Shown: one piece after another, positions 1-64,000 of the stretch
Numbering within the stretch: position 1 is the stretch's first letter
Layout: each line of letters begins with the position of its first letter
NCBI RefSeq assembly: GCF_017569205.1
Contig: NZ_CP071870.1
Coordinates: 310,001 to 374,000, forward strand
Source: Propioniciclava sp. MC1595
GTDB lineage: Bacteria; Actinomycetota; Actinomycetes; Propionibacteriales; Propionibacteriaceae
Direction of reading: 5' to 3'
Length of the DNA stretch: 64,000 nt
Notes under the pieces: generated by a model
What the model was told of the DNA's origin: nothing
The model's database searches: none
What the model saw: the letters and a program-made list of their open reading frames with translations, nothing else
Program-made: the position numbers and the translations under genes

Positions 1-1239
1 GACCCCGCGACCAGCCAGCTGGTCCACAACCTGCAGGCGCTCACCGACACGTGGCGCGCCGACCGCGGCGTCGACATGGCGATCACGGGCTACACGGCCG
101 TCGCGCTGGACGTCTCCGCCCAGCTGGCCGGCGCCCTGCTGCCGTTCTCGCTGTTCGTGGTCGGCCTGTCGCTGGTGCTGCTCACGGTCGTGTTCCGCTC
201 GCTCGTCGTGCCGGTCAAGGCGGCCCTGGGCTACCTGCTCAGCGTCGGCGCGGCCTTCGGCATCACCACGCTGGTGTTCAACCTCGGCTGGGGCAAGGAG
301 ATCATCAACCTCCCCGAGGCGATCCCGGTGATCTCGTTCCTGCCGATCATCCTGATGGGCATCCTGTTCGGCCTCGCCATGGACTACGAGATCTTCCTCA
401 CCTCCCGCATGCGCGAGGAGTACGTCCACGGCAACCGCACCAACCCGACCGAGGAGGGCTTCGTCCACTCCGCCAAGGTCGTGGTCGCGGCCGCCATCAT
501 CATGGTCAGCGTCTTCGCGTTCTTCGTCCCCGCGGGCAGCGGCGTCATCAAGCCCATTGCCCTCGGCCTGGCCGTCGGCGTGGCGATCGACGCCTTCCTC
601 GTCCGCATGACCCTCGGCCCGGCGATCATGAAGATGCTCCGCAGCGGAGCCTGGTGGCTGCCGGCGTGGCTCGACCGCCGCCTCCCCGAGATGGACGCCG
701 AGGGCGAGGCCATCGTCCACCAGCTCTCCCTGGCCGACTGGCCGCACCCCGGCGCGAAGCACGCGATCTACGGCCAGGGGCTCGGCGCGGCCACGCCCGA
801 CACCGAGCTGTTCGAGGGCGTCGACGTCGACGTGGCCCGCGGGCGCACGCTCGTCCTCGACGGGCCGCCCGCCTCGCGTCGCGCGCTCACCCTGGCCCTC
901 ACCGGACGCCTCGCGCTCACCTCCGGCGAGCTCAAGGTCCTCGGCCTGGTCCTGCCCCAGCAGGCCGGGGAGCTCCGCCGCCACGCCCTGTGGCTCGACG
1001 GCACCAACCCCGACGCCGAGCGGCTCCTCGAGCGGGTCGCCTCCGCCGATCCGGAGAAGCGCACCGTCGAGTTGGTCGCCGTCGACGACGTCGACCGGCT
1101 CACCGGCCCGGCCCGCGCCGTGGTCGAGCGGCTGGCGTCCGACCCCGACATCACCCTCGTCCTGGCGGGCGACGACGCGGACACCCTGGCCGCGCTCGAC
1201 CCCGCACGCACCCCTGCCCTCGTTGGAGGTACCCGATGA
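1..1239 (+). CDS. MMPL/RND-family membrane transporter, C-terminal part, with degenerate ABC-like tail (partial, 5' end outside window)
   Basis: The reading frame is open from the first base, so the N-terminal half lies upstream. About five transmembrane segments are visible, followed by the MMPL signature GLAMDYEIFLTSRMREE, which marks the second half of an RND/MMPL exporter of lipids or hydrophobic compounds. After the last helix the protein continues for about 170 soluble residues. That tail reads like the start of an ABC nucleotide-binding domain (strand, glycine turn, SGELKVLGLVLP), but the Walker A site is degraded to DGPPASRRALTL with no catalytic Lys, and no LSGGQ motif follows. The stop overlaps the next start (ATGA), so the two genes are translationally coupled. 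The family is clear; the substrate is unknown. Confidence 0.85.
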   Translation, partial: DPATSQLVHNLQALTDTWRADRGVDMAITGYTAVALDVSAQLAGALLPFSLFVVGLSLVLLTVVFRSLVVPVKAALGYLLSVGAAFGITTLVFNLGWGKEIINLPEAIPVISFLPIILMGILFGLAMDYEIFLTSRMREEYVHGNRTNPTEEGFVHSAKVVVAAAIIMVSVFAFFVPAGSGVIKPIALGLAVGVAIDAFLVRMTLGPAIMKMLRSGAWWLPAWLDRRLPEMDAEGEAIVHQLSLADWPHPGAKHAIYGQGLGAATPDTELFEGVDVDVARGRTLVLDGPPASRRALTLALTGRLALTSGELKVLGLVLPQQAGELRRHALWLDGTNPDAERLLERVASADPEKRTVELVAVDDVDRLTGPARAVVERLASDPDITLVLAGDDADTLAALDPARTPALVGGTR

Positions 1240-3785
1240 AACGCTCCCGCTGGACCACCTGGCTAGCCCTGTTGCTGGTGCCCCTGCTCGTCGCAGGCGG
1301 CTTCCTGTGGGGCACGGCCCACGCCGACACCGGCCTGCGCGGCGTGCAGGCCGCCGTCGTGAACAACGACGAGATGGTCGAGGTCAACGGCCAGATGATG
1401 CCGCTCGGACGCCAGTTCGTGGCCGAGCTGGTCGACTCCGACCGTGAGCAGAACTTCCACTGGGTCATGGCGACCGAGGAGAAGGCGGCCGAGGGCCTGC
1501 GCACCGGCCGGTACGCGGCCGTCGTGACCATCCCGAAGGAGTTCTCCGCAGCCGCGACGTCGTTCGGGGGCGAGGCCAGCGAGGCGCGCCAGGCCACGAT
1601 CCACGTCGAGACCTCGCCCGTGGCCGGCCTCGACGAGACCGCGCTGGGCCAGACCATCGCCGACGCCGCCGCGAACGCGCTCAACCGGTTCCTGACCGGG
1701 GAGTACCTGAAGAACATCTACATCGGCTTCAACCAGATGTCGGCCCAGATGCTCGAGATGGTCGACGGCACCGCCCAGCTCGCCGACGGCGCGAACCAGC
1801 TCTCCGACGGCGCTTACCAGTCGGCCGACGGCGCGTTCGCGCTGTCCGAGGGCCTCAACCTGGCCTCGGCCGGTTCGCCCCAGCTGCGCAGCGGCGCGGC
1901 CCAGTCGGCCTCGGGCGCCAAGGCGCTCGCCGACGGCCTCGGCCTCGCCTCGGCGGGGTCGGCGCAGCTGCGCGACGGCGTCCGGGCCGCGAGCTCGGGT
2001 GCCGACCAGCTGGCCGGCGGGGCGTCCCAGCTCGCCGACGGCACCCGGCAGTGGGCCGACGGTGCCGACGCCTACGCGACCGGCGCCCAGACCTACGCCG
2101 ACGGCGTGGCCACCTACGCCGACGGCGTCACCCAGTACACCGGCGCGGTGAACGGCCTGCTCACGCCGCTGCGCGCGGCGCTGGACCGGATCCCCGAGTG
2201 GGCCGGCTGGCTCGAGGAGGCCGCCGCGTCGGTCACCCAGCTGACCGAGCGCGCGATCGCATTCGACGCACGCGTCCAGGCCTTCGTCGCGGAGGCCCGC
2301 ACCTGGGTCAAGGAGGCCATGGGCCTGGCCGACGACGCCGCCGGCGTGCGCGCCGGCGTGACCGCCGCGGCCGAGCGGGCGGCCGCGCTCGCGGCCGGCA
2401 CCGGCACCTGCCCCGAGGGCCTGTCCGAGGAGGCGTGCACCGCCTACCAGCAGGGCGTGGCCGCCGCCGGTCAGCAGGTCGCGGACGCCCTCGCCCCGGT
2501 CTCCACGGACGCCGGCGACCTCGCCGTGCAGGCCGTGGACCTGAAGGACGCCGGCACCGCGATCCTCGCGCTGCTCGACCAGATCTCCGCCGCGTCGACC
2601 GAGATGGTCGCGTGGGCGCCGCGGGTCCAGGCCGAGCTCGAGGCCCTGCAGGGTTCCATCCCCGAGGGCACCCCGATCGCCAAGGCCGAGGTGCTCGCCC
2701 TGCTCGACCAGTTCATCGGCGCCGGCACCCAACTCTCCGAGGGCGGGCACCAGCTCGCCGACGGCGCGACCCAGCTCGTGGGCGGCGCCGACCAGCTCGC
2801 CGGCGGAGCCCGCGGGCTCGCCGACGGCACCGACGCGTTCGCCGACGGCGTCACCGGCCTCGCGGGCGGGCTCACCCAGCTCAGCGGAGGCGTGGACGCC
2901 TACACCGGCGGCGTCGACCAGGCCGCCGGCGGCGCCCGCCTGCTCGCCGACGGCCTCGGCCAGCTGTCCTCGGGCGTCGACCAGTACACGGGCGGCATCG
3001 ACCAGGCCGCGGGCGGGGCGTCCCTGCTCGCGGGTGGCCTCGGCCAGCTCGCCGACGGTGCCGGCGCCCTCGCGGACGGCACCCAGGAGCTCGCCGACGG
3101 AGTCGCCTCGGGCGCGGGTGACATCCCGACCTACACCGAGGCCGAGCGCGACCAGCTCGCGGGCGTCGTGGCCTCGCCGGTCTCGACCGACGGGCTGTCG
3201 TCGCTCGTGCGGCCGAACCTCGCGTGGGTGAGCCTGCTGCTCGCCTCAACCCTGTGGGTGGGCGCGCTGGCGACCTTCGCCGCGCTGCCGGGCCTGTCGC
3301 GCCGCGCCGCGCTGTCGACCGCCGGGACCGGCGCCCTGTTCGGGCGCGCGTTCCTGCCGGGCCTGGGCATCGTCGCCGCGCAGGCGGTGCTGCTCACCGT
3401 GCTCGGCGCGGTGGCGCTCAAGCTGACCTGGGGCGAGGGGGTGCTGCTCGGCCTCGTCATGCTCGTCGCCGGCGCCGCGTTCGCCGCGGTCAACCACGCG
3501 CTGGCGGCCCTGTTCGGCAACGGCGGGCGCATCGCCGCCCTGGCGATGGCGCTGGTCACGGCCGTGACGGCCACGACGTCCACCGCGCCCGGACTGTTCT
3601 CCGCGCTGCGGTCGCTCTCGCCGGTGTCCCCGGCGCTGGACGCCGTGCGTGCGGTCTCGACCGGCACCGGGGTGGCCATCCCGGTCTTCGTGCTCGTCGG
3701 CTGGGGAATCGTGGCCCTCGGGGCCGCCGCCGCCTCGGTCGCGCGCTCGCGGACCGTGCCGCTCGCCGCGGTGGTGAAGGGCTAG
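1236..3785 (+). CDS. YhgE/Pip-family membrane protein with long repeat region
   Basis: An 849-residue protein whose ATG overlaps the preceding TGA. An N-terminal signal/transmembrane helix (about 9-28) is followed by a domain typical of YhgE/Pip proteins. A very long extracellular region comes next, built from repeats of the type (Q/A)LADGAxQLxxG in two blocks (about residues 180-305 and 500-625), separated by an alpha-rich insert. The C-terminus has about six membrane helices of ABC-2-like type (about 660-845). YhgE/Pip proteins often sit beside MMPL or ABC exporters and resemble phage-infection proteins, so a role in cell-envelope export together with the upstream MMPL protein is inferred. 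A longer frame runs upstream inside the MMPL gene; the ATGA start is preferred because homology begins there. Confidence 0.88.
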   Translation: MKRSRWTTWLALLLVPLLVAGGFLWGTAHADTGLRGVQAAVVNNDEMVEVNGQMMPLGRQFVAELVDSDREQNFHWVMATEEKAAEGLRTGRYAAVVTIPKEFSAAATSFGGEASEARQATIHVETSPVAGLDETALGQTIADAAANALNRFLTGEYLKNIYIGFNQMSAQMLEMVDGTAQLADGANQLSDGAYQSADGAFALSEGLNLASAGSPQLRSGAAQSASGAKALADGLGLASAGSAQLRDGVRAASSGADQLAGGASQLADGTRQWADGADAYATGAQTYADGVATYADGVTQYTGAVNGLLTPLRAALDRIPEWAGWLEEAAASVTQLTERAIAFDARVQAFVAEARTWVKEAMGLADDAAGVRAGVTAAAERAAALAAGTGTCPEGLSEEACTAYQQGVAAAGQQVADALAPVSTDAGDLAVQAVDLKDAGTAILALLDQISAASTEMVAWAPRVQAELEALQGSIPEGTPIAKAEVLALLDQFIGAGTQLSEGGHQLADGATQLVGGADQLAGGARGLADGTDAFADGVTGLAGGLTQLSGGVDAYTGGVDQAAGGARLLADGLGQLSSGVDQYTGGIDQAAGGASLLAGGLGQLADGAGALADGTQELADGVASGAGDIPTYTEAERDQLAGVVASPVSTDGLSSLVRPNLAWVSLLLASTLWVGALATFAALPGLSRRAALSTAGTGALFGRAFLPGLGIVAAQAVLLTVLGAVALKLTWGEGVLLGLVMLVAGAAFAAVNHALAALFGNGGRIAALAMALVTAVTATTSTAPGLFSALRSLSPVSPALDAVRAVSTGTGVAIPVFVLVGWGIVALGAAAASVARSRTVPLAAVVKG

Positions 3786-4642
3786 TCGTTGGGGGCGTCG
3801 CCGGTCGTCCCGGCGGCGCCGTCCTCCGTGGCCTCTTCGTCGACGTCGGCGGCCTCGGCGTCCGCCTTCGACTTGGCCTTCTTCGCGGCGTCCTTGAGCG
3901 CGACCGAGCGCCAGAAGTCGGACTGCGTCGGCATGCCGTACGCCCGCGCCGTCGTGTCGTGCAGCTCGATGACCTTGTTGTACAGCCGCTCGTTGAAGCG
4001 CGGTACGGTCTCGCCGGGCAGGGCGCGCATCGGCGGGCCGAACACCACGTGCACCGTCGGACGCCCCGGTACCGGCAGCTTCTGCCCGTACGGCATGGCG
4101 GCGTAGGCGCCCACGAGCGCGATCGGCAGGACCGGCACCTCGTGCTGGATCGACAGCGCCGAGACGCCCATCTTGAACTTGGCCATCGCGCCGGTGCGCG
4201 AGCGGGTGCCCTCGGGGAAGATCAGCAGCGGTACGCCGTCATCGAGCAACCGGCCCGACAGGCCCGCGTGGCCACGCATGCCGCCGCGGTCGACGGGGTA
4301 GGCGTTGAAGAAGATGCGGGTGCCCAGGGCGGAGGTCTTCTTCTTGAAGAAGTAGTCGGCGGCGGCACCGGCGGCGAGGTTGCGGGACAGTCGGCGGGGG
4401 AGCGCGCCGTAGATCACCGTGGTGTCCACGTGGCTGGAGTGGTTCGCGATCACGATGAAGGGCGCGTTCAGCTCCTTCAGGTGGCGATCGCCGTGGATGT
4501 GCACCGACAACGCCGACCACACGTACGGCTTCATGATCAACTGCTGGGCCACGAAGCGTGCGATGGCCTGCGGGGTGTCTGAGTACTTGCCCAGATCGTC
4601 CTTGCCCACGTCAGGTGTCTCCTCGCTGTTCGACGCTGCCAT
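3782..4642 (-). CDS. 1-acyl-sn-glycerol-3-phosphate acyltransferase family protein
   Basis: A 286-residue PlsC-type acyltransferase, which would esterify lysophosphatidic acid or a related glycerolipid at the membrane. The HX4D catalytic motif is at residues 68-73 (NHSSHVD) and the substrate-binding motif FPEGTRSR is near residue 142. A second block (NAYPVDRGG) lies between them. The C-terminus is an acidic, Ala-rich tail (DAEAADVDEEATEDG). It converges on the YhgE gene with a 4-bp overlap of the two stop codons. No clear Shine-Dalgarno sequence or leaderless -10 was found at the start. A glycolipid acyltransferase role is possible. Confidence 0.88.
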   Translation of the reverse strand: MAASNSEETPDVGKDDLGKYSDTPQAIARFVAQQLIMKPYVWSALSVHIHGDRHLKELNAPFIVIANHSSHVDTTVIYGALPRRLSRNLAAGAAADYFFKKKTSALGTRIFFNAYPVDRGGMRGHAGLSGRLLDDGVPLLIFPEGTRSRTGAMAKFKMGVSALSIQHEVPVLPIALVGAYAAMPYGQKLPVPGRPTVHVVFGPPMRALPGETVPRFNERLYNKVIELHDTTARAYGMPTQSDFWRSVALKDAAKKAKSKADAEAADVDEEATEDGAAGTTGDAPND

Positions 4643-4672
4643 TGTGCACCACCGCGGCGCCGTCGGCGCAGG

Positions 4673-5440
4673 TCAGGTGCGCATGCGGGCGGCGCGGGCG
4701 CTGATCGCGTACACCGCGCGCCGGGGGGCGTGCTGCAGCGCGAACGCCGCCAGCTTCCACCGCTTGGTCGGGATGCTTAACACCTTGCCGGCCTCCGCGT
4801 GGGCCAAGCACTCGCGGACGCACCGCTCGGCGTCCACCCACACCCAGTCGGGGATGCCCGACGCGCCCATGCCCGCCCGCTGGTGGAACTCGGTGCGCAC
4901 CCAGCCCGGGCACAGCGTCGTGACGGTGACACCGCTGCCGGCGAGGTCGCCCGCGAGGCCCTCCGACCAGACCTTCGTGTACGCCTTCACCGCCGAGTAG
5001 CCGCTCTGGGTGATCCACGCGCTGAGCGAGGCGACGTTGATGATGCGGCCATGCCCCCGGGCGCGCATCGCCGCGCCCGCGGCCGCGCCGAGCACCATCG
5101 GGGCGACGGCCATGACGTCGAGCGCCTGCTCCTGCTGGGCGGTGTCGGGGTCGTCGAGCGTGGTCGTGGTGCCGAAACCGGCGTTGTTCACGAGCAGGTC
5201 GATCGGGTTGTCGGGATCGGCGAGGCGGTCGGCCACCGTGGCCACCTGCGCGCGGTCGGCCAGGTCGGCGCCCAGCACCTCCACCCGGACGCCGTGGGCC
5301 GCGGACAGCTCGGCGGCCAGCGCGTCGAGGCGCTCGCGGTCACGCGCCACGAGGACCAGGTCGTCGCCGCGGGCGGCCAGCTGGCGGGCGAACTCGGCGC
5401 CGATGCCGGCGGTCGCGCCGGTGACGAGGGCGGTGGTCAT
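4673..5440 (-). CDS. SDR-family NAD(P)-dependent oxidoreductase
   Basis: A 255-residue classical short-chain dehydrogenase. It has the Rossmann motif TGATAGIG (7-14), the NNAG motif (85-88) and the catalytic Ser140, Tyr148 and Lys152 (YSAVK). The substrate is not deducible; the closest type is the DltE/YqjQ-like SDR group with a C-terminal extension. The ATG is preceded, six bases away, by TAGGTT and by no Shine-Dalgarno sequence, so a leaderless mRNA is likely. The gene lies 30 bp upstream of the acyltransferase on the same strand and may be cotranscribed with it. Confidence 0.9.
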   Translation of the reverse strand: MTTALVTGATAGIGAEFARQLAARGDDLVLVARDRERLDALAAELSAAHGVRVEVLGADLADRAQVATVADRLADPDNPIDLLVNNAGFGTTTTLDDPDTAQQEQALDVMAVAPMVLGAAAGAAMRARGHGRIINVASLSAWITQSGYSAVKAYTKVWSEGLAGDLAGSGVTVTTLCPGWVRTEFHQRAGMGASGIPDWVWVDAERCVRECLAHAEAGKVLSIPTKRWKLAAFALQHAPRRAVYAISARAARMRT

Positions 5441-5469
5441 GTGTTCAACCTACCCGGGGACGCCGAACC

Positions 5470-5500
5470 GCCGCCGCCACCCGAGGGTGACGACGGCGGC
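5470..5500 (-). terminator. GC-rich hairpin after ackA
   Basis: A 7-bp stem GCCGCCG/CGGCGGC encloses a second stem CACCC/GGGTG between the ackA stop and the next gene. There is no clear T run, which is usual for actinobacterial terminators. Confidence 0.45.
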
Positions 5501-5520
5501 CGGATGTGAACGGCGGAGGA

Positions 5521-6702
5521 TCAGGCGACGACGGCCTTGACCTCGCGCGCCATCTGGAGCTCCTCGTTGGTCGGCACCACGAGCACCTTCACCGGCGAGT
5601 CGTCGGTGGAGATGAGGCGCGGCTCCTTGGAGCGGACGGCGTTGCGCTCGGCGTCCAGGTGGAAGCCGAGGTTGTGCAGGCGCGTCACCACGGCCTCGCG
5701 GATGGCCGCGGCGTTCTCGCCGACGCCGGCGGTGAAGGCCACGGCGTCCACGCCGCCGAGGATCGCCATGTAGGAGCCGATGTACGACACGAGGCGGTGC
5801 ACGTACACGTCGAGGGCCAGCTGCGCGGCCTCGTCACCGGCGGCGGCCTTGTCGCCCACGTCGCGCATGTCGTTGGAGCCCGACATGCCCAGCAGGCCCG
5901 ACTTCTTGTTGAGCAGGTTGTCGATCTCGTCGATCGTCATGCCCGAGCGGTAGAGGTAGGCGTGGATGCCGGGGTCGATGTCTCCCGAGCGGGTGCCCAT
6001 CATCAGGCCCTGCAGCGGGGTGAGGCCCATCGAGGTCTCGACCGGCTGGCCGTCCTTGATCGCCGAGATCGAGGCGCCGTTGCCGAGGTGGCAGACGATC
6101 ATCTTGAGCTCGTCGTAGGGCTTGCCGAGCACCTCGGCCATCTTGTGCGACACGTAGTTGTGGCTCGTGCCGTGGAACCCGTAGCGTCGGATCTTCAGGC
6201 GCTTGGCCGTCTCGACGTCGATCGCGTAGCTGTACGCCTCGGCGGGCAGGTGCGCGAAGAAGGCGGTGTCGAAGATCGCCACGTGCGGCACCTCGGGCAG
6301 GATGTGCTGCGCCGCGCGGATGGCGGTGATGCCCGGCGGGTTGTGCAGCGGGGCCAGCGGCGAGAGGCGGATCAGGGTGTCGATCACCTTGTCGTCGATG
6401 AGCACGGTGTGGTCGAACTCGTCGCCGCCGTGCACGGTGCGGTGGCCGACGGCCTTGATGTCGGCCATCTTCGGGCCGTGGGCGTCGAACATCGACGTCA
6501 TCGCCGCGAGGGCCTCCTCGTGGTCGGCGAAGTCCTGGGTGACCGTGAACTCCTCGCCGCCGACGGTGTGCTCGAGCGTGCTGCCCGTGCCGCCGATCTT
6601 CTGGATGAGGCCGGTCGCGATGACCCGCTCGTCGGCCATGTCGATGACCTGGTACTTGATCGAGGACGACCCTGCGTTCAACAGGAGGATGTCCATGCTC
6701 AT
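5521..6702 (-). CDS. ackA: acetate kinase
   Basis: A 393-residue ASKHA-family kinase that interconverts acetyl phosphate plus ADP and acetate plus ATP. It shows the N-terminal phosphate loop LLNAGSSSIKYQ, the VGHRTVHGG block, YGFHGTSH, the catalytic/adenosine region GNGASISAIKDG and FTAGVGENA. The length is normal for the family. The first ATG is chosen because AGGAG lies six bases upstream; an in-frame ATG two codons later is less well placed. It follows pta on the same strand, completing the acetyl-CoA to acetate pathway. An 11-bp perfect hairpin sits in the pta-ackA gap and could set relative expression. Confidence 0.97.
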   Translation of the reverse strand: MSMDILLLNAGSSSIKYQVIDMADERVIATGLIQKIGGTGSTLEHTVGGEEFTVTQDFADHEEALAAMTSMFDAHGPKMADIKAVGHRTVHGGDEFDHTVLIDDKVIDTLIRLSPLAPLHNPPGITAIRAAQHILPEVPHVAIFDTAFFAHLPAEAYSYAIDVETAKRLKIRRYGFHGTSHNYVSHKMAEVLGKPYDELKMIVCHLGNGASISAIKDGQPVETSMGLTPLQGLMMGTRSGDIDPGIHAYLYRSGMTIDEIDNLLNKKSGLLGMSGSNDMRDVGDKAAAGDEAAQLALDVYVHRLVSYIGSYMAILGGVDAVAFTAGVGENAAAIREAVVTRLHNLGFHLDAERNAVRSKEPRLISTDDSPVKVLVVPTNEELQMAREVKAVVA

Positions 6703-6752
6703 GGGTGGCTCCTAACCCCGGGCCGCGACGCGTCCGGACTCGTGGGTGGTGC

Positions 6753-6780
6753 AGGGGCCGGACCCCGTCGTCCGGCCCCT
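6753..6780 (-). terminator. perfect hairpin between pta and ackA
   Basis: An 11-bp perfect inverted repeat (AGGGGCCGGAC with its complement) with a 6-nt loop lies just after the pta stop and before the ackA Shine-Dalgarno site. It could be a partial terminator or an mRNA stabiliser. No T run is present. Confidence 0.5.
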
Positions 6781-6788
6781 CGGGTGGA

Positions 6789-8849
6789 TCAGTTGTTCTG
6801 CGCCTGGATCGCGGTGATGGCGATGGTGTTGACGATGTCGTCCACCAGCGCGCCACGCGACAGGTCGTTGACCGGCTTGTTCAGGCCCTGCAGGACCGGA
6901 CCGACCGCGAGCGCACCCGCCGACCGCTGCACGGCCTTGTAGGTGTTGTTGCCCGTGTTGAGGTCGGGGAAGATGAACACGGTCGCCTGACCGGCCACGT
7001 CCGAACCCGGCATCTTCTTCGAGCCGACGTCGGGGTCGACGGCGGCGTCGAACTGGATGGGGCCCTCCACCTTCAGGTGCGGCGCCCGCAGGCGGACCAG
7101 GTCGGTCGCCTCGCGTACCTTGTCCACGTCGGCACCCGCGCCGGACGAGCCGGTCGAGTACGACAGCATCGCCACGCGCGGCTCGATGCCGAACGCCACG
7201 GCCGTCTGCGCGGAGCTGATCGCGATGTCGGCGAGCTGCTCGGCGGTCGGGTCGGGGTTCACGGCGCAGTCGCCGTACACGTCGACGCGGTCGGACATGC
7301 ACATCAGGAAGCTGGAGCTGACCACCGAGACGCCCGGCTTGGTCTTCACGAACTCCAGGCTCGGGCGGATGGTGTTGGCGGTGGTGTTCGCCGCGCCCGA
7401 CACCATGCCGTCGGCCAGGCCCAGGTGGACCATCATCGTGCCGAAGTAGCTCGGGTCGGCCATCTTCTCCTTGGCCTGCTCGACCGTGACGCCCTTGGCG
7501 GCGCGGAGGCGCATGTACTCCTCGGAGAACCGCTCCACCAGCTCGGGCGTGGCCATGTCGATGATCTCGGCACCCTCGAGCGAGTAGCCGGACGCCAGCG
7601 CGTGGGCCTTCACCTCGGTCGGGTCGCCGAGCAGGATGATGTCGGCCGTGCCGCGGCGCAGCACGATGGACGCCGCCTCCAGGATGCGGTCGTCGCCCGA
7701 CTCCGGCAGCACGATCCGGCGCTTGTCACGGCGGGCCATCTCGTTGAGCTGGTACTCGAACATGACCGGCGTGCGGATCTCGGCGCGGTCGACGTGCATG
7801 GCACCCAGCAGGGCGCCGGCGTCCACGAACTCGGAGAACAGGCGACGGCCCAGCTCGGTCTTGCGGTCGGAGCTGGTCATCATGCCCTCGAGGCGGAACA
7901 GGCGCTCGGCCGTGGTGTACGTGCCCAGCTCGGTCATGGCGATGGGCAGCTCGTGCGGCACCGACGTGATGAGCTGCTGGATCGAGTGCGGCACCGCGTA
8001 GCCACCGGTCAGGATCAGGCCGGCCAGCTGCGGGAACGCGCCCGAGGTCTGGGCCATGAGCAGGCCCGGGATCATCTCGGTGCGGTCGCCCGGCATGATG
8101 ACCGTCGCCTCGGGCTCGAGGCGGGCCAGCAGGTTGGGCAGCGTCATGGCGCCGACGATCACGGTCTGGCTGTCGTGCTGCAGCATGTCGTCGCGCCCGA
8201 CGATGAGGCGTCCCTCGACGGCCTTGACCTGCGCGCCGAGCAGCGGGGCGGCGAGCACCCGATGGTCGGGGATGACGCCGGCCACGACGTCGGGCCAGGC
8301 GGCACGGACCGCGTTGGCGTACTCGGCCTCGTGGCCGGTCGGCACGCGGGTCGGGATGACCGCGATCGTCGTGGCGTGGTGCTTCTTGAGCTCCTCCAGG
8401 GAGCTGCGCGCGTACTGCACGACCTCCTCGGGGCTGCGGCCGCGGGCCGAGACACAGAAGGCGACGGGCGCGTTGAGGTTGGCGGCGATGCGGGCGTTCA
8501 GGCCGAGTTCGGGGGCGCCGAGGGCGTCGCGGTAGTCCGAGCCCAGGATCACCACGGCGTCGAAGTGCCCGGCGACCTCGCCGTAGCGCCGCACGATGGT
8601 GGCCAGGGCCTCGTCGGCGTCGCGACGCACGTCCTGGTACGTCACGCCGTACGACTCGTCGTACTCCTGCTGGACGGCCGGCTGGCGGAGGAGCGCGGTC
8701 AGGATCTGGTCCGGTTCCGTGCCCTTGATGATCGGCCGGAACACCCCAACCGACTCAACCTCGCGCGTCAGCGCGTCAACGATGCCGAGGGCGACGACCG
8801 ACTTCCCTGTCTGGCCCTCGGGCGCCATCACATAGATGCTCCGAGTCAC
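6789..8849 (-). CDS. pta: phosphate acetyltransferase, long form
   Basis: A 686-residue long-form Pta that converts acetyl-CoA and phosphate to acetyl phosphate and CoA. The N-terminal part is a BioD-like P-loop domain (APEGQTGKS near residues 9-17), the middle is a DRTGG-type regulatory domain, and the C-terminal third is the catalytic PTA_PTB domain with MVSGAANTTANT and a Ser/Arg-rich active-site region. The GTG start is preceded by TAACCT six bases upstream with no Shine-Dalgarno sequence, which suggests a leaderless transcript starting at the gene. ackA lies 86 bp downstream on the same strand. Confidence 0.96.
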   Translation of the reverse strand: MTRSIYVMAPEGQTGKSVVALGIVDALTREVESVGVFRPIIKGTEPDQILTALLRQPAVQQEYDESYGVTYQDVRRDADEALATIVRRYGEVAGHFDAVVILGSDYRDALGAPELGLNARIAANLNAPVAFCVSARGRSPEEVVQYARSSLEELKKHHATTIAVIPTRVPTGHEAEYANAVRAAWPDVVAGVIPDHRVLAAPLLGAQVKAVEGRLIVGRDDMLQHDSQTVIVGAMTLPNLLARLEPEATVIMPGDRTEMIPGLLMAQTSGAFPQLAGLILTGGYAVPHSIQQLITSVPHELPIAMTELGTYTTAERLFRLEGMMTSSDRKTELGRRLFSEFVDAGALLGAMHVDRAEIRTPVMFEYQLNEMARRDKRRIVLPESGDDRILEAASIVLRRGTADIILLGDPTEVKAHALASGYSLEGAEIIDMATPELVERFSEEYMRLRAAKGVTVEQAKEKMADPSYFGTMMVHLGLADGMVSGAANTTANTIRPSLEFVKTKPGVSVVSSSFLMCMSDRVDVYGDCAVNPDPTAEQLADIAISSAQTAVAFGIEPRVAMLSYSTGSSGAGADVDKVREATDLVRLRAPHLKVEGPIQFDAAVDPDVGSKKMPGSDVAGQATVFIFPDLNTGNNTYKAVQRSAGALAVGPVLQGLNKPVNDLSRGALVDDIVNTIAITAIQAQNN

Positions 8850-8922
8850 GGGGTCAGGTTACCGGGCGTCGGCGTCCAGCGCGCATCGCGCTCGCCCCTC
8901 GTGGGCCGCCGCCCTCCCTGGC

Positions 8923-10143
8923 TCACTGGAACTCACGGTTCTTCCGCAGGAGTTCGAGGATGGGCTCGCTCAATGGCTTCGCCAGGATCCAGCGTTCCCC
9001 GATGTACCAGACCGAGCAGAACAGGATGAGGAGCAGCGCGACGTTGAGCCCCGTTGCTGTGAGGCCGCCGACGGGACCCATCGCCAGAGTGGTGGCCACG
9101 AGGGACACGACGATTCCGACAGCCAACGCCCACAGAAGGGATCGGCGTAGGACCTGTGCGTAGGCCCGACTGATCTCGCGCGTGTCAGCCCCCCAGTGAC
9201 GCAGGATGCCCATGTCGCGCCGGGCGAGTCTCACGTACGTACGCCAAGTAGCCAGGAAGTAAACTCCAGCTCCGAGGAACAGGATGGACGCAAGGGTCAG
9301 CGCCGCGGTCACCTGTGCGGAAAGACTCACGTCCAGATCATTGAACGCTGCCAGGGCATAGCGCGGCGCAAAACCGGCGGCACGCAGGCGTTGCGCAACT
9401 GGCTCGACCTGATCCAGTTGATCGGGGACCACATGGACAGCTCCGACCAGGGGCGTCATGGGTAGTTCCCCAGCATTCCACCGAGCGAGGACGCCGTCCC
9501 AGTCCTGCCCGAACGACAGTTCGGTGATGTGTCGAAAGGTGTCTTCGCGCACCAAGATGATGCCCTCAGTGTGTCCGCCCAGAAGGTAGGTTGCCGCATC
9601 TGGGTTGGGGACGGCCTCCAAAGTGAGCCCGATGGTGCGGGAGTCGTGAGCCGTGTAGCCATCGTCGCCCACCTCCACCACGGGGATGCGCAGAGAGGTT
9701 GCCCCCGTGGAGCCGTCAAGGGCGAAGGCGACCGTGGCCGGGGTGTCCGGGAGGCCGAAGAGGCGTGAGCCATCGTCGTCGACTCCCAGCACGTGGCGGA
9801 CCCGGCCGCGCTCGTCCTCCACGCCTCCACCCAGTTCGAACTGGACGGCCGTGAACCCGGGAACCTGGGTTCCAACGGCAGCAACTGTCTCAATGGACTG
9901 CACGGCGGCGCGGTTGAGGGGCTGCAATCCATCAGTCCCGAAGGACTGTGTCACCGTCATCACGCGGGCCAGAATGTTGTCAGTGAAGTCCGACCGAACT
10001 CGCTGGAGGCTGTGTTGGGCCACTGAGAGAACAGATACCAAGGTGATGGTCACGCCGACCAGGAGAAGGGTCGCGGTCGTGAGGTAGCGACGCGAGCGAG
10101 TCACCGCGATTGTCAAAGGGCTACGAGACACGGAGACGTCCAT
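8923..10143 (-). CDS. ABC transporter permease, FtsX/MacB-like
   Basis: A 406-residue membrane protein with one N-terminal helix (about 18-40), a large extracytoplasmic domain of roughly 230 residues, and three C-terminal helices (near 280, 335 and 365). That is the FtsX/MacB permease plan. The frame stays open upstream of 10143, but that part is antisense-like sequence inside the ATPase gene. The ATG at 10143 gives a proper N-terminus and a 23-bp overlap with the ATPase gene. Base composition is clearly less GC-rich than the flanks. Together with the ATPase and lipoprotein it probably forms an export or immunity-type ABC system; the substrate is unknown. Confidence 0.82.
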   Translation of the reverse strand: MDVSVSRSPLTIAVTRSRRYLTTATLLLVGVTITLVSVLSVAQHSLQRVRSDFTDNILARVMTVTQSFGTDGLQPLNRAAVQSIETVAAVGTQVPGFTAVQFELGGGVEDERGRVRHVLGVDDDGSRLFGLPDTPATVAFALDGSTGATSLRIPVVEVGDDGYTAHDSRTIGLTLEAVPNPDAATYLLGGHTEGIILVREDTFRHITELSFGQDWDGVLARWNAGELPMTPLVGAVHVVPDQLDQVEPVAQRLRAAGFAPRYALAAFNDLDVSLSAQVTAALTLASILFLGAGVYFLATWRTYVRLARRDMGILRHWGADTREISRAYAQVLRRSLLWALAVGIVVSLVATTLAMGPVGGLTATGLNVALLLILFCSVWYIGERWILAKPLSEPILELLRKNREFQ

Positions 10144-10726
10144 CCTCGAGATCCAGTCGCGTCCAATCAGGGGAGGGCCACGGGATCTCGGCATCGTGGG
10201 TGGCCACCACCAGGATTCGGCCCGGGTGCATGTTCCAGAGACCTTCGTACACGCGGCGCCGGTTGTCCACGTCCAAGTTCGCAGTGGGTTCATCCACCAG
10301 GATGAGTTCGGGTTCGGAGAGGCGGAGCGCGGCCAGTTCCACGCGTCGTCGTTCACCGCCGGACAGGGTCGCGACCTTCGTGTCGACGAGCGAACCCACG
10401 TGGAGTTCATCGAGGTGGGCCAGGCCCTGTGACCGTGTCAACACCTGGTTCAACTTCGCCCACGCGATGATGGCCAAGTTCTCGAAGGCTGTCAGCTCGC
10501 TGAAGAGAAGGTCTTCCTGGATGAGGTAGGCACGTGAGGCGGGTGCGGTCACTTTCCCGGAGTTGACGGGCACGTAGCCGGCTAGAACGTTGAGGAGGGT
10601 GGTCTTGCCGGCTCCGGAGGGGCCGCGCAGGACATACGGTCTCCCCGGAGTGAACTCCTGGTTGAGGTCCTGCAGAACGTTGCGCCCTCCAAAAGTAACG
10701 CTGACTCCTTCAAGACGTGCAGTCAC
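10121..10726 (-). CDS. ABC transporter ATP-binding protein (MacB/LolD-like)
   Basis: A 201-residue ABC ATPase. Walker A GPSGAGKT is at 35-42, the signature LSGGE at 121-125, Walker B with DEP at 145-147, and the H-loop THD near 174. The short length is typical of the LolD/FtsE/MacB class, which pairs with FtsX-like permeases. The GTG start overlaps the lipoprotein stop (GTGA), indicating translational coupling; the longer upstream frame has no homology. It is the second structural gene of a low-GC operon whose order is small peptide, lipoprotein, ATPase, permease. Confidence 0.87.
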   Translation of the reverse strand: MTARLEGVSVTFGGRNVLQDLNQEFTPGRPYVLRGPSGAGKTTLLNVLAGYVPVNSGKVTAPASRAYLIQEDLLFSELTAFENLAIIAWAKLNQVLTRSQGLAHLDELHVGSLVDTKVATLSGGERRRVELAALRLSEPELILVDEPTANLDVDNRRRVYEGLWNMHPGRILVVATHDAEIPWPSPDWTRLDLEDGRLRVS

Positions 10727-11616
10727 CCTTCGACCTCTTTCGTGGAGCCGTCGAGGTAGACGGTGGTGGTTGTGTCGTCCCACGTGAAGTCGATGATTGA
10801 TCCCCGCGCAAGCTCGCGCGACGCACTCGTCGAGGGGTTGACGCTGGTCAGGGTCAGATCGCCTTGGGAGTTGGGAGCCAACGCGAGGACATCCCCCCGG
10901 TCTTCGCGGAACGTGCAGTGGTAGTCACAAGGCAAGGGCGCGGCGCTTCCGGGGACGGTGTCCTCGACCACGAGACTCCCGCGCCAGGTGGCCAACCGCG
11001 GAGTCTGGAGACCGCGCTGCTCGACGGCTAGATCCCCCCCGCCGAGCGAGGTGCTGGCCAGAAGGTAGCTGCTGTCGTCCACGGGGTCAGGCATGGTGAC
11101 GAAGATTCGGTCACCCAGAATGGCCCCTCTGACCGCGCTGGCGGGTAGCTCGGTCAGCGTCGTCAACTGTGTGCCGCTCCATGACATCAGTACGGCGCTG
11201 GTCGGGGCTCCACGTTCATCGTGGCCGACCCGCTGAAAAATGTGATTCACGTCGGACGAGACGACGGGAAACAATGCTTCACGGGGTCCGAGTTCCAACA
11301 GGGTCGTCAATGACTCATTGGTTCGATCGATCAGCTTGAACCCGAATTTCTCACTGTCACCGCTGGTCAGAAGTCGGCCGCCGTTTGGGAACTGATACTG
11401 AAAGGTCTGGGGTGGTTGGTCCCCGTTTTTCACTTCAGTGCCATCCCCCATGTTGTAGAGAATGACGCGGTTGGTTGAGTGCCTGAACAGAAAAACATGG
11501 TGGGCGGGCGCTTGACCTGGAAGCCCCTGAATCGGAGCAGCCGGTGCCGAAGTGCATGCGGTCAGCAGCGTGGTGGTCACCATCATGGCGACCACCACGC
11601 GACGGAAGTTGATCAC
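10723..11616 (-). CDS. putative lipoprotein of the low-GC ABC operon
   Basis: A 297-residue protein that I do not recognise. With the GTG at 11616 it begins with a basic N-terminus, a hydrophobic stretch and a lipobox LLTAC (Cys21), so it should be lipidated and surface-exposed. The rest is beta-rich with repeated strand-turn patterns that suggest a propeller-like fold. The GTG shares one base with the preceding TAG (TAGTG), and the stop overlaps the ATPase start, so all the operon genes are coupled. A longer open frame reaches 11961 but has no signal-like sequence. A role as the accessory or immunity lipoprotein of the ABC exporter is inferred only from position. Confidence 0.68.
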   Translation of the reverse strand: MINFRRVVVAMMVTTTLLTACTSAPAAPIQGLPGQAPAHHVFLFRHSTNRVILYNMGDGTEVKNGDQPPQTFQYQFPNGGRLLTSGDSEKFGFKLIDRTNESLTTLLELGPREALFPVVSSDVNHIFQRVGHDERGAPTSAVLMSWSGTQLTTLTELPASAVRGAILGDRIFVTMPDPVDDSSYLLASTSLGGGDLAVEQRGLQTPRLATWRGSLVVEDTVPGSAAPLPCDYHCTFREDRGDVLALAPNSQGDLTLTSVNPSTSASRELARGSIIDFTWDDTTTTVYLDGSTKEVEG

Positions 11617-11825
11617 TAGGCTGAAGCGATGATCTGCCAGTTCCGCGCGTCCCCGCGGAACTTCACGTACGCAGTGTTCTGGATCCAAACGGTGTTGGAC
11701 CGGTAGTCCTGCTGCGGAGCCACCACCATGTTCGAGCGGTAGGAGGCGCTCCGTGCGCCATTGGTGTTGAACCAGTACTTGGTCTGGGTCACCGACTGCC
11801 AAGAAGAGCTGGCGCTGGCGCCCAC
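11616..11825 (-). CDS. small beta-rich peptide, 5' end probably frameshifted
   Basis: The frame encodes about 69 residues from a GTG at 11825, rich in Ser, Asn, Tyr and Trp, with alternating polar/hydrophobic residues suggesting beta-strands. No ribosome binding site precedes that GTG. The real start is more likely the ATG at 11892, which has AGGAG ten bases upstream but is in another frame. Removing one G from the GGGG run near 11878 would join the two into a 91-residue protein. First gene of the low-GC ABC operon; its stop shares a base with the lipoprotein start. It could be an exported, bacteriocin-like peptide (size and ABC neighbours fit), but I see no convincing family match. Confidence 0.42.
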   Translation of the reverse strand: MGASASSSWQSVTQTKYWFNTNGARSASYRSNMVVAPQQDYRSNTVWIQNTAYVKFRGDARNWQIIASA

Positions 11826-12026
11826 GGAGGAACCGACAGTGAGGCTCAGCGATGCGGAGTTTCGCAGGGATGCCCCTGCGGTCCAGGCTCATGTGGTTGA
11901 GTCTCCTGTATCCATAATTGGGGGCTCCTAGACGGTAGAGGATGGCATCGCGCACTGGCATCCGTCGAAGGTGTCAAGTTGAAGCATCAATCTAGTACTT
12001 AAGGACGACACGATCGACGCCTCGGG

Positions 12027-12125
12027 GTCGGGTCTTTCCTCGACGCCTGCCATGCATGCACCTCGGGCATTGACCCGTCGGGGGTCGTCGGCAAGGTCAA
12101 GGGCACCATCGGCCGCCGGGTGGAC
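12027..12125 (+). pseudogene. relic of an endonuclease IV (nfo) gene
   Basis: In the + frame this stretch reads as a diverged copy of the C-terminal part of endonuclease IV: it has VGSFLDACHA, then GIDPSGVVGKVKG. These match VGFCLDTCHA and GLDPSGLVDTIKG of the intact nfo gene about 1.3 kb away on the opposite strand. Similarity stops near 12125 and nothing upstream continues it. Downstream, another frame encodes a gene-end-like peptide (SDAEDPEVVHAVFAQLAP) ending with TGA at 12240. The 11826-12291 interval therefore holds debris at the edge of the low-GC island rather than an intact gene. Confidence 0.6.
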
Positions 12126-12267
12126 CCCGAGTCCCGGTCGAGGTCATTGGGCCTGTGGTCCCAGGCCTGGGTGGAGGTATCCCTCCGACGCCGAAGATCC
12201 CGAAGTCGTTCACGCCGTGTTTGCGCAACTTGCCCCCTGACGTCACCCGTCATGCCCATACTGAGTG

Positions 12268-12281
12268 TGAACGCGCTTTCA
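12268..12281. promoter_or_regulatory. LacI-family operator-like palindrome
   Basis: TGAACGCGCTTTCA is one base away from the perfect LacI/GalR-type operator TGAAAGCGCTTTCA. It lies 10 bp upstream of the truncated LacI-type gene, where autoregulation or control of a lost sugar gene would be expected. Confidence 0.6.
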
Positions 12282-12291
12282 TTTAGACGGG

Positions 12292-13125
12292 GTGTCCGGG
12301 CTGCTGCTGCGCGACCCGCGCAACCCCACCTACGGGCTCCTGCACAGCCGCCTGCAGCAGGAGACGACCGACGCCGAACTGCAACTGGTGACCGTCGTGC
12401 CGTCGGTGGCCCAGCGCGCCGAGTTCGAAGCCAGCAGCCTGCAACGCCTGCTCGGGCTGCGCGTGGGAGGCCTGTTCGTGGCCACCGGTGTGCTGCAGTC
12501 CGACCTGCTCACGCCGTTCCTGTCCGCGGTGCCCGTCGTGTCGGTCGGACGCGTGGAACTGGACCCGCGCATCCACGCCGTCTCCTACGACGAGGACGCC
12601 CACGGCGCCCTGCTCGCCGACCGGGTGGTGGCCCACGGCCATCGGCGCGTGGCCGTGCTCGTGACCGGCCCCGAGGTGTCGACGGCCGAGAACCGACGCT
12701 CGCTCGCGATCGTCACGCGGTTGCAGGAACGGGGCGCCGAGGTGCTGGAGTTCGAGGCCCACCAGTTCGGCGTCTCGGGCGAGCGCGACGACGAGATCAT
12801 CCGGGTGGCCCGGGAAGGTGGCGTCACCGCCGCCATGTTCCCGAGCGACTGGCGGGCCATCCACTTCCTCGAGATCGCGGTGAAGGCTGGCGTCCGCGTG
12901 CCCGACGACCTGTCGGTCACCGGCTGTGACGGCATCGCGCCCGGCCTGCCGTTGTTGGGGTTGGCGACGATTCGCGTGCCCGTCGAGACGGTGGCCCGCC
13001 GCGGCGTCGAGGTCATGCGTCAACTCATGGACGCCCCCGAGCCGGTCCGGGCCCGCCACGAGTTGCACCGCGGTTACCTCATCGACGGGACGACCCTGTC
13101 GGTGCCGCCGCTGGCCGGCGCCTGA
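12292..13125 (+). CDS. LacI-family regulator lacking its helix-turn-helix (truncated)
   Basis: A 277-residue protein equivalent to the periplasmic-binding-protein-like effector domain of LacI/GalR regulators (SGLLLRDPRNPTYGLL at the start; DDLSVTGCDG and the LATIRVP block near the end). Intact family members are about 330-350 residues and carry a 50-60-residue DNA-binding domain ahead of VxGLLL. Here a TGA lies in frame only 24 bases upstream and no HTH is encoded in any nearby frame. The GTG start is the only candidate. The gene is probably a 5'-deleted remnant, although a free ligand-binding protein cannot be excluded. It is convergent with nfo. Confidence 0.7.
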   Translation: MSGLLLRDPRNPTYGLLHSRLQQETTDAELQLVTVVPSVAQRAEFEASSLQRLLGLRVGGLFVATGVLQSDLLTPFLSAVPVVSVGRVELDPRIHAVSYDEDAHGALLADRVVAHGHRRVAVLVTGPEVSTAENRRSLAIVTRLQERGAEVLEFEAHQFGVSGERDDEIIRVAREGGVTAAMFPSDWRAIHFLEIAVKAGVRVPDDLSVTGCDGIAPGLPLLGLATIRVPVETVARRGVEVMRQLMDAPEPVRARHELHRGYLIDGTTLSVPPLAGA

Positions 13126-13173
13126 AAGGTGACGGACGGCTTGGTGAGCGCCGACCGACAGAAATCGCCTGCC

Positions 13174-13980
13174 TCAGAGGAGCTCGCGCAACCACTCCAC
13201 CTGGGCGGCATGGGAGGCCGCGTCACCGGGGGTCTCCAGGATCGTCGCGGTGTTCGCCTCGCGCACGACCTCGACGAGGAACTCCGGGTCGACCTGGCCC
13301 AGCCCCAGCACCTCGTGGCGGTCGGCACCTGAGCCCGCGGCGTCCCGGGAGTCGTTGAGGTGCACCAGGTCGATGCGCCCGGTGATGCCCTTGATCGTGT
13401 CGACCAGCCCCGACGGGTCGAGCCCGCCGGCGTGCGCGTGGCAGGTGTCGAGGCAGAAACCGACGTTCTCGAAGCCCTCGGCGCCGGAGATGGCGTCCCA
13501 CAGCTGGGCGATGCGGTCGAGGTGGCGGGCCATCGCGTTGGCCCCGCCGGCGGTGTTCTCGATGAGGATCGGCACCTCGAGGTCGAGCCCCTCGATCGCC
13601 TTGCGCCAGTTGTCGAAGCCGACCGCGGGGTCGTCGTTGGCCGACACGTGCCCGCCGTGCACGATGACGCCGCGGGCGCCGACCTCGGCGGCCAGCTTCA
13701 CCTGGCGGGCCAGGATCTGGCGGCTCGGGATGCGGATGCGGTTGTTCGTGGTCGCCACGTTGATCACGTAGGGCGCGTGGATGTAGAGGCCCACGCCGGC
13801 CGTGGCGGCGTCCTGCTTGAGGCCCTCGGCGCCGCCCGGGTGGTCGACCGCGTGGCCCTTCCAGGCCTGCGGGTCGCCGATGAAGGTCTGCATGATCGAG
13901 AAGCCGCCGGCGGCGGCGTGGGCGAGCGGGTCGGCGTCCGCGTGGGCGCCGACGTGGAAGCCCTGCTGGGTGGGGGTCAC
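13174..13980 (-). CDS. nfo: deoxyribonuclease IV (endonuclease IV, AP endonuclease)
   Basis: A 268-residue TIM-barrel enzyme that cuts DNA 5' to abasic sites in base-excision repair. Metal-ligand motifs of the family are visible: VGAHAD near the start, HGGHV, ENTAGG, LDTCHAHAGG, HLNDS and ETPG near the end. Length is normal. The GTG start overlaps the TGA of the upstream ACT-domain gene (GTGA), which fixes it. A longer frame continues upstream through the ACT gene in another frame and is not coding. A decayed second copy lies about 1.1 kb away beyond the LacI remnant. Confidence 0.93.
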   Translation of the reverse strand: MTPTQQGFHVGAHADADPLAHAAAGGFSIMQTFIGDPQAWKGHAVDHPGGAEGLKQDAATAGVGLYIHAPYVINVATTNNRIRIPSRQILARQVKLAAEVGARGVIVHGGHVSANDDPAVGFDNWRKAIEGLDLEVPILIENTAGGANAMARHLDRIAQLWDAISGAEGFENVGFCLDTCHAHAGGLDPSGLVDTIKGITGRIDLVHLNDSRDAAGSGADRHEVLGLGQVDPEFLVEVVREANTATILETPGDAASHAAQVEWLRELL

Positions 13981-14360
13981 GACTCGAGACCGCCCAGCAC
14001 GTCGATGGCCTCGTCGACCGACTCGGCCGGCACGAGGAGGTGGTCGTGGTAGTAGCCGGCGAGCACGTTGCAGGAGATGCCGACCCGCGCCAGCGCCGTC
14101 GAGACCGCCGCGGTGATGCCCACCGAGGTCAGCGACGTGTGCACCTGCAGCGTGATCCACGCGAAGACGCCCTCGTACTCCCAGCCGTGCTCGTCGGCGG
14201 TGGACTGGTCGACGACGAGCGTGATGCCCTCGTCCTCGACGATGCGGGCGTACGCCTCCACCTCCGGCGGCGTGGGCAGCGTGACGTAGACGAAGGAGCC
14301 CTGGCGCACGCTCGGGCGCAGCGCGCCGAGGATCTCGTGCAGGTTGGTGAGTCCGGCCAT
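13977..14360 (-). CDS. ACT domain-containing protein
   Basis: A 127-residue protein with a duplicated ACT-like fold: FVYVTLPTPP near residue 23 and a second block with LTSVGITAAVSTALARVGISCNV. Such proteins bind small ligands, often amino acids, and usually act as sensors; no catalytic residues are expected. The ATG has TACACT six bases upstream and no Shine-Dalgarno sequence, so the operon is probably leaderless. It overlaps nfo by 4 bp. Why an ACT protein should be coupled to a DNA-repair nuclease is not explained by the sequence. Confidence 0.82.
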   Translation of the reverse strand: MAGLTNLHEILGALRPSVRQGSFVYVTLPTPPEVEAYARIVEDEGITLVVDQSTADEHGWEYEGVFAWITLQVHTSLTSVGITAAVSTALARVGISCNVLAGYYHDHLLVPAESVDEAIDVLGGLES

Positions 14361-14471
14361 GGCAGCAGTGTAGGGAGGTGGGAGTCGCCGCGAGTGGCCC
14401 CTGATCCGTGCGCCGGACGCCGTGGGCGTGGGAGGGTGGACCCACTCCACGATGACAAGGACGTACTCGCC

Positions 14472-16283
14472 ATGGACACCTCGCACCTCGCCGTTCGTTT
14501 CGCCGAGACCGCGCGCACGCACGCGTCGCGCCCGGCCACCCGCATCAAGTCCGGCGACGGGTGGCGGGTGCAGAGCTACCGCGAGCTGGCGATCCGGGTG
14601 AACGCGCTGGCCGCACACCTGGTGGCCCAGGGCGTCGAGGCGGGCGACCGGGTGCTGCTGCTGAGCAACAACCGCCCCGAGTGGAGCATCGCCGACCTGG
14701 CGCTGCTGACGATCCGGGCGGTGCCGGTGCCGATCTACTCGACGAGCACCCCCGAGCAGGTGCGGCACATCGCCGGCGACTCCGGGGCCGTCTTCGGCTT
14801 CGTCGAGACCGCTGCGCTGCTGGGCCGCCTCACCGAGGTGTGGGACCAGCTCGACGGCCTCCGCGGGGTGTGGACCTTCGAGCCCGCGGCGTCCGGGGAC
14901 GACCGGGTGCGCACGCTGGCCGACGTCCTGGCCCAGCCGGCCGGCGACGACGCGGTCGCGACCGTGCAGCAGCGGTTGGCCGAGGCGTCCGGCGACGACC
15001 TCGCCTCGATCATCTACACCTCGGGCACCACGGGTGAGCCGCGCGGTGCCGCGCTGACCCACCGGGGCTTCACCTTCGAACTCGACGCGTTGGACGCCTT
15101 CTTCGACATGACGCCCGAGGACAGCTCGCTGGCGTTCCTGCCGCTGTCGCACGCGCTCGAGCGCGCCTGGACCTACAAGGTGCTCACCGGCGGCTGCCTC
15201 AACACCTACGTCGCCGACGCCCGCACCGTCGCCGAGGCGTTGGTCGAGGCCCGGCCCACGATGTTCGTGTCGGTGCCGCGGCTGTACGAGAAGGTCTTCC
15301 TCACCGTGCACGAGCGGGTGGCGGCCTCGCCGGCGAAGAAGAAGATCTTCGAGTGGGCGATGGGCGTGGGCGCGCAGAGCCAGCACGCCTACCGCAAGGG
15401 ACGCCAGCCCTCGGCCTGGCTGAAGGCCCAGCTGCCGATCGCGGACAAGCTGGTGTTCTCGTCGATCCGGGACGCCCTCGGCGGTCCCAAGACCGTGATG
15501 GCGTGCGGCGGCGCCCCGCTGCGCAAGGAGATCGAGGAGTTCTTCTCGGCCGCCGGCATCTTGGTCTCGCAGGGCTACGGCCTGACCGAGGCGTCGCCGC
15601 TGGTGTCGTTCAACTCCCCGGGCGCGTTCAAGTTCGGCACGGTCGGGCGCGTGGTCGTGGGCGGCGAGGTGAAGATCGCCGACGAGGGCGAGATCTGGTA
15701 CCGCGGCTCCAACGTGATGCAGGGCTACTGGAACCTGCCCGAGGCCACCGCCGCCGCGGTCGACGACGAGGGCTGGCTGCACACCGGTGACGTCGGCTAC
15801 GTCGACACTGACGGCTACCTGGTCATCACCGACCGGATCAAGGACATCATCGTCACCTCCGGCGGCAAGAACATCGCCCCGGCGCCGATCGAGGGCATGA
15901 TCCTGGCCGACCCGCTGTTCGAGCACGCGGTCGTGCTGGGCAACAACCGCCCCTTCGTGACGCTGCTCGTGCGCCCGTCGCTGCCCCACCTCGAGGAGCT
16001 CGCCGAGCGCCTCCAGGTGCGCTTCTCGGACGCCGCGGAGCTGGTGAACTCGCCCGAGGTCACCGAGGAGATCCGCCGCCGCGTCGCCGCGCTCACCGAA
16101 CGGCTGCCCAGCCAGGAGCAGATCAAGGACCTCCGCGTCGCGCTGGAGGAGTTCACGATGGAGAACGGCCTCCTGACGCCCACGCTGAAGGTGCGCCGCC
16201 GCCAGGTCGAGGAGCGCTTCTCGGCGCTCATCGAGGACATGTACGCCAAGGTTCAGGAGCGAAGGGCCCGCCGCGGGCACTAG
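14472..16283 (+). CDS. long-chain fatty acid--CoA ligase (AMP-forming)
   Basis: A 603-residue acyl-adenylate-forming enzyme that activates fatty acids to acyl-CoA. The AMP-binding P-loop YTSGTTGEPRGA, the FLPLSHALER block, GYGLTEASPL, TGDVG and the C-terminal hinge DRIKDIIVTSGGKNIAP are all present, in the order of the FadD15/FACL15 group. AAGGA lies about 10 bases before the ATG. The frame is open far upstream without homology. Chain length and pathway (degradation, lipid synthesis or envelope lipid) cannot be told from the sequence. Confidence 0.93.
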   Translation: MDTSHLAVRFAETARTHASRPATRIKSGDGWRVQSYRELAIRVNALAAHLVAQGVEAGDRVLLLSNNRPEWSIADLALLTIRAVPVPIYSTSTPEQVRHIAGDSGAVFGFVETAALLGRLTEVWDQLDGLRGVWTFEPAASGDDRVRTLADVLAQPAGDDAVATVQQRLAEASGDDLASIIYTSGTTGEPRGAALTHRGFTFELDALDAFFDMTPEDSSLAFLPLSHALERAWTYKVLTGGCLNTYVADARTVAEALVEARPTMFVSVPRLYEKVFLTVHERVAASPAKKKIFEWAMGVGAQSQHAYRKGRQPSAWLKAQLPIADKLVFSSIRDALGGPKTVMACGGAPLRKEIEEFFSAAGILVSQGYGLTEASPLVSFNSPGAFKFGTVGRVVVGGEVKIADEGEIWYRGSNVMQGYWNLPEATAAAVDDEGWLHTGDVGYVDTDGYLVITDRIKDIIVTSGGKNIAPAPIEGMILADPLFEHAVVLGNNRPFVTLLVRPSLPHLEELAERLQVRFSDAAELVNSPEVTEEIRRRVAALTERLPSQEQIKDLRVALEEFTMENGLLTPTLKVRRRQVEERFSALIEDMYAKVQERRARRGH

Positions 16284-16348
16284 TTCTCTGCAACGCTGGG
16301 GCCATCCGCCGCGTGGATGGGGGTGTGACCCTGGTGGAGGAGAGGCCC

Positions 16349-16855
16349 GTGACGCTGCAGGGCGAGGGGGCGGACACGTTCGAGGAGTACGTGCGCGAGC
16401 GCTCCGTCGCGCTCCAGCGGTTCGCGTACCTCGTCACACGCCACCCCGAGGACGCCCGTGACGCCGTCCAGGACGCACTCATCGGCCTGTGGCCGCGCTT
16501 CGCCGAGGTGCGCGCGCGGGGTGACGTGGACGCCTACGTCCACCGCTCGATCGTGAACGCCTCGGTCTCGCGCTGGCGCCGCACGCGCCGCTCGACCCCT
16601 GTCGAGGCTCCCGAGGACCTGCCGCAGGCCGCGGAGTCCGGCTTCGAGGACGAGGTCGCCGACGCGGACGCCGCCTGGCGTCTGTGCGAGACCCTCGGTC
16701 CCGACCAGCGCGCGGCCGTCGTGCTGCGGTACTGGTCGGGCCTGACCTTCGCCGAGATCGCCGACGTGCTCGGCTGCGCGGAGGCCACCGCGCGCAGCCA
16801 CGTGCACCGCGCGCTGACCCGGCTCCGCACGCAGTTGCTGGAGGACCCGCGATGA
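16349..16855 (+). CDS. ECF RNA polymerase sigma factor (SigE-type)
   Basis: A 168-residue group 4 sigma factor. Region 2 (HPEDARDAVQDALIGLWPRF) binds the -10 element and region 4 (LTFAEIADVLGCAEATARSH) is the -35-binding HTH. Several GTG codons are in frame; the one at 16349 is chosen because GGAGGAG stands directly upstream. The stop overlaps the next start (ATGA), so sigma factor and partner are made together. The partner is membrane-anchored, suggesting an envelope signal. No promoter motif was recognised upstream. Confidence 0.9.
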   Translation: MTLQGEGADTFEEYVRERSVALQRFAYLVTRHPEDARDAVQDALIGLWPRFAEVRARGDVDAYVHRSIVNASVSRWRRTRRSTPVEAPEDLPQAAESGFEDEVADADAAWRLCETLGPDQRAAVVLRYWSGLTFAEIADVLGCAEATARSHVHRALTRLRTQLLEDPR

Positions 16856-18021
16856 CCGACCACGACCGCGCCGAACGCGCCCTCGCCCGGGCGCTGCGCG
16901 AGCACGACCGCGACCACGACTTCGCCCCGCTCGACCCCGAGGGACTCAAGCACGGGATCGCGGTTGCCGACCCCCCGCGCCGTCGGGGACCCTGGATGGG
17001 GCTCGTCGCGGCGGCCCTGGTGCTGGTGCTGGCAGTGCCGTTCGGGGCGTCGCTGTTGTCCTCGATGTTCAACGCCGGGTCGTCGGCGCCGAGCTTCGAG
17101 GCCCGCCCGGCCAACGCTCCCGCGGCGGGTGGCGCGGCCCCGATCGACCAGGCGGCCGGCGGTCCCGAGGCAGCTGGGAAGCCGGCCTCCGCGGACGACC
17201 GGCCCGCCCCCAGGCCCGGTTGGCGCTGGGAGTCGATGTTGGACGCCGCCGTGCAGGTCCCCGTCGATTGGGGCCACGACTTCGCGCCCGGGTCCGACTG
17301 GTGCGCCGAGCCCGGCTACCAGCGGCCGTCCGCGCCGTTCGTCGACCGCAACCCGCTCGGGCGGGCGACCCGGAACATCCTGTGCGACGCGACGGTGCCC
17401 AACGAGCTGCGCCAGACCCACCTCACGTGGCGACGCGTCCAGCCGGGCGACACCGACAACGCCGTGGAGGCGGACCCCGCCGGCGAGTGGCTCCGCGTGA
17501 ACCGGGTGGTCGGCTCGGCGTACCTCACGGTCGAGGTCCCCGCTGAGCAGATCGACCTCGCCGACGAGATCCTCGGCAGCGCGGAGTTGTTCGCGTACGA
17601 CCCGCGGGGGTGCCGCACGTTCAGTCCCACCGGGTTGCCCGACCTGGGCGCGGTCGCGGACCTCGCCACGGCGTCCGAGGTCGTGGTCTGCCAGTACGGC
17701 GGGCCCGAACGGCCGAACCTCGTCGGGTCGTACGCCCTCACCGGCGAGCAGGCCCAGGGCGTCCTGGACGCCGTGCTCGCGGCCCCCGAGGCCACCGACC
17801 CGCCGCACCCGACCTGCGCCGACACCGGGAACTGGCTGGTGCTGCGGTTCGACGGCACCCGCGAGGTGCGGCTGAACATGGACGCCTGCAGCGCTTTCGT
17901 CCTCGACGACGGGGTCACCCGCCGGACGCCCACCCGCGCCACCTGCGGCGACCTCCTCGTCGGCCCGCTCTGGCTGGCGACCCTCGACGAGGCGACCGAC
18001 GTCTGCCGCCCGGTGCGCTGA
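16852..18021 (+). CDS. membrane-anchored Cys-rich protein, probable partner of the ECF sigma factor
   Basis: A 389-residue protein with a cytoplasmic N-terminus of about 55 residues, one transmembrane helix (about 57-78), an Ala/Pro-rich linker and an extracytoplasmic domain of about 280 residues. That domain contains eight cysteines, enough for four disulfides. Position and topology fit an anti-sigma factor, but the zinc-binding HxxxCxxC motif of ZAS anti-sigma factors is absent. The start is set by the ATGA overlap with the sigma gene. No known family was recognised. Confidence 0.72.
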   Translation: MTDHDRAERALARALREHDRDHDFAPLDPEGLKHGIAVADPPRRRGPWMGLVAAALVLVLAVPFGASLLSSMFNAGSSAPSFEARPANAPAAGGAAPIDQAAGGPEAAGKPASADDRPAPRPGWRWESMLDAAVQVPVDWGHDFAPGSDWCAEPGYQRPSAPFVDRNPLGRATRNILCDATVPNELRQTHLTWRRVQPGDTDNAVEADPAGEWLRVNRVVGSAYLTVEVPAEQIDLADEILGSAELFAYDPRGCRTFSPTGLPDLGAVADLATASEVVVCQYGGPERPNLVGSYALTGEQAQGVLDAVLAAPEATDPPHPTCADTGNWLVLRFDGTREVRLNMDACSAFVLDDGVTRRTPTRATCGDLLVGPLWLATLDEATDVCRPVR

Positions 18022-18024
18022 GGG

Positions 18025-18423
18025 TCAGGCCTCCGGGTCGTCGAAGGTGTTCACCATGAACTGCGCCGCCCGGACGAGGTACTCGCGCAGCTCCGCGTCC
18101 TCGGCCTCGGGCAGCGCCAGCGTGTCGACGGCTGCCAGCATGTGGTGCAGCCAGCGGTCGCGCTGGGTGGGGGTCACGATGAAGGGCGCGTGCCGCATGC
18201 GCAGGCGCGGGTGCCCGCGGGTCTCGCCGTAGGTCTTGGGCCCGCCCCAGTACTGCTCGAGGAACATCCGCAGCCGGTCGTTCGCGGGGCCGAGGTCCTC
18301 CTCGGGGTACATCGCCCGCAGGGGCGGGTCGTTCGCGACGCCCTCGTAGAAGCGGTCCACCAGGGCCTTGAAGGTCGGCGCGCCGCCCACGCGGTCGTAG
18401 AAGCTCGTCGTCACGTCGGCCAT
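18025..18423 (-). CDS. glbO: truncated haemoglobin, group II (GlbO)
   Basis: A 132-residue 2/2 globin. It is easily recognised from FLEQYWGGPKTY and RGHPRLRMRHAPF, the latter holding the proximal His, as in mycobacterial GlbO. It should bind haem and O2/NO in the cytoplasm and help in oxygen handling or NO protection. A purine-rich GAGGTGG stands upstream of the ATG. The gene follows the M20 hydrolase by 9 bp on the same strand, so the two are probably cotranscribed. Confidence 0.95.
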   Translation of the reverse strand: MADVTTSFYDRVGGAPTFKALVDRFYEGVANDPPLRAMYPEEDLGPANDRLRMFLEQYWGGPKTYGETRGHPRLRMRHAPFIVTPTQRDRWLHHMLAAVDTLALPEAEDAELREYLVRAAQFMVNTFDDPEA

Positions 18424-18432
18424 CGTGCCACC

Positions 18433-19644
18433 TCAGCCGAACAGCGCCGGCACGTCGACCAAGCCCCCGGACGCCTCGAAGTCGGCCCGCACCGCTGCCG
18501 CCAGCGCGTCGTCGCGCAGGTACTCCAGTGCCACGGCGGCCAGCCCGTAGGCGCCGTCGGCGACGGCGTCCATCGCGGCCGAGGAGCCGGTCGCGTCGGC
18601 GAACGTGCGGGTGTGCAGGGCGACCCCGGCCGGGGCGATCGCCAGCAGGGGGTGGATCCCCGGCACGCGGACGCTCACGTTCCCGAAGTCGGTCGAGGCG
18701 GCGGTCGAGGCCGGGACGCTGCCCAACGGGAGCGCGCGGCGTCCGCGATCGGCCTGGGCCGCGACCCAGCGCTCGGTGAGCGGGCCGTTGGTGCGCACGG
18801 GCAGCGAGGCGGGGTGGGCGTCCCAGGCGAGGTCGACCTCGACGCCGGCCATGAGCGCGGCGCCGCGGGCGATGTCCTCGACGCGGGCCGACAGGGCACC
18901 CAGCCCGTCGATCCCGGGGGAGCGCACGTACAGGTCGAGGGCGGCCGCCTCGGGGATGATCGAGGCGCGGGTCCCGCCGTCGGCGACGATCGCGTGCACC
19001 CGGTCTCCGGGGGTCATCTGCTGCCGGAACAACCCGATCCCCGTGTAGAACAACGTCGCGGCGTCCAAGGCGTTGCGGCCCTTCTCGGGCTCCGACGACG
19101 CGTGCGCCGCCACCCCCGAGAACGTCACCCGCGCCGTGCGCCGGCCGAGCCACACGTGGTCGGCGAGGTCGTGGGCGTAGGGGTGCAGCATGATCGCGGC
19201 GTCGAGGCCGTCGAAGGCGCCCTCCCGGGCCATGTACTCCTTGCCCGTGTGGCCCTCCTCGGCGGGCGTGCCGAGCAGGACGACCCGGCCGGGGACGGCG
19301 TCCGGGTCTGAGGCGGCGAGGCGGGCCAGCGCGAGGAACGCGCCCACTCCGGTCGCCGCGATGACGTTGTGGCCACACGCGTGCCCGATGCCGGGCAGGG
19401 CGTCGTACTCGGCCAGGATCGCGATCGTGCGCCCGGTGTCGCTCCCGACCTCCGCCCGCACGGCGGTGTCGAGGCCGTGGACGCCGACGCGCGGCTCCAC
19501 CCCTTCCGCGGCCAGGAGGGTCGCGATCCGCCCCGCGGCGCGGACCTCCTCGAAGGCGGTCTCGGGGTCGGCGTGCAGCTCACGGGCCAGCGTGGTGAGG
19601 GCGGGCTGGAGGTCGGCGACGGCGTCCGCGAGGGGTTGGCGCAT
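18433..19644 (-). CDS. M20-family amidohydrolase/peptidase
   Basis: A 403-residue di-metal hydrolase of the M20 group, related to p-aminobenzoyl-glutamate hydrolase and aminoacylase-like enzymes. Motifs: HADPETAFEE at the start, IGHACGHN (metal-binding), GTPAEEGHTGKEYM and FSGVAAHASSEP in the dimerisation domain. It probably hydrolyses an N-acyl amino acid or dipeptide-like amide in the cytoplasm. TAGGGT is seven bases before the ATG with no Shine-Dalgarno sequence, indicating a leaderless mRNA. This -10 lies back-to-back with the rpsF promoter. Confidence 0.88.
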   Translation of the reverse strand: MRQPLADAVADLQPALTTLARELHADPETAFEEVRAAGRIATLLAAEGVEPRVGVHGLDTAVRAEVGSDTGRTIAILAEYDALPGIGHACGHNVIAATGVGAFLALARLAASDPDAVPGRVVLLGTPAEEGHTGKEYMAREGAFDGLDAAIMLHPYAHDLADHVWLGRRTARVTFSGVAAHASSEPEKGRNALDAATLFYTGIGLFRQQMTPGDRVHAIVADGGTRASIIPEAAALDLYVRSPGIDGLGALSARVEDIARGAALMAGVEVDLAWDAHPASLPVRTNGPLTERWVAAQADRGRRALPLGSVPASTAASTDFGNVSVRVPGIHPLLAIAPAGVALHTRTFADATGSSAAMDAVADGAYGLAAVALEYLRDDALAAAVRADFEASGGLVDVPALFG

Positions 19645-19649
19645 GGAAG

Positions 19650-19677
19650 TGACCCTAGTCCCGGCGTCCGGTAGAGT
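19650..19677 (+). promoter_or_regulatory. candidate rpsF operon promoter
   Basis: GTGACC (19650) and TAGAGT (19672) are spaced 16 bp apart upstream of rpsF. Transcription would start near 19684, leaving a leader of about 95 nt. That leader begins with a stem at 19684-19709 (TCGGTGC/GCACCGA arms), a plausible autoregulatory site for S6:S18, although the known motif was not confirmed. Confidence 0.45.
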
Positions 19678-19778
19678 GAGCCGTCGGTGCGCCCGCTCGG
19701 GTGCACCGATGCATGAGAACCCTCCTGCCCCGGGAGATACCCGTGGCCGTCAAGACCAGAGGAGGTGGGGATACTCAC

Positions 19779-20072
19779 ATGCGCAAATACGAGATCATGG
19801 TGATCGTGAGCCCCGACGTGGACGACCGTCAGGTCCAGGGCGTCGTGGAGAAGCCGTTCGAGGCGTTCAAGGCCGCCGGTGGCACCGTCGACAACGTCGA
19901 CACCTGGGGCCGTCGTCGTCTCGCGTACGACATCCAGAAGAAGTCCGAGGGCATCTACGTGGTGCTCAACGTGACCGCTGAGCCGGCTGTCGTCAAGGAG
20001 CTCGACCGCCAGTACACGCTGAACGAGCAGATCATGCGGACGAAGGTCATCCGCCCCGACCTGCACCACTGA
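19779..20072 (+). CDS. rpsF: 30S ribosomal protein S6
   Basis: A 97-residue S6 protein, which binds 16S rRNA in the platform together with S18. It starts [13 protein letters not shown] and has [19 protein letters not shown] strong GGAGGTGGGG Shine-Dalgarno region lies upstream of the ATG. It is first in the rpsF-ssb-rpsR-rplI operon and has a roughly 95-nt leader that could carry autoregulation. Confidence 0.98.
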
Positions 20073-20172
20073 TTCTTTTCCCCAGTCTGGACGCCGACTC
20101 CTTCCGTTTTGTCGGAGGCGGCTGACAGAGTGGGAACCGAATCGACACACGTCCGAGAATCGGAGACATCAC

Positions 20173-20715
20173 ATGGCAGGCGAGACCATCATCACGCTCG
20201 TGGGCAACCTGACGGCTGACCCCGAGCTTCGTTTCACTCCCTCCGGGGCGCCCGTGGCGAACTTCACCGTCGCCTCGACGCCGCGCACCTTCGACCGCAC
20301 CACCAGTGAGTGGAAGGACGGGGAGGCCATGTTCATCAACTGCTCGGTGTGGCGTCGGGCCGCGGAGAACGTGGCCGAGTCGCTCACCAAGGGCATGCGC
20401 GTCATCGTGCAGGGCCGGCTGAAGAGCCGCTCCTACGAGACGCGCGAGGGCGAGCGCCGCACGGTGTTCGAGATCGATGTCGACGAGGTCGGTCCCTCCC
20501 TGCAGTTCGCGACCGCGAAGGTCACCCGCTCGGGTGGCGGCGGCGGTGGCGGCGGCAACTGGGGTGGTCCCCAGCAGCAGGGCGGCTCCGGTGGTGGCGA
20601 CCAGTGGTCGTCCAACCAGGGCCAGGGTGGGGGCTACGGCGGCGGAGGCCGTCCGCAGCAGCAGCCGGTGAGCGACCCCTGGGCCAGCGCCCAGAGCGAC
20701 GAACCCCCGTTCTGA
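20173..20715 (+). CDS. ssb: single-stranded DNA-binding protein
   Basis: A 180-residue SSB with an N-terminal OB fold (about 1-115; [12 protein letters not shown] and FINCSVWR), a Gly/Gln-rich disordered linker and the acidic tip DEPPF that recruits replication and repair proteins. It coats single-stranded DNA as a tetramer. It sits between rpsF and rpsR, the usual actinobacterial order, 100 bp after rpsF. Confidence 0.98.
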
Positions 20716-20776
20716 TCCACCCTTTTCCACACACGTCATTCCGGCATGAGCCGGGCTCACGAGAGAGAGCACCACA

Positions 20777-21013
20777 ATGGCCCCACAGCGCAAGCCTGTG
20801 AACAAGAAGAAGATCGCTCCGGCGAAGTCCATCAAGATCGGTCACATCGACTACAAGGACACCGCGACCCTGCGGAAGTTCATCTCCGAGCGCGGGAAGA
20901 TCCGCGCCCGGCGTGTGACCGGCCTGTCCGTCCAGGAGCAGCGCAAGGTCGCGATCGCGATCAAGAACGCCCGCGAGGTCGCGCTGCTGCCCTACGCGTC
21001 CACCGCTCGCTGA
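20777..21013 (+). CDS. rpsR: 30S ribosomal protein S18, cysteine-free form
   Basis: A 78-residue S18 with the conserved core [20 protein letters not shown]18 binds the platform beside S6. The zinc-binding cysteines found at the N-terminus of many actinobacterial S18 proteins are missing (the region reads [15 protein letters not shown]), so this is a C-minus version although it sits at the main rpsF-ssb-rpsR-rplI locus. Start by homology, 61 bp after ssb. Confidence 0.97.
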
Positions 21014-21030
21014 GAAAGGAAGACGAACAG

Positions 21031-21477
21031 ATGAAGCTCATTCTCACTGCCGCCGTCGACCACCTCGGCATCGCCGGTGACGTCGTCGAGGTCAAGGACG
21101 GCTACGGCCGCAACTACCTCCTGCCCCGCGGTCACGCCATCAAGTGGACCCGCGGTGCGGAGAAGCAGATCGAGGGCATCAACCGCGCCCGCGAGGCCCG
21201 CACGGTCCGCGACAACGAGCACGCCGTCCAGCTGCGCACGCAACTGGAGGAGCTCGCGGTCGAGGTCCCCGCGCGCGCCGGTGGCGAGGGTCGCCTGTTC
21301 GGTGCCGTCACGGCCGCCGACATCGCGTCCGCGATCAAGAAGGCCGGCGGCCCCGCCGTCGACAAGCGCTCGGTCCAGATCGGCAAGCCGATCAAGACCG
21401 TCGGCGAGCACAAGGTCGGCGTGAAGCTGACCGACGCCGTCGTCGCGCACCTGCCCGTGAAGGTCGTCGCCGCCTGA
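21031..21477 (+). CDS. rplI: 50S ribosomal protein L9
   Basis: A 148-residue L9 with the N-terminal rRNA-binding domain (MKLILTAAVDHLGIAGDVVE; GYGRNYLLPRG), a connecting helix and the C-terminal domain (GRLFGAVTAADIA). It binds domain V of 23S rRNA and helps maintain reading frame. AAAGGAAGA precedes the ATG. Last gene of the operon, followed by a strong terminator. Confidence 0.98.
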   Translation: MKLILTAAVDHLGIAGDVVEVKDGYGRNYLLPRGHAIKWTRGAEKQIEGINRAREARTVRDNEHAVQLRTQLEELAVEVPARAGGEGRLFGAVTAADIASAIKKAGGPAVDKRSVQIGKPIKTVGEHKVGVKLTDAVVAHLPVKVVAA

Positions 21478-21500
21478 GCGGCGCCCCACCCAGGCACCTG

Positions 21501-21530
21501 ACCGGCCGGTCCCCTCGGGGGCCGGCCGGT
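21501..21530 (+). terminator. terminator of the rpsF-rplI operon
   Basis: A 14-bp stem (ACCGGCCGGTCCCC with its complement, one G-U pair) closed by a very short loop and followed by TTTCC, 23 bp after rplI. Confidence 0.8.
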
Positions 21531-21597
21531 TTCCTTGTCCGTGGAGGTGGATGCCACCCCGGCGCAACGAACCGGACGCCCCGGGCGTGGAACGGGC

Positions 21598-22536
21598 ATG
21601 AGCACCACGACCCGCCTCCTGGCCGCCCTCGCCGCCAGCGCCATCCTGCTCACCGGCTGCGGCACCGCGGAGAGCCCCTCGATGGTCGAACCCGCCGGCG
21701 CCCCCGCCCCCGCGCAGCCCGCGGGTGGAGTTGCCGACGGCCCCGTTCGTGGCGAGTCCAAGCCCGCCGACCAGGCCGAGCCCTACCAGACCGGCGTCCA
21801 GCGCCAGATCGCACGGTCGGCGTCCCTCACGCTGGTGGTCGACGACGTACAGGCCTCGGCCGAACGCGTGCGCGCGCTCGCGGCCGCATTGGACGGCTGG
21901 GTGTCGGAGGAGTCGCTGGCCCTGACGGGCGCCGACGGCATCCGCGGCCCGGTCGCCGGCTCGTGGATCACCCTGTCGGTGCCGGCGTCCCGGCTCGACG
22001 ACGCGATCGCGCGGGTGGGGGAGTTGGGCACGGTCCGCGACCGGCAGGCCAGCGCCCAGGACGTCACCGACGTCGTCGTCGACCTGGATGCCCGCATCAC
22101 CAGCCTCGAGGCGTCCGTGAAGCGCCTGCAGGAGCTGGTCGGCCGCTCCGGCAGCGTCGCCGACATCGCCGCGGTCGAGCGCGAGCTCGCCACCCGGCAG
22201 GCCGACCTCGAGGCCATGAAGTCCCAGCGACTGTACTACGCGGGCATCGTCGAGCGGTCCAGCCTGACGATCGCGCTGATCACGCCGACGCAGTCGAGCT
22301 CCACCAACCCGATCCAGACCGGGTGGTCGCGCGGGTGGGCCGCGTTCCTGGAGTCGGTCTCCATCCTGATCACCGTCGTCGCGGCGATCCTCCCGTTCGC
22401 GCTGTTCGCGGCCCTCGTCCTCGTGCCGCTCCTGCTGTGGCGCCGCGCCCGTCGTGCCAAGGCCGCAGACGTGCCCCCCACGACCGGCGACGCCCCCGAC
22501 CCTCGCGAGGAGGGGGCGGCGGCGTCACGCGAGTGA
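21598..22536 (+). CDS. DUF4349 domain-containing lipoprotein
   Basis: A 312-residue protein. The N-terminus is a lipoprotein signal with LTGC (Cys21), followed by a Pro/Ala-rich linker. The central DUF4349 domain (about 65-255) contains the SLTLVVDDVQASAERV strand and a coiled-coil hairpin (RITSLEASVKRLQELV). A transmembrane helix (about 263-285) and a basic cytoplasmic tail follow. It should be anchored at both ends in the membrane. Function unknown; the family is common in cell envelopes of Actinobacteria. Monocistronic between the rplI terminator and the convergent mazF. Confidence 0.85.
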   Translation: MSTTTRLLAALAASAILLTGCGTAESPSMVEPAGAPAPAQPAGGVADGPVRGESKPADQAEPYQTGVQRQIARSASLTLVVDDVQASAERVRALAAALDGWVSEESLALTGADGIRGPVAGSWITLSVPASRLDDAIARVGELGTVRDRQASAQDVTDVVVDLDARITSLEASVKRLQELVGRSGSVADIAAVERELATRQADLEAMKSQRLYYAGIVERSSLTIALITPTQSSSTNPIQTGWSRGWAAFLESVSILITVVAAILPFALFAALVLVPLLLWRRARRAKAADVPPTTGDAPDPREEGAAASRE

Positions 22537-22573
22537 ACCTGCGCTGCAGAGCCCTACTGCGCAGCCTCTCCTC

Positions 22574-22912
22574 CTAGAGGTCCAGAAGAAGTCCGAGCAC
22601 CTCACGGATCTCACCGAGCACCACAGGACCGACGTTCCCGGTGTTCGCATGGATGCGGGCCGTCGCGATCGAACGGACATGCTGGCACTGCGCCGATGAC
22701 ACGGCTGCCAGACCGTTGGTGTCGTCGGGCTCGATGGCCACCTCGGCGCTGCTCCGTCGGATCGTTCGGGTCAGGGGGACGACCTGTACGACGTTCGGGA
22801 CGCCTCGCAGGATCCTGCCAGCCGTCACCACGACCGCAGGACGCCTCAGGCCGGCCTCGCTCCCGATCGGTGTGCCCAGGTCGATCTCGACCACGTCACC
22901 CGGCGTCAGCAT
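22574..22912 (-). CDS. type II toxin, PemK/MazF family endoribonuclease
   Basis: A 112-residue protein with the MazF fold: GDVVEIDLG at the start, RRPAVVVTAG, VVQVVPLTRTI and a conserved C-terminal helix ending in LGLLLDL. MazF proteins cut mRNA at short sequence motifs when the antitoxin is degraded. The start overlaps the antitoxin gene by 17 bp, which fixes the pair as a toxin-antitoxin unit. The cleavage motif cannot be predicted. Confidence 0.88.
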   Translation of the reverse strand: MLTPGDVVEIDLGTPIGSEAGLRRPAVVVTAGRILRGVPNVVQVVPLTRTIRRSSAEVAIEPDDTNGLAAVSSAQCQHVRSIATARIHANTGNVGPVVLGEIREVLGLLLDL

Positions 22913-23093
22913 CCAGCCACGCCGCTTCGTCGCCCCTCAGGTCGGCGCCGAGGTCACGCGCCATGGCGTCCTGCCTCAGCGCCCGGATCGCCTTGCTGAC
23001 GGTCACATCGATCGTCTCGTGGCGCTCAGCCGCAAGCCGGGTCACGCTCGCATGGGTCTCCCGACTGATGCGGATCGTCGTCGTTTCGGCCAT
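22896..23093 (-). CDS. ribbon-helix-helix antitoxin paired with MazF-like toxin
   Basis: A 65-residue protein with TTIRISRETHASVTRLAAE, an RHH DNA-binding N-terminus, and an acidic C-terminus that would bind the toxin. An ATG three codons further upstream is in frame. The one at 23093 is preferred because TAGGAT stands seven bases before it, the arrangement seen at many leaderless genes here. It overlaps the toxin gene, and autoregulation of the pair is expected. Confidence 0.83.
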   Translation of the reverse strand: MAETTTIRISRETHASVTRLAAERHETIDVTVSKAIRALRQDAMARDLGADLRGDEAAWLDADAG

Positions 23094-23156
23094 GGTCACC
23101 ATCCTAAGACGTGTAGACGAATCAGTCTACCGCACGGGACTCCGCCGCGGCCTCGC

Positions 23157-24593
23157 CTAGCGGTCGGCTCCCGCGTCGACCCGCTCGGTGGGGTGGACGT
23201 GGGACCGCGCGAGCCAGACCGCGCGGGCGAGCAGCCCGATGGCCAGGCCGACCCCGAGCACCGTCCACAGCCACCCCTCGGCGAGGAAGATCAGCACCAT
23301 CGCGACGAGGGTGGGCACGAGGTACATGAAGGTCCACACCACGTAGCCGCCGAAGGTCGGCATCGTGACCCCCGCCGCGTCGGCGACGGCCTTCGTCATG
23401 AAGTTGGGCCCGTTGCCGATGTAGGTGATCGCGCCGCAGAACACCGATCCGAGCGAGATCGCGACCAGGTGGCCCTCGGGCACACCGGGCATGCCGAGCG
23501 CGGGGTTGGCGGCGATGCGCGGGTCGCCGGGCAGTTGGGCGGCCATCTCGAAGAACGTCACGTAGGTGGGCGCGTTGTCGAGCACCGCCGACAGCCCGCC
23601 CGAGAACACGAAGAACGTGATCTTGTTCAAGGGAAGCGACGGAGCCACCTGGGCGAGGTACTTCAGCGCGGGCATCATCGTGAGGAAGATGCCGATGAAC
23701 AGGGCGGCGACCTCGAGGATCGGCGTCCACGTGAACTGGTTGAGGTGGAACCGCACCTCCTTGTTGCCCAGGAGGAACGACAGCGCGGCGGCCGTCGCGA
23801 ACGCCAGCTCCCGCCACGGGACGAACTGGTACCACGCCGCGTGCCCGCCCTCGATGGCGTGCAGGTCGATCGACGGCACGAACGCCACCGCGAGGATCAC
23901 CATGGCGAAGAAGACGAAGTTGATCTTCCCGGCGATGCCGAGCGGGGTCTGCTGGGTGTCGTCGAGCGTGATGGCGGCGGCGTCCTCGCGGGCGTACGCG
24001 CGGCGGTCGAGCCCGTAGTAGGTGGCCAGCAGCATCGCGTTGACGAACAGCCACTCGGGGAACAGGTTGAACGTCCACTCGAACGGCACCCCGCGCAGGA
24101 ACCCCAGGAACAACGGGGGGTCGCCCAGCGGCGTCAGCAGGCCGCCGCAGTTGGCCACGATGAGGATCGTGAACACCACCGTGTGGACGCGGTGCTTGCG
24201 TTCGCGGTTCGTGTTGAGCAGCGGCCGGATCAGCAGCATCGCCGCGCCCGTCGTGCCGATGAACGAGGCGATCAGGCCCCCGACGGCGAGGAAGATCGTG
24301 TTGTTGCGCGGCGTCGCCCGGATGTCACCGGTCAGGAAGATGCCGCCTGACACCACGAAGAGCGCCAGCAGTAGCATGATGAACTGGAAGTACTCCACCA
24401 GCGCGTGCACCACGCTCGACCCGGCCCCCGACGCCAGGAACCAGATCGCCACCGGCACGCCCAGCACCAGTGCGACCGCGAGCTTGGTCGAGTTCCTCTC
24501 CCAGGTGTGCTCGACGGCCGGCACGAGCGGCAGCACGGCGATCGAGGCGAGCATCACCACGAACGGGATGATGCCCCACCACTCGACGACCAT
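23157..24593 (-). CDS. sodium:proton antiporter, NhaD/citrate-transporter-like
   Basis: A 478-residue polytopic membrane protein with about 12 helices. Characteristic blocks of the UIT/NhaD-type ion-transporter group are ANCGGLLTPLGDPPLFLG, LSAVLDNAPTYVTF and GAITYIGNGPNFM, with paired DNAP and GNGP re-entrant motifs. It probably exchanges Na+ for H+; a dicarboxylate transporter is less likely. No leaderless -10 or obvious Shine-Dalgarno sequence was found at the ATG. The small gene 24606-24836 lies immediately upstream and may be in the same transcript. Confidence 0.85.
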   Translation of the reverse strand: MVVEWWGIIPFVVMLASIAVLPLVPAVEHTWERNSTKLAVALVLGVPVAIWFLASGAGSSVVHALVEYFQFIMLLLALFVVSGGIFLTGDIRATPRNNTIFLAVGGLIASFIGTTGAAMLLIRPLLNTNRERKHRVHTVVFTILIVANCGGLLTPLGDPPLFLGFLRGVPFEWTFNLFPEWLFVNAMLLATYYGLDRRAYAREDAAAITLDDTQQTPLGIAGKINFVFFAMVILAVAFVPSIDLHAIEGGHAAWYQFVPWRELAFATAAALSFLLGNKEVRFHLNQFTWTPILEVAALFIGIFLTMMPALKYLAQVAPSLPLNKITFFVFSGGLSAVLDNAPTYVTFFEMAAQLPGDPRIAANPALGMPGVPEGHLVAISLGSVFCGAITYIGNGPNFMTKAVADAAGVTMPTFGGYVVWTFMYLVPTLVAMVLIFLAEGWLWTVLGVGLAIGLLARAVWLARSHVHPTERVDAGADR

Positions 24594-24605
24594 CGTCGGC
24601 CTGCC

Positions 24606-24836
24606 TCAGCCCTCGCGCGGGCGGGTCTGGCCGAACGTGAAGCCGGCGATCGTGCTGGAGGGCGAGATGAAGCTCGTCACCGGGTTCTCGGACGCCTCGG
24701 GCTCGGCCTCGTCCGCTGCCGCGGGCTCGGGGCGGGGCCCGGGCTCGGTCGGGCGCACGGGGTCACCCAGGGCAGCGCGCAGGGCCTTGTCCAGTTCGTC
24801 GCGCACCTCGACGCGGTGCTTGCGGGTCTCGGCCAT
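24606..24836 (-). CDS. small hypothetical protein
   Basis: A 76-residue hydrophilic protein: a basic N-terminal helix (RKHRVEVRDELDKALRAAL), an acidic Pro/Glu/Ala-rich middle and a C-terminal hydrophobic patch (TSFISPSSTIAGFTFG). No family recognised. The gene is probably real, because TAGGAT lies six bases before its ATG in the same pattern as other genes here, and it sits 12 bp upstream of the antiporter. Confidence 0.6.
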   Translation of the reverse strand: MAETRKHRVEVRDELDKALRAALGDPVRPTEPGPRPEPAAADEAEPEASENPVTSFISPSSTIAGFTFGQTRPREG

Positions 24837-24871
24837 GGCGGCATCCTAGCCTCGCCCGGCTTCCTCGCAGG

Positions 24872-26188
24872 TCACTCCCCGTCGGCGTCGACGGTGGGCT
24901 CGGCCGTGGCGGTGGCTGTGGGGGCGGCTGTGGCTGTGGCTGTGGGGGCGGCGGTCTCGACCGGGGTGGCCGTCAGGGTCGGTAGCGGCGCCGAGGGTGG
25001 GGGAGCGGGGGTGGACGGTGCGGGCGACGGAGCCGGTGCGGGTTCCGGGCTCGGCTCAGGGCTGGGCTCGGGGGTCGGGGTCGAGGGCGGGTCAGCCGGT
25101 GGCGGCGTCGACGGGTCGGCGGTCGGCGTCGTACCGGGGTCGACCGGGTCGGGCGAGGGTGTGGTGCCCGGGTCGCTGGGGTCGGGTGTTGGGGTGGCGC
25201 TGGGGTCGGGTGTCGGGGTGGCGCTGGGGTCGGGTGTCGGGGTGGCGCTCGGGTCGGCCGGGACCAGCGGGACCTCGTCCAGGTCGGGAAGCGGGCCGGA
25301 CTCGCCCGGCGGGGCCTTCGGGATCGTGCCCTTGGGCTTGTCCTGCTGGGCGCCCGGCGTCCACGGCACCATCGGGGTGTTCAGCCGCAGGAACGGCGCC
25401 CCGGACAGGACCGCGCGCGGGTCGACGAACGCGCCGTTGACGAGCACCTCGAAGTGCAGGTGGCACCCGGTCGACAGGCCCGTCGTGCCCGCCAGGCCGA
25501 TCTGCTGGCCCTTGCTGACCTTCTGGCCGACCGTCACGCCCAGCACCGACAGGTGCGCGTAGCGGCTGCTCATCCGGTCCTCGTCGATGGTGCCGTGGTC
25601 GATCTCGACCAGCAGGCCGTAACCGCCGGCGTTGCCGGAGCGGGTGACGGTGCCGTCGGTCATCGCGACGATCGGGGTGCCGCAGGCGGCCGTCATGTCG
25701 ACGCCGTTGTGGTTGCGGACGTAGTTCAGGATCGGGTGGAACCGCGGGCCGTAGGGCGAGGTGATCGGGCCGGGCACCGGCGACACGTACGGCGTCGCGA
25801 ACAGGGCGGCCGCGTCGCCGAGTGGCGTGCCCGCGACCAGCGGCAGGTTCAGGTTCGTCAGCGGGATGCCGCCGGGCGCGGTGGGGACCCGCACCGCCGG
25901 CGCGAGCACGTCGGAGAAGCCCAGGGGAGTCGCGGCGCGGGAACGGGCGCGGGACGCGAGCGCGTCGGCGTCGGACCACATCGCGGCGCTCGTCGACCGC
26001 AGCTCCACCACGTCGTCATGCGTGTCGGCGAGGACGGCGGGCGTGGCGGTGACGGTGGCCTGCACGGGCAGCACCCCGGCGAAGGGGACCGTCAGGCACG
26101 CGGAGGTCGAGAGGGCAGCCAACAGTACGGACGGACGCCGACGACGTCGTCGAGAGAATGGCGTGGGGCCGCCATGTGCGCTCTGCAT
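24872..26188 (-). CDS. M23-family metallopeptidase with Pro/Thr-rich tail
   Basis: A 438-residue exported protein. A polybasic N-terminus and signal helix are followed by a LytM/M23 endopeptidase domain (about 170-275) with zinc ligands in NHNGVDM and in HLHFE. Such enzymes cut peptidoglycan cross-links. The last 130 residues are a low-complexity Pro/Thr/Ser/Asp tail, probably wall-spanning or disordered, containing a perfect-period DNA repeat. The ATG at 26188 has GAGGAAA six bases upstream and is preferred over an in-frame start at 26245. I looked for a c-di-AMP riboswitch in the leader and did not recognise one. Confidence 0.85.
   Translation of the reverse strand: MQSAHGGPTPFSRRRRRRPSVLLAALSTSACLTVPFAGVLPVQATVTATPAVLADTHDDVVELRSTSAAMWSDADALASRARSRAATPLGFSDVLAPAVRVPTAPGGIPLTNLNLPLVAGTPLGDAAALFATPYVSPVPGPITSPYGPRFHPILNYVRNHNGVDMTAACGTPIVAMTDGTVTRSGNAGGYGLLVEIDHGTIDEDRMSSRYAHLSVLGVTVGQKVSKGQQIGLAGTTGLSTGCHLHFEVLVNGAFVDPRAVLSGAPFLRLNTPMVPWTPGAQQDKPKGTIPKAPPGESGPLPDLDEVPLVPADPSATPTPDPSATPTPDPSATPTPDPSDPGTTPSPDPVDPGTTPTADPSTPPPADPPSTPTPEPSPEPSPEPAPAPSPAPSTPAPPPSAPLPTLTATPVETAAPTATATAAPTATATAEPTVDADGE
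25177..25248 (-). repeat. three tandem 24-bp units inside the M23 peptidase gene
   Basis: Three adjoining 24-bp units, differing at one base in the first, encode repeats of the octapeptide PSATPTPD. Such repeats can vary in copy number by slippage and change the length of the tail. Confidence 0.85.
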
Positions 26189-26359
26189 CAATTTCCTCGT
26201 GGTCACCCGGGTGGGGAAGTCCCCGGTGGCGAGTGATCCCCTCAAGCCTATGCCTGTTTCCGCCGTTGTCCAGAGGCGATTGGAGAACTGTGGGTGACGA
26301 TTCGGAGACGTCTGGGTTTCTCAGGCCGAACGGATGGACGCCGGGGGGGTGGGTACGTG

Positions 26360-26365
26360 TAGGGT
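26360..26365 (+). promoter_or_regulatory. possible -10 element for the cold-shock gene
   Basis: TAGGGT in an AT-richer stretch upstream of the csp gene would give a leader of about 110 nt, as is common for cold-shock mRNAs. No good -35 was found, so this is tentative. The 291-bp divergent gap otherwise shows nothing recognisable. Confidence 0.3.
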
Positions 26366-26479
26366 TCAAGTCGGTTGAGGTTGGTAGTTCTTGCGTGCGG
26401 CACCCCGTTGGCAGAAGTTCGAGCGTCACCCACATGCCTCCGATCCCGGGGGTAGCACCACATCACGAAAGCAGGAAAC

Positions 26480-26683
26480 ATGGCCACCGGAACCGTCAAG
26501 TGGTTCAACGCCGACAAGGGCTACGGCTTCATCTCCCCCGACGACGGCTCGGCTGACGTCTTCGCCCACTACTCCGCCATCAACTCGCGCGGCTTCCGCT
26601 CGCTGAACGAGGGCGACAAGGTCGAGTTCGAGACCGAGCAGGGCCCCAAGGGCCTCCAGGCGACCAACATCACCCCGGTCTGA
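26480..26683 (+). CDS. cold shock protein
   Basis: A 67-residue single cold-shock domain with RNP1 (KGYGFIS) and RNP2 (VFAHYSAI). It binds single-stranded RNA/DNA and acts as an RNA chaperone. AAGCAGGAAAC precedes the ATG. A long untranslated leader fits the family. A strong hairpin follows the stop. Confidence 0.96.
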
Positions 26684-26700
26684 TCTGAACAGCACCACGC

Positions 26701-26732
26701 CGGACGCCGCGACCCCCGGGTCGCGGCGTCCG
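26701..26732 (+). terminator. terminator of the cold-shock gene
   Basis: A perfect 15-bp inverted repeat (CGGACGCCGCGACCC and its complement) with a 2-nt gap lies 17 bp after the csp stop. It also covers the possible 5' end of the following gene. Confidence 0.8.
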
Positions 26733-26759
26733 TCGTTCCCGGGTCACGCGGTCCTGCTC

Positions 26760-27242
26760 GTGGGCGTCCCCCCGCTCGAGGCGTGGGTGCGCGAGCGGAC
26801 GGCGCACTACGACGAGGGCTTCGTCTCCGCCGACCCGGCCTTCGCCCACGCGCACGTGACGGTGCTGGCCCCGTTCCCGGTCGGTGCCACCGATCGGGCC
26901 GCGGCGGTGGCGTCCGAGGTCAGGGCCTTCGACTACACGCTTCGCCGAGTGGCGACCTTCCCCGACGGGGTGGTCCACCTCGTGCCCGAGCCCGACCGCG
27001 GGTTCCGCGCACTGACGGACGCCGCCCGCCGCCTGATGCCCGAGGTCGCGCCCTACTGGGGCCGGTTCGAGCCGGTGCCCCACGTGACGCTGGACCGGCT
27101 CGGCCCGGGCGTCACCGAGTCCTCGACCCGGGACGCCGTCGCCCACCTCCTGCCCTGCCGGGCACGGGCGTCCGAGCTGCTGCTGACGTGGTGGGAGGAC
27201 GGCGGCTGCCGGGTGCTGGGGCGGTTCCCGCTCAGCTCGTGA
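26760..27242 (+). CDS. 2'-5' RNA ligase superfamily protein (2H phosphoesterase)
   Basis: A 160-residue protein with the two H-x-T/S-x motifs of the 2H phosphoesterase fold: HVTVL near residue 38 and HVTLD near residue 108. The fold hydrolyses or ligates 2'-5' or cyclic phosphates of RNA or nucleotides; the substrate is unknown. The annotated GTG is uncertain: the frame is open upstream and family-like sequence (GHAVLLVGVPP) begins before it, but the only upstream start-like codon is CTG at 26754, directly after the csp terminator. It overlaps the antisense frame at 27053-27242. Confidence 0.7.
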   Translation: MGVPPLEAWVRERTAHYDEGFVSADPAFAHAHVTVLAPFPVGATDRAAAVASEVRAFDYTLRRVATFPDGVVHLVPEPDRGFRALTDAARRLMPEVAPYWGRFEPVPHVTLDRLGPGVTESSTRDAVAHLLPCRARASELLLTWWEDGGCRVLGRFPLSS

Positions 27243-27493
27243 GCCCGAGGAACGCCGCGAGTGGCGACGTAGGTGTAGTCCGGCAGGCCGTGGGGGCCCT
27301 CGTCGGGGAACGTGAGCGCTGGGGACTCCGCGTCCAGCCGCAGCAGCAGCACCGCCGCGGAGATCTGCATGACCGCCCAGGCCAGCAGGACCATCAGGCC
27401 CGTCAGGACGAGCGCGAGCGGGTCCTTCCGGGTCTCCGCCTCGAGCAGCGTGTACGCCACCACGACCAGGGACGTGCCGACGCTGCCCAGCAC
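27053..27493 (-). CDS. small membrane protein, unknown function, C-terminal extent doubtful
   Basis: From a GTG at 27493 this frame encodes two hydrophobic helices (GSVGTSLVVVAYTLL and LALVLTGLMVLLAWAVM), then a short hydrophilic segment ending near the stop of the opposite gene. The last 60 residues or so run antisense to the 2'-5' ligase gene and look like shadow sequence. The true protein may therefore end earlier after a frameshift, or the overlap may be genuine. No family recognised; no ribosome binding site is obvious. Confidence 0.4.
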   Translation of the reverse strand: MLGSVGTSLVVVAYTLLEAETRKDPLALVLTGLMVLLAWAVMQISAAVLLLRLDAESPALTFPDEGPHGLPDYTYVATRGVPRAHELSGNRPSTRQPPSSHHVSSSSDARARQGRRWATASRVEDSVTPGPSRSSVTWGTGSNRPQ

Positions 27494-27556
27494 CCAGGGT
27501 GACAAGGAAGGACAGTGCGCTGGCCTCTGATTCCCAGTCCCACTGTGGGGACAACC

Positions 27557-27680
27557 TGTGGACAGTGACGAGGGCGTACAACCCCGGGGAGGCTTCCCCG
27601 GGGGTATCGCTACCATCTGAATCCGCTTGTCAGGGGATCTTTGACTTGTTCACTGGGAGTTGTGCCCAGCCTTGTCCACA
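27557..27680. promoter_or_regulatory. cluster of DnaA-box-like sites
   Basis: TTGTCCACA at 27672-27680 matches the actinobacterial DnaA box exactly. TTGTTCACT (27646) and TTGTGCCCA (27660) are 7/9 matches in the same orientation at 14- and 12-nt spacing. TGTGGACAG (27557) is an 8/9 match in reverse orientation. dnaA and dnaN are not nearby, so this is not the canonical origin. Confidence 0.45.
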
Positions 27681-27689
27681 GGAGACGGG

Positions 27690-29138
27690 TCAGTCGGTGT
27701 AGGGGCCGAGGTCGAAGTCGTCCTCGTCGTCGAGTGCCTCGTGCTCCTCGGGCGGGACCGGCGACCCCGGCAGGCGCGTGATGAACTCGGCGCCGCCGCT
27801 GGGGGAGCGGCCCGCCTTCACCCAGCCGCCGTGGGCCTGGATCGTCTGGGCGACGATCGAGAGGCCCAGGCCGGAGCCGGGCGTCGTGCGCGCGTGCGAC
27901 GAACGGTAGAAGCGCTCGAACACGTGGGGCAGGTCATCCTCGGCGATGCCGGGGCCCTGGTCGGCCACGCGGAACCGGTCGCCGATGAGCTCGACGGTGA
28001 TCGTGCCGCCGGGCGGGGAGAACTTCACCGCGTTGTCGAGCAGGTTGGTGAATGCGCGCTCGAGCGCGTCGGGCTCGCCGGTGAGGTAGAGCGGCTCGAG
28101 GGTGACGTCCCACGTGATGCCGGGGCCGCGGCGCTTCACCCGGTCGAGGGCGCTGTTGATGATGTCGCGCAGGTCGACCGGTTCGGGCGCCGGCTGGACG
28201 CCCTCCTCGCGGCTCAGCTGCACCAGGTCGCCCACGAGCTGGGTGAACTCGCCGAGCTGGGCGGCGACGTCGCGCAGGATCTCGGAGCGCGCGCCCTCGG
28301 GCAGCATGTGCTGGCGCTCGTCGGCGACGAGCAGCTCGACGTTGGTGCGCATCGAGGTGAGCGGCGTGCGCAGCTCGTGGCCGGCGTCGGCGATGAGGCG
28401 CTTCTGGCGCTCGCGCGAGTTCTCGAGGGCGGTGAGCATCCGGTTGAAGGAGCGGCCCAGGTCGGCGACCTCGTCGTCGCCCTTCACGTCGATGGGGGTC
28501 AGCTTGTTGGTCTCGGTGATGGCCAGCACGGCGTCCGAGAGGTGCCGGATGGGGCCCATGCCGGACTTCGCGATGAAGTAGCCCATCGCGGCGGCGACCG
28601 CCGCGCCGATGCCGCCGAACAGCAGCAGCGCCAGGCCGGTGGTCTGCAGGATGGCCTGCTGGGTGGCCAGCGGCCGCCCGATCACGAGCGCGTAGTAGGA
28701 GTCGCCGTCGACCAGCGGCACCGCCACGATGCGCGTCGGGACCCCGTTCGAGTCGACGCCCGTACGCGCCGAGAAGCCCTGCGCGGTGCGGGCGATGGCG
28801 ACCTCGTCGGCACCCCAGACGAGCGTGGTGTTGCGGCCGGGCTGGTTGATCGGGTGGGCGTCGGAGCGGACCAGCATGACGATGACGTTCGCCGCCTGCC
28901 AGGCGGAGGTGTCGATGCCGCCCATGTTCTCGAGGTCCTCCGACAGGGCGCCCGAGGTGATGTTCGCCACCTCGACCAGCTCGTTGTCGAACTGGTCGTA
29001 GACGGTGAGGAGGGTCATCGCGTACGCCGCGATGCCGGTGACCGCGACGGCGGCGGCCACCGCGGAGGCGATCAGGATCGCCAGGCGGTCCTGGAGCGGG
29101 CGGTTGGCCGCGAAGAGGAAATTGCGCAGTCGGCTCAC
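27690..29138 (-). CDS. sensor histidine kinase (MprB-like)
   Basis: A 482-residue kinase with two membrane helices (about 18-42 and 167-190) enclosing a sensor domain, then HAMP, HisKA with the phospho-acceptor His in [12 protein letters not shown], and HATPase_c with [15 protein letters not shown] and GSGLGLS. It should phosphorylate the response regulator encoded just upstream. Its start overlaps the regulator's stop by 4 bp. The domain order and pairing match MprB of mycobacteria, an envelope-stress sensor; the signal here is inferred. Confidence 0.92.
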
Positions 29139-29833
29139 GGGGCCGTCTCGCGCAGCACGTACCCGATGCCGCGCACGGTGTGGATGAGGCGGGAGCCGCC
29201 CTCACCCTCGGTCTTGCGGCGCAGGTAGCCGATGTAGACCTCCAGCGAGTTCGCCGTCGTCGGGAACTCGAACCCCCACACCTCGTTCAGCAGCCACGAG
29301 CGCTCGAGCACCTTGCGGGGGTGCTCCATGAACGTCTGCAGCAGGGCGAACTCGGTGCGGGTGAGGGAGATGCGGTTGCCGGCGCGGGTGACCTCGCGGG
29401 TGTTGAGGTCGACGCGCAGGTCCTCGAAGGCGAGCACCTGGCCCTCGGTGGGGGCGGCGTCCTCGGTCTCGGGGCGCGAGCGCCGGGTGAGGGCGCGCAG
29501 GCGGGCCATCAGCTCGTCGAGCGCGAAGGGCTTGGCCATGTAGTCGTCGGCGCCGGCGTCCAGCCCGTCGACGCGGTCGCCGACGGCGTCGCGCGCGGTG
29601 AGGACGAGGATCGGCACGTCGTTGCCCTGGCCGCGCAGCATGCGGGTGGTCTCGAGCCCGTCGAGGCGGGGCATCATGACGTCCATGATCACGGCGTCCA
29701 CCTTGTGGGAGGACAGGTGGGCGAGGGCCTCGATGCCGTCGTTGGCGGATGCCACCTCGTAGCCGCTGTACTGCAGCGACCGCTTCAGCGAGTCACGGAC
29801 GGCCTGGTCGTCGTCCACCACGAGGATGTGCAT
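29135..29833 (-). CDS. response regulator, OmpR family (MprA-like)
   Basis: A 232-residue two-domain regulator. The receiver has acidic residues DDD (7-9), phospho-acceptor Asp51 (IMDVMMP) and Lys101 (AKPF). The C-terminal winged helix contains [13 protein letters not shown] and RTVRG-like ends ([11 protein letters not shown]). It probably binds DNA when phosphorylated by the downstream kinase. TAGGAT lies six bases before the ATG with no Shine-Dalgarno sequence, so the mRNA is likely leaderless. Confidence 0.94.
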
Positions 29834-29842
29834 GGGGCCATC

Positions 29843-30310
29843 CTAACGGCGTTGCAACTCCCTCACCCGGGCCAGCACGCCGGGCATGGCCGCCTCGATG
29901 GAGGCGAGGGTGTCGTCGAATCCGGCCGCGTCGCCGTACCACGGGTCGTCGATGCCCGATCCCGGCTCGGCGGCGGGGTCGAAGTCGGTGAGCAGGTGCA
30001 GCTCGGCGTCGGGGGCCAGGCGGCGCATGCGGTCGAGGTGGTACGGCTCCAGGCCGATCACCAGGTCGGCGTCGGCGATGTCGGACGCCGTGATGCGCCG
30101 GGCGCGGTGGTTGCCGGAGGCGTAGCCGTGGCGGTCGAGGACCGCGCGGGCGCGCCGGTCGATGGGGTTGCCGGTCTCCTCGGAGCTGACCCCGAAGGAG
30201 ACGAACTCGACGTCGGTGAGGCCTTCGCGCTCGGCGTGCCCGCGGGCGACGCGCTCGGCCATGGGGGAGCGGCAGATGTTGCCCAGGCAGACGAAGGCGA
30301 CGCGCACCAT
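29843..30310 (-). CDS. low-molecular-weight protein tyrosine phosphatase
   Basis: A 155-residue LMW-PTP. The P-loop CLGNICRSP holds catalytic Cys8 and Arg14, and the general acid Asp is in DDPWYG. It dephosphorylates phosphotyrosine or phosphoarginine proteins. The ATG shares one base with the preceding TGA (TGATG), showing coupling with the holin-like gene upstream. It lies just upstream of the MprAB-like pair on the same strand. Confidence 0.93.
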   Translation of the reverse strand: MVRVAFVCLGNICRSPMAERVARGHAEREGLTDVEFVSFGVSSEETGNPIDRRARAVLDRHGYASGNHRARRITASDIADADLVIGLEPYHLDRMRRLAPDAELHLLTDFDPAAEPGSGIDDPWYGDAAGFDDTLASIEAAMPGVLARVRELQRR

Positions 30311-30702
30311 CAGTTGTGGACCTCCCCGCGGCGGCCGACGAAGGAGTTCAGGACGAAGCTGACCACCGACACCATGAGGGCGCCCCAGAAGGCGCTCCAG
30401 GAGCCGTCGACCCCCCACGGGACGCCGAGTTGGGCACACACCCACGACGTGAGCATGAGCAGGGCGGCGTTGATGATGAGCAGGAACAGGCCCAGGGTGA
30501 CGAGCAGCAGCGGCGAGGTGACGAAGACGAACAGCGGCTTGATGAGCGCGTTCACCAGGCCGAAGATCGCGGCCACGATGAGCATGGTGATGGCCGCCCC
30601 TGCGGGCTCGCCGGCGTAGTCGAGCTTGATGCCGGGCAGGATCCACGTCGCGAGACCGAGCGACAGGGCACTGACCAAGAAGCGAATGATCACGGCGTCC
30701 AT
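30310..30702 (-). CDS. phage holin family (YvlD/holin_4_2-like) membrane protein
   Basis: A 130-residue protein with four hydrophobic helices and the family pattern ILPGIKLDYAG at the start of helix two. Despite the family name these are usually housekeeping membrane proteins, not phage lysis proteins, and no phage genes are nearby. It overlaps the phosphatase start by one base. The function is unknown; a link to envelope stress is only suggested by the neighbours. Confidence 0.87.
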   Translation of the reverse strand: MDAVIIRFLVSALSLGLATWILPGIKLDYAGEPAGAAITMLIVAAIFGLVNALIKPLFVFVTSPLLLVTLGLFLLIINAALLMLTSWVCAQLGVPWGVDGSWSAFWGALMVSVVSFVLNSFVGRRGEVHN

Positions 30703-30782
30703 CCTGTCACGTGCGCAAGAATGGCGTCCCCGGGAGGCCCCTGCACTGGCCCTGAACCCGGGTGACGCGAAAGGCTGCGACG

Positions 30783-31772
30783 GTGGGCGAACTGACCGGA
30801 CGGGACTTCCTCAAGGAGGTGGACTTCACCCCCGAGGAGTGGATGCACCTCATCGACCTCTCGGGCGAGCTGAAGGCCGCCCGGCGGGAAGGCCGCGAGG
30901 AGCGACGCCTGAGCGGGAAGTCGATCGCGCTGATCTTCGAGAAGGGCTCCACCCGGACGCGCGCCGCCTTCGAGGTGGCCGCCTGGCACCAAGGCGCCTT
31001 CACCACCTACCTCGACCCGTCGGGCTCGCACATCGGCTCGAAGGAGTCGCCCGCCGACACCGCCCGTGTGCTGGAGCGCATGTACGACGGCATCGAATTC
31101 CGGGGTGCGCGGCAGGACACGGTCGAGACGCTGGCCGAGTACTCCTCGGTGCCGGTGTGGAACGGCCTCACCGACGACTGGCACCCCACCCAGTCGCTGT
31201 GTGACGCGTTCACGATGCTCGAGGCCTCGCCGAAGCCGGCCGGGGAGATCGCCTTCTCGTACCTGGGCGACTGCCGGTTCAACATGGGCAACTCGCTGCT
31301 GACCATGGGCGCGATGATGGGGATGGACGTCCGCCTGGTCTCGCCCCGCTCGTTCGCGCCGTCGGCCGATCTGGTCGACGCCGCCCGCGAGATCGCCGAG
31401 TTCACCGGCGCGCGCATCACCATCACCGACGACATCGAGGCCGTTCGTGGGTCGGACTTCGTGCACACCGACGTCTGGGTGTCGATGGGCGAGCCCAAGG
31501 GCGTGTGGGCCGAGCGCGTGCGCGTGCTGGCGCCGTACCGGGTGACCCCCGCCGTGATGCGGCTCGCCGGGCCGGACGCCAAGTTCATGCACTGCCTCCC
31601 CGCGTTCCACGACCTGGAGACCACCACCGCCCGCCTGGTGCACGACCTGACCGGCATGCGCGAGCTCGAGGTCTCCCACGAGGTCTTCGAGTCCGAGGCG
31701 TCCATCGTGTTCGAGCAGGCCGAGAACCGCCTGCACACCATCAAGGCCGTGATGGTGGCGACCCTGGCCTAG
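30783..31772 (+). CDS. argF: ornithine carbamoyltransferase
   Basis: A 329-residue enzyme that joins carbamoyl phosphate and ornithine to citrulline (or runs in reverse in the arginine deiminase pathway). Carbamoyl-phosphate motif STRTR (56-60), HPTQ, and the ornithine-binding/catalytic HCLP are present. Two GTG starts are in frame (30762 and 30783); the second is preferred because it aligns with the usual N-terminus. It stands alone, so anabolic (argF) versus catabolic (arcB) use cannot be decided. Nested palindromes follow the stop. Confidence 0.92.
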
Positions 31773-31802
31773 GGGGTTGGCGGCGCCCTCACACCACAGA
31801 TG

Positions 31803-31819
31803 CGCCGCATACCTTCAGT
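31803..31819. repeat. single-arm copy of the nested palindrome
   Basis: GCGCCGCATACCTTCAG differs at two positions from the left arm of the full palindrome 50 bp downstream. The surrounding 40 bp is also repeated imperfectly (CACAGATGCGCC at both places). No matching right arm follows. Confidence 0.6.
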
Positions 31820-31852
31820 TGCGCCGGATAGTGTCGCCCTCAGATCACAGAT

Positions 31853-31910
31853 GCGCCGGATACCGTCAGAGACGCCGGCTGCACCCGGCGCACCTGACGG
31901 TATCCGGCGC
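31853..31910. repeat. 58-nt nested palindrome, copy 1
   Basis: 17-nt arms (GCGCCGGATACCGTCAG and its exact complement) flank a 24-nt centre with its own hairpin (CGCCGG/CCGGCG around CTGCAC). GTTTGTTC follows on the + strand, so it could terminate argF transcription. A homologous element with the same 17-24-17 layout lies at 33260-33317. Confidence 0.8.
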
Positions 31911-31953
31911 GTTTGTTCAGGGGCGGGCGCGCTCGGGGTTCAGCGCCCATCGT

Positions 31954-32868
31954 TCAGCGGGTGAAGCCCAGGGCGGACTCGAACGCCCCGCGGATGCGGT
32001 CGCCCAGTCCTTGGACGTCCCAGGCCAGGCTCCAGCCCCAGTGGGTGGGCCACCACCTGCACTGGCGGATGAGCTCGTCGCGGTCCTGCTGCTCCCGCAC
32101 CACCTTGCCGGCCGAGGACCCTCGCGCGACCCGCTCGTCGTACTTGCCTTCCCCGTCGACCTCGCCGACGACCCCGCGGTCGGGCCAACCGAAGTCGCAG
32201 TCGGCGATCCAGCCCGAGGGGTTCGACACGCGGAACTGCAGCGTCGGTGCCGGCAGGCCGGCGCGGTCCATCGTCACGCGGCTCGCCGACTCGGCCGCCG
32301 ACTGGGAGCGCCCGTCGGCGAATGCGACCACTCTCCGCAGGGTCTCGACCCCGGACCGCCGGGCCGCCGCCTCGACGAGTCGGTCCAGTTCCGTGCGGGT
32401 CACCCCGCGGCGCAGGGCGTGGTCCATCGCGATGACCCCCCATGCGAACTGGACGCCCCGCGCCAGGTCCGCAGCCGTGCGGGACAGGGACGTCACCCGG
32501 ACGCCACCCACCTCGGTCACGTCCTCCTCGGTCAGGGGCGCGACGTGGACGTGGTACCCCGACCGCTTGCGCCCCCGCGCGGGAGGGGGCACGGTGAGGT
32601 GGACATCTCCCGGGTCGTTGTCGGAGACGGACAGCCCGTGCACGATCGCTGCTGTCACGTGGGACAGCGCCACCGACGTCCCCTGGCGCATCAGGATGCC
32701 GCGCGCCCGGGCCAGGTGGGCGTCCTTGCCCGACAGCTCGCGGGGCTCGCCGTAGATGCTCCGCACCGGGCGGGCGAGTTCACCGTTGGCGATGGCCGCG
32801 CGCAGCCGTCGGTCGCTCCAGCCCTCCTCGCGAAGCTTGGCGATCGGGCGCAGCAGGTAGTCGTCCAT
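31954..32868 (-). CDS. AbiEi-like/DUF559 protein (predicted PD-(D/E)XK nuclease-type domain)
   Basis: A 304-residue protein. The N-terminal half resembles the AbiEi antitoxin-type winged helix region (LREEGWSDRRLRAAI, then VALSHVTAAIVHG). The C-terminal half is a DUF559/Vsr-like fold with the acidic cluster VVGEVDGEGKYDE. No AbiEii toxin gene is adjacent, so it is an orphan. The ATG at 32868 starts where homology starts; the longer open frame adds no recognisable sequence. It lies between two homologous palindromes. A second member is at 46204-47085. Confidence 0.72.
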   Translation of the reverse strand: MDDYLLRPIAKLREEGWSDRRLRAAIANGELARPVRSIYGEPRELSGKDAHLARARGILMRQGTSVALSHVTAAIVHGLSVSDNDPGDVHLTVPPPARGRKRSGYHVHVAPLTEEDVTEVGGVRVTSLSRTAADLARGVQFAWGVIAMDHALRRGVTRTELDRLVEAAARRSGVETLRRVVAFADGRSQSAAESASRVTMDRAGLPAPTLQFRVSNPSGWIADCDFGWPDRGVVGEVDGEGKYDERVARGSSAGKVVREQQDRDELIRQCRWWPTHWGWSLAWDVQGLGDRIRGAFESALGFTR

Positions 32869-33021
32869 CGGGCCAGCCCACCAGACGCTGCTCCGCGTTG
32901 GGGCGCCTTCCCCAGCCGGACAACAAACGGACAACACCGTCTCAGGTTCTTCTTGGGTGCATTCACCCGCTGGGGTGAGGCGCCCCCCTGCCGTGAAACG
33001 GGACGGTGGTGGTAACGACAA

Positions 33022-33038
33022 GCCGCTGAGTCAGCGGC
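33022..33038. promoter_or_regulatory. perfect palindrome before the small membrane gene
   Basis: GCCGCTGA-g-TCAGCGGC is a perfect 8-bp inverted repeat 19 bp before the DUF6131-like start. It could be an operator or a short leader hairpin. Confidence 0.35.
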
Positions 33039-33056
33039 ATGAAAGGGGAGAACATC

Positions 33057-33203
33057 ATGGTTACCCTCGGCATCATCCTGCTGATCATCGGCCTGCTGGT
33101 GGACACCGGTCTTCCGCTGACCTACATCGGACTCGCACTGATCGTCATCGGCCTGATCCTGAACCTCGTCCCGATGGGCGGCAAGCGCATCAGGGTCTGG
33201 TAA
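33057..33203 (+). CDS. 48-residue membrane protein, DUF6131-like
   Basis: ATG to TAA with GGGGAG eight bases upstream. The protein has two hydrophobic helices (LGIILLIIGLLVDTG and YIGLALIVIGLILNLV), a Gly turn and a basic end (GGKRIRVW), like the small DUF6131 proteins of Actinobacteria. Function unknown. It is divergent from the DUF559 gene and followed by the second nested palindrome. Confidence 0.75.
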   Translation: MVTLGIILLIIGLLVDTGLPLTYIGLALIVIGLILNLVPMGGKRIRVW

Positions 33204-33259
33204 CGACCGTCGATCCGGGGGGCCTGAGAAGACCTGCCAGACACTCCCCCGAAACAGAA

Positions 33260-33317
33260 GCGCCGTTCCCAGTCGGACGCGCCGGATGCAGCCGGCGCTC
33301 CTGACGGGGAGCGGCGC
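33260..33317. repeat. 58-nt nested palindrome, copy 2
   Basis: Same 17-24-17 layout as copy 1. Arm GCGCCGTTCCCAGTCGG pairs with CTGACGGGGAGCGGCGC (14 Watson-Crick pairs, two G-T, one mismatch). The centre has GCGCCGG/CCGGCGC around a 6-nt loop. Relative to copy 1 three arm positions changed on both sides with pairing kept. Confidence 0.8.
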
Positions 33318-33365
33318 TTCTCTGTGCCTGTGCTCGGGCCGGGCCCGCGCGGGGTTCGGCAGGGG

Positions 33366-33974
33366 TCAGGACGCCGGGGCGAGTACCCCGAGCGAGGCCA
33401 GCCAGGCGCGGGCGTCGTCGGCGGACGTCCACTGGTGGGCGCGCCAGCCGTAGCGCTCGGCGGCCTCGACGTTGTGGTCCTTGTCGTCGAGGAATGCGAT
33501 CTCGCCCGGGGCGAGCTCGAGCACCTCGGTCACCCGGTGGAACGCCGCCTTCTCAGGCTTGGCCACGCCCATCGCGGCCGAGACGAACCAGTAGTCGGCC
33601 TCGTCGGCGAAGTCGGCCTCGATCAGGCCCATGTCGAGGTTGAAGGGCGCGTTGCTGAGCACGGCCGTGGTCATCCCGGCGGCCCGTAGGTCAGCCAGCA
33701 ACTGCCGGGGCTCCGGCAGGAGGCGGAGCCAGAGGTCGGCGTCCAGCTTCGCGAGCTGCTGCACGGTCTCGACGGCGGCCGGCTTGCCGAGCGCCTCGAG
33801 CAGCGGGCCCCAGTAGGCGGAGTCGGGCAGGCCGAGGTCGTAGTCGGTGCGGCCCTCCCAGTAGAGGCGGGCGAACTCCTCCTCGGGGACGCCGAGCAGG
33901 GCTGCGGGTTCGGCGGTGACCCCCTCGCCGGAGGCCAGCACACCTCCCAGGTCGAGGACGACGGCGCGGATCAT
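33366..33974 (-). CDS. HAD-family hydrolase
   Basis: A 202-residue phosphatase of the HAD IA type. Motif I is VLDLGGVL, where the second catalytic Asp is replaced by Gly as in the YihX/GPH-like subgroup; motif II is VLSNAP; Lys is in AKPEKAAF; motif IV is FLDDKDHN. The substrate is probably a small sugar phosphate. The ATG overlaps the TGA of the MFS gene upstream (ATGA). Confidence 0.87.
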   Translation of the reverse strand: MIRAVVLDLGGVLASGEGVTAEPAALLGVPEEEFARLYWEGRTDYDLGLPDSAYWGPLLEALGKPAAVETVQQLAKLDADLWLRLLPEPRQLLADLRAAGMTTAVLSNAPFNLDMGLIEADFADEADYWFVSAAMGVAKPEKAAFHRVTEVLELAPGEIAFLDDKDHNVEAAERYGWRAHQWTSADDARAWLASLGVLAPAS

Positions 33975-35431
33975 GCCCCCACGGTAGTGGTCGGGGGCAG
34001 GGGGTCGCCCGGGGCCGGCGCGGCCGGGGTGGGGGAGGCCGCGGCGTAGGCGTCCGAGAGGGTGCGGTAGGGGCGCGACGCGAGGGCGCCGATGGTGACC
34101 ACGAGCCCGACGATCGAACTCAGCACGAACACGAGCGCGATGCCGCGAGCGTCGCCGTCGCCGAGCAGCCAGCCCCACGCGGCCCGGCCCTCGGGGCTCT
34201 CCATGTAGGGGATGAGGCCGAACTGGGCGATCGGCCCGATCAGGAACGAGCTGATCGGGGCGGCCGCGACCTCGATGCTCTGGGCGAAGCCGAACACGCG
34301 TCCCTGCTTGGTGACCGGCACCACGCGCTGGAGGACGGTCTGCTCGGCCGCCTCGGCGAACGGGATGAGCGCCATGTAGACGAAGATGCCGACCGCGAGC
34401 AGCACGATCGACTCGCGGATCGCGAAGGTGCCGCCGATGATCCACATGATCACGTTGACGACCAGCAGCGTGCGCAGCGGCTTGGGGCCGAGGCCCTTCT
34501 TGCTGATGAAGGCACCGCCGGCGAGGAAGCCGAGGCCGAGGATGCCGAAGAGGATTCCCCAGGTCTCGACCGACACCAGCGACAGGCCGTAGGGGTCGAG
34601 CAGGGCCATGTAGACGCCGCCGATGAGGTTGTTGAAGGTGCTGAAGATGATCAGCCAGATCAGCGACGGGACCTCGCGGATGGCCCGCCAGGCTCCGGCG
34701 AAGTCGACCGGCTTGGGGGCGCCGTCGGCGTGCACGATCTCGGCCTCGGGGATCGCGACGGTGAGCATATGCGCGAAGGAGGCGAGGGTGAGGGCCAGCG
34801 CGATGACGAGCGAGGTGGTCATGCCGAGCTGGCCGATCGCGAGCCCGGCGATGACCGACGTGACCATGAAGCTGAGCCCGTTGACGATGCCGACCAGGCC
34901 GTTCGCGCGGTCGCGCTCGCCGTCGGGGATGAGCAGCGTGACGACGGTCGAGAGGGCGATGCCGCGGGCGGACTCCATGATCCCGCCGGCCAGCAGCATG
35001 AGCACGAACGCGACGAACGGGGCGCTGCCGATCGTGAGCAGGACCTCGCGCGGGGTGAGGAAGTAGATCGCGGCCGCGAGGGCGAAGAAGACCGCCGTGA
35101 CGCCCTGCGCGGTGAGCATGACGCTGCGCTTGCGGGTGCGGTCGATCCACGAGCCGAACGGGACGCCGAAGATCGCGAAGCCGAGCATGTACGCCCCGCC
35201 GAGGATGGCGGTGATCATGACGTTGCGTGTCTCGAGGAACATCCAGAACACGACGCACTGCCACAGGAAGCTGGTGGTCAGGTTCGCGATGAACGTGTTG
35301 ACCAGGACCTGCGTGAAGCTGCGCTGTGCCTCAGGGGCGGGTGGTTTCGGCACGGGGAAAGCGTACGGGACGCCGCCGACAGCCTGCCTTCCGTGCGCCC
35401 ACAGCCTGCGCAACGCGGCAACCCTCTTCAT
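33971..35431 (-). CDS. MFS transporter
   Basis: A 486-residue permease with 12 hydrophobic helices. The A-like motif GSWIDRTRKRSVML after helix 2 identifies a major facilitator. The C-terminus is Pro/Thr-rich. Drug or metabolite export is likely; the substrate is unknown. The start is only 20 bp from the divergent E1 alpha gene, with GTTACGTAAC between them, so the two operons may be co-controlled. It is coupled to the HAD gene. Confidence 0.88.
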   Translation of the reverse strand: MKRVAALRRLWAHGRQAVGGVPYAFPVPKPPAPEAQRSFTQVLVNTFIANLTTSFLWQCVVFWMFLETRNVMITAILGGAYMLGFAIFGVPFGSWIDRTRKRSVMLTAQGVTAVFFALAAAIYFLTPREVLLTIGSAPFVAFVLMLLAGGIMESARGIALSTVVTLLIPDGERDRANGLVGIVNGLSFMVTSVIAGLAIGQLGMTTSLVIALALTLASFAHMLTVAIPEAEIVHADGAPKPVDFAGAWRAIREVPSLIWLIIFSTFNNLIGGVYMALLDPYGLSLVSVETWGILFGILGLGFLAGGAFISKKGLGPKPLRTLLVVNVIMWIIGGTFAIRESIVLLAVGIFVYMALIPFAEAAEQTVLQRVVPVTKQGRVFGFAQSIEVAAAPISSFLIGPIAQFGLIPYMESPEGRAAWGWLLGDGDARGIALVFVLSSIVGLVVTIGALASRPYRTLSDAYAAASPTPAAPAPGDPLPPTTTVGA

Positions 35432-35438
35432 AGCTACG

Positions 35439-35448
35439 GTTACGTAAC
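35439..35448. promoter_or_regulatory. palindrome GTTACGTAAC in the divergent MFS/E1 gap
   Basis: A perfect 10-bp palindrome centred in a 20-bp gap between two divergent start codons. It could be an operator for both directions; both mRNAs must be leaderless or have very short leaders. Confidence 0.5.
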
Positions 35449-35451
35449 TGT

Positions 35452-36624
35452 ATGGTGGTGATGGTGACCACGAGTACGAACCCGGACGCGTCCGAGACGG
35501 TGGTGACTCCCGGCGGTACGCGGATCGAGCGGAGCGAGGAGTTCATCCAGTTGCTCACCCCCGACGGTGAGCGCGTCGACGACGAGACCTTCGCCTACGC
35601 CCACGACGACGCGACCATCGCGGCCAACCTGCGCCACATGGTGCTGGGCCGCCGCTTCGACACCGAGGCCACGGCGCTGCAGCGCAAGGGAGAACTCGGC
35701 CTGTGGCCGCCGTCGCTCGGGCAGGAGGCCGCCCAGGTCGGCTCGGGGGCCGCCCTCGGACGCCTCGACGAGGTGTTCCCCTCCTACCGCGAGCACTCCG
35801 TCGCCCTCATGTGCGGGGTGGACCCGCTCGACATGCTCCAGACGTTCCGGGGCACGAGCATGATCGACTGGGATTCCAGGCGAGCAAGGTTCCACCTCTA
35901 CTCCTTCGTCATCGGCACCCAGGCGCTGCACGCCACGGGCTACGCGATGGGGCTGCAGCGCGACGGCCTCGTCGGCAACGACGACCCCGACGACAACGGC
36001 GCCGTGCTGGTCTACTTCGGCGACGGGGCGACCAGCCAGGGCGACGTGAGCGAGGCGCTCGTCTTCGCGGCCAGCTACCAGGCGCCGGTCGTGTTCTTCG
36101 TGCAGAACAACCAGTGGGCGATCTCGGAGCCCATCGAGGTGCAGTCCCGCATCCCGCTGTACCGGCGCGCGGCGGGCTTCGGCATCCCGGGCCTGCGGGT
36201 CGACGGCAACGACGTGCTGGCCGTGCAGGCCGTCACCGAGTGGGCGCTCGATCGTGCCCGGCGCGGCGAGGGCCCGGCCCTGATCGAGGCGTTCACCTAC
36301 CGCATGGGCGCGCACACGACCTCCGACGACCCGACCAAGTACCGCCGCCGCGAGGAGGAGGCAGCCTGGCGCGCCAAGGACCCGATCGAGCGCGTCACGA
36401 CGTACCTCCTCGGACGCGGCGCGATCGACCAGGCCTGGCTCGACTCCCTGGCCGAGGAAAGTGAAGCCCTCGGCGTCCGGATTCGTGGAGGTGTGGGGCA
36501 GCTGCCCGAACCCCGCCTGGAGGACTTCTGGGCGCTCACCTACGCGTCCCTGCCACCCGGCCTGGCCCAACAACGCGACGAGTACCTCGCCTACGAGGCC
36601 AGCTTCGACGAGGAGCCGGCATGA
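35452..36624 (+). CDS. 2-oxoacid dehydrogenase E1 component, alpha subunit (pyruvate or branched-chain type)
   Basis: A 390-residue thiamine diphosphate-dependent subunit. The TPP motif starts GDGATSQGD and ends NNQWAIS. The loop after RMGAHTTSDDPTKYR is typical of E1 alpha. With E1 beta and E2 it decarboxylates a 2-oxoacid and passes the acyl group to lipoate. Branched-chain substrates are as plausible as pyruvate. Several Met/Val codons open the gene (MVVMV), so the exact start is unsure. The stop overlaps the E1 beta start. Confidence 0.92.
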   Translation: MVVMVTTSTNPDASETVVTPGGTRIERSEEFIQLLTPDGERVDDETFAYAHDDATIAANLRHMVLGRRFDTEATALQRKGELGLWPPSLGQEAAQVGSGAALGRLDEVFPSYREHSVALMCGVDPLDMLQTFRGTSMIDWDSRRARFHLYSFVIGTQALHATGYAMGLQRDGLVGNDDPDDNGAVLVYFGDGATSQGDVSEALVFAASYQAPVVFFVQNNQWAISEPIEVQSRIPLYRRAAGFGIPGLRVDGNDVLAVQAVTEWALDRARRGEGPALIEAFTYRMGAHTTSDDPTKYRRREEEAAWRAKDPIERVTTYLLGRGAIDQAWLDSLAEESEALGVRIRGGVGQLPEPRLEDFWALTYASLPPGLAQQRDEYLAYEASFDEEPA

Positions 36625-37598
36625 CCCAGACCATGACCATGGCCAAGGCGCTCAACGCCGGCCTGCGCCGCGCGCTGGAGGCCGACCCCAAGGTGCTGCT
36701 GGCGGGGGAGGACATCGGCAAGCTGGGCGGCGTCTTCCGGATCACCGAGCACCTGCAGCGCGACTTCGGCCCCGAGCGGGTGGTCGACTCGCCGCTGGCC
36801 GAGTCGGGCATCGTCGGCACGAGCCTGGGGCTGGCGTTGCGCGGCTACCGGCCGGTGGTGGAGATCCAGTTCGACGGGTTCGTGTACCCGGCCTTCGACC
36901 AGATCGTGTCGCAGGTGTCGCGGATGCGGTTCCGGTCGATGGGGCGGCTGTCCGTGCCGATGGTGATCCGCATCCCGTACGGCGGCGGCATCGGTGCGAT
37001 CGAGCACCACTCCGAGTCGCCCGAGGCGTACTTCGCGCACACCCCGGGCCTCGTGGTGGTGAGCCCGTCGACCCCGCTCGACGCGTACTGGATGATCCAG
37101 CAGGCGATCGCCTCCGACGACCCGGTGATCTTCCTCGAGCCGAAGCGGCGCTACCACGAAAAGGGTGAGGTCGACCTCGCCGAGCCGCCGCTGGCCCTGG
37201 ACGCCGCGCGCGTCGTGCTGCAGGGCACCGACGCCACGCTGCTCACCTACGGACCCATGGTGAAGACCTGCGTCGAGGCAGCCATCGCCGCCCAGGCCGA
37301 GGGACGCTCCCTCGAGGTCGTCGACCTGCGCTCGCTCTCGCCGCTCGACGACGCGGCGATCAGGGCGTCGGTCGAGAAGACCGGCCGCGCGATCGTCGTG
37401 CACGAGGCCGTCCGCTCGGGCGGGTTGGGGGCCGAGATCGCCGCGCGCATCCAGGAGACGAGCTTCTACTCCCTCGAGGCGCCCGTCCTGCGCGTGGCCG
37501 CTTACGACATGCCCTACCCGCCCAGCCGCGTCGAGATGGCCTACCTGCCCGACCTCGACCGCATCCTCGACGCCGTCGACCGATCGCTGTCCCACTAG
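36621..37598 (+). CDS. 2-oxoacid dehydrogenase E1 component, beta subunit
   Basis: A 325-residue transketolase-like subunit. The N-terminal pyrimidine-binding domain has GEDIGKLGGVFR and the block PLAESGIVG; the C-terminal transketolase_C domain has VVDLRSLSPLD and HEAVRSGGLGAEIAA. Its ATG overlaps the TGA of the alpha subunit (ATGA). The length is standard. Confidence 0.95.
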   Translation: MTQTMTMAKALNAGLRRALEADPKVLLAGEDIGKLGGVFRITEHLQRDFGPERVVDSPLAESGIVGTSLGLALRGYRPVVEIQFDGFVYPAFDQIVSQVSRMRFRSMGRLSVPMVIRIPYGGGIGAIEHHSESPEAYFAHTPGLVVVSPSTPLDAYWMIQQAIASDDPVIFLEPKRRYHEKGEVDLAEPPLALDAARVVLQGTDATLLTYGPMVKTCVEAAIAAQAEGRSLEVVDLRSLSPLDDAAIRASVEKTGRAIVVHEAVRSGGLGAEIAARIQETSFYSLEAPVLRVAAYDMPYPPSRVEMAYLPDLDRILDAVDRSLSH

Positions 37599-37605
37599 GA
37601 GTCCC

Positions 37606-39057
37606 ATGTTCGAGATGAAGCTGCCCGACCCGGGCGAGGGCCTGCTCGAGGCCGAGATCACCCAGTGGCTCGTCGCGCCCGGCGACACCGTCGAGGTCAA
37701 CCAGGTCGTCGTCGAGGTCGAGACCGCCAAGTCGCTGGTGGAGCTGCCCGCCGCGGTGGCGGGGGTGGTGGCCGAGCTGCGCTGTGCCGAGGGCGACGTC
37801 GTGCCGGTCGGGTCGGTGATCCTCACCATCGACGACGGACGCCCCGGCGAGCCGGGCGAACCGGTCCAGGAGGGCGGAACCCAAGCCCTGGACGCCGAAA
37901 ACCCAAGCCCTGGGCGCGAACAAGTGGAGCCGTCGGCGGAACCCGCTGCCTCGGGCGCGGTGCTGGTCGGGTACGGCACGACCGATGCGCCCGTCACGCG
38001 GCGGGCCCGCAAGGGCGTGGTCGCCGCGCCCGCTCCCGCGACCGACCAGGTGCACGAGAGCTACGGCCTCGACGACAGCCCGGGCCACCGGACCGAGGAG
38101 GTGCACCCCACCGGCAAGGTGGACGCAGAGGCGCACGAACCCGCCCTGCCGCGGCCCGAGGCCGGCCGGTCCGGTGACCGGGCGATCGCGGTGAAGGACC
38201 CGGTGGGGCGTCCGCTGGCCAAGCCCGCGGTGCGCCGGCTCGCGCGCGACCTGGGCATCGACCTCGCCACGATCGCCGGCACCGGACCCAACGGCGCGAT
38301 CACCCCGACCGACGTCGCCCAGGCGGCGGCGGGTGAGGCCTCCGGCCGCAGGGGCCCCACCCGCATCCCCCTGCGGGGGGTGCGCCGCCAGATGCTGCAG
38401 TCGATGCAGGCGTCCCTGCAGGTGCCGCAGGCGTCGGTCTGGATGGACGTCGACGTCACCAACACCGTCGAGCTCATCGAGCAGCTCAAGGGACGCCGCG
38501 AGTTCGCCGGCCTGCGCATCTCGCCGATCATCGTGCTCGCCAAGGCCGTCTGCCTGGCGATGGCCCGCCACCCCGAGGTGAACTCCAGCCTCGACCTCGA
38601 CCGTCAGGAGATCGTGGTCCGCCCCGACGTGAACCTCGGCATCGCCGCGGCCACGCAACGGGGGCTGGTGGTCCCCAACATCAAGAGCGCTCAGGACATG
38701 AACCTGCTCGAACTCGCCCAGGCGCTCAACGACCTCGTCACCAAGGTGCGCGAGGGCCGGATCACCCCGGCCGACGCCGCCCACGGCACCTTCACCATCA
38801 CCAACGTGGGGGTGTTCGGGGTGGAGGGCGGCACGCCGATCCTCAACCCGAACGAGTCGGCGATCCTGCTGCTGGGCACGTTCAACCGGCGCCCGTGGGT
38901 GGTCGGGTCGGGTGAGGACGAGCGCCTCGAGATCCGCACGATCGCCAAGCTCACCCTGACCATCGACCACCGTGTGCTCGACGGTGAGCAGGCCTCGCGG
39001 TTCCTGGCCGACGTGGCCACGATCCTGGCCGACCCGGGGCTGTCGTTGCTGTTCTGA
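37606..39057 (+). CDS. 2-oxoacid dehydrogenase E2 component (dihydrolipoyl acyltransferase)
   Basis: A 483-residue E2. One lipoyl domain (about 1-76) carries the lipoylated Lys in VETAKSLVE. A variable linker follows, then the E1/E3-binding domain (AKPAVRRLARDLGID, about 205-240) and the catalytic domain ending in DHRVLDG. The linker contains two copies of a 22-nt repeat that also occurs at 55565. It follows E1 beta by 7 bp. No E3 gene is present, so the complex must use a dihydrolipoamide dehydrogenase from elsewhere. Confidence 0.94.
   Translation: MFEMKLPDPGEGLLEAEITQWLVAPGDTVEVNQVVVEVETAKSLVELPAAVAGVVAELRCAEGDVVPVGSVILTIDDGRPGEPGEPVQEGGTQALDAENPSPGREQVEPSAEPAASGAVLVGYGTTDAPVTRRARKGVVAAPAPATDQVHESYGLDDSPGHRTEEVHPTGKVDAEAHEPALPRPEAGRSGDRAIAVKDPVGRPLAKPAVRRLARDLGIDLATIAGTGPNGAITPTDVAQAAAGEASGRRGPTRIPLRGVRRQMLQSMQASLQVPQASVWMDVDVTNTVELIEQLKGRREFAGLRISPIIVLAKAVCLAMARHPEVNSSLDLDRQEIVVRPDVNLGIAAATQRGLVVPNIKSAQDMNLLELAQALNDLVTKVREGRITPADAAHGTFTITNVGVFGVEGGTPILNPNESAILLLGTFNRRPWVVGSGEDERLEIRTIAKLTLTIDHRVLDGEQASRFLADVATILADPGLSLLF
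37879..37920. repeat. 22-nt tandem repeat, two units, in the E2 linker
   Basis: Two units with core CAAGCCCTGG(A/G)CGC at 22-bp period. The same unit occurs three times at 55565-55625, about 17.7 kb away. Confidence 0.8.
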
Positions 39058-39223
39058 CAAGCGGGAACACGGTGGGGGCCCACGTCCCCGTGGGGGGACT
39101 GTCCCGGTGCCCCGGTCGGTTCCTAGTGTTGCGCGGGCGCCGATTCGGTGGCGCGCACCTGACCCTGTGTGTGCGATGCGCCGGGCTGCCCCGTCGACCA
39201 GACCGTCCCCCCGGTCGGTCGGA

Positions 39224-39255
39224 CGGAGCCCCGGCCTCCCCCGGCCGGGGCTCCG
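39224..39255 (+). terminator. hairpin after the E1-E2 operon
   Basis: A perfect 13-bp stem (CGGAGCCCCGGCC and its complement) with a 6-nt loop lies about 170 bp after E2 and 45 bp before the next start. It may terminate the operon. The 243-bp gap holds no gene I can support. Confidence 0.6.
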
Positions 39256-39300
39256 CTGACGGGTGGAAGCCGCCGGGGCCTGTCGGAGGCGTCTGCTTGG

Positions 39301-40041
39301 ATGGGCGCCATGGCAGACAACTACCCAGGCAACCCTCAGAGCCAGCCCTCGCCCGAACCCGACCCGTGGGCCACCATGCCGCGGCAGAACCTGACGCCGC
39401 CCGGCGACGAGTCCCCGTTCGCCCGCCCGGCCGCCAATCCCTGGCAGCCGCCCGAGCCGCTCGAGCAGGCTGAGCCGACCGCCGTCCAGCCGCCGGTGGA
39501 GCCGGCCCAGCCCGAGAACCCCTACGACACCTCCCCGTCGGGCAGCGAGCCCACCTCGCAGCTGCCGCCCTTCCCGGGCAGCACGCCTCCCCCGCCCCCG
39601 CCGGCGGCGCCGTACGCGGCGAGCTTCCCCAGCGCCCCCGCCCCCGAGGCGCAGCAGTACCCGGCGCCCTACGCGGCGAGCGGCCCGGCGTGGGCCCCCG
39701 GGTCGGCCGGGCCCGGCGTGCCCCAGCACCGGGACGCCAACCCGCTCATGGCGCTGTTCGACTTCAGCTTCACCAAGTTCGCCACGCCCGGCCTGGTCAA
39801 GATCGTCTACATCCTCCAGGTCGTCGGCGCGGTCGGCGCGTGGCTGCTGTGGCTGCTCGCGGCGTTCGGCGCCAGCCGCTTCGACGGCGGTGCGGCGGTC
39901 GGCCTGCTCGTGCTGCTCGTCGGGTGGATCCCGGTGCTGCTCTCGATCGCGTTCACGCGCTTCGTGCTCGAGGGCATCGTGGCGCTGATCCGCATCCACG
40001 ACCGCGTCACCGAGATGGCCGAGCGCGACAAGGCGAGCTGA
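39301..40041 (+). CDS. DUF4282 domain-containing membrane protein
   Basis: A 246-residue protein. The first 145 residues are a disordered Pro/Gln/Ala-rich region, followed by a DUF4282 domain (MALFDFSFTKFATPGLVKI) with two membrane helices and a short C-terminal helix. The function is unknown. Two in-frame ATGs (39301 and 39310) compete; the first has GGAGG 11 bases upstream. alr follows by 16 bp and may be cotranscribed. Confidence 0.82.
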   Translation: MGAMADNYPGNPQSQPSPEPDPWATMPRQNLTPPGDESPFARPAANPWQPPEPLEQAEPTAVQPPVEPAQPENPYDTSPSGSEPTSQLPPFPGSTPPPPPPAAPYAASFPSAPAPEAQQYPAPYAASGPAWAPGSAGPGVPQHRDANPLMALFDFSFTKFATPGLVKIVYILQVVGAVGAWLLWLLAAFGASRFDGGAAVGLLVLLVGWIPVLLSIAFTRFVLEGIVALIRIHDRVTEMAERDKAS

Positions 40042-40057
40042 CGGCGAGGGGGCCAGA

Positions 40058-41185
40058 ATGGTCCCCATGCTGCACGCGACCACGGCCACCACGCGCCTGG
40101 ACCACATCCGCGCCAACCTCGACGCCATCCGCGCGCGGGTCGGCGGGCGGCTCGTGCTGGCTGCGGTCAAGGCCGACGCCTACGGCCATGGGGCCGTGCC
40201 AGTGTCGCGCATGCTCGAGGCCACCGGTGCGGCTGACTGGCTCGGCGTCGCGACCGTCGACGAGGCGGTCGCGATCCGCGACGCCGGCGTGCGCCTGCCC
40301 ATCCTCAAGCTCAGCCACGCGCTGGGTGACGACGAGGTCGCGGCGTGCGTCGAGCGAGATGTCGACCTCGCCGTCGTGTCGGCTGAGTCCATCGACCAGG
40401 TGGGACGGGTGGCCGCCGGGCTGGGGCGCACGGCGTCCGTGCACCTGAAGGTGGACACCGGCATGCGCCGCATCGGCTGCCCACCCGAGGCTGCGCCCGA
40501 CCTGGCCCGTCGTGTGGACGCCGCGGGCCTGCGCCTGCGCGGCCTCTTCAGCCACCTCCCGGTGTCCGACACCGAGGGGGGCCGGGAGTTCACTGAGGCC
40601 CAGGTCGCGCTGTTCGCCGACGTGCTGGACGCCGTGACCGCGGCCCGCGGGCGGGTTGAGATCGCGCACCTGGCCAACTCGGGGGGCGTGCTGATGCACC
40701 CCGACTCGTGGTTCGACATGGTGCGCCCCGGGATCATGGTCTACGGCTCGCTGCCCGACCCGACGACCCCCGCCACCGTGCCCCTGCTGCCGGGGCTGGA
40801 GTGGACGACCCGGGTCACGTTCACCAAGCCCGTCGCGGCGGGGGAGAGCGTCGGCTACGGGCGCACCTGGGTGGCTCCGCTCGACACGACGATCGCGACG
40901 ATCCCGGTGGGGTACGGCGACGGTTACAGCCGCCTGCTCTCCAACCGCGGGCGGGTGCTCATCGGTGGGTCCTCGTACCCCATCGTGGGGCGCGTCTGCA
41001 TGGACCAGACGATGGTCGACCTCGGGCCCGATTCGACTGTGGCTACGGGTGACGAGGTCGCCTTGGTCGGTCGCCAAGGCGACGAGGAGATCACCGTCCA
41101 GGACGTCGCCGACCTCATGAGGACCATCCCGTACGAGGTCACCTGCCTCATCAATGCCCGCGTTGCGCGGGCCACCGTCGGCTGA
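40058..41185 (+). CDS. alr: alanine racemase
   Basis: A 375-residue PLP enzyme that converts L- to D-alanine for peptidoglycan. The PLP Lys is in AAVKADAYGHG; KVDTGMRRIG, HLANSGG and RVCMDQTMVD are the other family blocks, with a catalytic-Tyr region near VPVGYGDGYSR in the C-terminal domain. GAGGGGG lies upstream of the ATG. Length is normal. Confidence 0.96.
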   Translation: MVPMLHATTATTRLDHIRANLDAIRARVGGRLVLAAVKADAYGHGAVPVSRMLEATGAADWLGVATVDEAVAIRDAGVRLPILKLSHALGDDEVAACVERDVDLAVVSAESIDQVGRVAAGLGRTASVHLKVDTGMRRIGCPPEAAPDLARRVDAAGLRLRGLFSHLPVSDTEGGREFTEAQVALFADVLDAVTAARGRVEIAHLANSGGVLMHPDSWFDMVRPGIMVYGSLPDPTTPATVPLLPGLEWTTRVTFTKPVAAGESVGYGRTWVAPLDTTIATIPVGYGDGYSRLLSNRGRVLIGGSSYPIVGRVCMDQTMVDLGPDSTVATGDEVALVGRQGDEEITVQDVADLMRTIPYEVTCLINARVARATVG

Positions 41186-41307
41186 GGTTCGAGGCCCCGG
41201 GCAGGGGCATCTCTCCTCCTGTCGGGGGCGGTCCTACGCGGCGTAGCATCGAGGCATCGCCAGGCCCGGATCGACCGGGTCGCGTTCCCCGGACGGGGGT
41301 GGGAACG

Positions 41308-41796
41308 ATGTCGGTGTTGGTGAGGTCCAAGCTCAACCTGGCGGCACTGGGGGCCGGAGTTCTCGCGGTGGTGATGCTCCTCGCCGTCCTGTTCGTGCGG
41401 CCGATGGAGGCCGCTGCCGGCGTCTACACCGCCGCCTTCTTCGTCGGACTGGTCGGCGTCGCACTCGCAGCCGCCGACAGTCTGCAGGAACGCCACCAGC
41501 GGTTGGCGTTCCTGCCCCAGACTCGGCTCGGCTGGTGGTCGCTCGGCGTCGCGATCGCGGGCGTGGCGCTGTTCGTGGTCGGCGCGTTCGTCCTGACGTC
41601 GAACCGACCCGAAGGCCCGGGTGTCCCGATGTTCCTGGTCAGCGTGCCGGCGTTGGGCGGCCTGATCGCGGCGGGCATCATCGCGGTGGTCGCGTGGTTC
41701 CGCCGGCAGGAGCGCTCGCTGCTCGTGCTGCTGACGGTGCTGCCGTCGCTGTTCGCGATCTACTTCGTGATCGGGGAGTTCGTCTTCCCGCACTGA
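41308..41796 (+). CDS. four-helix membrane protein, unknown function
   Basis: A 162-residue protein with four hydrophobic helices (about 10-30, 40-58, 75-97 and 105-127) and a fifth near the end. No family recognised. The ATG at 41308 is preferred to a GTG at 41299 on the basis of a G-rich upstream stretch. It lies 38 bp before the ArsR gene, which has its own promoter. Confidence 0.6.
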   Translation: MSVLVRSKLNLAALGAGVLAVVMLLAVLFVRPMEAAAGVYTAAFFVGLVGVALAAADSLQERHQRLAFLPQTRLGWWSLGVAIAGVALFVVGAFVLTSNRPEGPGVPMFLVSVPALGGLIAAGIIAVVAWFRRQERSLLVLLTVLPSLFAIYFVIGEFVFPH

Positions 41797-41797
41797 G

Positions 41798-41827
41798 TTG
41801 ACCCCTTGTTCGACGTTGATCTAACGT
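41798..41827 (+). promoter_or_regulatory. promoter of the ArsR/flavin reductase operon
   Basis: TTGACC and TAACGT are separated by 18 bp. The -10 ends seven bases before the ATG, so transcription should start at or next to the start codon. The imperfect inverted repeat CGACGTT...AACGTTCG overlaps the -10 and may be the ArsR operator. Confidence 0.6.
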
Positions 41828-41834
41828 TCGATGC

Positions 41835-42470
41835 ATGTCGAACGAGCTGGATGATCGCGTCCACCTGCTGAAGACCATCGCGGACGCCACCCGCCTGCGC
41901 ATCCTCGGCCTGCTCGCGGATCGGCCCCACACCGGCCGCGAGCTCGCCGACGCCCTGGGCCTCAGCGCGGCCACCGTGAGCCACCACATGCACCGGCTCG
42001 AGGGGGTCGGCATCGTCACCGCCACCCCCGACGCCACCCGGCGCGTGTACACGCTCAACGACGGGCTGCTGAGCCAGGTGCGCGGGTCGTCGCCGGCCGC
42101 AGCGCAGGAGGGCATCGACGACCCCGACCACCAGCGCACGGTGCGGATCTTCTTCGACGGGCCGCGGCTTCGGCAGATCCCGGCCAAGCGCAAGGCGCGG
42201 GTGTCGGTGCTGCTCGAGCTGCTGCGCCGCTTCGAGGCCGGCCGCGACTACAGCGAGCCCGAGGTGAACGCGATCCTGCGCGAGGCGCACGACGACGTCG
42301 CCACCCTGCGCCGCGAGCTCATCGATTACCGCTACCTGACCCGCTCCGAGGGCACCTACCGCGTCGCCGACGCCCCACCCGAGCGGCACCCGAACGAGGC
42401 GCAGGAGGCGCCGGCGGGGGAGTCCGCCTGGCTCGGTGCCCTCATCCGCGGCGCCGTGCAGGGTGCGTGA
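41835..42470 (+). CDS. ArsR-family regulator fused to DUF2087
   Basis: A 211-residue protein. The N-terminal winged helix (ATRLRILGLLADRPHTGRE, then AATVSHHMHRLEG) is ArsR-like, but no metal-binding CxC or His cluster is evident. The C-terminal half is a DUF2087 domain (RQIPAKRKARVSVLLELL, REAHDDVATLRRELIDYRYL). Such fusions usually act as local repressors. It is coupled to the flavin reductase gene (TGATG) and is probably leaderless and autoregulated. Confidence 0.88.
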   Translation: MSNELDDRVHLLKTIADATRLRILGLLADRPHTGRELADALGLSAATVSHHMHRLEGVGIVTATPDATRRVYTLNDGLLSQVRGSSPAAAQEGIDDPDHQRTVRIFFDGPRLRQIPAKRKARVSVLLELLRRFEAGRDYSEPEVNAILREAHDDVATLRRELIDYRYLTRSEGTYRVADAPPERHPNEAQEAPAGESAWLGALIRGAVQGA

Positions 42471-43081
42471 TGGGCGTCCACACCTATCGCCCCGCCGAGG
42501 GGCACGGGCTGGCCCACAACCCGTTCAACGCGATCGTCGGGCCGCGCCCGATCGGCTGGATCGGCACCCTTGCCGCCGACGGACGCCGTAACCTCGCTCC
42601 CTACTCGTTCTTCAACGCGTTCAACTACACCCCGCCGCTGGTGGGGTTCTCGAGCACGGCGTGGAAGCACACGGCCCGGAACTGCGCCGACACCGGCGAG
42701 TTCACGTGGAACCTCGTCTCCCGTGACCTGCTGGTGCCGATGAACGAGACGGCGACGCTCTCCGACGTCGACGAGTTCGTGCGCGCTGGGCTGACGCCCG
42801 AGGCGTCCGAGGTCATCGCCGCGCCCCGCGTGGGTGAGGCGCGGGTCACGTTCGAGTGCCGGGTGACGCAGCAGATCGAGCTGACCGACGTGGCCGGACG
42901 CCCCAGCGGGGCCGTGCTGACGGTCGGGGAGGTCGTGATGGTGCACATCGACGACGACCTGCTGGTCGACGGGATCTTCGACACCGTGCGCGCCGAGCCG
43001 CTGCTGCGCGGGGGCGGTCCTACGGCCTACTTCGGGATCGCGGACGGCAGCCGGCTCGACCTGGCGCGCCCGCGGGACTGA
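42470..43081 (+). CDS. flavin reductase family protein
   Basis: A 203-residue FMN-binding split-barrel protein with GPRPIGWIGTLAADGRRNLAPYS and the TWNLVSRDL block. Related proteins are NAD(P)H:flavin reductases or flavoprotein oxygenases. The ATG at 42470 shares a base with the ArsR stop, so both genes respond to the same signal. It meets the EcsC gene stop to stop with no gap. Confidence 0.9.
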   Translation: MGVHTYRPAEGHGLAHNPFNAIVGPRPIGWIGTLAADGRRNLAPYSFFNAFNYTPPLVGFSSTAWKHTARNCADTGEFTWNLVSRDLLVPMNETATLSDVDEFVRAGLTPEASEVIAAPRVGEARVTFECRVTQQIELTDVAGRPSGAVLTVGEVVMVHIDDDLLVDGIFDTVRAEPLLRGGGPTAYFGIADGSRLDLARPRD

Positions 43082-43759
43082 TCAGTCGCGGGTCAGCCGG
43101 CGGCGGTTGACGAAGACCTCGCGGGCGTAGCCGCCGATCTCGATGGTGGAGAAGCCGTCCATGGTGGCGCCGATGCCGCCGCCCAGCAGCGGCACGCGGC
43201 GGACCAGGATGAGGGACGCCCGACGGCCGCCGAGGCGGGACACGAGTTCGCCCAGCACCTTCTCGCTGACGGACTGGTCGAGCGTGGAGTCGAACACCGG
43301 GGCGGTCGCGATGGCCAGGGGGGTGGTGGGCAGGACGCCGTCGTCGACGAGCTTCTGCGTGCCGTCGCGGCCCATCAGGCACAGGATCATCGCCGTGCGG
43401 ACCTGCCGGGAGTCGATGTCGTAGCCGCGCAAGTGGGCGATCGAGGCGATCATGCGGATCTGCACGATCGCGAGGCCCGCGATGTTGGCGGGGAGGGTGA
43501 CGGCGAGGGTGGGGAGGCCGCCGAGGCTGGTCAGGAACCCCTGCGCCCCGGCGAGCCCGACGTGGGTCAGGGCGAGGGACTCGAGCGCCTCCTCGACGGT
43601 CTCGCGCTTGACGAGGTGCTTGGCTGCCGTCGTCTTCGCGCCCGGCACGTTCGCCGTGCCGTTGATCGCGACCTCGAGGAGGTTCCGGAGCAGGTTGCCG
43701 CCGACCTCGGGTGCGCGCGTGACGAAGTTCTTGCTCACGTCGCGGGATTGCTCGGCCAT
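43082..43759 (-). CDS. EcsC family protein
   Basis: A 225-residue protein with a soluble N-terminus and a hydrophobic centre (LAVTLPANIAGLAIVQIRMIASIAH) typical of EcsC. The name comes from the Bacillus ecs locus, but no ABC genes are adjacent and the function is unknown. TAGCCT lies six bases before the ATG, again the leaderless arrangement. Confidence 0.87.
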   Translation of the reverse strand: MAEQSRDVSKNFVTRAPEVGGNLLRNLLEVAINGTANVPGAKTTAAKHLVKRETVEEALESLALTHVGLAGAQGFLTSLGGLPTLAVTLPANIAGLAIVQIRMIASIAHLRGYDIDSRQVRTAMILCLMGRDGTQKLVDDGVLPTTPLAIATAPVFDSTLDQSVSEKVLGELVSRLGGRRASLILVRRVPLLGGGIGATMDGFSTIEIGGYAREVFVNRRRLTRD

Positions 43760-43864
43760 GGGCCAAGGCTAGGCGCCCGCGTGCGTGCGGCGAAGCGGGT
43801 CGCCCCGGATCGGTCCCTGAGGGGCTTGCGCTGAACCGTGGCCCGTGCGTGGTAAGACTGCCCC

Positions 43865-44548
43865 ATGCAGCTGTCGGGGGTGTTCGGGCCGGAGGGGGAG
43901 TGGCCCGACCAGGACCTGATCGCGCTGTCGCTGGAGTTCGACGCCGGCCTCGTCGAGGCCGCCTACCGCTCGGGCGTGTTCCCGATGCCGCTGCCCGAGT
44001 CGGGCTGGCCCGACGCGATGGGCTGGTGGTCGCCCCTCCACCGCGGGATCCTGCCGCTGGACGACCTCCGCATCACCCGTTCGTTGCGCAAGTCGGCCGG
44101 CCGCTACGAGGTGACGGCCGACCGTGCGTTCGCCGAGGTGATCGCCCGCTGCGCCGACCCGCGGCGTCCGTCGGGGTGGATCGACGGGCGCATCGTCGAG
44201 GTCTACACCGAACTGCACCGGCACGGGCTCGCCCACTCGGTCGAGGCGTGGACGCCCTCCGGCGACCTGGCCGGTGGCCTCTACGGGGTCGCGCTCGGGG
44301 GACTGTTCGCGGGGGAGTCGATGTTCCACGACCCGGCACTGGGCCGGGATGCCTCGAAGGTCGCCCTGCTCGGGCTCGCGCGCGTGCTGGACGACGGCGT
44401 CGAGGGCCGGCTGCTCGACGTGCAGTGGGTCACCGACCACCTCGAGTCACTGGGCGCGGTCGAGGTGGACCGCGTCGACTACCTGCGCCTGCTGTCGGAG
44501 GCGCTGGACCTGCCGGCGCCGGACTGGTCCGTGCTGACGGCCGGCTGA
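43865..44548 (+). CDS. aat: leucyl/phenylalanyl-tRNA--protein transferase
   Basis: A 227-residue enzyme that adds Leu or Phe to proteins with N-terminal Lys or Arg, marking them for ClpS/ClpAP-type turnover (N-degron pathway). Family blocks: YRSGVFPMP, WWSPLHRGILP, SGWIDGRI, GLAHSVEAW, GLYGVALGGLFAGESMF. TAAGAC stands six bases before the ATG, so a leaderless mRNA is likely. Confidence 0.95.
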   Translation: MQLSGVFGPEGEWPDQDLIALSLEFDAGLVEAAYRSGVFPMPLPESGWPDAMGWWSPLHRGILPLDDLRITRSLRKSAGRYEVTADRAFAEVIARCADPRRPSGWIDGRIVEVYTELHRHGLAHSVEAWTPSGDLAGGLYGVALGGLFAGESMFHDPALGRDASKVALLGLARVLDDGVEGRLLDVQWVTDHLESLGAVEVDRVDYLRLLSEALDLPAPDWSVLTAG

Positions 44549-44555
44549 GTCGGGG

Positions 44556-45167
44556 TCAGGGCCGCTTGTCGAGCTTGACCGTGTGCCCGCCCATGAGCAG
44601 GACGCCCCGGATGACCAGCGTGCCGTTGCTGCCGTCGCCCTGGGCCGAGCGGCGGATGGAGTTGCCGCCCATGATCCCCTGGGACTCCTCGACCACGCGG
44701 ACGCCCTCGGGCACGTACAGGTTGTGGCCGCCCATCACGCACGGCAGGTCGAGCGTCAGCACGACGCCCGGGCCCAGCGCGTCGCGCAGGTAGACGTCGT
44801 CGCCGCCCATCATCGCGAAGTTGCGGTACGTCTGGCCCGGCGCGAGGTCGACCCGGCGGCCGGACATGATGGTGACGGTCCAGTTGCCGTCGCCGGCCGT
44901 GGGCACGGGGGCCGACGACGACCACGGCTGCGGTGCCGGCACGGGTGCGCCGCCCCAGCCGCGCACCAGCTGGGCGCCCTCGGGGCAGTCCTCGACCAGC
45001 TCGGGGAGCTCGTCGATGTAGCGGGCCGCCAGGGCGGCTTCCTGGCGGTCGGCCAGGTCGGTGGGGGTGAGGCGTCCGGCCGCGAAGGCGGCGTGCAGCA
45101 CCTCGAGCACGGCGTCGCGATCGGTGTCGCCCGCGCGCAGTCGCTTGCGTCGCTCGATGTTGGACAT
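44556..45167 (-). CDS. DUF1707 domain protein with LiaF-like C-terminal domain
   Basis: A 203-residue protein. The N-terminal DUF1707 helix bundle (RAGDTDRDAVLEVLHAAF, GRLTPTDLADR) is followed by a Pro-rich linker and a right-handed beta-type domain with repeats such as MMGGDDVYLRD, VMGGHNLYVP and LMGGHTVKL, as in cell-wall-active antibiotic response proteins. Role unknown; regulation of envelope stress is inferred from the family. It is divergent from the Fpg-like gene with overlapping -10 elements. Confidence 0.87.
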   Translation of the reverse strand: MSNIERRKRLRAGDTDRDAVLEVLHAAFAAGRLTPTDLADRQEAALAARYIDELPELVEDCPEGAQLVRGWGGAPVPAPQPWSSSAPVPTAGDGNWTVTIMSGRRVDLAPGQTYRNFAMMGGDDVYLRDALGPGVVLTLDLPCVMGGHNLYVPEGVRVVEESQGIMGGNSIRRSAQGDGSNGTLVIRGVLLMGGHTVKLDKRP

Positions 45168-45173
45168 GCCGCC

Positions 45174-45183
45174 AGTCTAGGCT
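45174..45183. promoter_or_regulatory. overlapping divergent -10 elements (AGTCTAGGCT)
   Basis: TAGGCT on the + strand (45178-45183) is six bases before the Fpg-like ATG, and TAGACT on the - strand (45179-45174) is six bases before the DUF1707 ATG. The two hexamers share two base pairs. Confidence 0.65.
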
Positions 45184-45189
45184 CGCCCC

Positions 45190-46062
45190 ATGCCGGAGAT
45201 GCCCGAGGTCGAGGCCCTGCGCGACTTCCTCGCCCAGCGCGTGCTGGGCCGCACCGTCGTGCGCGCCGACCTGGCCGCCTTCTCGGCGCTCAAGACGTAC
45301 GAGGTCCCGCTCAGCGCGCTGCACGGGTTGGAGGTCACCGCGGTCGAGCGGCACGGCAAGTTCCTGTGCCTGAATGTGGACGGCACGTGGCTCGCGTTCC
45401 ACCTCGCCCGGGCCGGGTGGCTGACGTGGCACGACCCGGTGCCGGCGACCCCGGTGCGCCCGGGCAAGGGACCCCTCGCGCTGCGGGTGGTGTTCGAGGG
45501 CGACGACGGTGAGGTGGGGTTCAGCCTCACCGAGGCGGGGACGCAGAAGCACCTGGCCGTGTACGTCGTCGGTGACCTCGCCGAGGTGCCCGGCATCGCC
45601 CGGCTCGGGCCCGACCCGCTCGCCGACGGCTTCACGCGGGACGACTTCGCGGCCGTCCTCGCCGCGCACGCCCGCACCCAAGTGAAGGGCCTGCTCAAGG
45701 ACCAGTCGGTGTTCGCCGGCATCGGCAACGCCTACTCCGACGAGATCCTGCAGGCCGCCCGGTTGAGCCCCTTCAAGCTGGCCGGCTCGCTGACCGAGGA
45801 CGAGGTCACCGCCCTGTACGCGGCGGTGCGCGACGACCTGGGGGCCGCCATTGACCGGGCCGTGGGCAACAAGCCTGCCGACCTCAAGGACGGCAAGCGG
45901 ACCCACCTGCGCGTCCACGGCAAGAAGGGGGAGCCGTGCCCGACGTGCGGCACCGTCATCGCCGAGGTGAGCTTCGCCGACTCGTTCCTGAACTACTGCC
46001 CCGGATGCCAGACGGGCGGCAAGCTCCTGGCCGACCGGCGGATGTCGAAGCTGTTGAAGTAG
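45190..46062 (+). CDS. Fpg/Nei family DNA glycosylase
   Basis: A 290-residue base-excision repair glycosylase/AP lyase. It has the N-terminal PE catalytic residues (MPEMPEVE), a lysine in ERHGKFL, the H2TH region with DQSVFAGIGNAYSDEILQAAR and a zinc finger CPTC...CPGC. The Arg that Fpg inserts opposite the damaged base in the zinc-finger loop is replaced by Ser (FADSFLNYC), as I recall for a widespread actinobacterial subgroup. The oxidised-base specificity is therefore uncertain. Confidence 0.9.
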   Translation: MPEMPEVEALRDFLAQRVLGRTVVRADLAAFSALKTYEVPLSALHGLEVTAVERHGKFLCLNVDGTWLAFHLARAGWLTWHDPVPATPVRPGKGPLALRVVFEGDDGEVGFSLTEAGTQKHLAVYVVGDLAEVPGIARLGPDPLADGFTRDDFAAVLAAHARTQVKGLLKDQSVFAGIGNAYSDEILQAARLSPFKLAGSLTEDEVTALYAAVRDDLGAAIDRAVGNKPADLKDGKRTHLRVHGKKGEPCPTCGTVIAEVSFADSFLNYCPGCQTGGKLLADRRMSKLLK

Positions 46063-46077
46063 GTCTCCCAGCCCTGT

Positions 46078-46167
46078 TGATCGGATCGTCCCCCGACTGA
46101 AATCTGCGGTTCTTGGGGCACGCTCAGCCGGAGGTGGGGGTATTCCGGCTGGGGGTCGATCCGATCA
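46078..46167. repeat. long inverted repeat with inner hairpin
   Basis: 17-nt arms (TGATCGGATCGTCCCCC; one mismatch) are separated by 56 nt that contain a second hairpin (CAGCCGGA/TCCGGCTG). It lies after the Fpg-like gene and 37 bp before the DUF559 gene. Confidence 0.65.
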
Positions 46168-46203
46168 GAGGCCGCGTGACACGGCCTGCCGATACCTAGG
46201 GGC

Positions 46204-47085
46204 ATGCATCGAGACCTGATCGACGAGCTCTCCCAGCCTCCCCACCTGATCCTCGTGCGCGGGCGAGAGCGCATCCAGTGCCTCGCTCAACGTGCCTACG
46301 AGCGCGGTGAGCTGGTCCGGCCGTTGGCCGGTGTCTACGCGGCGGCCGACACGGCCGGGCTCGACGCACTCGCCGTCGTCGTCGGCACAGTGCACCCCGA
46401 CGCGGTGATCTCCGGCCGGGCCGCCGCCGCGTTGACATGGTGGCCCGAGCTGGAGGCCTCTGGGCTGACGGCTGTCGCGCGCCACCGGCTCGCGGGCGGT
46501 GATGGCATCTCCTTCGCGAAGGGAGTCGTTCCCCCCGAGCTGATCGTGGAGAGCAACGGCATCCGGCTCACCCATCCCTCCCTGACCGTGCTCGACCTCG
46601 TCCCCGAACTGGGCGGGGAGGCCATCGACGAGGCCCTCCGACGTGGGGTCATCACGCTCGACCAGCTCTGGGAGGCGCTCGCCCTCACCCCCCAGCGTGC
46701 GGGCAACAAGCAGCGGCGCTGGCTGCTCGAAGACTCGCGCGATGTTCCCTGGTCGCCGGCCGAGCGGGACCTCCACCGGATCTATCGCGGTCTCGACCTG
46801 TCCAGACGCCACCGCACCAACCACCGGGTCGACCTCCCGACGCGGGCTGCGTACATCGACCTCGCGCTGCCCGAGTTGCGGCTCGGGTTCGAGGTCGATG
46901 GGTGCGACCACCACTCCGGGCCGGTCGAGTTCCGGCGCGACCGCACGCGTGACCCCGAGCTGGCCGAACTCGGCTGGATGGTCGTGCGGTTCGATGCCAT
47001 CGATGTCTCCGACAACGCGGACTGGGTCCGTCACCGACTGCACGGCATCATCGCCGGCCGCGCGATCGACCTCGGTCTCACCTGA
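46204..47085 (+). CDS. AbiEi-like/DUF559 protein (predicted PD-(D/E)XK nuclease-type domain)
   Basis: A 293-residue protein with an N-terminal winged-helix-like region and a C-terminal DUF559/Vsr-type domain: YIDLALPELRLGFEVDG with HH following, then RDPELAELGWMVVRFD. The Asp/Glu residues match the nuclease active-site pattern, but activity is unproven. It is a second, divergent relative of 31954-32868. No partner toxin or methylase is adjacent. Start at the first ATG, just after a TACCTA stretch. Confidence 0.75.
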   Translation: MHRDLIDELSQPPHLILVRGRERIQCLAQRAYERGELVRPLAGVYAAADTAGLDALAVVVGTVHPDAVISGRAAAALTWWPELEASGLTAVARHRLAGGDGISFAKGVVPPELIVESNGIRLTHPSLTVLDLVPELGGEAIDEALRRGVITLDQLWEALALTPQRAGNKQRRWLLEDSRDVPWSPAERDLHRIYRGLDLSRRHRTNHRVDLPTRAAYIDLALPELRLGFEVDGCDHHSGPVEFRRDRTRDPELAELGWMVVRFDAIDVSDNADWVRHRLHGIIAGRAIDLGLT

Positions 47086-47163
47086 TGCAACAGGGCTGCC
47101 CCGTGTGCTGGGAGGCCTGCGGCGCCAGTAGCCTTGGATCCACCCGTCCCCACTGGAGGTCCC

Positions 47164-48834
47164 GTGACTGCGCTTGTCGAGCGGCTGAGCCGCTTCGGCG
47201 ACCAACCGTGGACCAAGAACGGACGCCTCGGGTTCCGCCTCATCGTCATCAGCTGCCTGGTCACGATCGTCGTGGCGTTCCTGGGTCCCTCGACGGTCAC
47301 CCTGAACCCCGGTCCGGCGAACGGCAGCCTGCTGCCGCCGTACTTCATCCCGGTCGAGTGGGGCCAGCGGTTCGGCCTGCCCCTGTCGGAGTGGATCGTC
47401 GTCCCCGCGCTGTGGATCGGCATCACCGTCGGGGCGATCGGGCTGGTCATCGCGTGGCGCGCGGTCACCGACGGCTGGCGTCCGCGGATCCACCTCATGT
47501 TCTACCTCGGCGTGGCGCTCAACATGCTCACCGCGATCGTGCCGCCTCTCACCAGCGCCGACGTGCTGATGTACGCCGCCTACGGACGCCTCCAGCGGCT
47601 GGGCATGAACCCCTACGACATCACCCCCGCCGAGATCTTCCGGCAGGCCTACGACCCCGTCCTGGTCTGGACCGAGCGTCCCTGGCAGGACACGCCCAGC
47701 GTGTACGGGCCCATCGCGTCGTGGTCGCAGTGGCTGGCCAACGTGCTCGGGGGCGAGTCGATGCACGACATCGTGTTCTGGCTGCAGATGATGGCGGTGA
47801 TCCCCTTCATCGTGATCTGCACGGTGATGATCAAGCTCGCCCATGGCGACGCCGCGCTGCAGACCCGGTCGGTGCTCTTCACGATCCTCAACCCGCTGCT
47901 GATCTGGGCCGTCGTCGCCGGCGCCCACAACGAGGCGCTCACCTTGGTGTTCGCGATCATCGCGCTCTGGTTCGTGCGCAAGTCGCCGTTCGTCACGGGC
48001 ATCTTCATCGGCCTGGCCGGCGCGGTGAAGGTGTCGCTGGTCTTCTACGGGCTCGCGCTGGTCTGGGGATACCGCCACGACTGGCGCAAGGTGCTGCAGC
48101 TCGGCATCGGCGCGCTCATCCCGATCGGCATCCTCTACGGCGTCTTCGCGCCGCAGGCCCTGTTCGCCGCCAGCCGCAACACCGGCTACGTGTCGGGCGG
48201 CTCGTGGGCGCCGTGGATGCGCTCGGCCCTGGCCTGGGTGCTGCCCGACGCCGCCCACGGCATCACCGCCGCCCTCGGCTGGATCGGCCTCTTCGTCATC
48301 GGCTGGATGCTCTCCCGCGTGCTGCCCTGGCGCGCGGTCCCCGGCGCGCAGCTGCCCGCCGAGCGCGACCCGCTGACCATCGCGGTGCGCACAGCGGTGA
48401 TCCTCTGCACCGCCTGGATCGTCACCTCGCCCTACACCCTGAGCTGGTACGACCTCATCGTCTGGGCGCCCCTGGCCCTGCTCGTGCCGACCCGCCTCGA
48501 CTGGCTGATGGCCCTGCGCGGCGTCGCGCTGTCGGTCGCCTACGTGACCGGGCGCACGGTCGGGTTCTCCGACGTGATGGTGAACGTGGTCGCCTTCACG
48601 ATCCGCGACGTCATCTCCAGCGGCGTGCAGTGGTTCGTCCTGATCGCGATCATCCACTGGTTCTGGACCACGAACCGGCAGTGGCCCACGGCGGCCTTCA
48701 TCAGGAACGGGTTCGGGCAGCTGCTGGTGACCGCCGACCGGCCGCAACCGAAGCGCTCGCCGCTGCGGCCCTGGCGCCGGCCGGGGGTGGCCGACCCGCG
48801 AGAGCCCGGCTCCCGCACGCCGGCCCAGCCCTAG
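47164..48834 (+). CDS. polytopic glycosyltransferase, MptA/MptB-like alpha-1,6-mannosyltransferase family
   Basis: A 556-residue protein with about 13 hydrophobic helices. The first extracytoplasmic loop holds TSADVLMYAAYGRLQ and GMNPYDI, the signature of GT-C enzymes that use polyprenyl-phosphate mannose. Mycobacterial relatives extend the mannan core of lipomannan/lipoarabinomannan. GGAGG stands just before the GTG at 47164, which is chosen over an in-frame start at 47134. Its TAG stop is also the first half of the pheA -10 hexamer. Confidence 0.78.
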   Translation: MTALVERLSRFGDQPWTKNGRLGFRLIVISCLVTIVVAFLGPSTVTLNPGPANGSLLPPYFIPVEWGQRFGLPLSEWIVVPALWIGITVGAIGLVIAWRAVTDGWRPRIHLMFYLGVALNMLTAIVPPLTSADVLMYAAYGRLQRLGMNPYDITPAEIFRQAYDPVLVWTERPWQDTPSVYGPIASWSQWLANVLGGESMHDIVFWLQMMAVIPFIVICTVMIKLAHGDAALQTRSVLFTILNPLLIWAVVAGAHNEALTLVFAIIALWFVRKSPFVTGIFIGLAGAVKVSLVFYGLALVWGYRHDWRKVLQLGIGALIPIGILYGVFAPQALFAASRNTGYVSGGSWAPWMRSALAWVLPDAAHGITAALGWIGLFVIGWMLSRVLPWRAVPGAQLPAERDPLTIAVRTAVILCTAWIVTSPYTLSWYDLIVWAPLALLVPTRLDWLMALRGVALSVAYVTGRTVGFSDVMVNVVAFTIRDVISSGVQWFVLIAIIHWFWTTNRQWPTAAFIRNGFGQLLVTADRPQPKRSPLRPWRRPGVADPREPGSRTPAQP

Positions 48835-48844
48835 ACTCGCGAGG

Positions 48845-49771
48845 GTGATCGGCTACTTCGGCCCTGCAGGCACCTTCACCCACCAGGCCCTGCGCACCGT
48901 CTCCGGTGAGGAGGCCGTGCCGTACAGCACCGTGGCCGCGGTTCTGGACGCCGTGCGCGCCGGCGAGGTCGAGGCCGGTCTGGTGCCGATCGAGAACTCC
49001 GTCGAGGGCGGCGTGACCGCGACGCTGGACAACCTCGCCCTGGGCGGCGACCCGCTGGTCATCGTGCGCGAGGTGCTGCTGCCGGTGTCGTTCGTGCTCG
49101 CGGTGCGCCCGGGCTACGAGCTGGCCGACGTGCAGCGCATCCTCACCCACCCGCACGCGTACGCGCAGACCCGCGACTGGGTGCGCATGCACGTGCCCCA
49201 CGCGACCGTCACCGAGGGCGGCTCCACCGCCGCCGCGGCCGCCGAGGTCGCCGACCCGGCCTCGAAGTACGACGGCACCATCTGCGCCCGCGTGGCCGCC
49301 GACCTCTACGAGCTCGACTGCGCGGCCACCGACATCGCCGACAACCCGGACGCCGTCACGCGCTTCGTGCTCGTGCGCCGGCCCGGCGACATCCCGGCCC
49401 CGACCGGGGCCGACAAGACCACGCTGGTGGCCTACATGCACGCCGACCACTCCGGTGCGCTGCTGGAGATCCTCGAGCAGTTCGCCATGCGCGGGGTCAA
49501 CCTGACCCGCATCGAGAGCCGCCCCACCAAGAAGGCCTTCGGCGAGTACTGCTTCTCGATCGACGCCGAGGGCCACGTCGGCGAGCCGCGCATGCGCGGC
49601 ACCCTCAAGGGCCTGCACCGGATCTGCCGCGAGGTGACCTTCCTCGGGTCCTACCCGCGCGCCGACCAGGTGCGCCCCAAGATCGCACGCGGATTCACCG
49701 CCGACGAGTACGAGGCCGCCGAGGTCTGGATGGATTCCTTGCTGGGGCGATCGGCGTCCGAGCGTCGGTGA
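48845..49771 (+). CDS. pheA: prephenate dehydratase
   Basis: A 308-residue monofunctional enzyme that converts prephenate to phenylpyruvate in phenylalanine synthesis. The catalytic domain has GPAGTFTHQAL, the PIENSVEGG block and the catalytic TRF (DAVTRFVLV). The C-terminal ACT domain with GVNLTRIESRP is the phenylalanine feedback site. The GTG has TAGACT seven bases upstream and no Shine-Dalgarno sequence. Confidence 0.95.
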   Translation: MIGYFGPAGTFTHQALRTVSGEEAVPYSTVAAVLDAVRAGEVEAGLVPIENSVEGGVTATLDNLALGGDPLVIVREVLLPVSFVLAVRPGYELADVQRILTHPHAYAQTRDWVRMHVPHATVTEGGSTAAAAAEVADPASKYDGTICARVAADLYELDCAATDIADNPDAVTRFVLVRRPGDIPAPTGADKTTLVAYMHADHSGALLEILEQFAMRGVNLTRIESRPTKKAFGEYCFSIDAEGHVGEPRMRGTLKGLHRICREVTFLGSYPRADQVRPKIARGFTADEYEAAEVWMDSLLGRSASERR

Positions 49772-49795
49772 GGGTCGGGTCGGCAAGCCTCTGCT

Positions 49796-49856
49796 CGCAG
49801 AATGTGCTCCTTGTGTCTGGTGCACGTGGCGCGCGCTTCAGGGGGCACATTCTGCG
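49796..49856. terminator. inverted repeat between convergent pheA and racemase genes
   Basis: 17-nt arms (CGCAGAATGTGCTCCTT against AGGGGGCACATTCTGCG; two G-T pairs) with a 27-nt centre. Its position suits a bidirectional terminator, although the loop is longer than usual. Confidence 0.6.
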
Positions 49857-49877
49857 ACCGGACGGGCGACCCCGGGT

Positions 49878-50570
49878 CTAGGCCAACGCTGCGTCCACCG
49901 CCGCCCGCGCGTGGATCCGGGTGGTGGCGAACAGGGGGACCGAGCCGTCGGCGTCCGGGTCGAGGAGGAGCTCCAGCTCCGTGCAGCCGAGGATGATGCC
50001 CTCCGCACCCCGGGCGCGGAGCCGTTCGATGATCGCGAGGTGGGTCCGATGCGACTCGTCCAGCACTTCGCCGCGGCACAGCTCGTCGTAGATGGTGCGG
50101 TGCACCTCGGCGCGGTCGTCGGCGTCGGGGACGAGCACCTCGAGGCCGTGGGTGGCCAGCCGGTCGCGGTAGAAGTCCTGCTCCATCGTGTAGGCGGTGC
50201 CGAGCAGGCCGACGCGGGTGATCCCGGCGGCGCGCACGGCGTCGGCGGTGGCGTCGGCCAGGTGCAGCAGGGGGACACCGATGGCGTCCTGCACCGCGTC
50301 GGCGACCTTGTGCATGGTGTTCGCGCAGATCAGGACGAGGTCCGCGCCGGCGCCCTCCAGACGGGCGGCCTGGGTGGCGAGGAGGCGACCCGCGGCGTCC
50401 CAGTCGCCGGAGGCCTGGAGGGCGGCCACCTCGGCGAAGTCGACCGACGCCAGCACGATGCGCGCCGAGTGCAGCCCACCGAGCCGGCGAGCGACCTCGC
50501 GATTGATGAGGCGGTAGTACTCGGCGGTGGATTCCCAGCTCATGCCGCCGAGCAGCCCGATGCACTTCAT
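49878..50570 (-). CDS. aspartate/glutamate racemase family protein
   Basis: A 230-residue cofactor-independent racemase with the two catalytic cysteines in LICANTMH and LGCTELEL. It starts CIGLLGGMSWESTAEYY, typical of the YgeA/aspartate racemase group rather than MurI. It probably racemises an amino acid such as Asp or Glu; specificity is unknown. TAGGAT is six bases before the ATG. Confidence 0.9.
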   Translation of the reverse strand: MKCIGLLGGMSWESTAEYYRLINREVARRLGGLHSARIVLASVDFAEVAALQASGDWDAAGRLLATQAARLEGAGADLVLICANTMHKVADAVQDAIGVPLLHLADATADAVRAAGITRVGLLGTAYTMEQDFYRDRLATHGLEVLVPDADDRAEVHRTIYDELCRGEVLDESHRTHLAIIERLRARGAEGIILGCTELELLLDPDADGSVPLFATTRIHARAAVDAALA

Positions 50571-50598
50571 GGGGCGATCCTAGGGAGCGGTGGCGACC

Positions 50599-52143
50599 CT
50601 ACGGCACCATCACCAGGACCGCGCCGGGGAGGATCCCGACGTCGAGGCGGGTGCACTCGCCGATGGTGTCGCCGTCGATCTGGAACGGCACCGGCTCCTC
50701 GGTCTCGATGACCAGCTTGCGCACCTGAGCGCGCTCGACGCCGGGGTGGTCGGCGGCGCGGGTGAGCACGCGGGTGGCGATGGCGCCCCAGTCGCCGACG
50801 CGCTCGGGGGAGGCCAACATCACGTCGATGAGCCCGTCGTCGGGCAGCGCGTCGGGGGCCAACGCGATCTGGCCCTGCACGTTGCCGACGTTGGCGACGA
50901 GGGCGACGGCGGGCGTCCGGCGGAGGGGGGAGCCGCCGTCGAGGGTCACCGTCGCCCGGAACGGCGGGCTGTTCAGCGTCGTCAGCGCGGCCATCACGTA
51001 GGCGGCCGGGCCCATCACCTTCTTCAGGTCGGTGTTGGTCTCGCTCATGATCTTGGCGTCCAGGCCCATGCCGGCCATCACCATCGAGTGGTCGGGGTCG
51101 CCGCCGTCGGCGCGCAGCTGCACCACGTCGACCGGCATCGCGTTGCCGTCGAAGGCGACGTCGAGGGCGTCGGCCACATCGAGCGGGACGCCCAGGTTGC
51201 GGGCCAGCAGGTTGCCGGTGCCCACGGGCAGGATCGCGATCGGGATCCGCGAGTCGGCCAGCGTCGCGCAGACCGTCCGCACCGTGCCGTCGCCGCCGGC
51301 GACCAGCACGAGGTCGAGCTTCCGCTTGCGGGCGGCCCGGGAGACGGCGATGCCCGAGTCCGCGGCGTCCGTCTCGAGCCACAGCGGGGGCTCCCAGCCG
51401 CGCTGGGCGCACTCGCCCTCGACCTGCCGGCGGAACACCACCGGGTCGGGCACCTTGACGGGGTTGAAGATGACACCCGCGCGCCGAGCCACGCCGGGTG
51501 GACGGTGCACCGGCCCGAACCGGATCACGCTCACCCCGGCCACCGCGAGGCAGAGCGACGCGACGAACCCGCCGAGGAACCCACCCGCGATCAGGTCGGT
51601 GAACCAGTGCGCGCGCAGCCACCAGCGGTCGGCGAACACGAGCCACCACAGCAGCACGAGGCCGGTTGAGGCCAGCACGATCGAGGTGCGCCGCCGGCGC
51701 GTGACGACCATCGCGGAGATCACCATGATCGCCAGCACCGTGATCGCGACCATGTGCGAGCTGGGGTAGGCCCAGCCCTCGGCGGTGATCAGGGGTGCGG
51801 CGGTGTCGGGCCGTGGACGCCGGGCCAGCGCCTTCACCAGCTGCGCACCGCCCCACCCGAGCGGGATCGAGGCGCCCATCCCCCACGCCAGGTTGTGCAG
51901 GCGGCGGCGCGCGGCCCAGAAGGTGACCGCCGCGAGCACGGTGTAGACGACGGTCGGGGTGGTGACGATCGCGATGGCGGCGAGGATCTGGCCGCGAGTG
52001 CCCATCGGGTCGACTCCCGGACGCCGCGAGGCCGCGTCGACCGCCGCGAAGGTGGAGGTGCCGAGGGCGAGCCACGTCCAGAGGGCGAAGGCCACCGCCG
52101 TCGCCACCAGGGCGACGTGCGCGAGCCCGATCCGCCTCCTCAC
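50599..52143 (-). CDS. PAP2 phosphatase-diacylglycerol kinase fusion protein
   Basis: A 514-residue two-domain enzyme. The N-terminal half (about 1-215) is a membrane PAP2 phosphatase with [13 protein letters not shown] and RAHWFTD. The C-terminal half is a DAGK catalytic domain with GGDGTV and [10 protein letters not shown]. One domain would remove and the other add a lipid phosphate. Fusions of this type occur in other Actinobacteria. The GTG start has a near-consensus CAGACT six bases upstream and is 44 bp from divergent serS. Confidence 0.9.
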
Positions 52144-52187
52144 GCCCCCAGTCTGGCAGGCCGGCGGTCACCGATAGGATCGGGCCT

Positions 52188-53468
52188 GTGATCGACCCGA
52201 AGATTCTGCGCACCAACCCTGACGCCGTGCGTCGCAGCCAGGCCGCCCGCGGCGAGTCGGTGGAGCTCGTGGACGAGCTCGTCGCCGCCGACGAGCGCCG
52301 CCGCTCGCTGATGGCGAGCTCCGAGACGGCCCGGGCCGAGCAGAAGGCGTTGTCGGCGCGCATCCCGAAGGCGTCGCCCGAGGAGAAGGCCGAGCTGCTG
52401 GCCCAGACCAAGGCGCTGGCCGCCTCGGTGAAGGAGGCGCAGGCCGAGACCGAGGCCGCGCAGGCAACCTACGACCAGCTGATGATGCAGCTGGGCAACA
52501 TCGTGATCGACGGCGTCCCCTCCGGTGGTGAGGACGAGGGCGAGATCATCGAGACCTGGGGCACCCCGCGCGACTTCGCGGCCGAGGGCTTCACCCCGCG
52601 CGACCACCTCGAGCTCGGCGAGATGCTCGGCGCCATCGACATGGAGCGCGGTGCCAAGATCTCCGGCTCGCGGTTCTACGTGCTCACCGGTCAGGGCGCC
52701 CAGCTCGAGTTCGCGCTGCTGCAGCACGCGATGGCGATGGCCTCCTCGTGGGGGTTCATGCCGATGATCGTGCCGTCGCTGGTCAAGCCCGAGGCGATGG
52801 CCGGCACCGGCTTCCTGGGCCAGGCCGCCGAGGACGTCTACCACCTCGAGCGCGACGACCTGTACCTGGTCGGCACCTCCGAGGTCGCGCTGGCGGCCTA
52901 CCACTCCGACGAGATCCTGCCCGCCGAGTCGCTGCCGAAGCACTACGTGGGCTGGTCGTCCTGCTTCCGCCGCGAGGCCGGCGCCTACGGCAAGGACACC
53001 CGCGGCATCTTCCGCGTGCACTGGTTCGACAAGGCCGAGCTGTTCGTCTACTGCTCGCCCGAGGAGGCCGAGGCCGAGCACGCCAAGCTGCTGGGCTACG
53101 AGAAGGCTTTCATCGAGTCGCTCGAGATCCCGTACCAGGTGCTCGACGTCGCCTCGGGTGACCTCGGCTCGTCGGCCGCCCGCAAGTTCGACTGCTACGG
53201 ATGGCTGCCCACCCAGGAGCGCTACCGCGAGATCACGTCGACCTCGAACTGCACCGAGTTCCAGGCGCGCCGCCTCAACATCCGGCTGCGGGACGCCGAG
53301 GGCACCCGCCCGCTGGCCACCCTCAACGGCACGCTGTGTGCGATGACCCGCACGATCATCATGATCCTGGAGAACCACCAGCAGGCCGACGGGTCGGTGC
53401 GCGTCCCCGAGGCGCTGCGGCCCTACCTCGGCGGGCGCGAGTTCCTGACCCCGGTCGCCGCCGCTTGA
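52188..53468 (+). CDS. serS: serine--tRNA ligase
   Basis: A 426-residue class II synthetase that charges tRNA-Ser. The N-terminal antiparallel coiled coil (about 25-110) contacts the long variable arm. Catalytic motifs are TSEVAL, FRREAG (motif 2) and [18 protein letters not shown] (motif 3). The GTG start has TAGGAT seven bases upstream and no Shine-Dalgarno sequence. A matching tRNA-Ser lies at 63547-63631. Confidence 0.97.
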
Positions 53469-53479
53469 GTTCCGGCCCG

Positions 53480-54349
53480 GTGTCCCGGCAGGCGTGGGAG
53501 GACGGCCTCCCGCGCCTCATCGAGGACACCTTCCGGCGCTGGCACCTGACCCCCGTCGGAGAGCCGATGTCCGGCGTCACGGCGCGGGTGTACCCGGTGC
53601 TGGACGCCGACGGCGTCCGCCGGGCCTGCAAGTTCAGCCACGTCGAGGCCGACAACGTCGGCGAGATCCCGACCCTGACCCTGTGGGGTGGACGCCCCGC
53701 GGTCGAGTTGGTGCGGGCCGACCCGCGCCGCGGCGTCCTGCTGTTGGAGTGGTTGGACGGCCAACTGCAGGAGCACTGGGACGCCGACGAGGCGTCCCGG
53801 ATCGTGGCCGGGCTGTACGGCCGGCTGCACCGCCGGGCCGCCCCGCAACTGCCCGACGGGCACGCGTTCGTGCGCCGCTGGCTGGGTGAGCTGGAGGGGC
53901 TGGGGCGTGCGGTGCCCGCGCCGCCGCGGTTCGTCGACTGGGCGTTGCGCGCCGGCCGCGAGCTGGCCGCCGAGCCCGGCACCCACGTCGTGCACGGCGA
54001 CCTGCACTACCTCAACGTCATGGCCCGCGGCGACGAGTGGGTCGCGATCGACCCCAAGGGCTACAACGCCGCGCCCGAGTACGAGGTGGCGCCGCTGCTG
54101 TGGAACCGCTGGGCCGACCTCGAGGCGTCCGGGGACGTCGGGGAGGCGATCCGTGACCGGTTCTACGCGGTCGTCGACACCGCCGGCCTCGACGAGCGTG
54201 CTGCCCGCGACTGGGTGGTGGTGCGCTGCGCGATCAACTTGGGCTGGGCGGTGCAGGACGGCTCGGCCGAGAGCCGGCAGGACGACTGGCACGGCTCGGT
54301 CACGCGGCAGGTGACGATCCTCAAGGCGATGCAGGCGGTGGAGCCGTGA
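53480..54349 (+). CDS. aminoglycoside phosphotransferase family kinase
   Basis: A 289-residue protein-kinase-like enzyme of the APH(6)/hydroxyurea phosphotransferase group, with the catalytic loop VVHGDLHYLNVM and the metal-binding AIDPKGY. It may phosphorylate a small hydroxyl compound; resistance to an aminoglycoside is possible but not shown. Two starts are possible: GTG at 53480, or TTG at 53465 overlapping the serS stop (TTGA). It is probably expressed from the serS promoter. Confidence 0.82.
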   Translation: MSRQAWEDGLPRLIEDTFRRWHLTPVGEPMSGVTARVYPVLDADGVRRACKFSHVEADNVGEIPTLTLWGGRPAVELVRADPRRGVLLLEWLDGQLQEHWDADEASRIVAGLYGRLHRRAAPQLPDGHAFVRRWLGELEGLGRAVPAPPRFVDWALRAGRELAAEPGTHVVHGDLHYLNVMARGDEWVAIDPKGYNAAPEYEVAPLLWNRWADLEASGDVGEAIRDRFYAVVDTAGLDERAARDWVVVRCAINLGWAVQDGSAESRQDDWHGSVTRQVTILKAMQAVEP

Positions 54350-54350
54350 C

Positions 54351-54704
54351 CCGGCGACCGCGGCGGCGTCGCGGCCGCACGCGTTCATCGACGCGTCGGT
54401 CGACTGGCTCCGCTCCGTGTTGGGGTTGGGGCCGGGGTCGCGCGTGCTCGACCTGGGCTGCGGTCCGGGGTTGTACGCCGTGCGGCTGGCGCGGCGCGGC
54501 GTCCGGGTTCTGGGTGTGGACGCCTCGGCCCGGTCGCTGGCCCATGCGCGGTTGACCGTCGACGAGGTGCGCGCCGAGGTCGAGTCGGTGGGGTTCGACG
54601 TGGTCGAGGTCACCGGCGACGTCGCGGGCGCCCCCTTCGACCCGGGGGCGCCCACGTTCGCGGTGCGGGCCGTCAGGCCAGGGCGCGGTCCAGGAACGCG
54701 ATGA
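54351..54704 (+). pseudogene. relic of a SAM-dependent methyltransferase
   Basis: Starting right after the kinase stop, this frame reads SRPHAFIDASVDWLRSVLG, then the SAM-binding motif VLDLGCGPGLYAVRLA and GVDASARSLAHAR. It jumps straight to a methyltransferase-like C-terminus (LTVDEVRAEVE; DVAGAPFDPGAPTFAV). A family member has roughly 60 more residues in front and over 100 in the middle, so both the start and the core are deleted. No start codon exists in the proper frame. The 3' end overlaps the lipase gene. Confidence 0.75.
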
Positions 54705-55527
54705 CGTCGGCGGTGACCTCGTCGCGGTTGGTCTCGTTCAGCAGCTCGTGGCGGGCCTCGGGGTACAGGTGCACCTCGACGTCGGTCAGGCCGGCGTCCC
54801 GGTAGCGCTGGGCCACCGCCTCGACGCCCTCGCCGCCGGCGCCGCCGACAGGGTCGTCGCGGCCCGAGATCAGCAGGATCGGCAGGTCCTTCGGGATGGC
54901 TGACAGCGCCTCGGGGTCGGCCGCGCGGGCCAGCGACACGATGCCCGCGGGCGACGGCGCGGCCCACCCGCACAGGGGGTCGGCGACGTACTTGTCGACC
55001 TCGTCCGCGTCGCGCGAGAGCCACTCGAACCCGGTGCGGTGCTCGAACGGGGCGTTGAAGGCGCTGAGGTCGGTGGGGGCGTCCGAGCCGAGCATGGGGG
55101 CGAGGACGGCGGCGTCGCCGGTTCCCGACAGGACGACGGCCTCGACGTCGGATGCGTGGTCGAGCAGGAAGTGCTGGGTGGCGAACGAGCCCATCGAGTG
55201 GCCGAACAGGACCAGCGGCAGGCCGGGGGCGTCCTCGCGGATGCGCTTGTTGAGGACGCCGAGGTCGTCCACCCAGCCCTGCCAGCCGTCGGGTCCCCAG
55301 TCGCCGTGCTTGCCGGCGGCGGTGAGGCCCGAGCCGCGGGCGTCCGGGGCGTAGACGAGGTAGCCGGCCGCCGTCAGCGCCTCGGCGAAGCGGCGGTAGC
55401 GGGCGCCGTGTTCGGCCAGCCCGTGCTGCACCTGGATGACGGCCCGAGGCTCACCCTCGGGGGCCCACCGGTAGACGTGGAGGTCGATGCCGTCGTTGCT
55501 GGGAACGGTGAACGTGGTCTCTTCCAT
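54673..55527 (-). CDS. alpha/beta-hydrolase, monoacylglycerol lipase-like
   Basis: A 284-residue hydrolase with VQHGLAEHGARYRRFA (oxyanion region), nucleophile GHSMGS, the acidic residue in SGRDDPVG and the catalytic His in ARHELLNE. This is the lysophospholipase/monoglyceride lipase pattern. The ATG at 55527 is preceded by CAGAAT at six bases. The reading frame extends upstream into the 22-nt repeat, but that part is not homologous. Confidence 0.9.
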   Translation of the reverse strand: MEETTFTVPSNDGIDLHVYRWAPEGEPRAVIQVQHGLAEHGARYRRFAEALTAAGYLVYAPDARGSGLTAAGKHGDWGPDGWQGWVDDLGVLNKRIREDAPGLPLVLFGHSMGSFATQHFLLDHASDVEAVVLSGTGDAAVLAPMLGSDAPTDLSAFNAPFEHRTGFEWLSRDADEVDKYVADPLCGWAAPSPAGIVSLARAADPEALSAIPKDLPILLISGRDDPVGGAGGEGVEAVAQRYRDAGLTDVEVHLYPEARHELLNETNRDEVTADVIAFLDRALA

Positions 55528-55564
55528 GACGCGATTCTGCCAGTCGTCGCCGGGCCGGGGGCCG

Positions 55565-55625
55565 AAGCCCAAGCCCTCGGCGCGGGAAACTCAAGCCTTG
55601 GGCGCGGGAAACTCAAGCCCTGGGA
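55565..55625. repeat. 22-nt tandem repeat, three units, at the DUF1707 3' end
   Basis: CAAGCC recurs at 55570, 55592 and 55614 within units of core CAAGCCCTGGGCGCG. On the minus strand the repeat supplies the last codons and the TGA of the DUF1707 gene. The same unit is present in the E2 linker at 37879. Confidence 0.8.
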
Positions 55626-55953
55626 ACTCACCGGAGACGGTCAGCTGCTTCCAGCCCGTGCCCTCGACCACGAGCGGGTCGTCCCAGGAATACCCCGGGC
55701 CCTCGCCGATCGGGGCGTCCAGGCCCACGACGGCGTCCACCTCGGCGGCGGGCACGAGGTCCTCGAGCACCGCGACCAGGTCGGCGCGGGTCACGGCGCC
55801 CAGCGCCCGGGGGACGCGCCCCTCGAGCTCGTCGAAGGTGATCCGCTCGTCGGCGGCGGCGTTGCGGATGAGTTCCAGCGCGCGCTCGCGTTGGGCGGTG
55901 CCCACGCGCAGGTGCAGTTCACGACCGGGGCCGGGCTGGGGTGTGGTGCTCAC
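55591..55953 (-). CDS. DUF1707 domain-containing protein, repeat-derived C-terminus
   Basis: A 120-residue protein with the DUF1707 pattern LRVGTAQRERALELIRNAA followed by DELEGRVPRALGAVTRADLVAVLEDL. The function is unknown; the domain often precedes membrane or envelope-stress modules, absent here. The last nine residues (LEFPAPKA region) and the stop codon come from the 22-nt tandem repeat. GTG at 55953 is preferred over the GTG at 55971. Confidence 0.75.
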   Translation of the reverse strand: MSTTPQPGPGRELHLRVGTAQRERALELIRNAAADERITFDELEGRVPRALGAVTRADLVAVLEDLVPAAEVDAVVGLDAPIGEGPGYSWDDPLVVEGTGWKQLTVSGEFPGLEFPAPKA

Positions 55954-55987
55954 GTCACCCAACCTACCCACCGGCTCGGTTCAAGGC

Positions 55988-56113
55988 TCAGGGGAGCAGC
56001 CTCGGCAGCAGGAACACGGCGGCGGTCGCGATCGCGGCGATGGCGATCATGACGCAGTAGGCCCGCGCGCGGAGACGCTGGACGCGGGTGGGGGTGGAGT
56101 CGTACTGGAGCAT
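55988..56113 (-). CDS. 41-residue membrane protein
   Basis: ATG to TGA with GAGGAGG nine bases upstream, one of the best ribosome binding sites in the window. The product has a basic N-terminus (TRVQRLRARAY) and one hydrophobic helix (VMIAIAAIATAAVFLLP). It is 34 bp upstream of the DUF1707 gene on the same strand. No family recognised; the strong initiation site argues that it is real. Confidence 0.6.
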   Translation of the reverse strand: MLQYDSTPTRVQRLRARAYCVMIAIAAIATAAVFLLPRLLP

Positions 56114-56211
56114 GGGGGCCTACCTCCTCTACCCACAAGACGCACGAGCGACCCGAAAGGTTGCGTGGAACCTGACAATTTCTTCGGCAATTTTTCTCTA
56201 GGGTTCAGGGC

Positions 56212-56994
56212 GTGACCTGGCAGCCCGCCCTCGTGGCCCTCGACGTCGACGGAACGCTCGTCGACGCGTCCAACATCGTCGCCCCGCAGGTGCGCGCAGC
56301 GATCCAACGCGTCGCTGACGCCGGCGTCCCGGTGATCCTGTCGACCGGCCGCGCGTGGGCGTCCGCGCTGACGGTCATCGAGCAGTTGCCGTTCGAGCAC
56401 GCCGAGCACGTGTGCTCCAACGGGGCCGTCACCGTGCGCTACCCGCCGTTCGAGGTCGTGGACGTGCTGACCTTCGACCCGCGGCCGGTGGTCGACCGGA
56501 TCCTCGCCGAACACCCCGCCCCGCTGCTCGCGGTCGAGGTGGTGGGGCGCGGCTACCGGGTGTCGAGCGAGTTCCCGGCCGGCGAGCTGCACGGCGAGAT
56601 CGAGGTGGTCAGCGTCGACGAGCTCGCCGGCTCCGACGTGACCCGCGTGATCGTCCGCGACCCCAACGCCTCCGAGGAGGAGTTCATCGAGCTCGCCCAC
56701 CGCCTCGGCCTCGAGGGCGTCTCGTACGCGATCGGCTACACCGCCTGGCTCGACATCGCGCCCGAGGGAGTCGACAAGGCCCACGGCCTCGCGCGCGTGT
56801 GCGGCCGGATGGGCATCGACGCCGCCGACGTGCTCGCCATCGGCGACGGCCGCAACGACATCGAGATGCTGACCTGGGCCGGGCGCGGGGTGGCGATGGG
56901 CGGGTCGCCGGCCGAGTTGCTCGAGGTCGCGGACGCCGTGACCGGCAGCCTGGCCGACGACGGGTTGGTCGCCGAGCTGGCCCGCTGGTTCTGA
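56212..56994 (+). CDS. Cof-type HAD hydrolase
   Basis: A 260-residue HAD IIB phosphatase: motif I ALDVDGTLVD, motif II STGR, Lys in GVDKAHGLARV and motif IV GDGRNDIEML. It probably dephosphorylates sugar or nucleotide phosphates. The upstream region is unusually AT-rich for this genome and contains TAGGGT seven bases before the GTG, a clear leaderless promoter. Confidence 0.9.
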   Translation: MTWQPALVALDVDGTLVDASNIVAPQVRAAIQRVADAGVPVILSTGRAWASALTVIEQLPFEHAEHVCSNGAVTVRYPPFEVVDVLTFDPRPVVDRILAEHPAPLLAVEVVGRGYRVSSEFPAGELHGEIEVVSVDELAGSDVTRVIVRDPNASEEEFIELAHRLGLEGVSYAIGYTAWLDIAPEGVDKAHGLARVCGRMGIDAADVLAIGDGRNDIEMLTWAGRGVAMGGSPAELLEVADAVTGSLADDGLVAELARWF

Positions 56995-57109
56995 GTCAGC
57001 GGCAGTCTGTCGCATCTCCTGCCCACCCAGAGGGGGCTGGGTCCGGCCACAGGGTGACACGGCGGCCCGATGTTTGGTGCGGAGTGAGGTGGAGGGGCAG
57101 GCTGGGACC

Positions 57110-58444
57110 ATGCAGTACAGCCGCGAGCCCGACTACCTGACGACCCTGGCCGACGGGACGGTCAAGCAGCTGAACCCCTTCACCGGCACCGAGGTCTGGA
57201 CGGTCCCGGGCCGCGGCAACCGGCCGCTGGGCCTGGGCGGGGTCAACGCGAAGCCGCTCGACCCCGACAAGCACGGCGCGTACTGCTCGTTCTGCGAGAA
57301 GCGCTACGAGGAGACCCCGCCGGAGAAGTCGCGGGTCGTCCACCGCGGGAACACCACCTGGGAGACGCACTACCGCACCCCGGCCGAGGAGATGTACAAC
57401 ACCGTCGCCGACTTCCGGCGGGTGCCGAACCTGTTCGAGATCCTGAGCTACGAGTACTGGAACCTCAACTACGGCTACACGCTGCCCACCCACATCGCCG
57501 GACGCCGCGAGGCCTACCTGGCCTCACCGGCCGGCCGGGCGCACGTCCTGAGCGTCGTGGACATGAAGCTCAAGGCGTCCGGGCTGTCGGCGGCCAAGGT
57601 GGCGGCGATGGGGGAGGACGAACGGATCGCCGCGGCGTCCGGCTTCTTCGGGGGCGGGCACGACCTGATCATCGCCCGCCGGCACTTCACCGACGGCGCG
57701 ACCGACGACGCCCGGCTGGCCGGGGCGGGCACCCTGACCCCCGACGAGCACGCGCAGTTCATCACCTACACGATCGAGTCGGTGAAGGGGCTCTACGACC
57801 TCAACCGGTACGCGCGCTACGTGACGGTCTTCCAGAACTGGCTGAAGCCGGCCGGCGCCAGCTTCGACCACCTGCACAAGCAGCTCGTCGCGATCGACGA
57901 GCGCGGGGTGCAGCACGAGGCCACGCTGGCCAAGCTGCGCACCAACCCCAACCTGTTCAACGAGGTGGCCACGAACTTCGCCTCGTACAAGAACCTCGTC
58001 ATCGCCGAGAACGACCACGCGATGGCGTTCGCGGGCTTCGGGCACCGGTTCCCGACGATCGAGATCTACAGCAAGTCCGAGCACCCGGACCCGTGGGAGC
58101 AGTCGCACGAGGAGGTCCGCGGGATGAGCGACATGATCCAGGCCATGCACGCCGCGACGGGGGCCGACGTGCCCTGCAACGAGGAGTGGCACTACCGGCC
58201 CATCGACGTCGACCTCGCGATGCCGTGGCGCGTGATGCTGAAGTGGCGGGTCTCGACGCTGGCCGGGTTCGAGGGCGCGACGAAGATCTACCTCAACACC
58301 ATCACCCCGGTGATGCTGCGCGACCGGGTCGTCGAGCGGCTGTTCGCGCTGCGCACCGAGCGCCGCATCGCCGACTCGCTGAAGGTGGCGTTCGAGGCGC
58401 CCTGCCGGCCGAACTCGCTGCGGTACGCGCAACCGCGGCGGTGA
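57110..58444 (+). CDS. DUF4921 family protein (GalT/HIT-like)
   Basis: A 444-residue protein related to galactose-1-phosphate uridylyltransferase. It has a CSFC zinc-type knuckle near residue 60, the HIT-like SFDHLHKQ active-site segment and a conserved PCNEEWHYRP block. The real substrate is unknown; nucleotidyl transfer is inferred from the fold. ATG 57110 is selected by homology with GGAGGGG upstream; the frame also opens at GTG 57074. Confidence 0.83.
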   Translation: MQYSREPDYLTTLADGTVKQLNPFTGTEVWTVPGRGNRPLGLGGVNAKPLDPDKHGAYCSFCEKRYEETPPEKSRVVHRGNTTWETHYRTPAEEMYNTVADFRRVPNLFEILSYEYWNLNYGYTLPTHIAGRREAYLASPAGRAHVLSVVDMKLKASGLSAAKVAAMGEDERIAAASGFFGGGHDLIIARRHFTDGATDDARLAGAGTLTPDEHAQFITYTIESVKGLYDLNRYARYVTVFQNWLKPAGASFDHLHKQLVAIDERGVQHEATLAKLRTNPNLFNEVATNFASYKNLVIAENDHAMAFAGFGHRFPTIEIYSKSEHPDPWEQSHEEVRGMSDMIQAMHAATGADVPCNEEWHYRPIDVDLAMPWRVMLKWRVSTLAGFEGATKIYLNTITPVMLRDRVVERLFALRTERRIADSLKVAFEAPCRPNSLRYAQPRR

Positions 58445-58497
58445 TCTCGGACGCCTCGGGTGCGGCCCCTGTCGGTGGTGGCTTGTAGGGTGCGCCC

Positions 58498-59418
58498 GTG
58501 CCCGTGATCGAAGCCCGTGAGCTGACCAAGACGTTCGGCGACTTCACCGCCGTCGACGCGATCTCGTTCGAGGTCGCGCCCGGTGAGTCGTTCGGCCTGC
58601 TCGGGCCCAATGGCGCCGGCAAGTCCACGACGATGCGCATGATCGGGGGCACTTCGCTGCGCACGTCCGGGTCGCTGACCGTGCTGGGACTGGACCCGGA
58701 GGCGAACGGGCCCGAGGTGCGGGCGTCCCTCGGCGTCGTGCCGCAGCAGGACTCGCTGGACGAGGAGCTCCGCGCCCGTGACAACCTCATCGTCTACGGC
58801 CGCTACTTCGGGCTGCCGCTGAGCTACCTCAAGCCCAAGGCCGACGAACTGCTCGAGTTCGCGCAGCTCACCGAGAAGGCCACCGCCAAGGTCAGCGCGT
58901 TGTCGGGCGGCATGAAGCGCCGCCTGACGATCGCGCGCGGGCTGGTGAACGAGCCGCGCATCCTGCTGCTGGATGAGCCCACGACCGGGCTCGACCCGCA
59001 GGCGCGCCACATCCTGTGGGACCGGCTGTTCCGCCTGAAGGAGCAGGGTGTCACCCTGGTGCTGACCACCCACTTCATGGACGAGGCCGAGCAGCTCTGC
59101 GACCGCCTCGTGGTCATCGACAAGGGCCGCATCGTGGCCGAGGGGTCGCCGCGCGAGCTGATCCAGCGGTACTCGACGCGCGAGGTCGTCGAGGTGCGGT
59201 TCGGGTCGAGCCGCAACGCCGAGATGGAGGGCGTGCTGCGCTCGATGACCGACCGCCTCGAGGTGCTGCCCGACCGCATCCTGCTCTACGACGACGCCGG
59301 CGAGGTCCTGCTCGACGAGATCAACCGCCGCGGGCTCAACCCGCTGACGTCGCTGGTGCGCCGCTCCTCGCTGGAGGACGTGTTCCTCCGCCTCACGGGG
59401 AGGTCGCTCATTGACTAG
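58498..59418 (+). CDS. ABC transporter ATP-binding protein (DrrA/NodI-like)
   Basis: A 306-residue ATPase: Walker A GPNGAGKST, signature LSGGMKRRL, Walker B LLLDEPTTGLD, and a C-terminal extension ending SLEDVFLRLTGR, as in DrrA/NodI exporters. The GTG has TAGGGT six bases upstream. It overlaps the first permease gene by 8 bp and forms a three-gene ABC-2 exporter, perhaps for a lipid, polysaccharide or drug. Confidence 0.92.
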   Translation: MPVIEARELTKTFGDFTAVDAISFEVAPGESFGLLGPNGAGKSTTMRMIGGTSLRTSGSLTVLGLDPEANGPEVRASLGVVPQQDSLDEELRARDNLIVYGRYFGLPLSYLKPKADELLEFAQLTEKATAKVSALSGGMKRRLTIARGLVNEPRILLLDEPTTGLDPQARHILWDRLFRLKEQGVTLVLTTHFMDEAEQLCDRLVVIDKGRIVAEGSPRELIQRYSTREVVEVRFGSSRNAEMEGVLRSMTDRLEVLPDRILLYDDAGEVLLDEINRRGLNPLTSLVRRSSLEDVFLRLTGRSLID

Positions 59419-60271
59419 GCCCGAGGGTTCGGACGCCGTGGGCACGGCCCAGCCGGTGGTCACCTTCTCGGGGATGGACCACGCGGCCCTGGCCCGCCGC
59501 ACCCGCCGCTGGGGGTGGGTGCAGTACGCGCGCTACCGGCAGGCCGCCGAGAAGCCGTTCTTCTGGACGGCGTTCGTCACCGCCCTCGGCAACCCGGTGC
59601 TCTACCTCGTCGCGATGGGGATGGGCCTGGGCTCGATCGTGGATACCGACGTGGACGGGGTCAGCTACCTGTGGTTCGTCGCGCCCGGGTTGCTCGTGGC
59701 GACCGTCGTGTCGACGGGCGCCCAGTTCGGCACGTGGCCGATCTTCGGCGGCTTCAAGTGGATGAAGAACTACCTCGCCGCCCAGGCCACCCCCGTCGAG
59801 CCCTGGCAGATGGCGCTCGGTGAGGGCGTGGCGATCTCGGTGCGCATGTTCGTGCAGGCGCTGCTGTTCTGGCTGGTCGGGCTGGCGTTCGGGGCGTGGC
59901 CGGCGGTCGGCTCGCTGCTCATCGTGCCGATCGCCATGCTCGCGTCGATGGCGATGTTCGCGCCGCTGATGGCGTATTCGGCGACGCTGGAGGAGGAGGG
60001 CCTGCAGTTCAACTTCGTGCAGCGCCTCGTCGTCATGCCGATGTTCCTGTTCGCCGGCACCTTCTTCCCGCTCGCCTCGATGCCGGTCTACCTGCAGTGG
60101 ATCGGCTGGGTCTCCCCGATGTGGCACGGCACCCAGCTGGCGCGGGTGGTCTCGTACGGGGCCGTGGTGCCCGCGTGGCTGATGGTCCTGCACGTCGTGT
60201 TCCTGATCGTGTGCGTGGTCGGCGGCCTGCTGGCGGCCGCGCGCACCTTCACGCGGAGGCTGGTCCGGTGA
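59411..60271 (+). CDS. ABC-2 type transporter permease
   Basis: A 286-residue permease with six hydrophobic helices and the ABC-2 pattern near FLFAGTFFPLASMPVYLQW. It begins with TTG (59411) inside the ATPase gene, a start supported by the 8-bp overlap, although a later start is possible because the first 50 residues are hydrophilic. It is paired with the related permease that follows. Confidence 0.87.
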   Translation: MTRPEGSDAVGTAQPVVTFSGMDHAALARRTRRWGWVQYARYRQAAEKPFFWTAFVTALGNPVLYLVAMGMGLGSIVDTDVDGVSYLWFVAPGLLVATVVSTGAQFGTWPIFGGFKWMKNYLAAQATPVEPWQMALGEGVAISVRMFVQALLFWLVGLAFGAWPAVGSLLIVPIAMLASMAMFAPLMAYSATLEEEGLQFNFVQRLVVMPMFLFAGTFFPLASMPVYLQWIGWVSPMWHGTQLARVVSYGAVVPAWLMVLHVVFLIVCVVGGLLAAARTFTRRLVR

Positions 60272-61122
60272 GCGCGTCGGTGCGGGAGTCGACCGGCGTG
60301 ATGGCGCCGATCCGCGAGCGGCTGCGGGGTCGGCGCGCCTCGTTCGGGGGGCTGTACGCCGGCAACGCGCGTGCGGTGATCGAGCGGGGCTTCCGGGTGA
60401 TCCGCAACCAGAACTGGGGCGTGATCGCGACCGGCTTCTTCGAGCCCGTGTTCTACCTGCTCGCCATGGGCATGGGGATGGGCGCGCTCGTGGGGTCCGT
60501 CCCCGGGCCGGACGGGCGTCCGATCTCGTACGCCATGTACATCGCGCCCGCCCTGCTGGCGACCTCGGCGATGAACGGCGCGATCTACGACTCGGTCAAC
60601 AACGTCTTCTTCAAGCTGCGCTACAGCAAGCTCTACGAGGGCATGCTGCAGACCTCGCTCGGGCCGCTCGATGTGGCCCTGGGGGAGATCTTCATGGCGT
60701 TGTTCCGCGGACTGCTCTACGCGATCGGGTTCCTGGGCGTGATCACCGTGATGGGGCTGGTGACCTCGTGGTGGGCGCTGGCGATGATCCCGGTGGCGCT
60801 GCTGATCGCGCTGGGGTTCGCGTCGCTGGGCATGGCTGTGACGAGCTTCATGAAGAGCTTCCAGCAGCTCGACCTGGTGCCGCTGGTGCTGCTGCCGATG
60901 TTCCTGCTGTCGGCGACGCTGTTCCCGATCACGGTGTACCCGGTCGCGATCCAGTGGGTGATCATGGCGCTGCCCCTGTGGCACGGCGTCGAGCTGATGC
61001 GCCAGCTGTCGGTGGGCTACTTCGACGGCATGACCGTCGTGCACGTGGGCTACTTCCTGGTGATGAGCCTCATCGGCATCACCGCCGCCTCGTTGCGGTT
61101 GAGGATGTTGTTCCTGCGCTGA
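60268..61122 (+). CDS. ABC-2 type transporter permease
   Basis: A 284-residue permease, six helices, related to the previous gene (MFLLSATLFPITVYP corresponds to its FLFAGTFFPLASMPVY). The GTG overlaps the previous TGA (GTGA). The two permeases probably form a heterodimer with the ATPase. A long palindrome follows the stop. Confidence 0.9.
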   Translation: MSASVRESTGVMAPIRERLRGRRASFGGLYAGNARAVIERGFRVIRNQNWGVIATGFFEPVFYLLAMGMGMGALVGSVPGPDGRPISYAMYIAPALLATSAMNGAIYDSVNNVFFKLRYSKLYEGMLQTSLGPLDVALGEIFMALFRGLLYAIGFLGVITVMGLVTSWWALAMIPVALLIALGFASLGMAVTSFMKSFQQLDLVPLVLLPMFLLSATLFPITVYPVAIQWVIMALPLWHGVELMRQLSVGYFDGMTVVHVGYFLVMSLIGITAASLRLRMLFLR

Positions 61123-61135
61123 CGCCTCGGGACGC

Positions 61136-61200
61136 GACACTCACCCTTGTCACATTCACGGGGAATCTCTTCCCCCTCGGTTGTGACAAGGGTGAGTGTC
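61136..61200. terminator. perfect 19-bp inverted repeat between convergent genes
   Basis: GACACTCACCCTTGTCACA and its exact complement flank a 27-nt centre with an inner GGGGA/TCCCC hairpin. It lies between the ABC permease and the convergent MFS gene and could terminate both. Confidence 0.7.
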
Positions 61201-61252
61201 GGGGCGGGGCAGGGGCGGCGTTCGCGGGGGCCCGACGTTCCTGAGAGGTGCC

Positions 61253-62512
61253 TCAGGCGCTCGCCACCCGGGCCCGGTGCCTGCGGACGCCGCGGCGTCC
61301 GAGCGTCAACGCCACCCAGCCCACGCCGGCCAGGGCTAGCCCGCACAGGCCGGTGACGACGAAGCCGAACTGCCAGCCCCACGCGTCGAGCACGAACCCC
61401 ACGATCGGCGGGGCGAGGGCGTTGCCGCCGGTGGCCATGGTCCCGGACCAGCCGAACGCCTCACCGCGGGACGCCTCGGGCACCAGGTCGCTCAGCCGCT
61501 CGCTGGTCGCGGCCAAGGTCGGCGCGCAGAAGAGTCCGGCCACCCCGAGCAGCGCGGCGAGCAGCCAGATGTTGGTGCCGAGCGCCGCGAGCATCGTGGT
61601 GAAGGCCAGGCCGAGCAGCAGCGGCATCAGCCCGAGACTGCCGCGGGGGAGCCCGCCGAACAGCAGGCCGCCGATCAGCGAGCCGGCACCCCAGAACACG
61701 ATCAGGATCGCCAGCGACGCCGCGCCCTCAAGCGACCGCGCCCCGGCGACCATGGCGAGGTCGGTCCCGGCCAAGGTGAAGGACGCCGCCACCGTCGCCA
61801 CGAACGTCGCGATCACCGGGCCGTTCAGCCAGGTCCGGACGCCCCCGCGAACCGGGGGCACACCCACGGCACCCGCAGCCGGGTCGGACGGACCGCCGCC
61901 TGCGGCGTCCGGGTCGATCGTGGCCGGGGACTCGCTGACCAGCCGTGGGTTCAGGATGTAGAGCCCCCACGCAGCGGCGACCGAGAGGAGGGCGAGGAGG
62001 GTGAGGGTCCAGCCGGTGTCCCAGGCGCTGGCGAGCAGGATGCCGAGGGTGGGGCCGGCCATGAACGCCATCTCGGTGACGACCGAGTCCAGCGCGAGGC
62101 CTGCGCGGCGCTGGGAGTTGGGCACCGCGGCCAGCACCAGCTGGCGGGTGAGCACGAACCACGGCACGGCGAGCAGGCCGACCCCGCCCATGACGAAGAG
62201 CAGCGGCCAGTAGTCCAGGAACGGCGCCGCCACGAACGCGACGGGCAGCAGCACGAGCGAGGGCAGCAGGGTGCGGCGCAGGCCGATGGTGTCGAGCAAG
62301 CGCCCGCGCAGGGGCGAGGCGAGCGCGATCGCGATCGTGAACACGGCCGTCAGGAGGCCGGCGCGGGCGTAGGTCTGGCCGAGGGCACCGACGACGTGCA
62401 GCGTCAGGACGACGCCGGCGCCGAACCACGGGGCCTTGCCGAGTGCGCCGAGCAGCACCGCCTGCCGTACGGCGGGCAGGCGCCAGATGTCGGCGTAGGC
62501 GGCGAAGTTCAC
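61253..62512 (-). CDS. MFS transporter
   Basis: A 419-residue major facilitator with 12 helices split by a Gly/Pro/Asp-rich central loop. SPLRGRLLDTIGLRRTLL after helix 2 is the A-like motif. Export of drugs or metabolites is likely. The GTG has TAGTCT six bases upstream, and the TAG of this hexamer is the stop codon of the quinone oxidoreductase gene in front. Confidence 0.87.
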   Translation of the reverse strand: MNFAAYADIWRLPAVRQAVLLGALGKAPWFGAGVVLTLHVVGALGQTYARAGLLTAVFTIAIALASPLRGRLLDTIGLRRTLLPSLVLLPVAFVAAPFLDYWPLLFVMGGVGLLAVPWFVLTRQLVLAAVPNSQRRAGLALDSVVTEMAFMAGPTLGILLASAWDTGWTLTLLALLSVAAAWGLYILNPRLVSESPATIDPDAAGGGPSDPAAGAVGVPPVRGGVRTWLNGPVIATFVATVAASFTLAGTDLAMVAGARSLEGAASLAILIVFWGAGSLIGGLLFGGLPRGSLGLMPLLLGLAFTTMLAALGTNIWLLAALLGVAGLFCAPTLAATSERLSDLVPEASRGEAFGWSGTMATGGNALAPPIVGFVLDAWGWQFGFVVTGLCGLALAGVGWVALTLGRRGVRRHRARVASA

Positions 62513-62521
62513 CGCACGAGA

Positions 62522-63493
62522 CTAGAAGGTGAGGACGATCTTCCCCACATTGTTGCCGCCGGTGAGCTGCTCGTGCGCCTGCCGGACCTCGTCGATGCCG
62601 AACCGGGTCTCGTGGGCGACCTTGATCTCGCCCGCCGTGATCAGCGGCCACACCTCGGCGGCGACGCGGGCCACGATCGCGGCCTTCTCGTTCACCGGCC
62701 GGTAGCGCAGCGACGTCGCGGTGACCGTGGCGCCCTTGTTCAGCAGCAGGCCGAGGTTGAGCTCGCCCTTCACGCCGCCCTGCAGGCCGATGACGACCAT
62801 GCGGCCGCGGCGGGCCAGCGACTTCACGTTGGCGTCGAGGTACTTGGCGCCCATGATGTCGAGGATCACGTCGACGCCCTTGCCGTCGGTGGCCTCCTTG
62901 AGCTGGGTGACCCAGTCGTCGTGGTAGTCCAGCGCGATGTCGGCGCCGAGCTTGCGGCAGACCTCGAGCTTCTCGGCCGAGCCCGCGGTGGTCGCCACGC
63001 GGCAGCCCTGGCCCTTGGCGTACTGGATCGCGAAGCTACCGATGCCCCCGGCACCCCCGTGCACGAGGAAGGTCTCGCCGGGGCGCAGGCCCACGTGGTC
63101 CATGTTCGAGACGACCGTGGCGGCCACCTCGACCAGCCCGGCGGCGGTGACCAGGTCGACGCCCTCGGGCGGCGCGATCACCTGCCCGGCGGGCACCGCG
63201 ACCAGCTCGGCGTAGCCGCCGCCGGCCAGCAGGGCCACGCACGGGTCGCCGACCGACCAGCCCTCGACGTCGTCGCCGACCGCCTCGACGTGGCCGGAGA
63301 CCTCGAGCCCGATCGTGTCGGTGGTGCCCTTCGGCGGCGGGTAGTGGCCCTGCCGCTGCAGGATGTCGGCGCGGTTCACGCCCGCGGCGACGGTGCGGAT
63401 CAGCAGTTCGCCCGGCCCCGCGGTGGGGTCCTCGACGTCGGCGATCTGCAGGACCTCGGGTCCACCCGGCTCTGTGACAACGACGGCACGCAT
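62522..63493 (-). CDS. NAD(P)H:quinone oxidoreductase, zinc-less MDR family
   Basis: A 323-residue medium-chain reductase of the Qor/PIG3 type: GVNRADILQRQGHYPPP at the N-terminus, GAGGIGSFAIQYAK in the Rossmann domain, no zinc-binding cysteines. It reduces quinones or enones with NADPH. TAGGGT stands six bases before the ATG. It is followed by the MFS gene after 9 bp. Confidence 0.92.
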   Translation of the reverse strand: MRAVVVTEPGGPEVLQIADVEDPTAGPGELLIRTVAAGVNRADILQRQGHYPPPKGTTDTIGLEVSGHVEAVGDDVEGWSVGDPCVALLAGGGYAELVAVPAGQVIAPPEGVDLVTAAGLVEVAATVVSNMDHVGLRPGETFLVHGGAGGIGSFAIQYAKGQGCRVATTAGSAEKLEVCRKLGADIALDYHDDWVTQLKEATDGKGVDVILDIMGAKYLDANVKSLARRGRMVVIGLQGGVKGELNLGLLLNKGATVTATSLRYRPVNEKAAIVARVAAEVWPLITAGEIKVAHETRFGIDEVRQAHEQLTGGNNVGKIVLTF

Positions 63494-63529
63494 GGGTCAA
63501 CCCTAGTCGGGCAGCACAGGCCCCGCCGC

Positions 63530-63535
63530 TAGGAT
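63530..63535 (+). promoter_or_regulatory. -10 element of the tRNA-Ser gene
   Basis: TAGGAT lies 11 bp before the mature tRNA 5' end. No convincing -35 was seen. Confidence 0.4.
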
Positions 63536-63546
63536 GTTCCCGATCT

Positions 63547-63631
63547 GGCGAGATCGCATAGTGGACTAGTGCAGCCGCCTTGAAAGCGGCCGAGGGGCAA
63601 CCCTCCGTGGGTTCGAATCCCACTCTCGCCG
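63547..63631 (+). tRNA. tRNA-Ser (anticodon UGA)
   Basis: The acceptor stem is GGCGAGA/TCTCGCC with discriminator G. The anticodon stem GCCGC/GCGGC closes loop CTTGAAA (anticodon TGA). A long variable arm (CGAGGGGCAACCCTCCG) and T-loop GTTCGAATC follow, as expected for a class II serine tRNA. CCA is not encoded. Confidence 0.97.
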
Positions 63632-63632
63632 C

Positions 63633-64000
63633 GTGGCTGCAGACCGGTTCGTCATCACCCCCCGCCCGCCCGTGCGCGCGTTCGCGGTCGCGGCGCTGCT
63701 CGCCGCGGGCGGCGCCGTCGTCGCGGTGCTCCCGGTCGAGGGGGCGCTGAGGGTCGCGGTCATCGTGCTGGGCGTCCTGCTGATCGTCGCCGCGGCCGCG
63801 TTGCTGGGGGCCGCCGTCGCGGCGTCCCGCCGCCAGCAGGTGGTGGTCGAGCTCGACGAGGCCGGGTACCGCGTGGACTCGCCGGCCGGCGTCCGGGCCG
63901 GGACCTGGAAGGACGTCACCCGCGTCACCACCGCCCCCGGGCGGATCACGCTGCACCAGGGCGCCGACGAGCGCGTCCACCTCGTCGCGCCGCAGGGCCA
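63633..64000 (+). CDS. membrane protein, N-terminal part (partial, 3' end outside window)
   Basis: A GTG one base after the tRNA discriminator opens a frame that stays open to the window end (122 codons). It encodes two hydrophobic helices (about 18-36 and 42-62), then a beta-rich segment (VVVELDEAGYRVDSPAGVRAG) resembling bacterial PH-domain-like membrane proteins. If this start is right, the ribosome binding site would fall within the tRNA. No function is assigned. Confidence 0.6.
   Translation, partial: MAADRFVITPRPPVRAFAVAALLAAGGAVVAVLPVEGALRVAVIVLGVLLIVAAAALLGAAVAASRRQQVVVELDEAGYRVDSPAGVRAGTWKDVTRVTTAPGRITLHQGADERVHLVAPQG

Follow-up and report, generated by a model that had tools for sequence, protein, structure and literature searches.

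Dispersed palindromes are common in bacteria, and the question raised by this locus is what two large hairpins are doing on either side of a nuclease-like gene, in a 1.6 kb stretch between argF and a HAD gene. The window, meaning the whole 64 kb stretch of DNA that was analysed (310001-374000 of a 3.43 Mb single-contig genome), contains both hairpins (Table 1) as the two longest of 21 inverted-repeat pairs, with arms of 35 and 33 nt and complementarity of 83% and 82%, respectively, and they are among only three palindromes in the 64 kb with at least 20 of 26 pairs. The initial annotation of this DNA had reported the two as 58-nt hairpins of two 17-nt arms around a 24-nt centre, with centres akin to each other and both strands changed together at arm positions 8-10, and all of these features were found again at the same coordinates. 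Pairing in hairpin 1 runs on into CAGnn/nnCTG flanks (about 31846-31918). The sequence that had been described as a single-arm copy at 31803 is present, though as part of a run of 19-nt units rather than as a lone copy; the run is short and weak and adjoins hairpin 1 (TRF, 31797-31878, period 19, score 52). Another strong palindrome in the window (61135-61201; 29-nt arms, 86% complementary, 9-nt loop) is unrelated in sequence by eye.

Table 1. Coordinates, in the window, of the features of the hairpin locus.
Feature	Coordinates	Strand	Description
Hairpin 1	31853..31910		3' side of nuclease-like gene; W7-N12-W7-loop6-W7'-N12-W7'
Hairpin 2	33260..33317		5' side of nuclease-like gene; layout as hairpin 1; paired region about 33253-33325
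19-nt-unit run beside hairpin 1	31797..31852	+	Weak TRF score
304-aa protein, AbiEi-like N-terminus and DUF559/Vsr-like C-terminus	31954..32868	-	Frame open further upstream to 33021
Codons E193 to K242, predicted PD-(D/E)XK-type motif	32143..32292	-	Residues invariant in 30 relatives
Two TTGTCC hexamers upstream of gene	32918..32934	-	Not full TT(A/G)TCCACA boxes
48-aa predicted membrane protein	33057..33203	+	Between nuclease-like gene and hairpin 2

Within each hairpin the palindrome is self-nested: a 7-nt word (W) appears again 19 nt inward and both occurrences are mirrored in the opposite arm. The layout given in Table 1 is mostly exactly 58 nt long, with a few loci fitting forms 1-2 nt longer, and the words vary by genome (GCGCCGG in the host, GCCCCCG in G005, ACCCCGG in G006, and GCACCRS in G151), while the outer and inner words of a hairpin mostly agree. 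The host genome holds five strong copies, the two in the window (31853 and 33260) and three elsewhere (genome positions 110697, 3166066, and 3395056), as well as a weaker, different hairpin pair that accompanies a second relative of the AbiEi-like gene (at ~2471801 and ~2472872). The five positions suggested clustering near one end of the numbering, an idea abandoned as in G005 and G151 the listed copies are scattered. Paired arm changes that keep the pairing, as had been described for the two window copies, are only weakly visible among the five host copies (both sides changed in 6 of 30 pairs; 72 of 500 shuffles reach the same) and strongly so in a gap-free alignment of 19 copies from nine genomes, where both sides changed in 27 of 31 pairs and the 128 double-change cells (shuffled mean, 48.6) were reached in none of 500 shuffles.

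The covariance-model search of relatives that the initial annotation had proposed revealed further copies, with hairpins in 13 of 57 relatives for model R1 (E ≤ 0.01) and in 40 of 197 family genomes, representing 11 of 29 genera, for model R2 (E ≤ 0.001). Model R2 includes five gene-flanking copies, and because its search scored the best 24 candidates per genome the copy numbers are lower bounds; the scan for the 58-nt layout and a looser palindrome scan used below are model-free. A known structured RNA family was discarded as an identity for the hairpin, with no Rfam match at gathering score and two microRNA lines well below threshold (26.3 and 25.9 bits vs 97 and 99). G005 carries direct arrays of degenerate 20-nt units headed by hairpins, one TRF span reaching 54.9 units with the hairpins included, and the 19-nt units beside hairpin 1 resemble a small version of these arrays. 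At the G005 loci L089-L103 (e.g., L096:2018-3138 and L092:1920-2770) there are sometimes several hairpin-plus-array modules in a row.

The gene between the window hairpins encodes a protein that, judged from its sequence, resembles a PD-(D/E)XK-like nuclease. Its N-terminal part is AbiEi-like (PADLOC AbiEi, 5.4e-23), with weak Pfam lines for AbiEi_4 in 10 and AbiEi_1 in 6 of 30 relatives, and in the C-terminal part E193, D225, E236-x-D238-G239, K242, and R263 are invariant in those relatives, one of which also has a weak match to REase_MTES_1575. The label of DUF559 gene given initially holds in part, as there is no Pfam DUF559 match for the 304-aa protein at cut-off, though a DUF559 protein encoded elsewhere in the window aligns to the profile of its family (97.3%, E 2e-11). 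DUF559 is reported to be frequent among Vsr-like PD-(D/E)XK nucleases (PMC12907096). A sequence search of solved structures up to E 10 returned no relative of the protein, single-sequence prediction gave no usable fold (pLDDT 39.5), and the NCBIfam search gave chance-like lines only. Upstream of many family genes there are DnaA-box-like TT(A/G)TCCACA sites (40 boxes in 80 regions of ~270 nt, L226-L305; none in 23.2 kb downstream; background, 0.0084 per kb), the majority pointing the same way (33 forward, 7 reverse), which hint at replication-linked expression of the family. These boxes are independent of the hairpins, with a forward box at 15 of 46 loci with hairpins and 15 of 34 loci without.

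An association of the AbiEi-like gene family with the hairpins is well supported. A protein search in 31 genomes gave 86 match rows, of which 81 correspond to the 80 loci examined (two G109 rows share a locus) and five weak rows fall outside them; five of the 80 loci have <300 nt of flank on one side. Hairpins with the 58-nt layout were found at 35 of the 80 gene loci and once in 1428 kb of control loci, and the looser scan detected 79 palindromes in 148 kb of gene flank compared to 60 in the control (0.53 vs 0.042 per kb). The control loci come from other genomes than the gene loci; position within the same loci provides a control independent of the choice of genomes, and here palindrome density reaches 2.31 per kb at 150-300 nt from the gene on the 5' side and 1.87 per kb at 0-150 nt on the 3' side, and past 450 nt it does not exceed 0.09 per kb. 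Palindromes occur on both sides of the gene at 29 loci, on one side at 17, and on neither at 34. At 28 of the 80 loci alike hairpins flank the gene on both sides; these loci represent 18 genomes and 8 genera (seven in Propionibacteriaceae and one in another family of the order). The count should not be read as a frequency within the gene family, because 25 of the 31 genomes were picked for having hairpin hits; the two-sided locus L262 (similarity 0.39) was left out of this set. The hairpin centres in the paired loci are 995-1407 nt apart (median, 1142). Viewed from the hairpins, five of the loci among 57 gene-called hairpin loci and the window directly adjoin relatives of the AbiEi-like gene.

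The two hairpins of one gene are more alike than hairpins of different genes (median similarity, 0.87 vs 0.42), with 32 of 35 same-gene pairs at or above the 99th percentile of 3046 different-gene pairs. Hairpin similarity also tracks protein similarity (Mantel r 0.49, 0/5000; 27 of the 28 paired loci), a result that backs co-inheritance as much as co-adaptation because shared descent feeds both. The association has exceptions in both directions, with genes without an R2 hairpin match in G002 and G012 and three hairpins in G024 without a close relative of the gene, and hairpins were present in none of four loci tested for distant gene relatives outside the order. The hairpin-linked genes constitute a subfamily below the Pfam DUF559 cut-off. 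A link of the hairpins with any DUF559 gene was rejected, since none of 22 PF04480 matches (seven genomes) lies within 5 kb of an R1-model hairpin. The window holds a second AbiEi/DUF559-type gene (46204-47085), above the Pfam DUF559 cut-off, and no palindromes lie beside it at the threshold of the looser scan. A phage or plasmid element was likewise rejected, the gene relatives including one phage record, four plasmid records, and no confirmed viral contig; a scan for shorter-arm palindromes at the four plasmid-record loci detected nothing.

The position of palindromes around the gene bears on the possibility that they are operators, bound by the AbiEi-type domain to autoregulate its own gene, with lone hairpins as further regulated sites. 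AbiEi is reported to autoregulate via inverted repeats in its own promoter (PMC7319586), and of the 79 palindromes in the gene flanks, 45 lie 5' of the gene. The remaining 34 are on the 3' side, however, lone copies occur at convergent gene ends and inside a gene, and the nuclease-type motif is invariant, such that we regard operators as an unlikely explanation.

Hairpins away from the gene mostly match a gene-flanking hairpin of their own genome. For 50 of 54 lone hairpins (chance, 2.1; one tie, L206), drawn from 12 genomes that also carry a gene-flanking hairpin and including related copies within a genome, the best match is a gene-flanking hairpin of the same genome, and counted by the majority of lone copies the match holds for 11 of the 12 genomes. 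The four lone hairpins that match another genome better are three of the eight from G151 and the single one from G009. The set of 54 excludes six lone hairpins from genomes without a gene-flanking hairpin (three in G024 and one each in G003, G007, and G142), along with six copies that flank the gene; it also contains neither the R1 hits of G008 and G041 nor the second G003 hit.

The neighbours of 57 hairpin loci, with gene starts taken from a simple purpose-written gene caller and start chooser, are convergent at 23, tandem at 24, divergent at 8, and undetermined at 2. One of the tandem loci is a copy within a gene, where a family hairpin lies in frame in murE of G151 (L212:1547-1620), inside ~36 extra residues relative to two PDB MurE chains. 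A similar orientation preference is described for REPs (PMC3733652). These placements weigh on the proposal that the hairpins are bidirectional intrinsic terminators made alike through duplication, for which the predominance of convergent and tandem loci, the position of many copies just past stop codons, and the location of both window copies between convergent genes would speak. Of the outcomes that the initial annotation had set against its own reading, a lack of further copies in relatives did not occur, and neither did confinement of the copies to transcript 3' ends, given the eight loci between divergent genes; these, together with the copy within murE, rule out terminators as the only function. 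Nor would termination by itself lead one to expect matching hairpins with gene-specific words to either side of a single gene family. The proposal retains a slim chance, and some hairpins may be terminators in addition.

A third possibility is that the hairpins are moved by a different enzyme, with the AbiEi-like gene caught as cargo between two copies, as might be expected from the 34 loci without a flanking palindrome and from genomes that have hairpins and lack a close gene. Against this, the span of ~1.1 kb offers room for one gene, the hairpins are gene-specific with a similarity that follows that of the proteins, and Y1 transposases, the family searched, were not found. The Y1/RAYT gene (PF01797) was found in none of the 13 genomes with R1 hairpins and in 3 of 57 genomes overall (G020, G050, and G056; hairpin genomes identified later, such as G151 and G173, fall outside the set), and mobilisation by Y1/RAYT was accordingly rejected for the tested genomes. 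We consider the cargo explanation to be improbable.

The window locus also differs from the others in its contents. Of the 28 paired loci the window has the least similar hairpins (0.74, tied with L285), and its pair stands wide of the gene with 391 nt on the 5' side and encloses the 48-aa gene, from which it follows that hairpin 2 may be an independent copy. The 48-aa protein had been called DUF6131-like; its sole Pfam line is DUF7550 (E 0.056) and the earlier label is not confirmed. Because in L127 and L131 the 48-aa gene lies directly after argF in opposite orientation, it is probably a bystander, and a two-gene cassette that includes it was rejected on the same ground. The earlier comparison of the hairpins to the ends of a cassette is borne out in kind, by the alike hairpins of the paired loci and the short argF-HAD gap of four named relatives, and not in the contents, the span elsewhere (~1.1 kb) being that of one gene. 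In G007 (L116:1869-2113) the 48-aa gene is followed 26 nt on by a hairpin with other words.

Comparison of filled and unfilled loci provides some indication of mobility. Among named argF relatives the closest come from a Propionibacterium MAG (86%), followed by Propioniciclava species (81-74%), so the host is probably a Propioniciclava-like member of Propionibacteriaceae. For L128, L129, L130, and L136, all named relatives, the gap from argF to HAD is ~115 nt or less. One convergent site carries the hairpin in G135 and G073, different palindromes in G104, and other repeats in G027. The G104 locus (L323) has two copies of another palindrome (with GTGTAGATCTGGCGCCCG) where the sister genomes carry the hairpin, and runs of GTTGAGCCTGTCGAAAC-like repeats occur at the convergent site in G027 (L324) and directly after argF in a Micropruina MAG (L139, after 10984). 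No exact empty site or target duplication was found at the compared loci, which give no exact ends because the intergenic sequence is too diverged; synteny at G135:C35 spans 51 nt only. Nearly all of the hairpins compared between G073 and G135 are common to both and, therefore, no recent jump was caught. We infer that the hairpins have been mobilised.

Taken together, it is probable that the hairpins are a dispersed, mobile-looking palindrome and that the AbiEi-like/Vsr-like gene between the window copies encodes, or once encoded, the partner protein. The best reading of this partnership is a REPIN/RAYT-like system in which an AbiEi-PD-(D/E)XK protein replaces the HuH transposase. The AbiEi-type N-terminus would recognise the 7-nt words at 19-nt steps in both arms and the PD-(D/E)XK-like C-terminal domain would nick the hairpin or its immediate surroundings, probably while replication leaves it single-stranded, after which repair or strand transfer would copy the hairpin into new, mostly intergenic sites. 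Such copying could generate both the paired arm changes and the matching inner and outer words, for which template switching inside the palindrome, together with slippage from unit to unit, offers an alternative source, one that might also account for the 20-nt arrays of G005. We infer the recognition, nicking, and copying steps alike. A bolder form of the proposal, for and against which we see the balance as even, is a second independent class of REP-like mobile repeat, with self-nested hairpins recognised word by word and spread by an AbiEi-PD-(D/E)XK nickase unrelated to the RAYTs, with gene and hairpins co-evolving across Propionibacteriales and occasional in-frame insertion into an essential gene.

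Among known systems, the partner protein shares an AbiEi-like N-terminal region with the AbiE type IV toxin-antitoxin systems, from which it differs in its extra nuclease-like C-terminus, and no AbiEii-like gene was recognised among the called window neighbours (argF, the 48-aa gene, and HAD). It is similar to DUF559/Vsr-like endonucleases in its profile alignment, its acidic residues and K242 are invariant among relatives, and it is unlike them in falling below the Pfam cut-off and in its link to hairpins, which the accessible text of PMC12907096 does not describe. A literature search for DUF559 or AbiEi tied to palindromes, REPs, or transposons, with most subscription papers and all preprints outside its scope, found no such link, and within that scope it looks like an AbiEi-like/PD-(D/E)XK-like enzyme has not previously been tied to such repeats. 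Rickettsia palindromic elements are palindromes able to insert in frame in coding genes, and the hairpins differ from them in that there is one in-frame case here (murE) and most copies are intergenic. The CGTC-tagged REPs, dispersed palindromes that are reportedly without a dedicated Y1 transposase (PMC3733652), are comparable in apparently lacking such an enzyme, though sequences and hosts differ.

The closest likeness is to REPIN/RAYT systems (the term REPtron comes from PMC3733652), which are described as an enzyme gene between palindromes with free matching copies elsewhere in its genome; the hairpins consist of two inverted repeats, compensatory changes are frequent, tandem clusters are ordered, and gene and palindrome co-evolve (PMC3116915, PMC3733652, PMC8266576). 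The present hairpins correspond in the gene between cognate palindromes, in dispersed copies that match the gene-flanking ones, and in compensatory changes, tandem clusters, and gene-palindrome co-variation. They depart in nesting one word at 19-nt steps, in the absence by eye of a GTAG or CGTC tag at the base of the window copies, and in a partner that is AbiEi-like/PD-(D/E)XK-like, the search of 13 hairpin genomes having found no Y1/HuH transposase. Because that defining Y1 (HuH) enzyme was not found, the hairpin-gene system is, by analogy, one that appears to work like REPIN/RAYT rather than a member of it. If true, this would provide a job for some orphan 'AbiEi antitoxin' genes of actinobacteria, and with many gene-hairpin pairs in visible co-evolution a recognition code could be read. 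In the papers cited here, the partner enzymes of dispersed bacterial palindromes are of the HuH type (RAYT/TnpAREP; PMC3116915, PMC3733652, PMC8266576); should the association be a catalytic one, that role would here have passed to a different nuclease fold.
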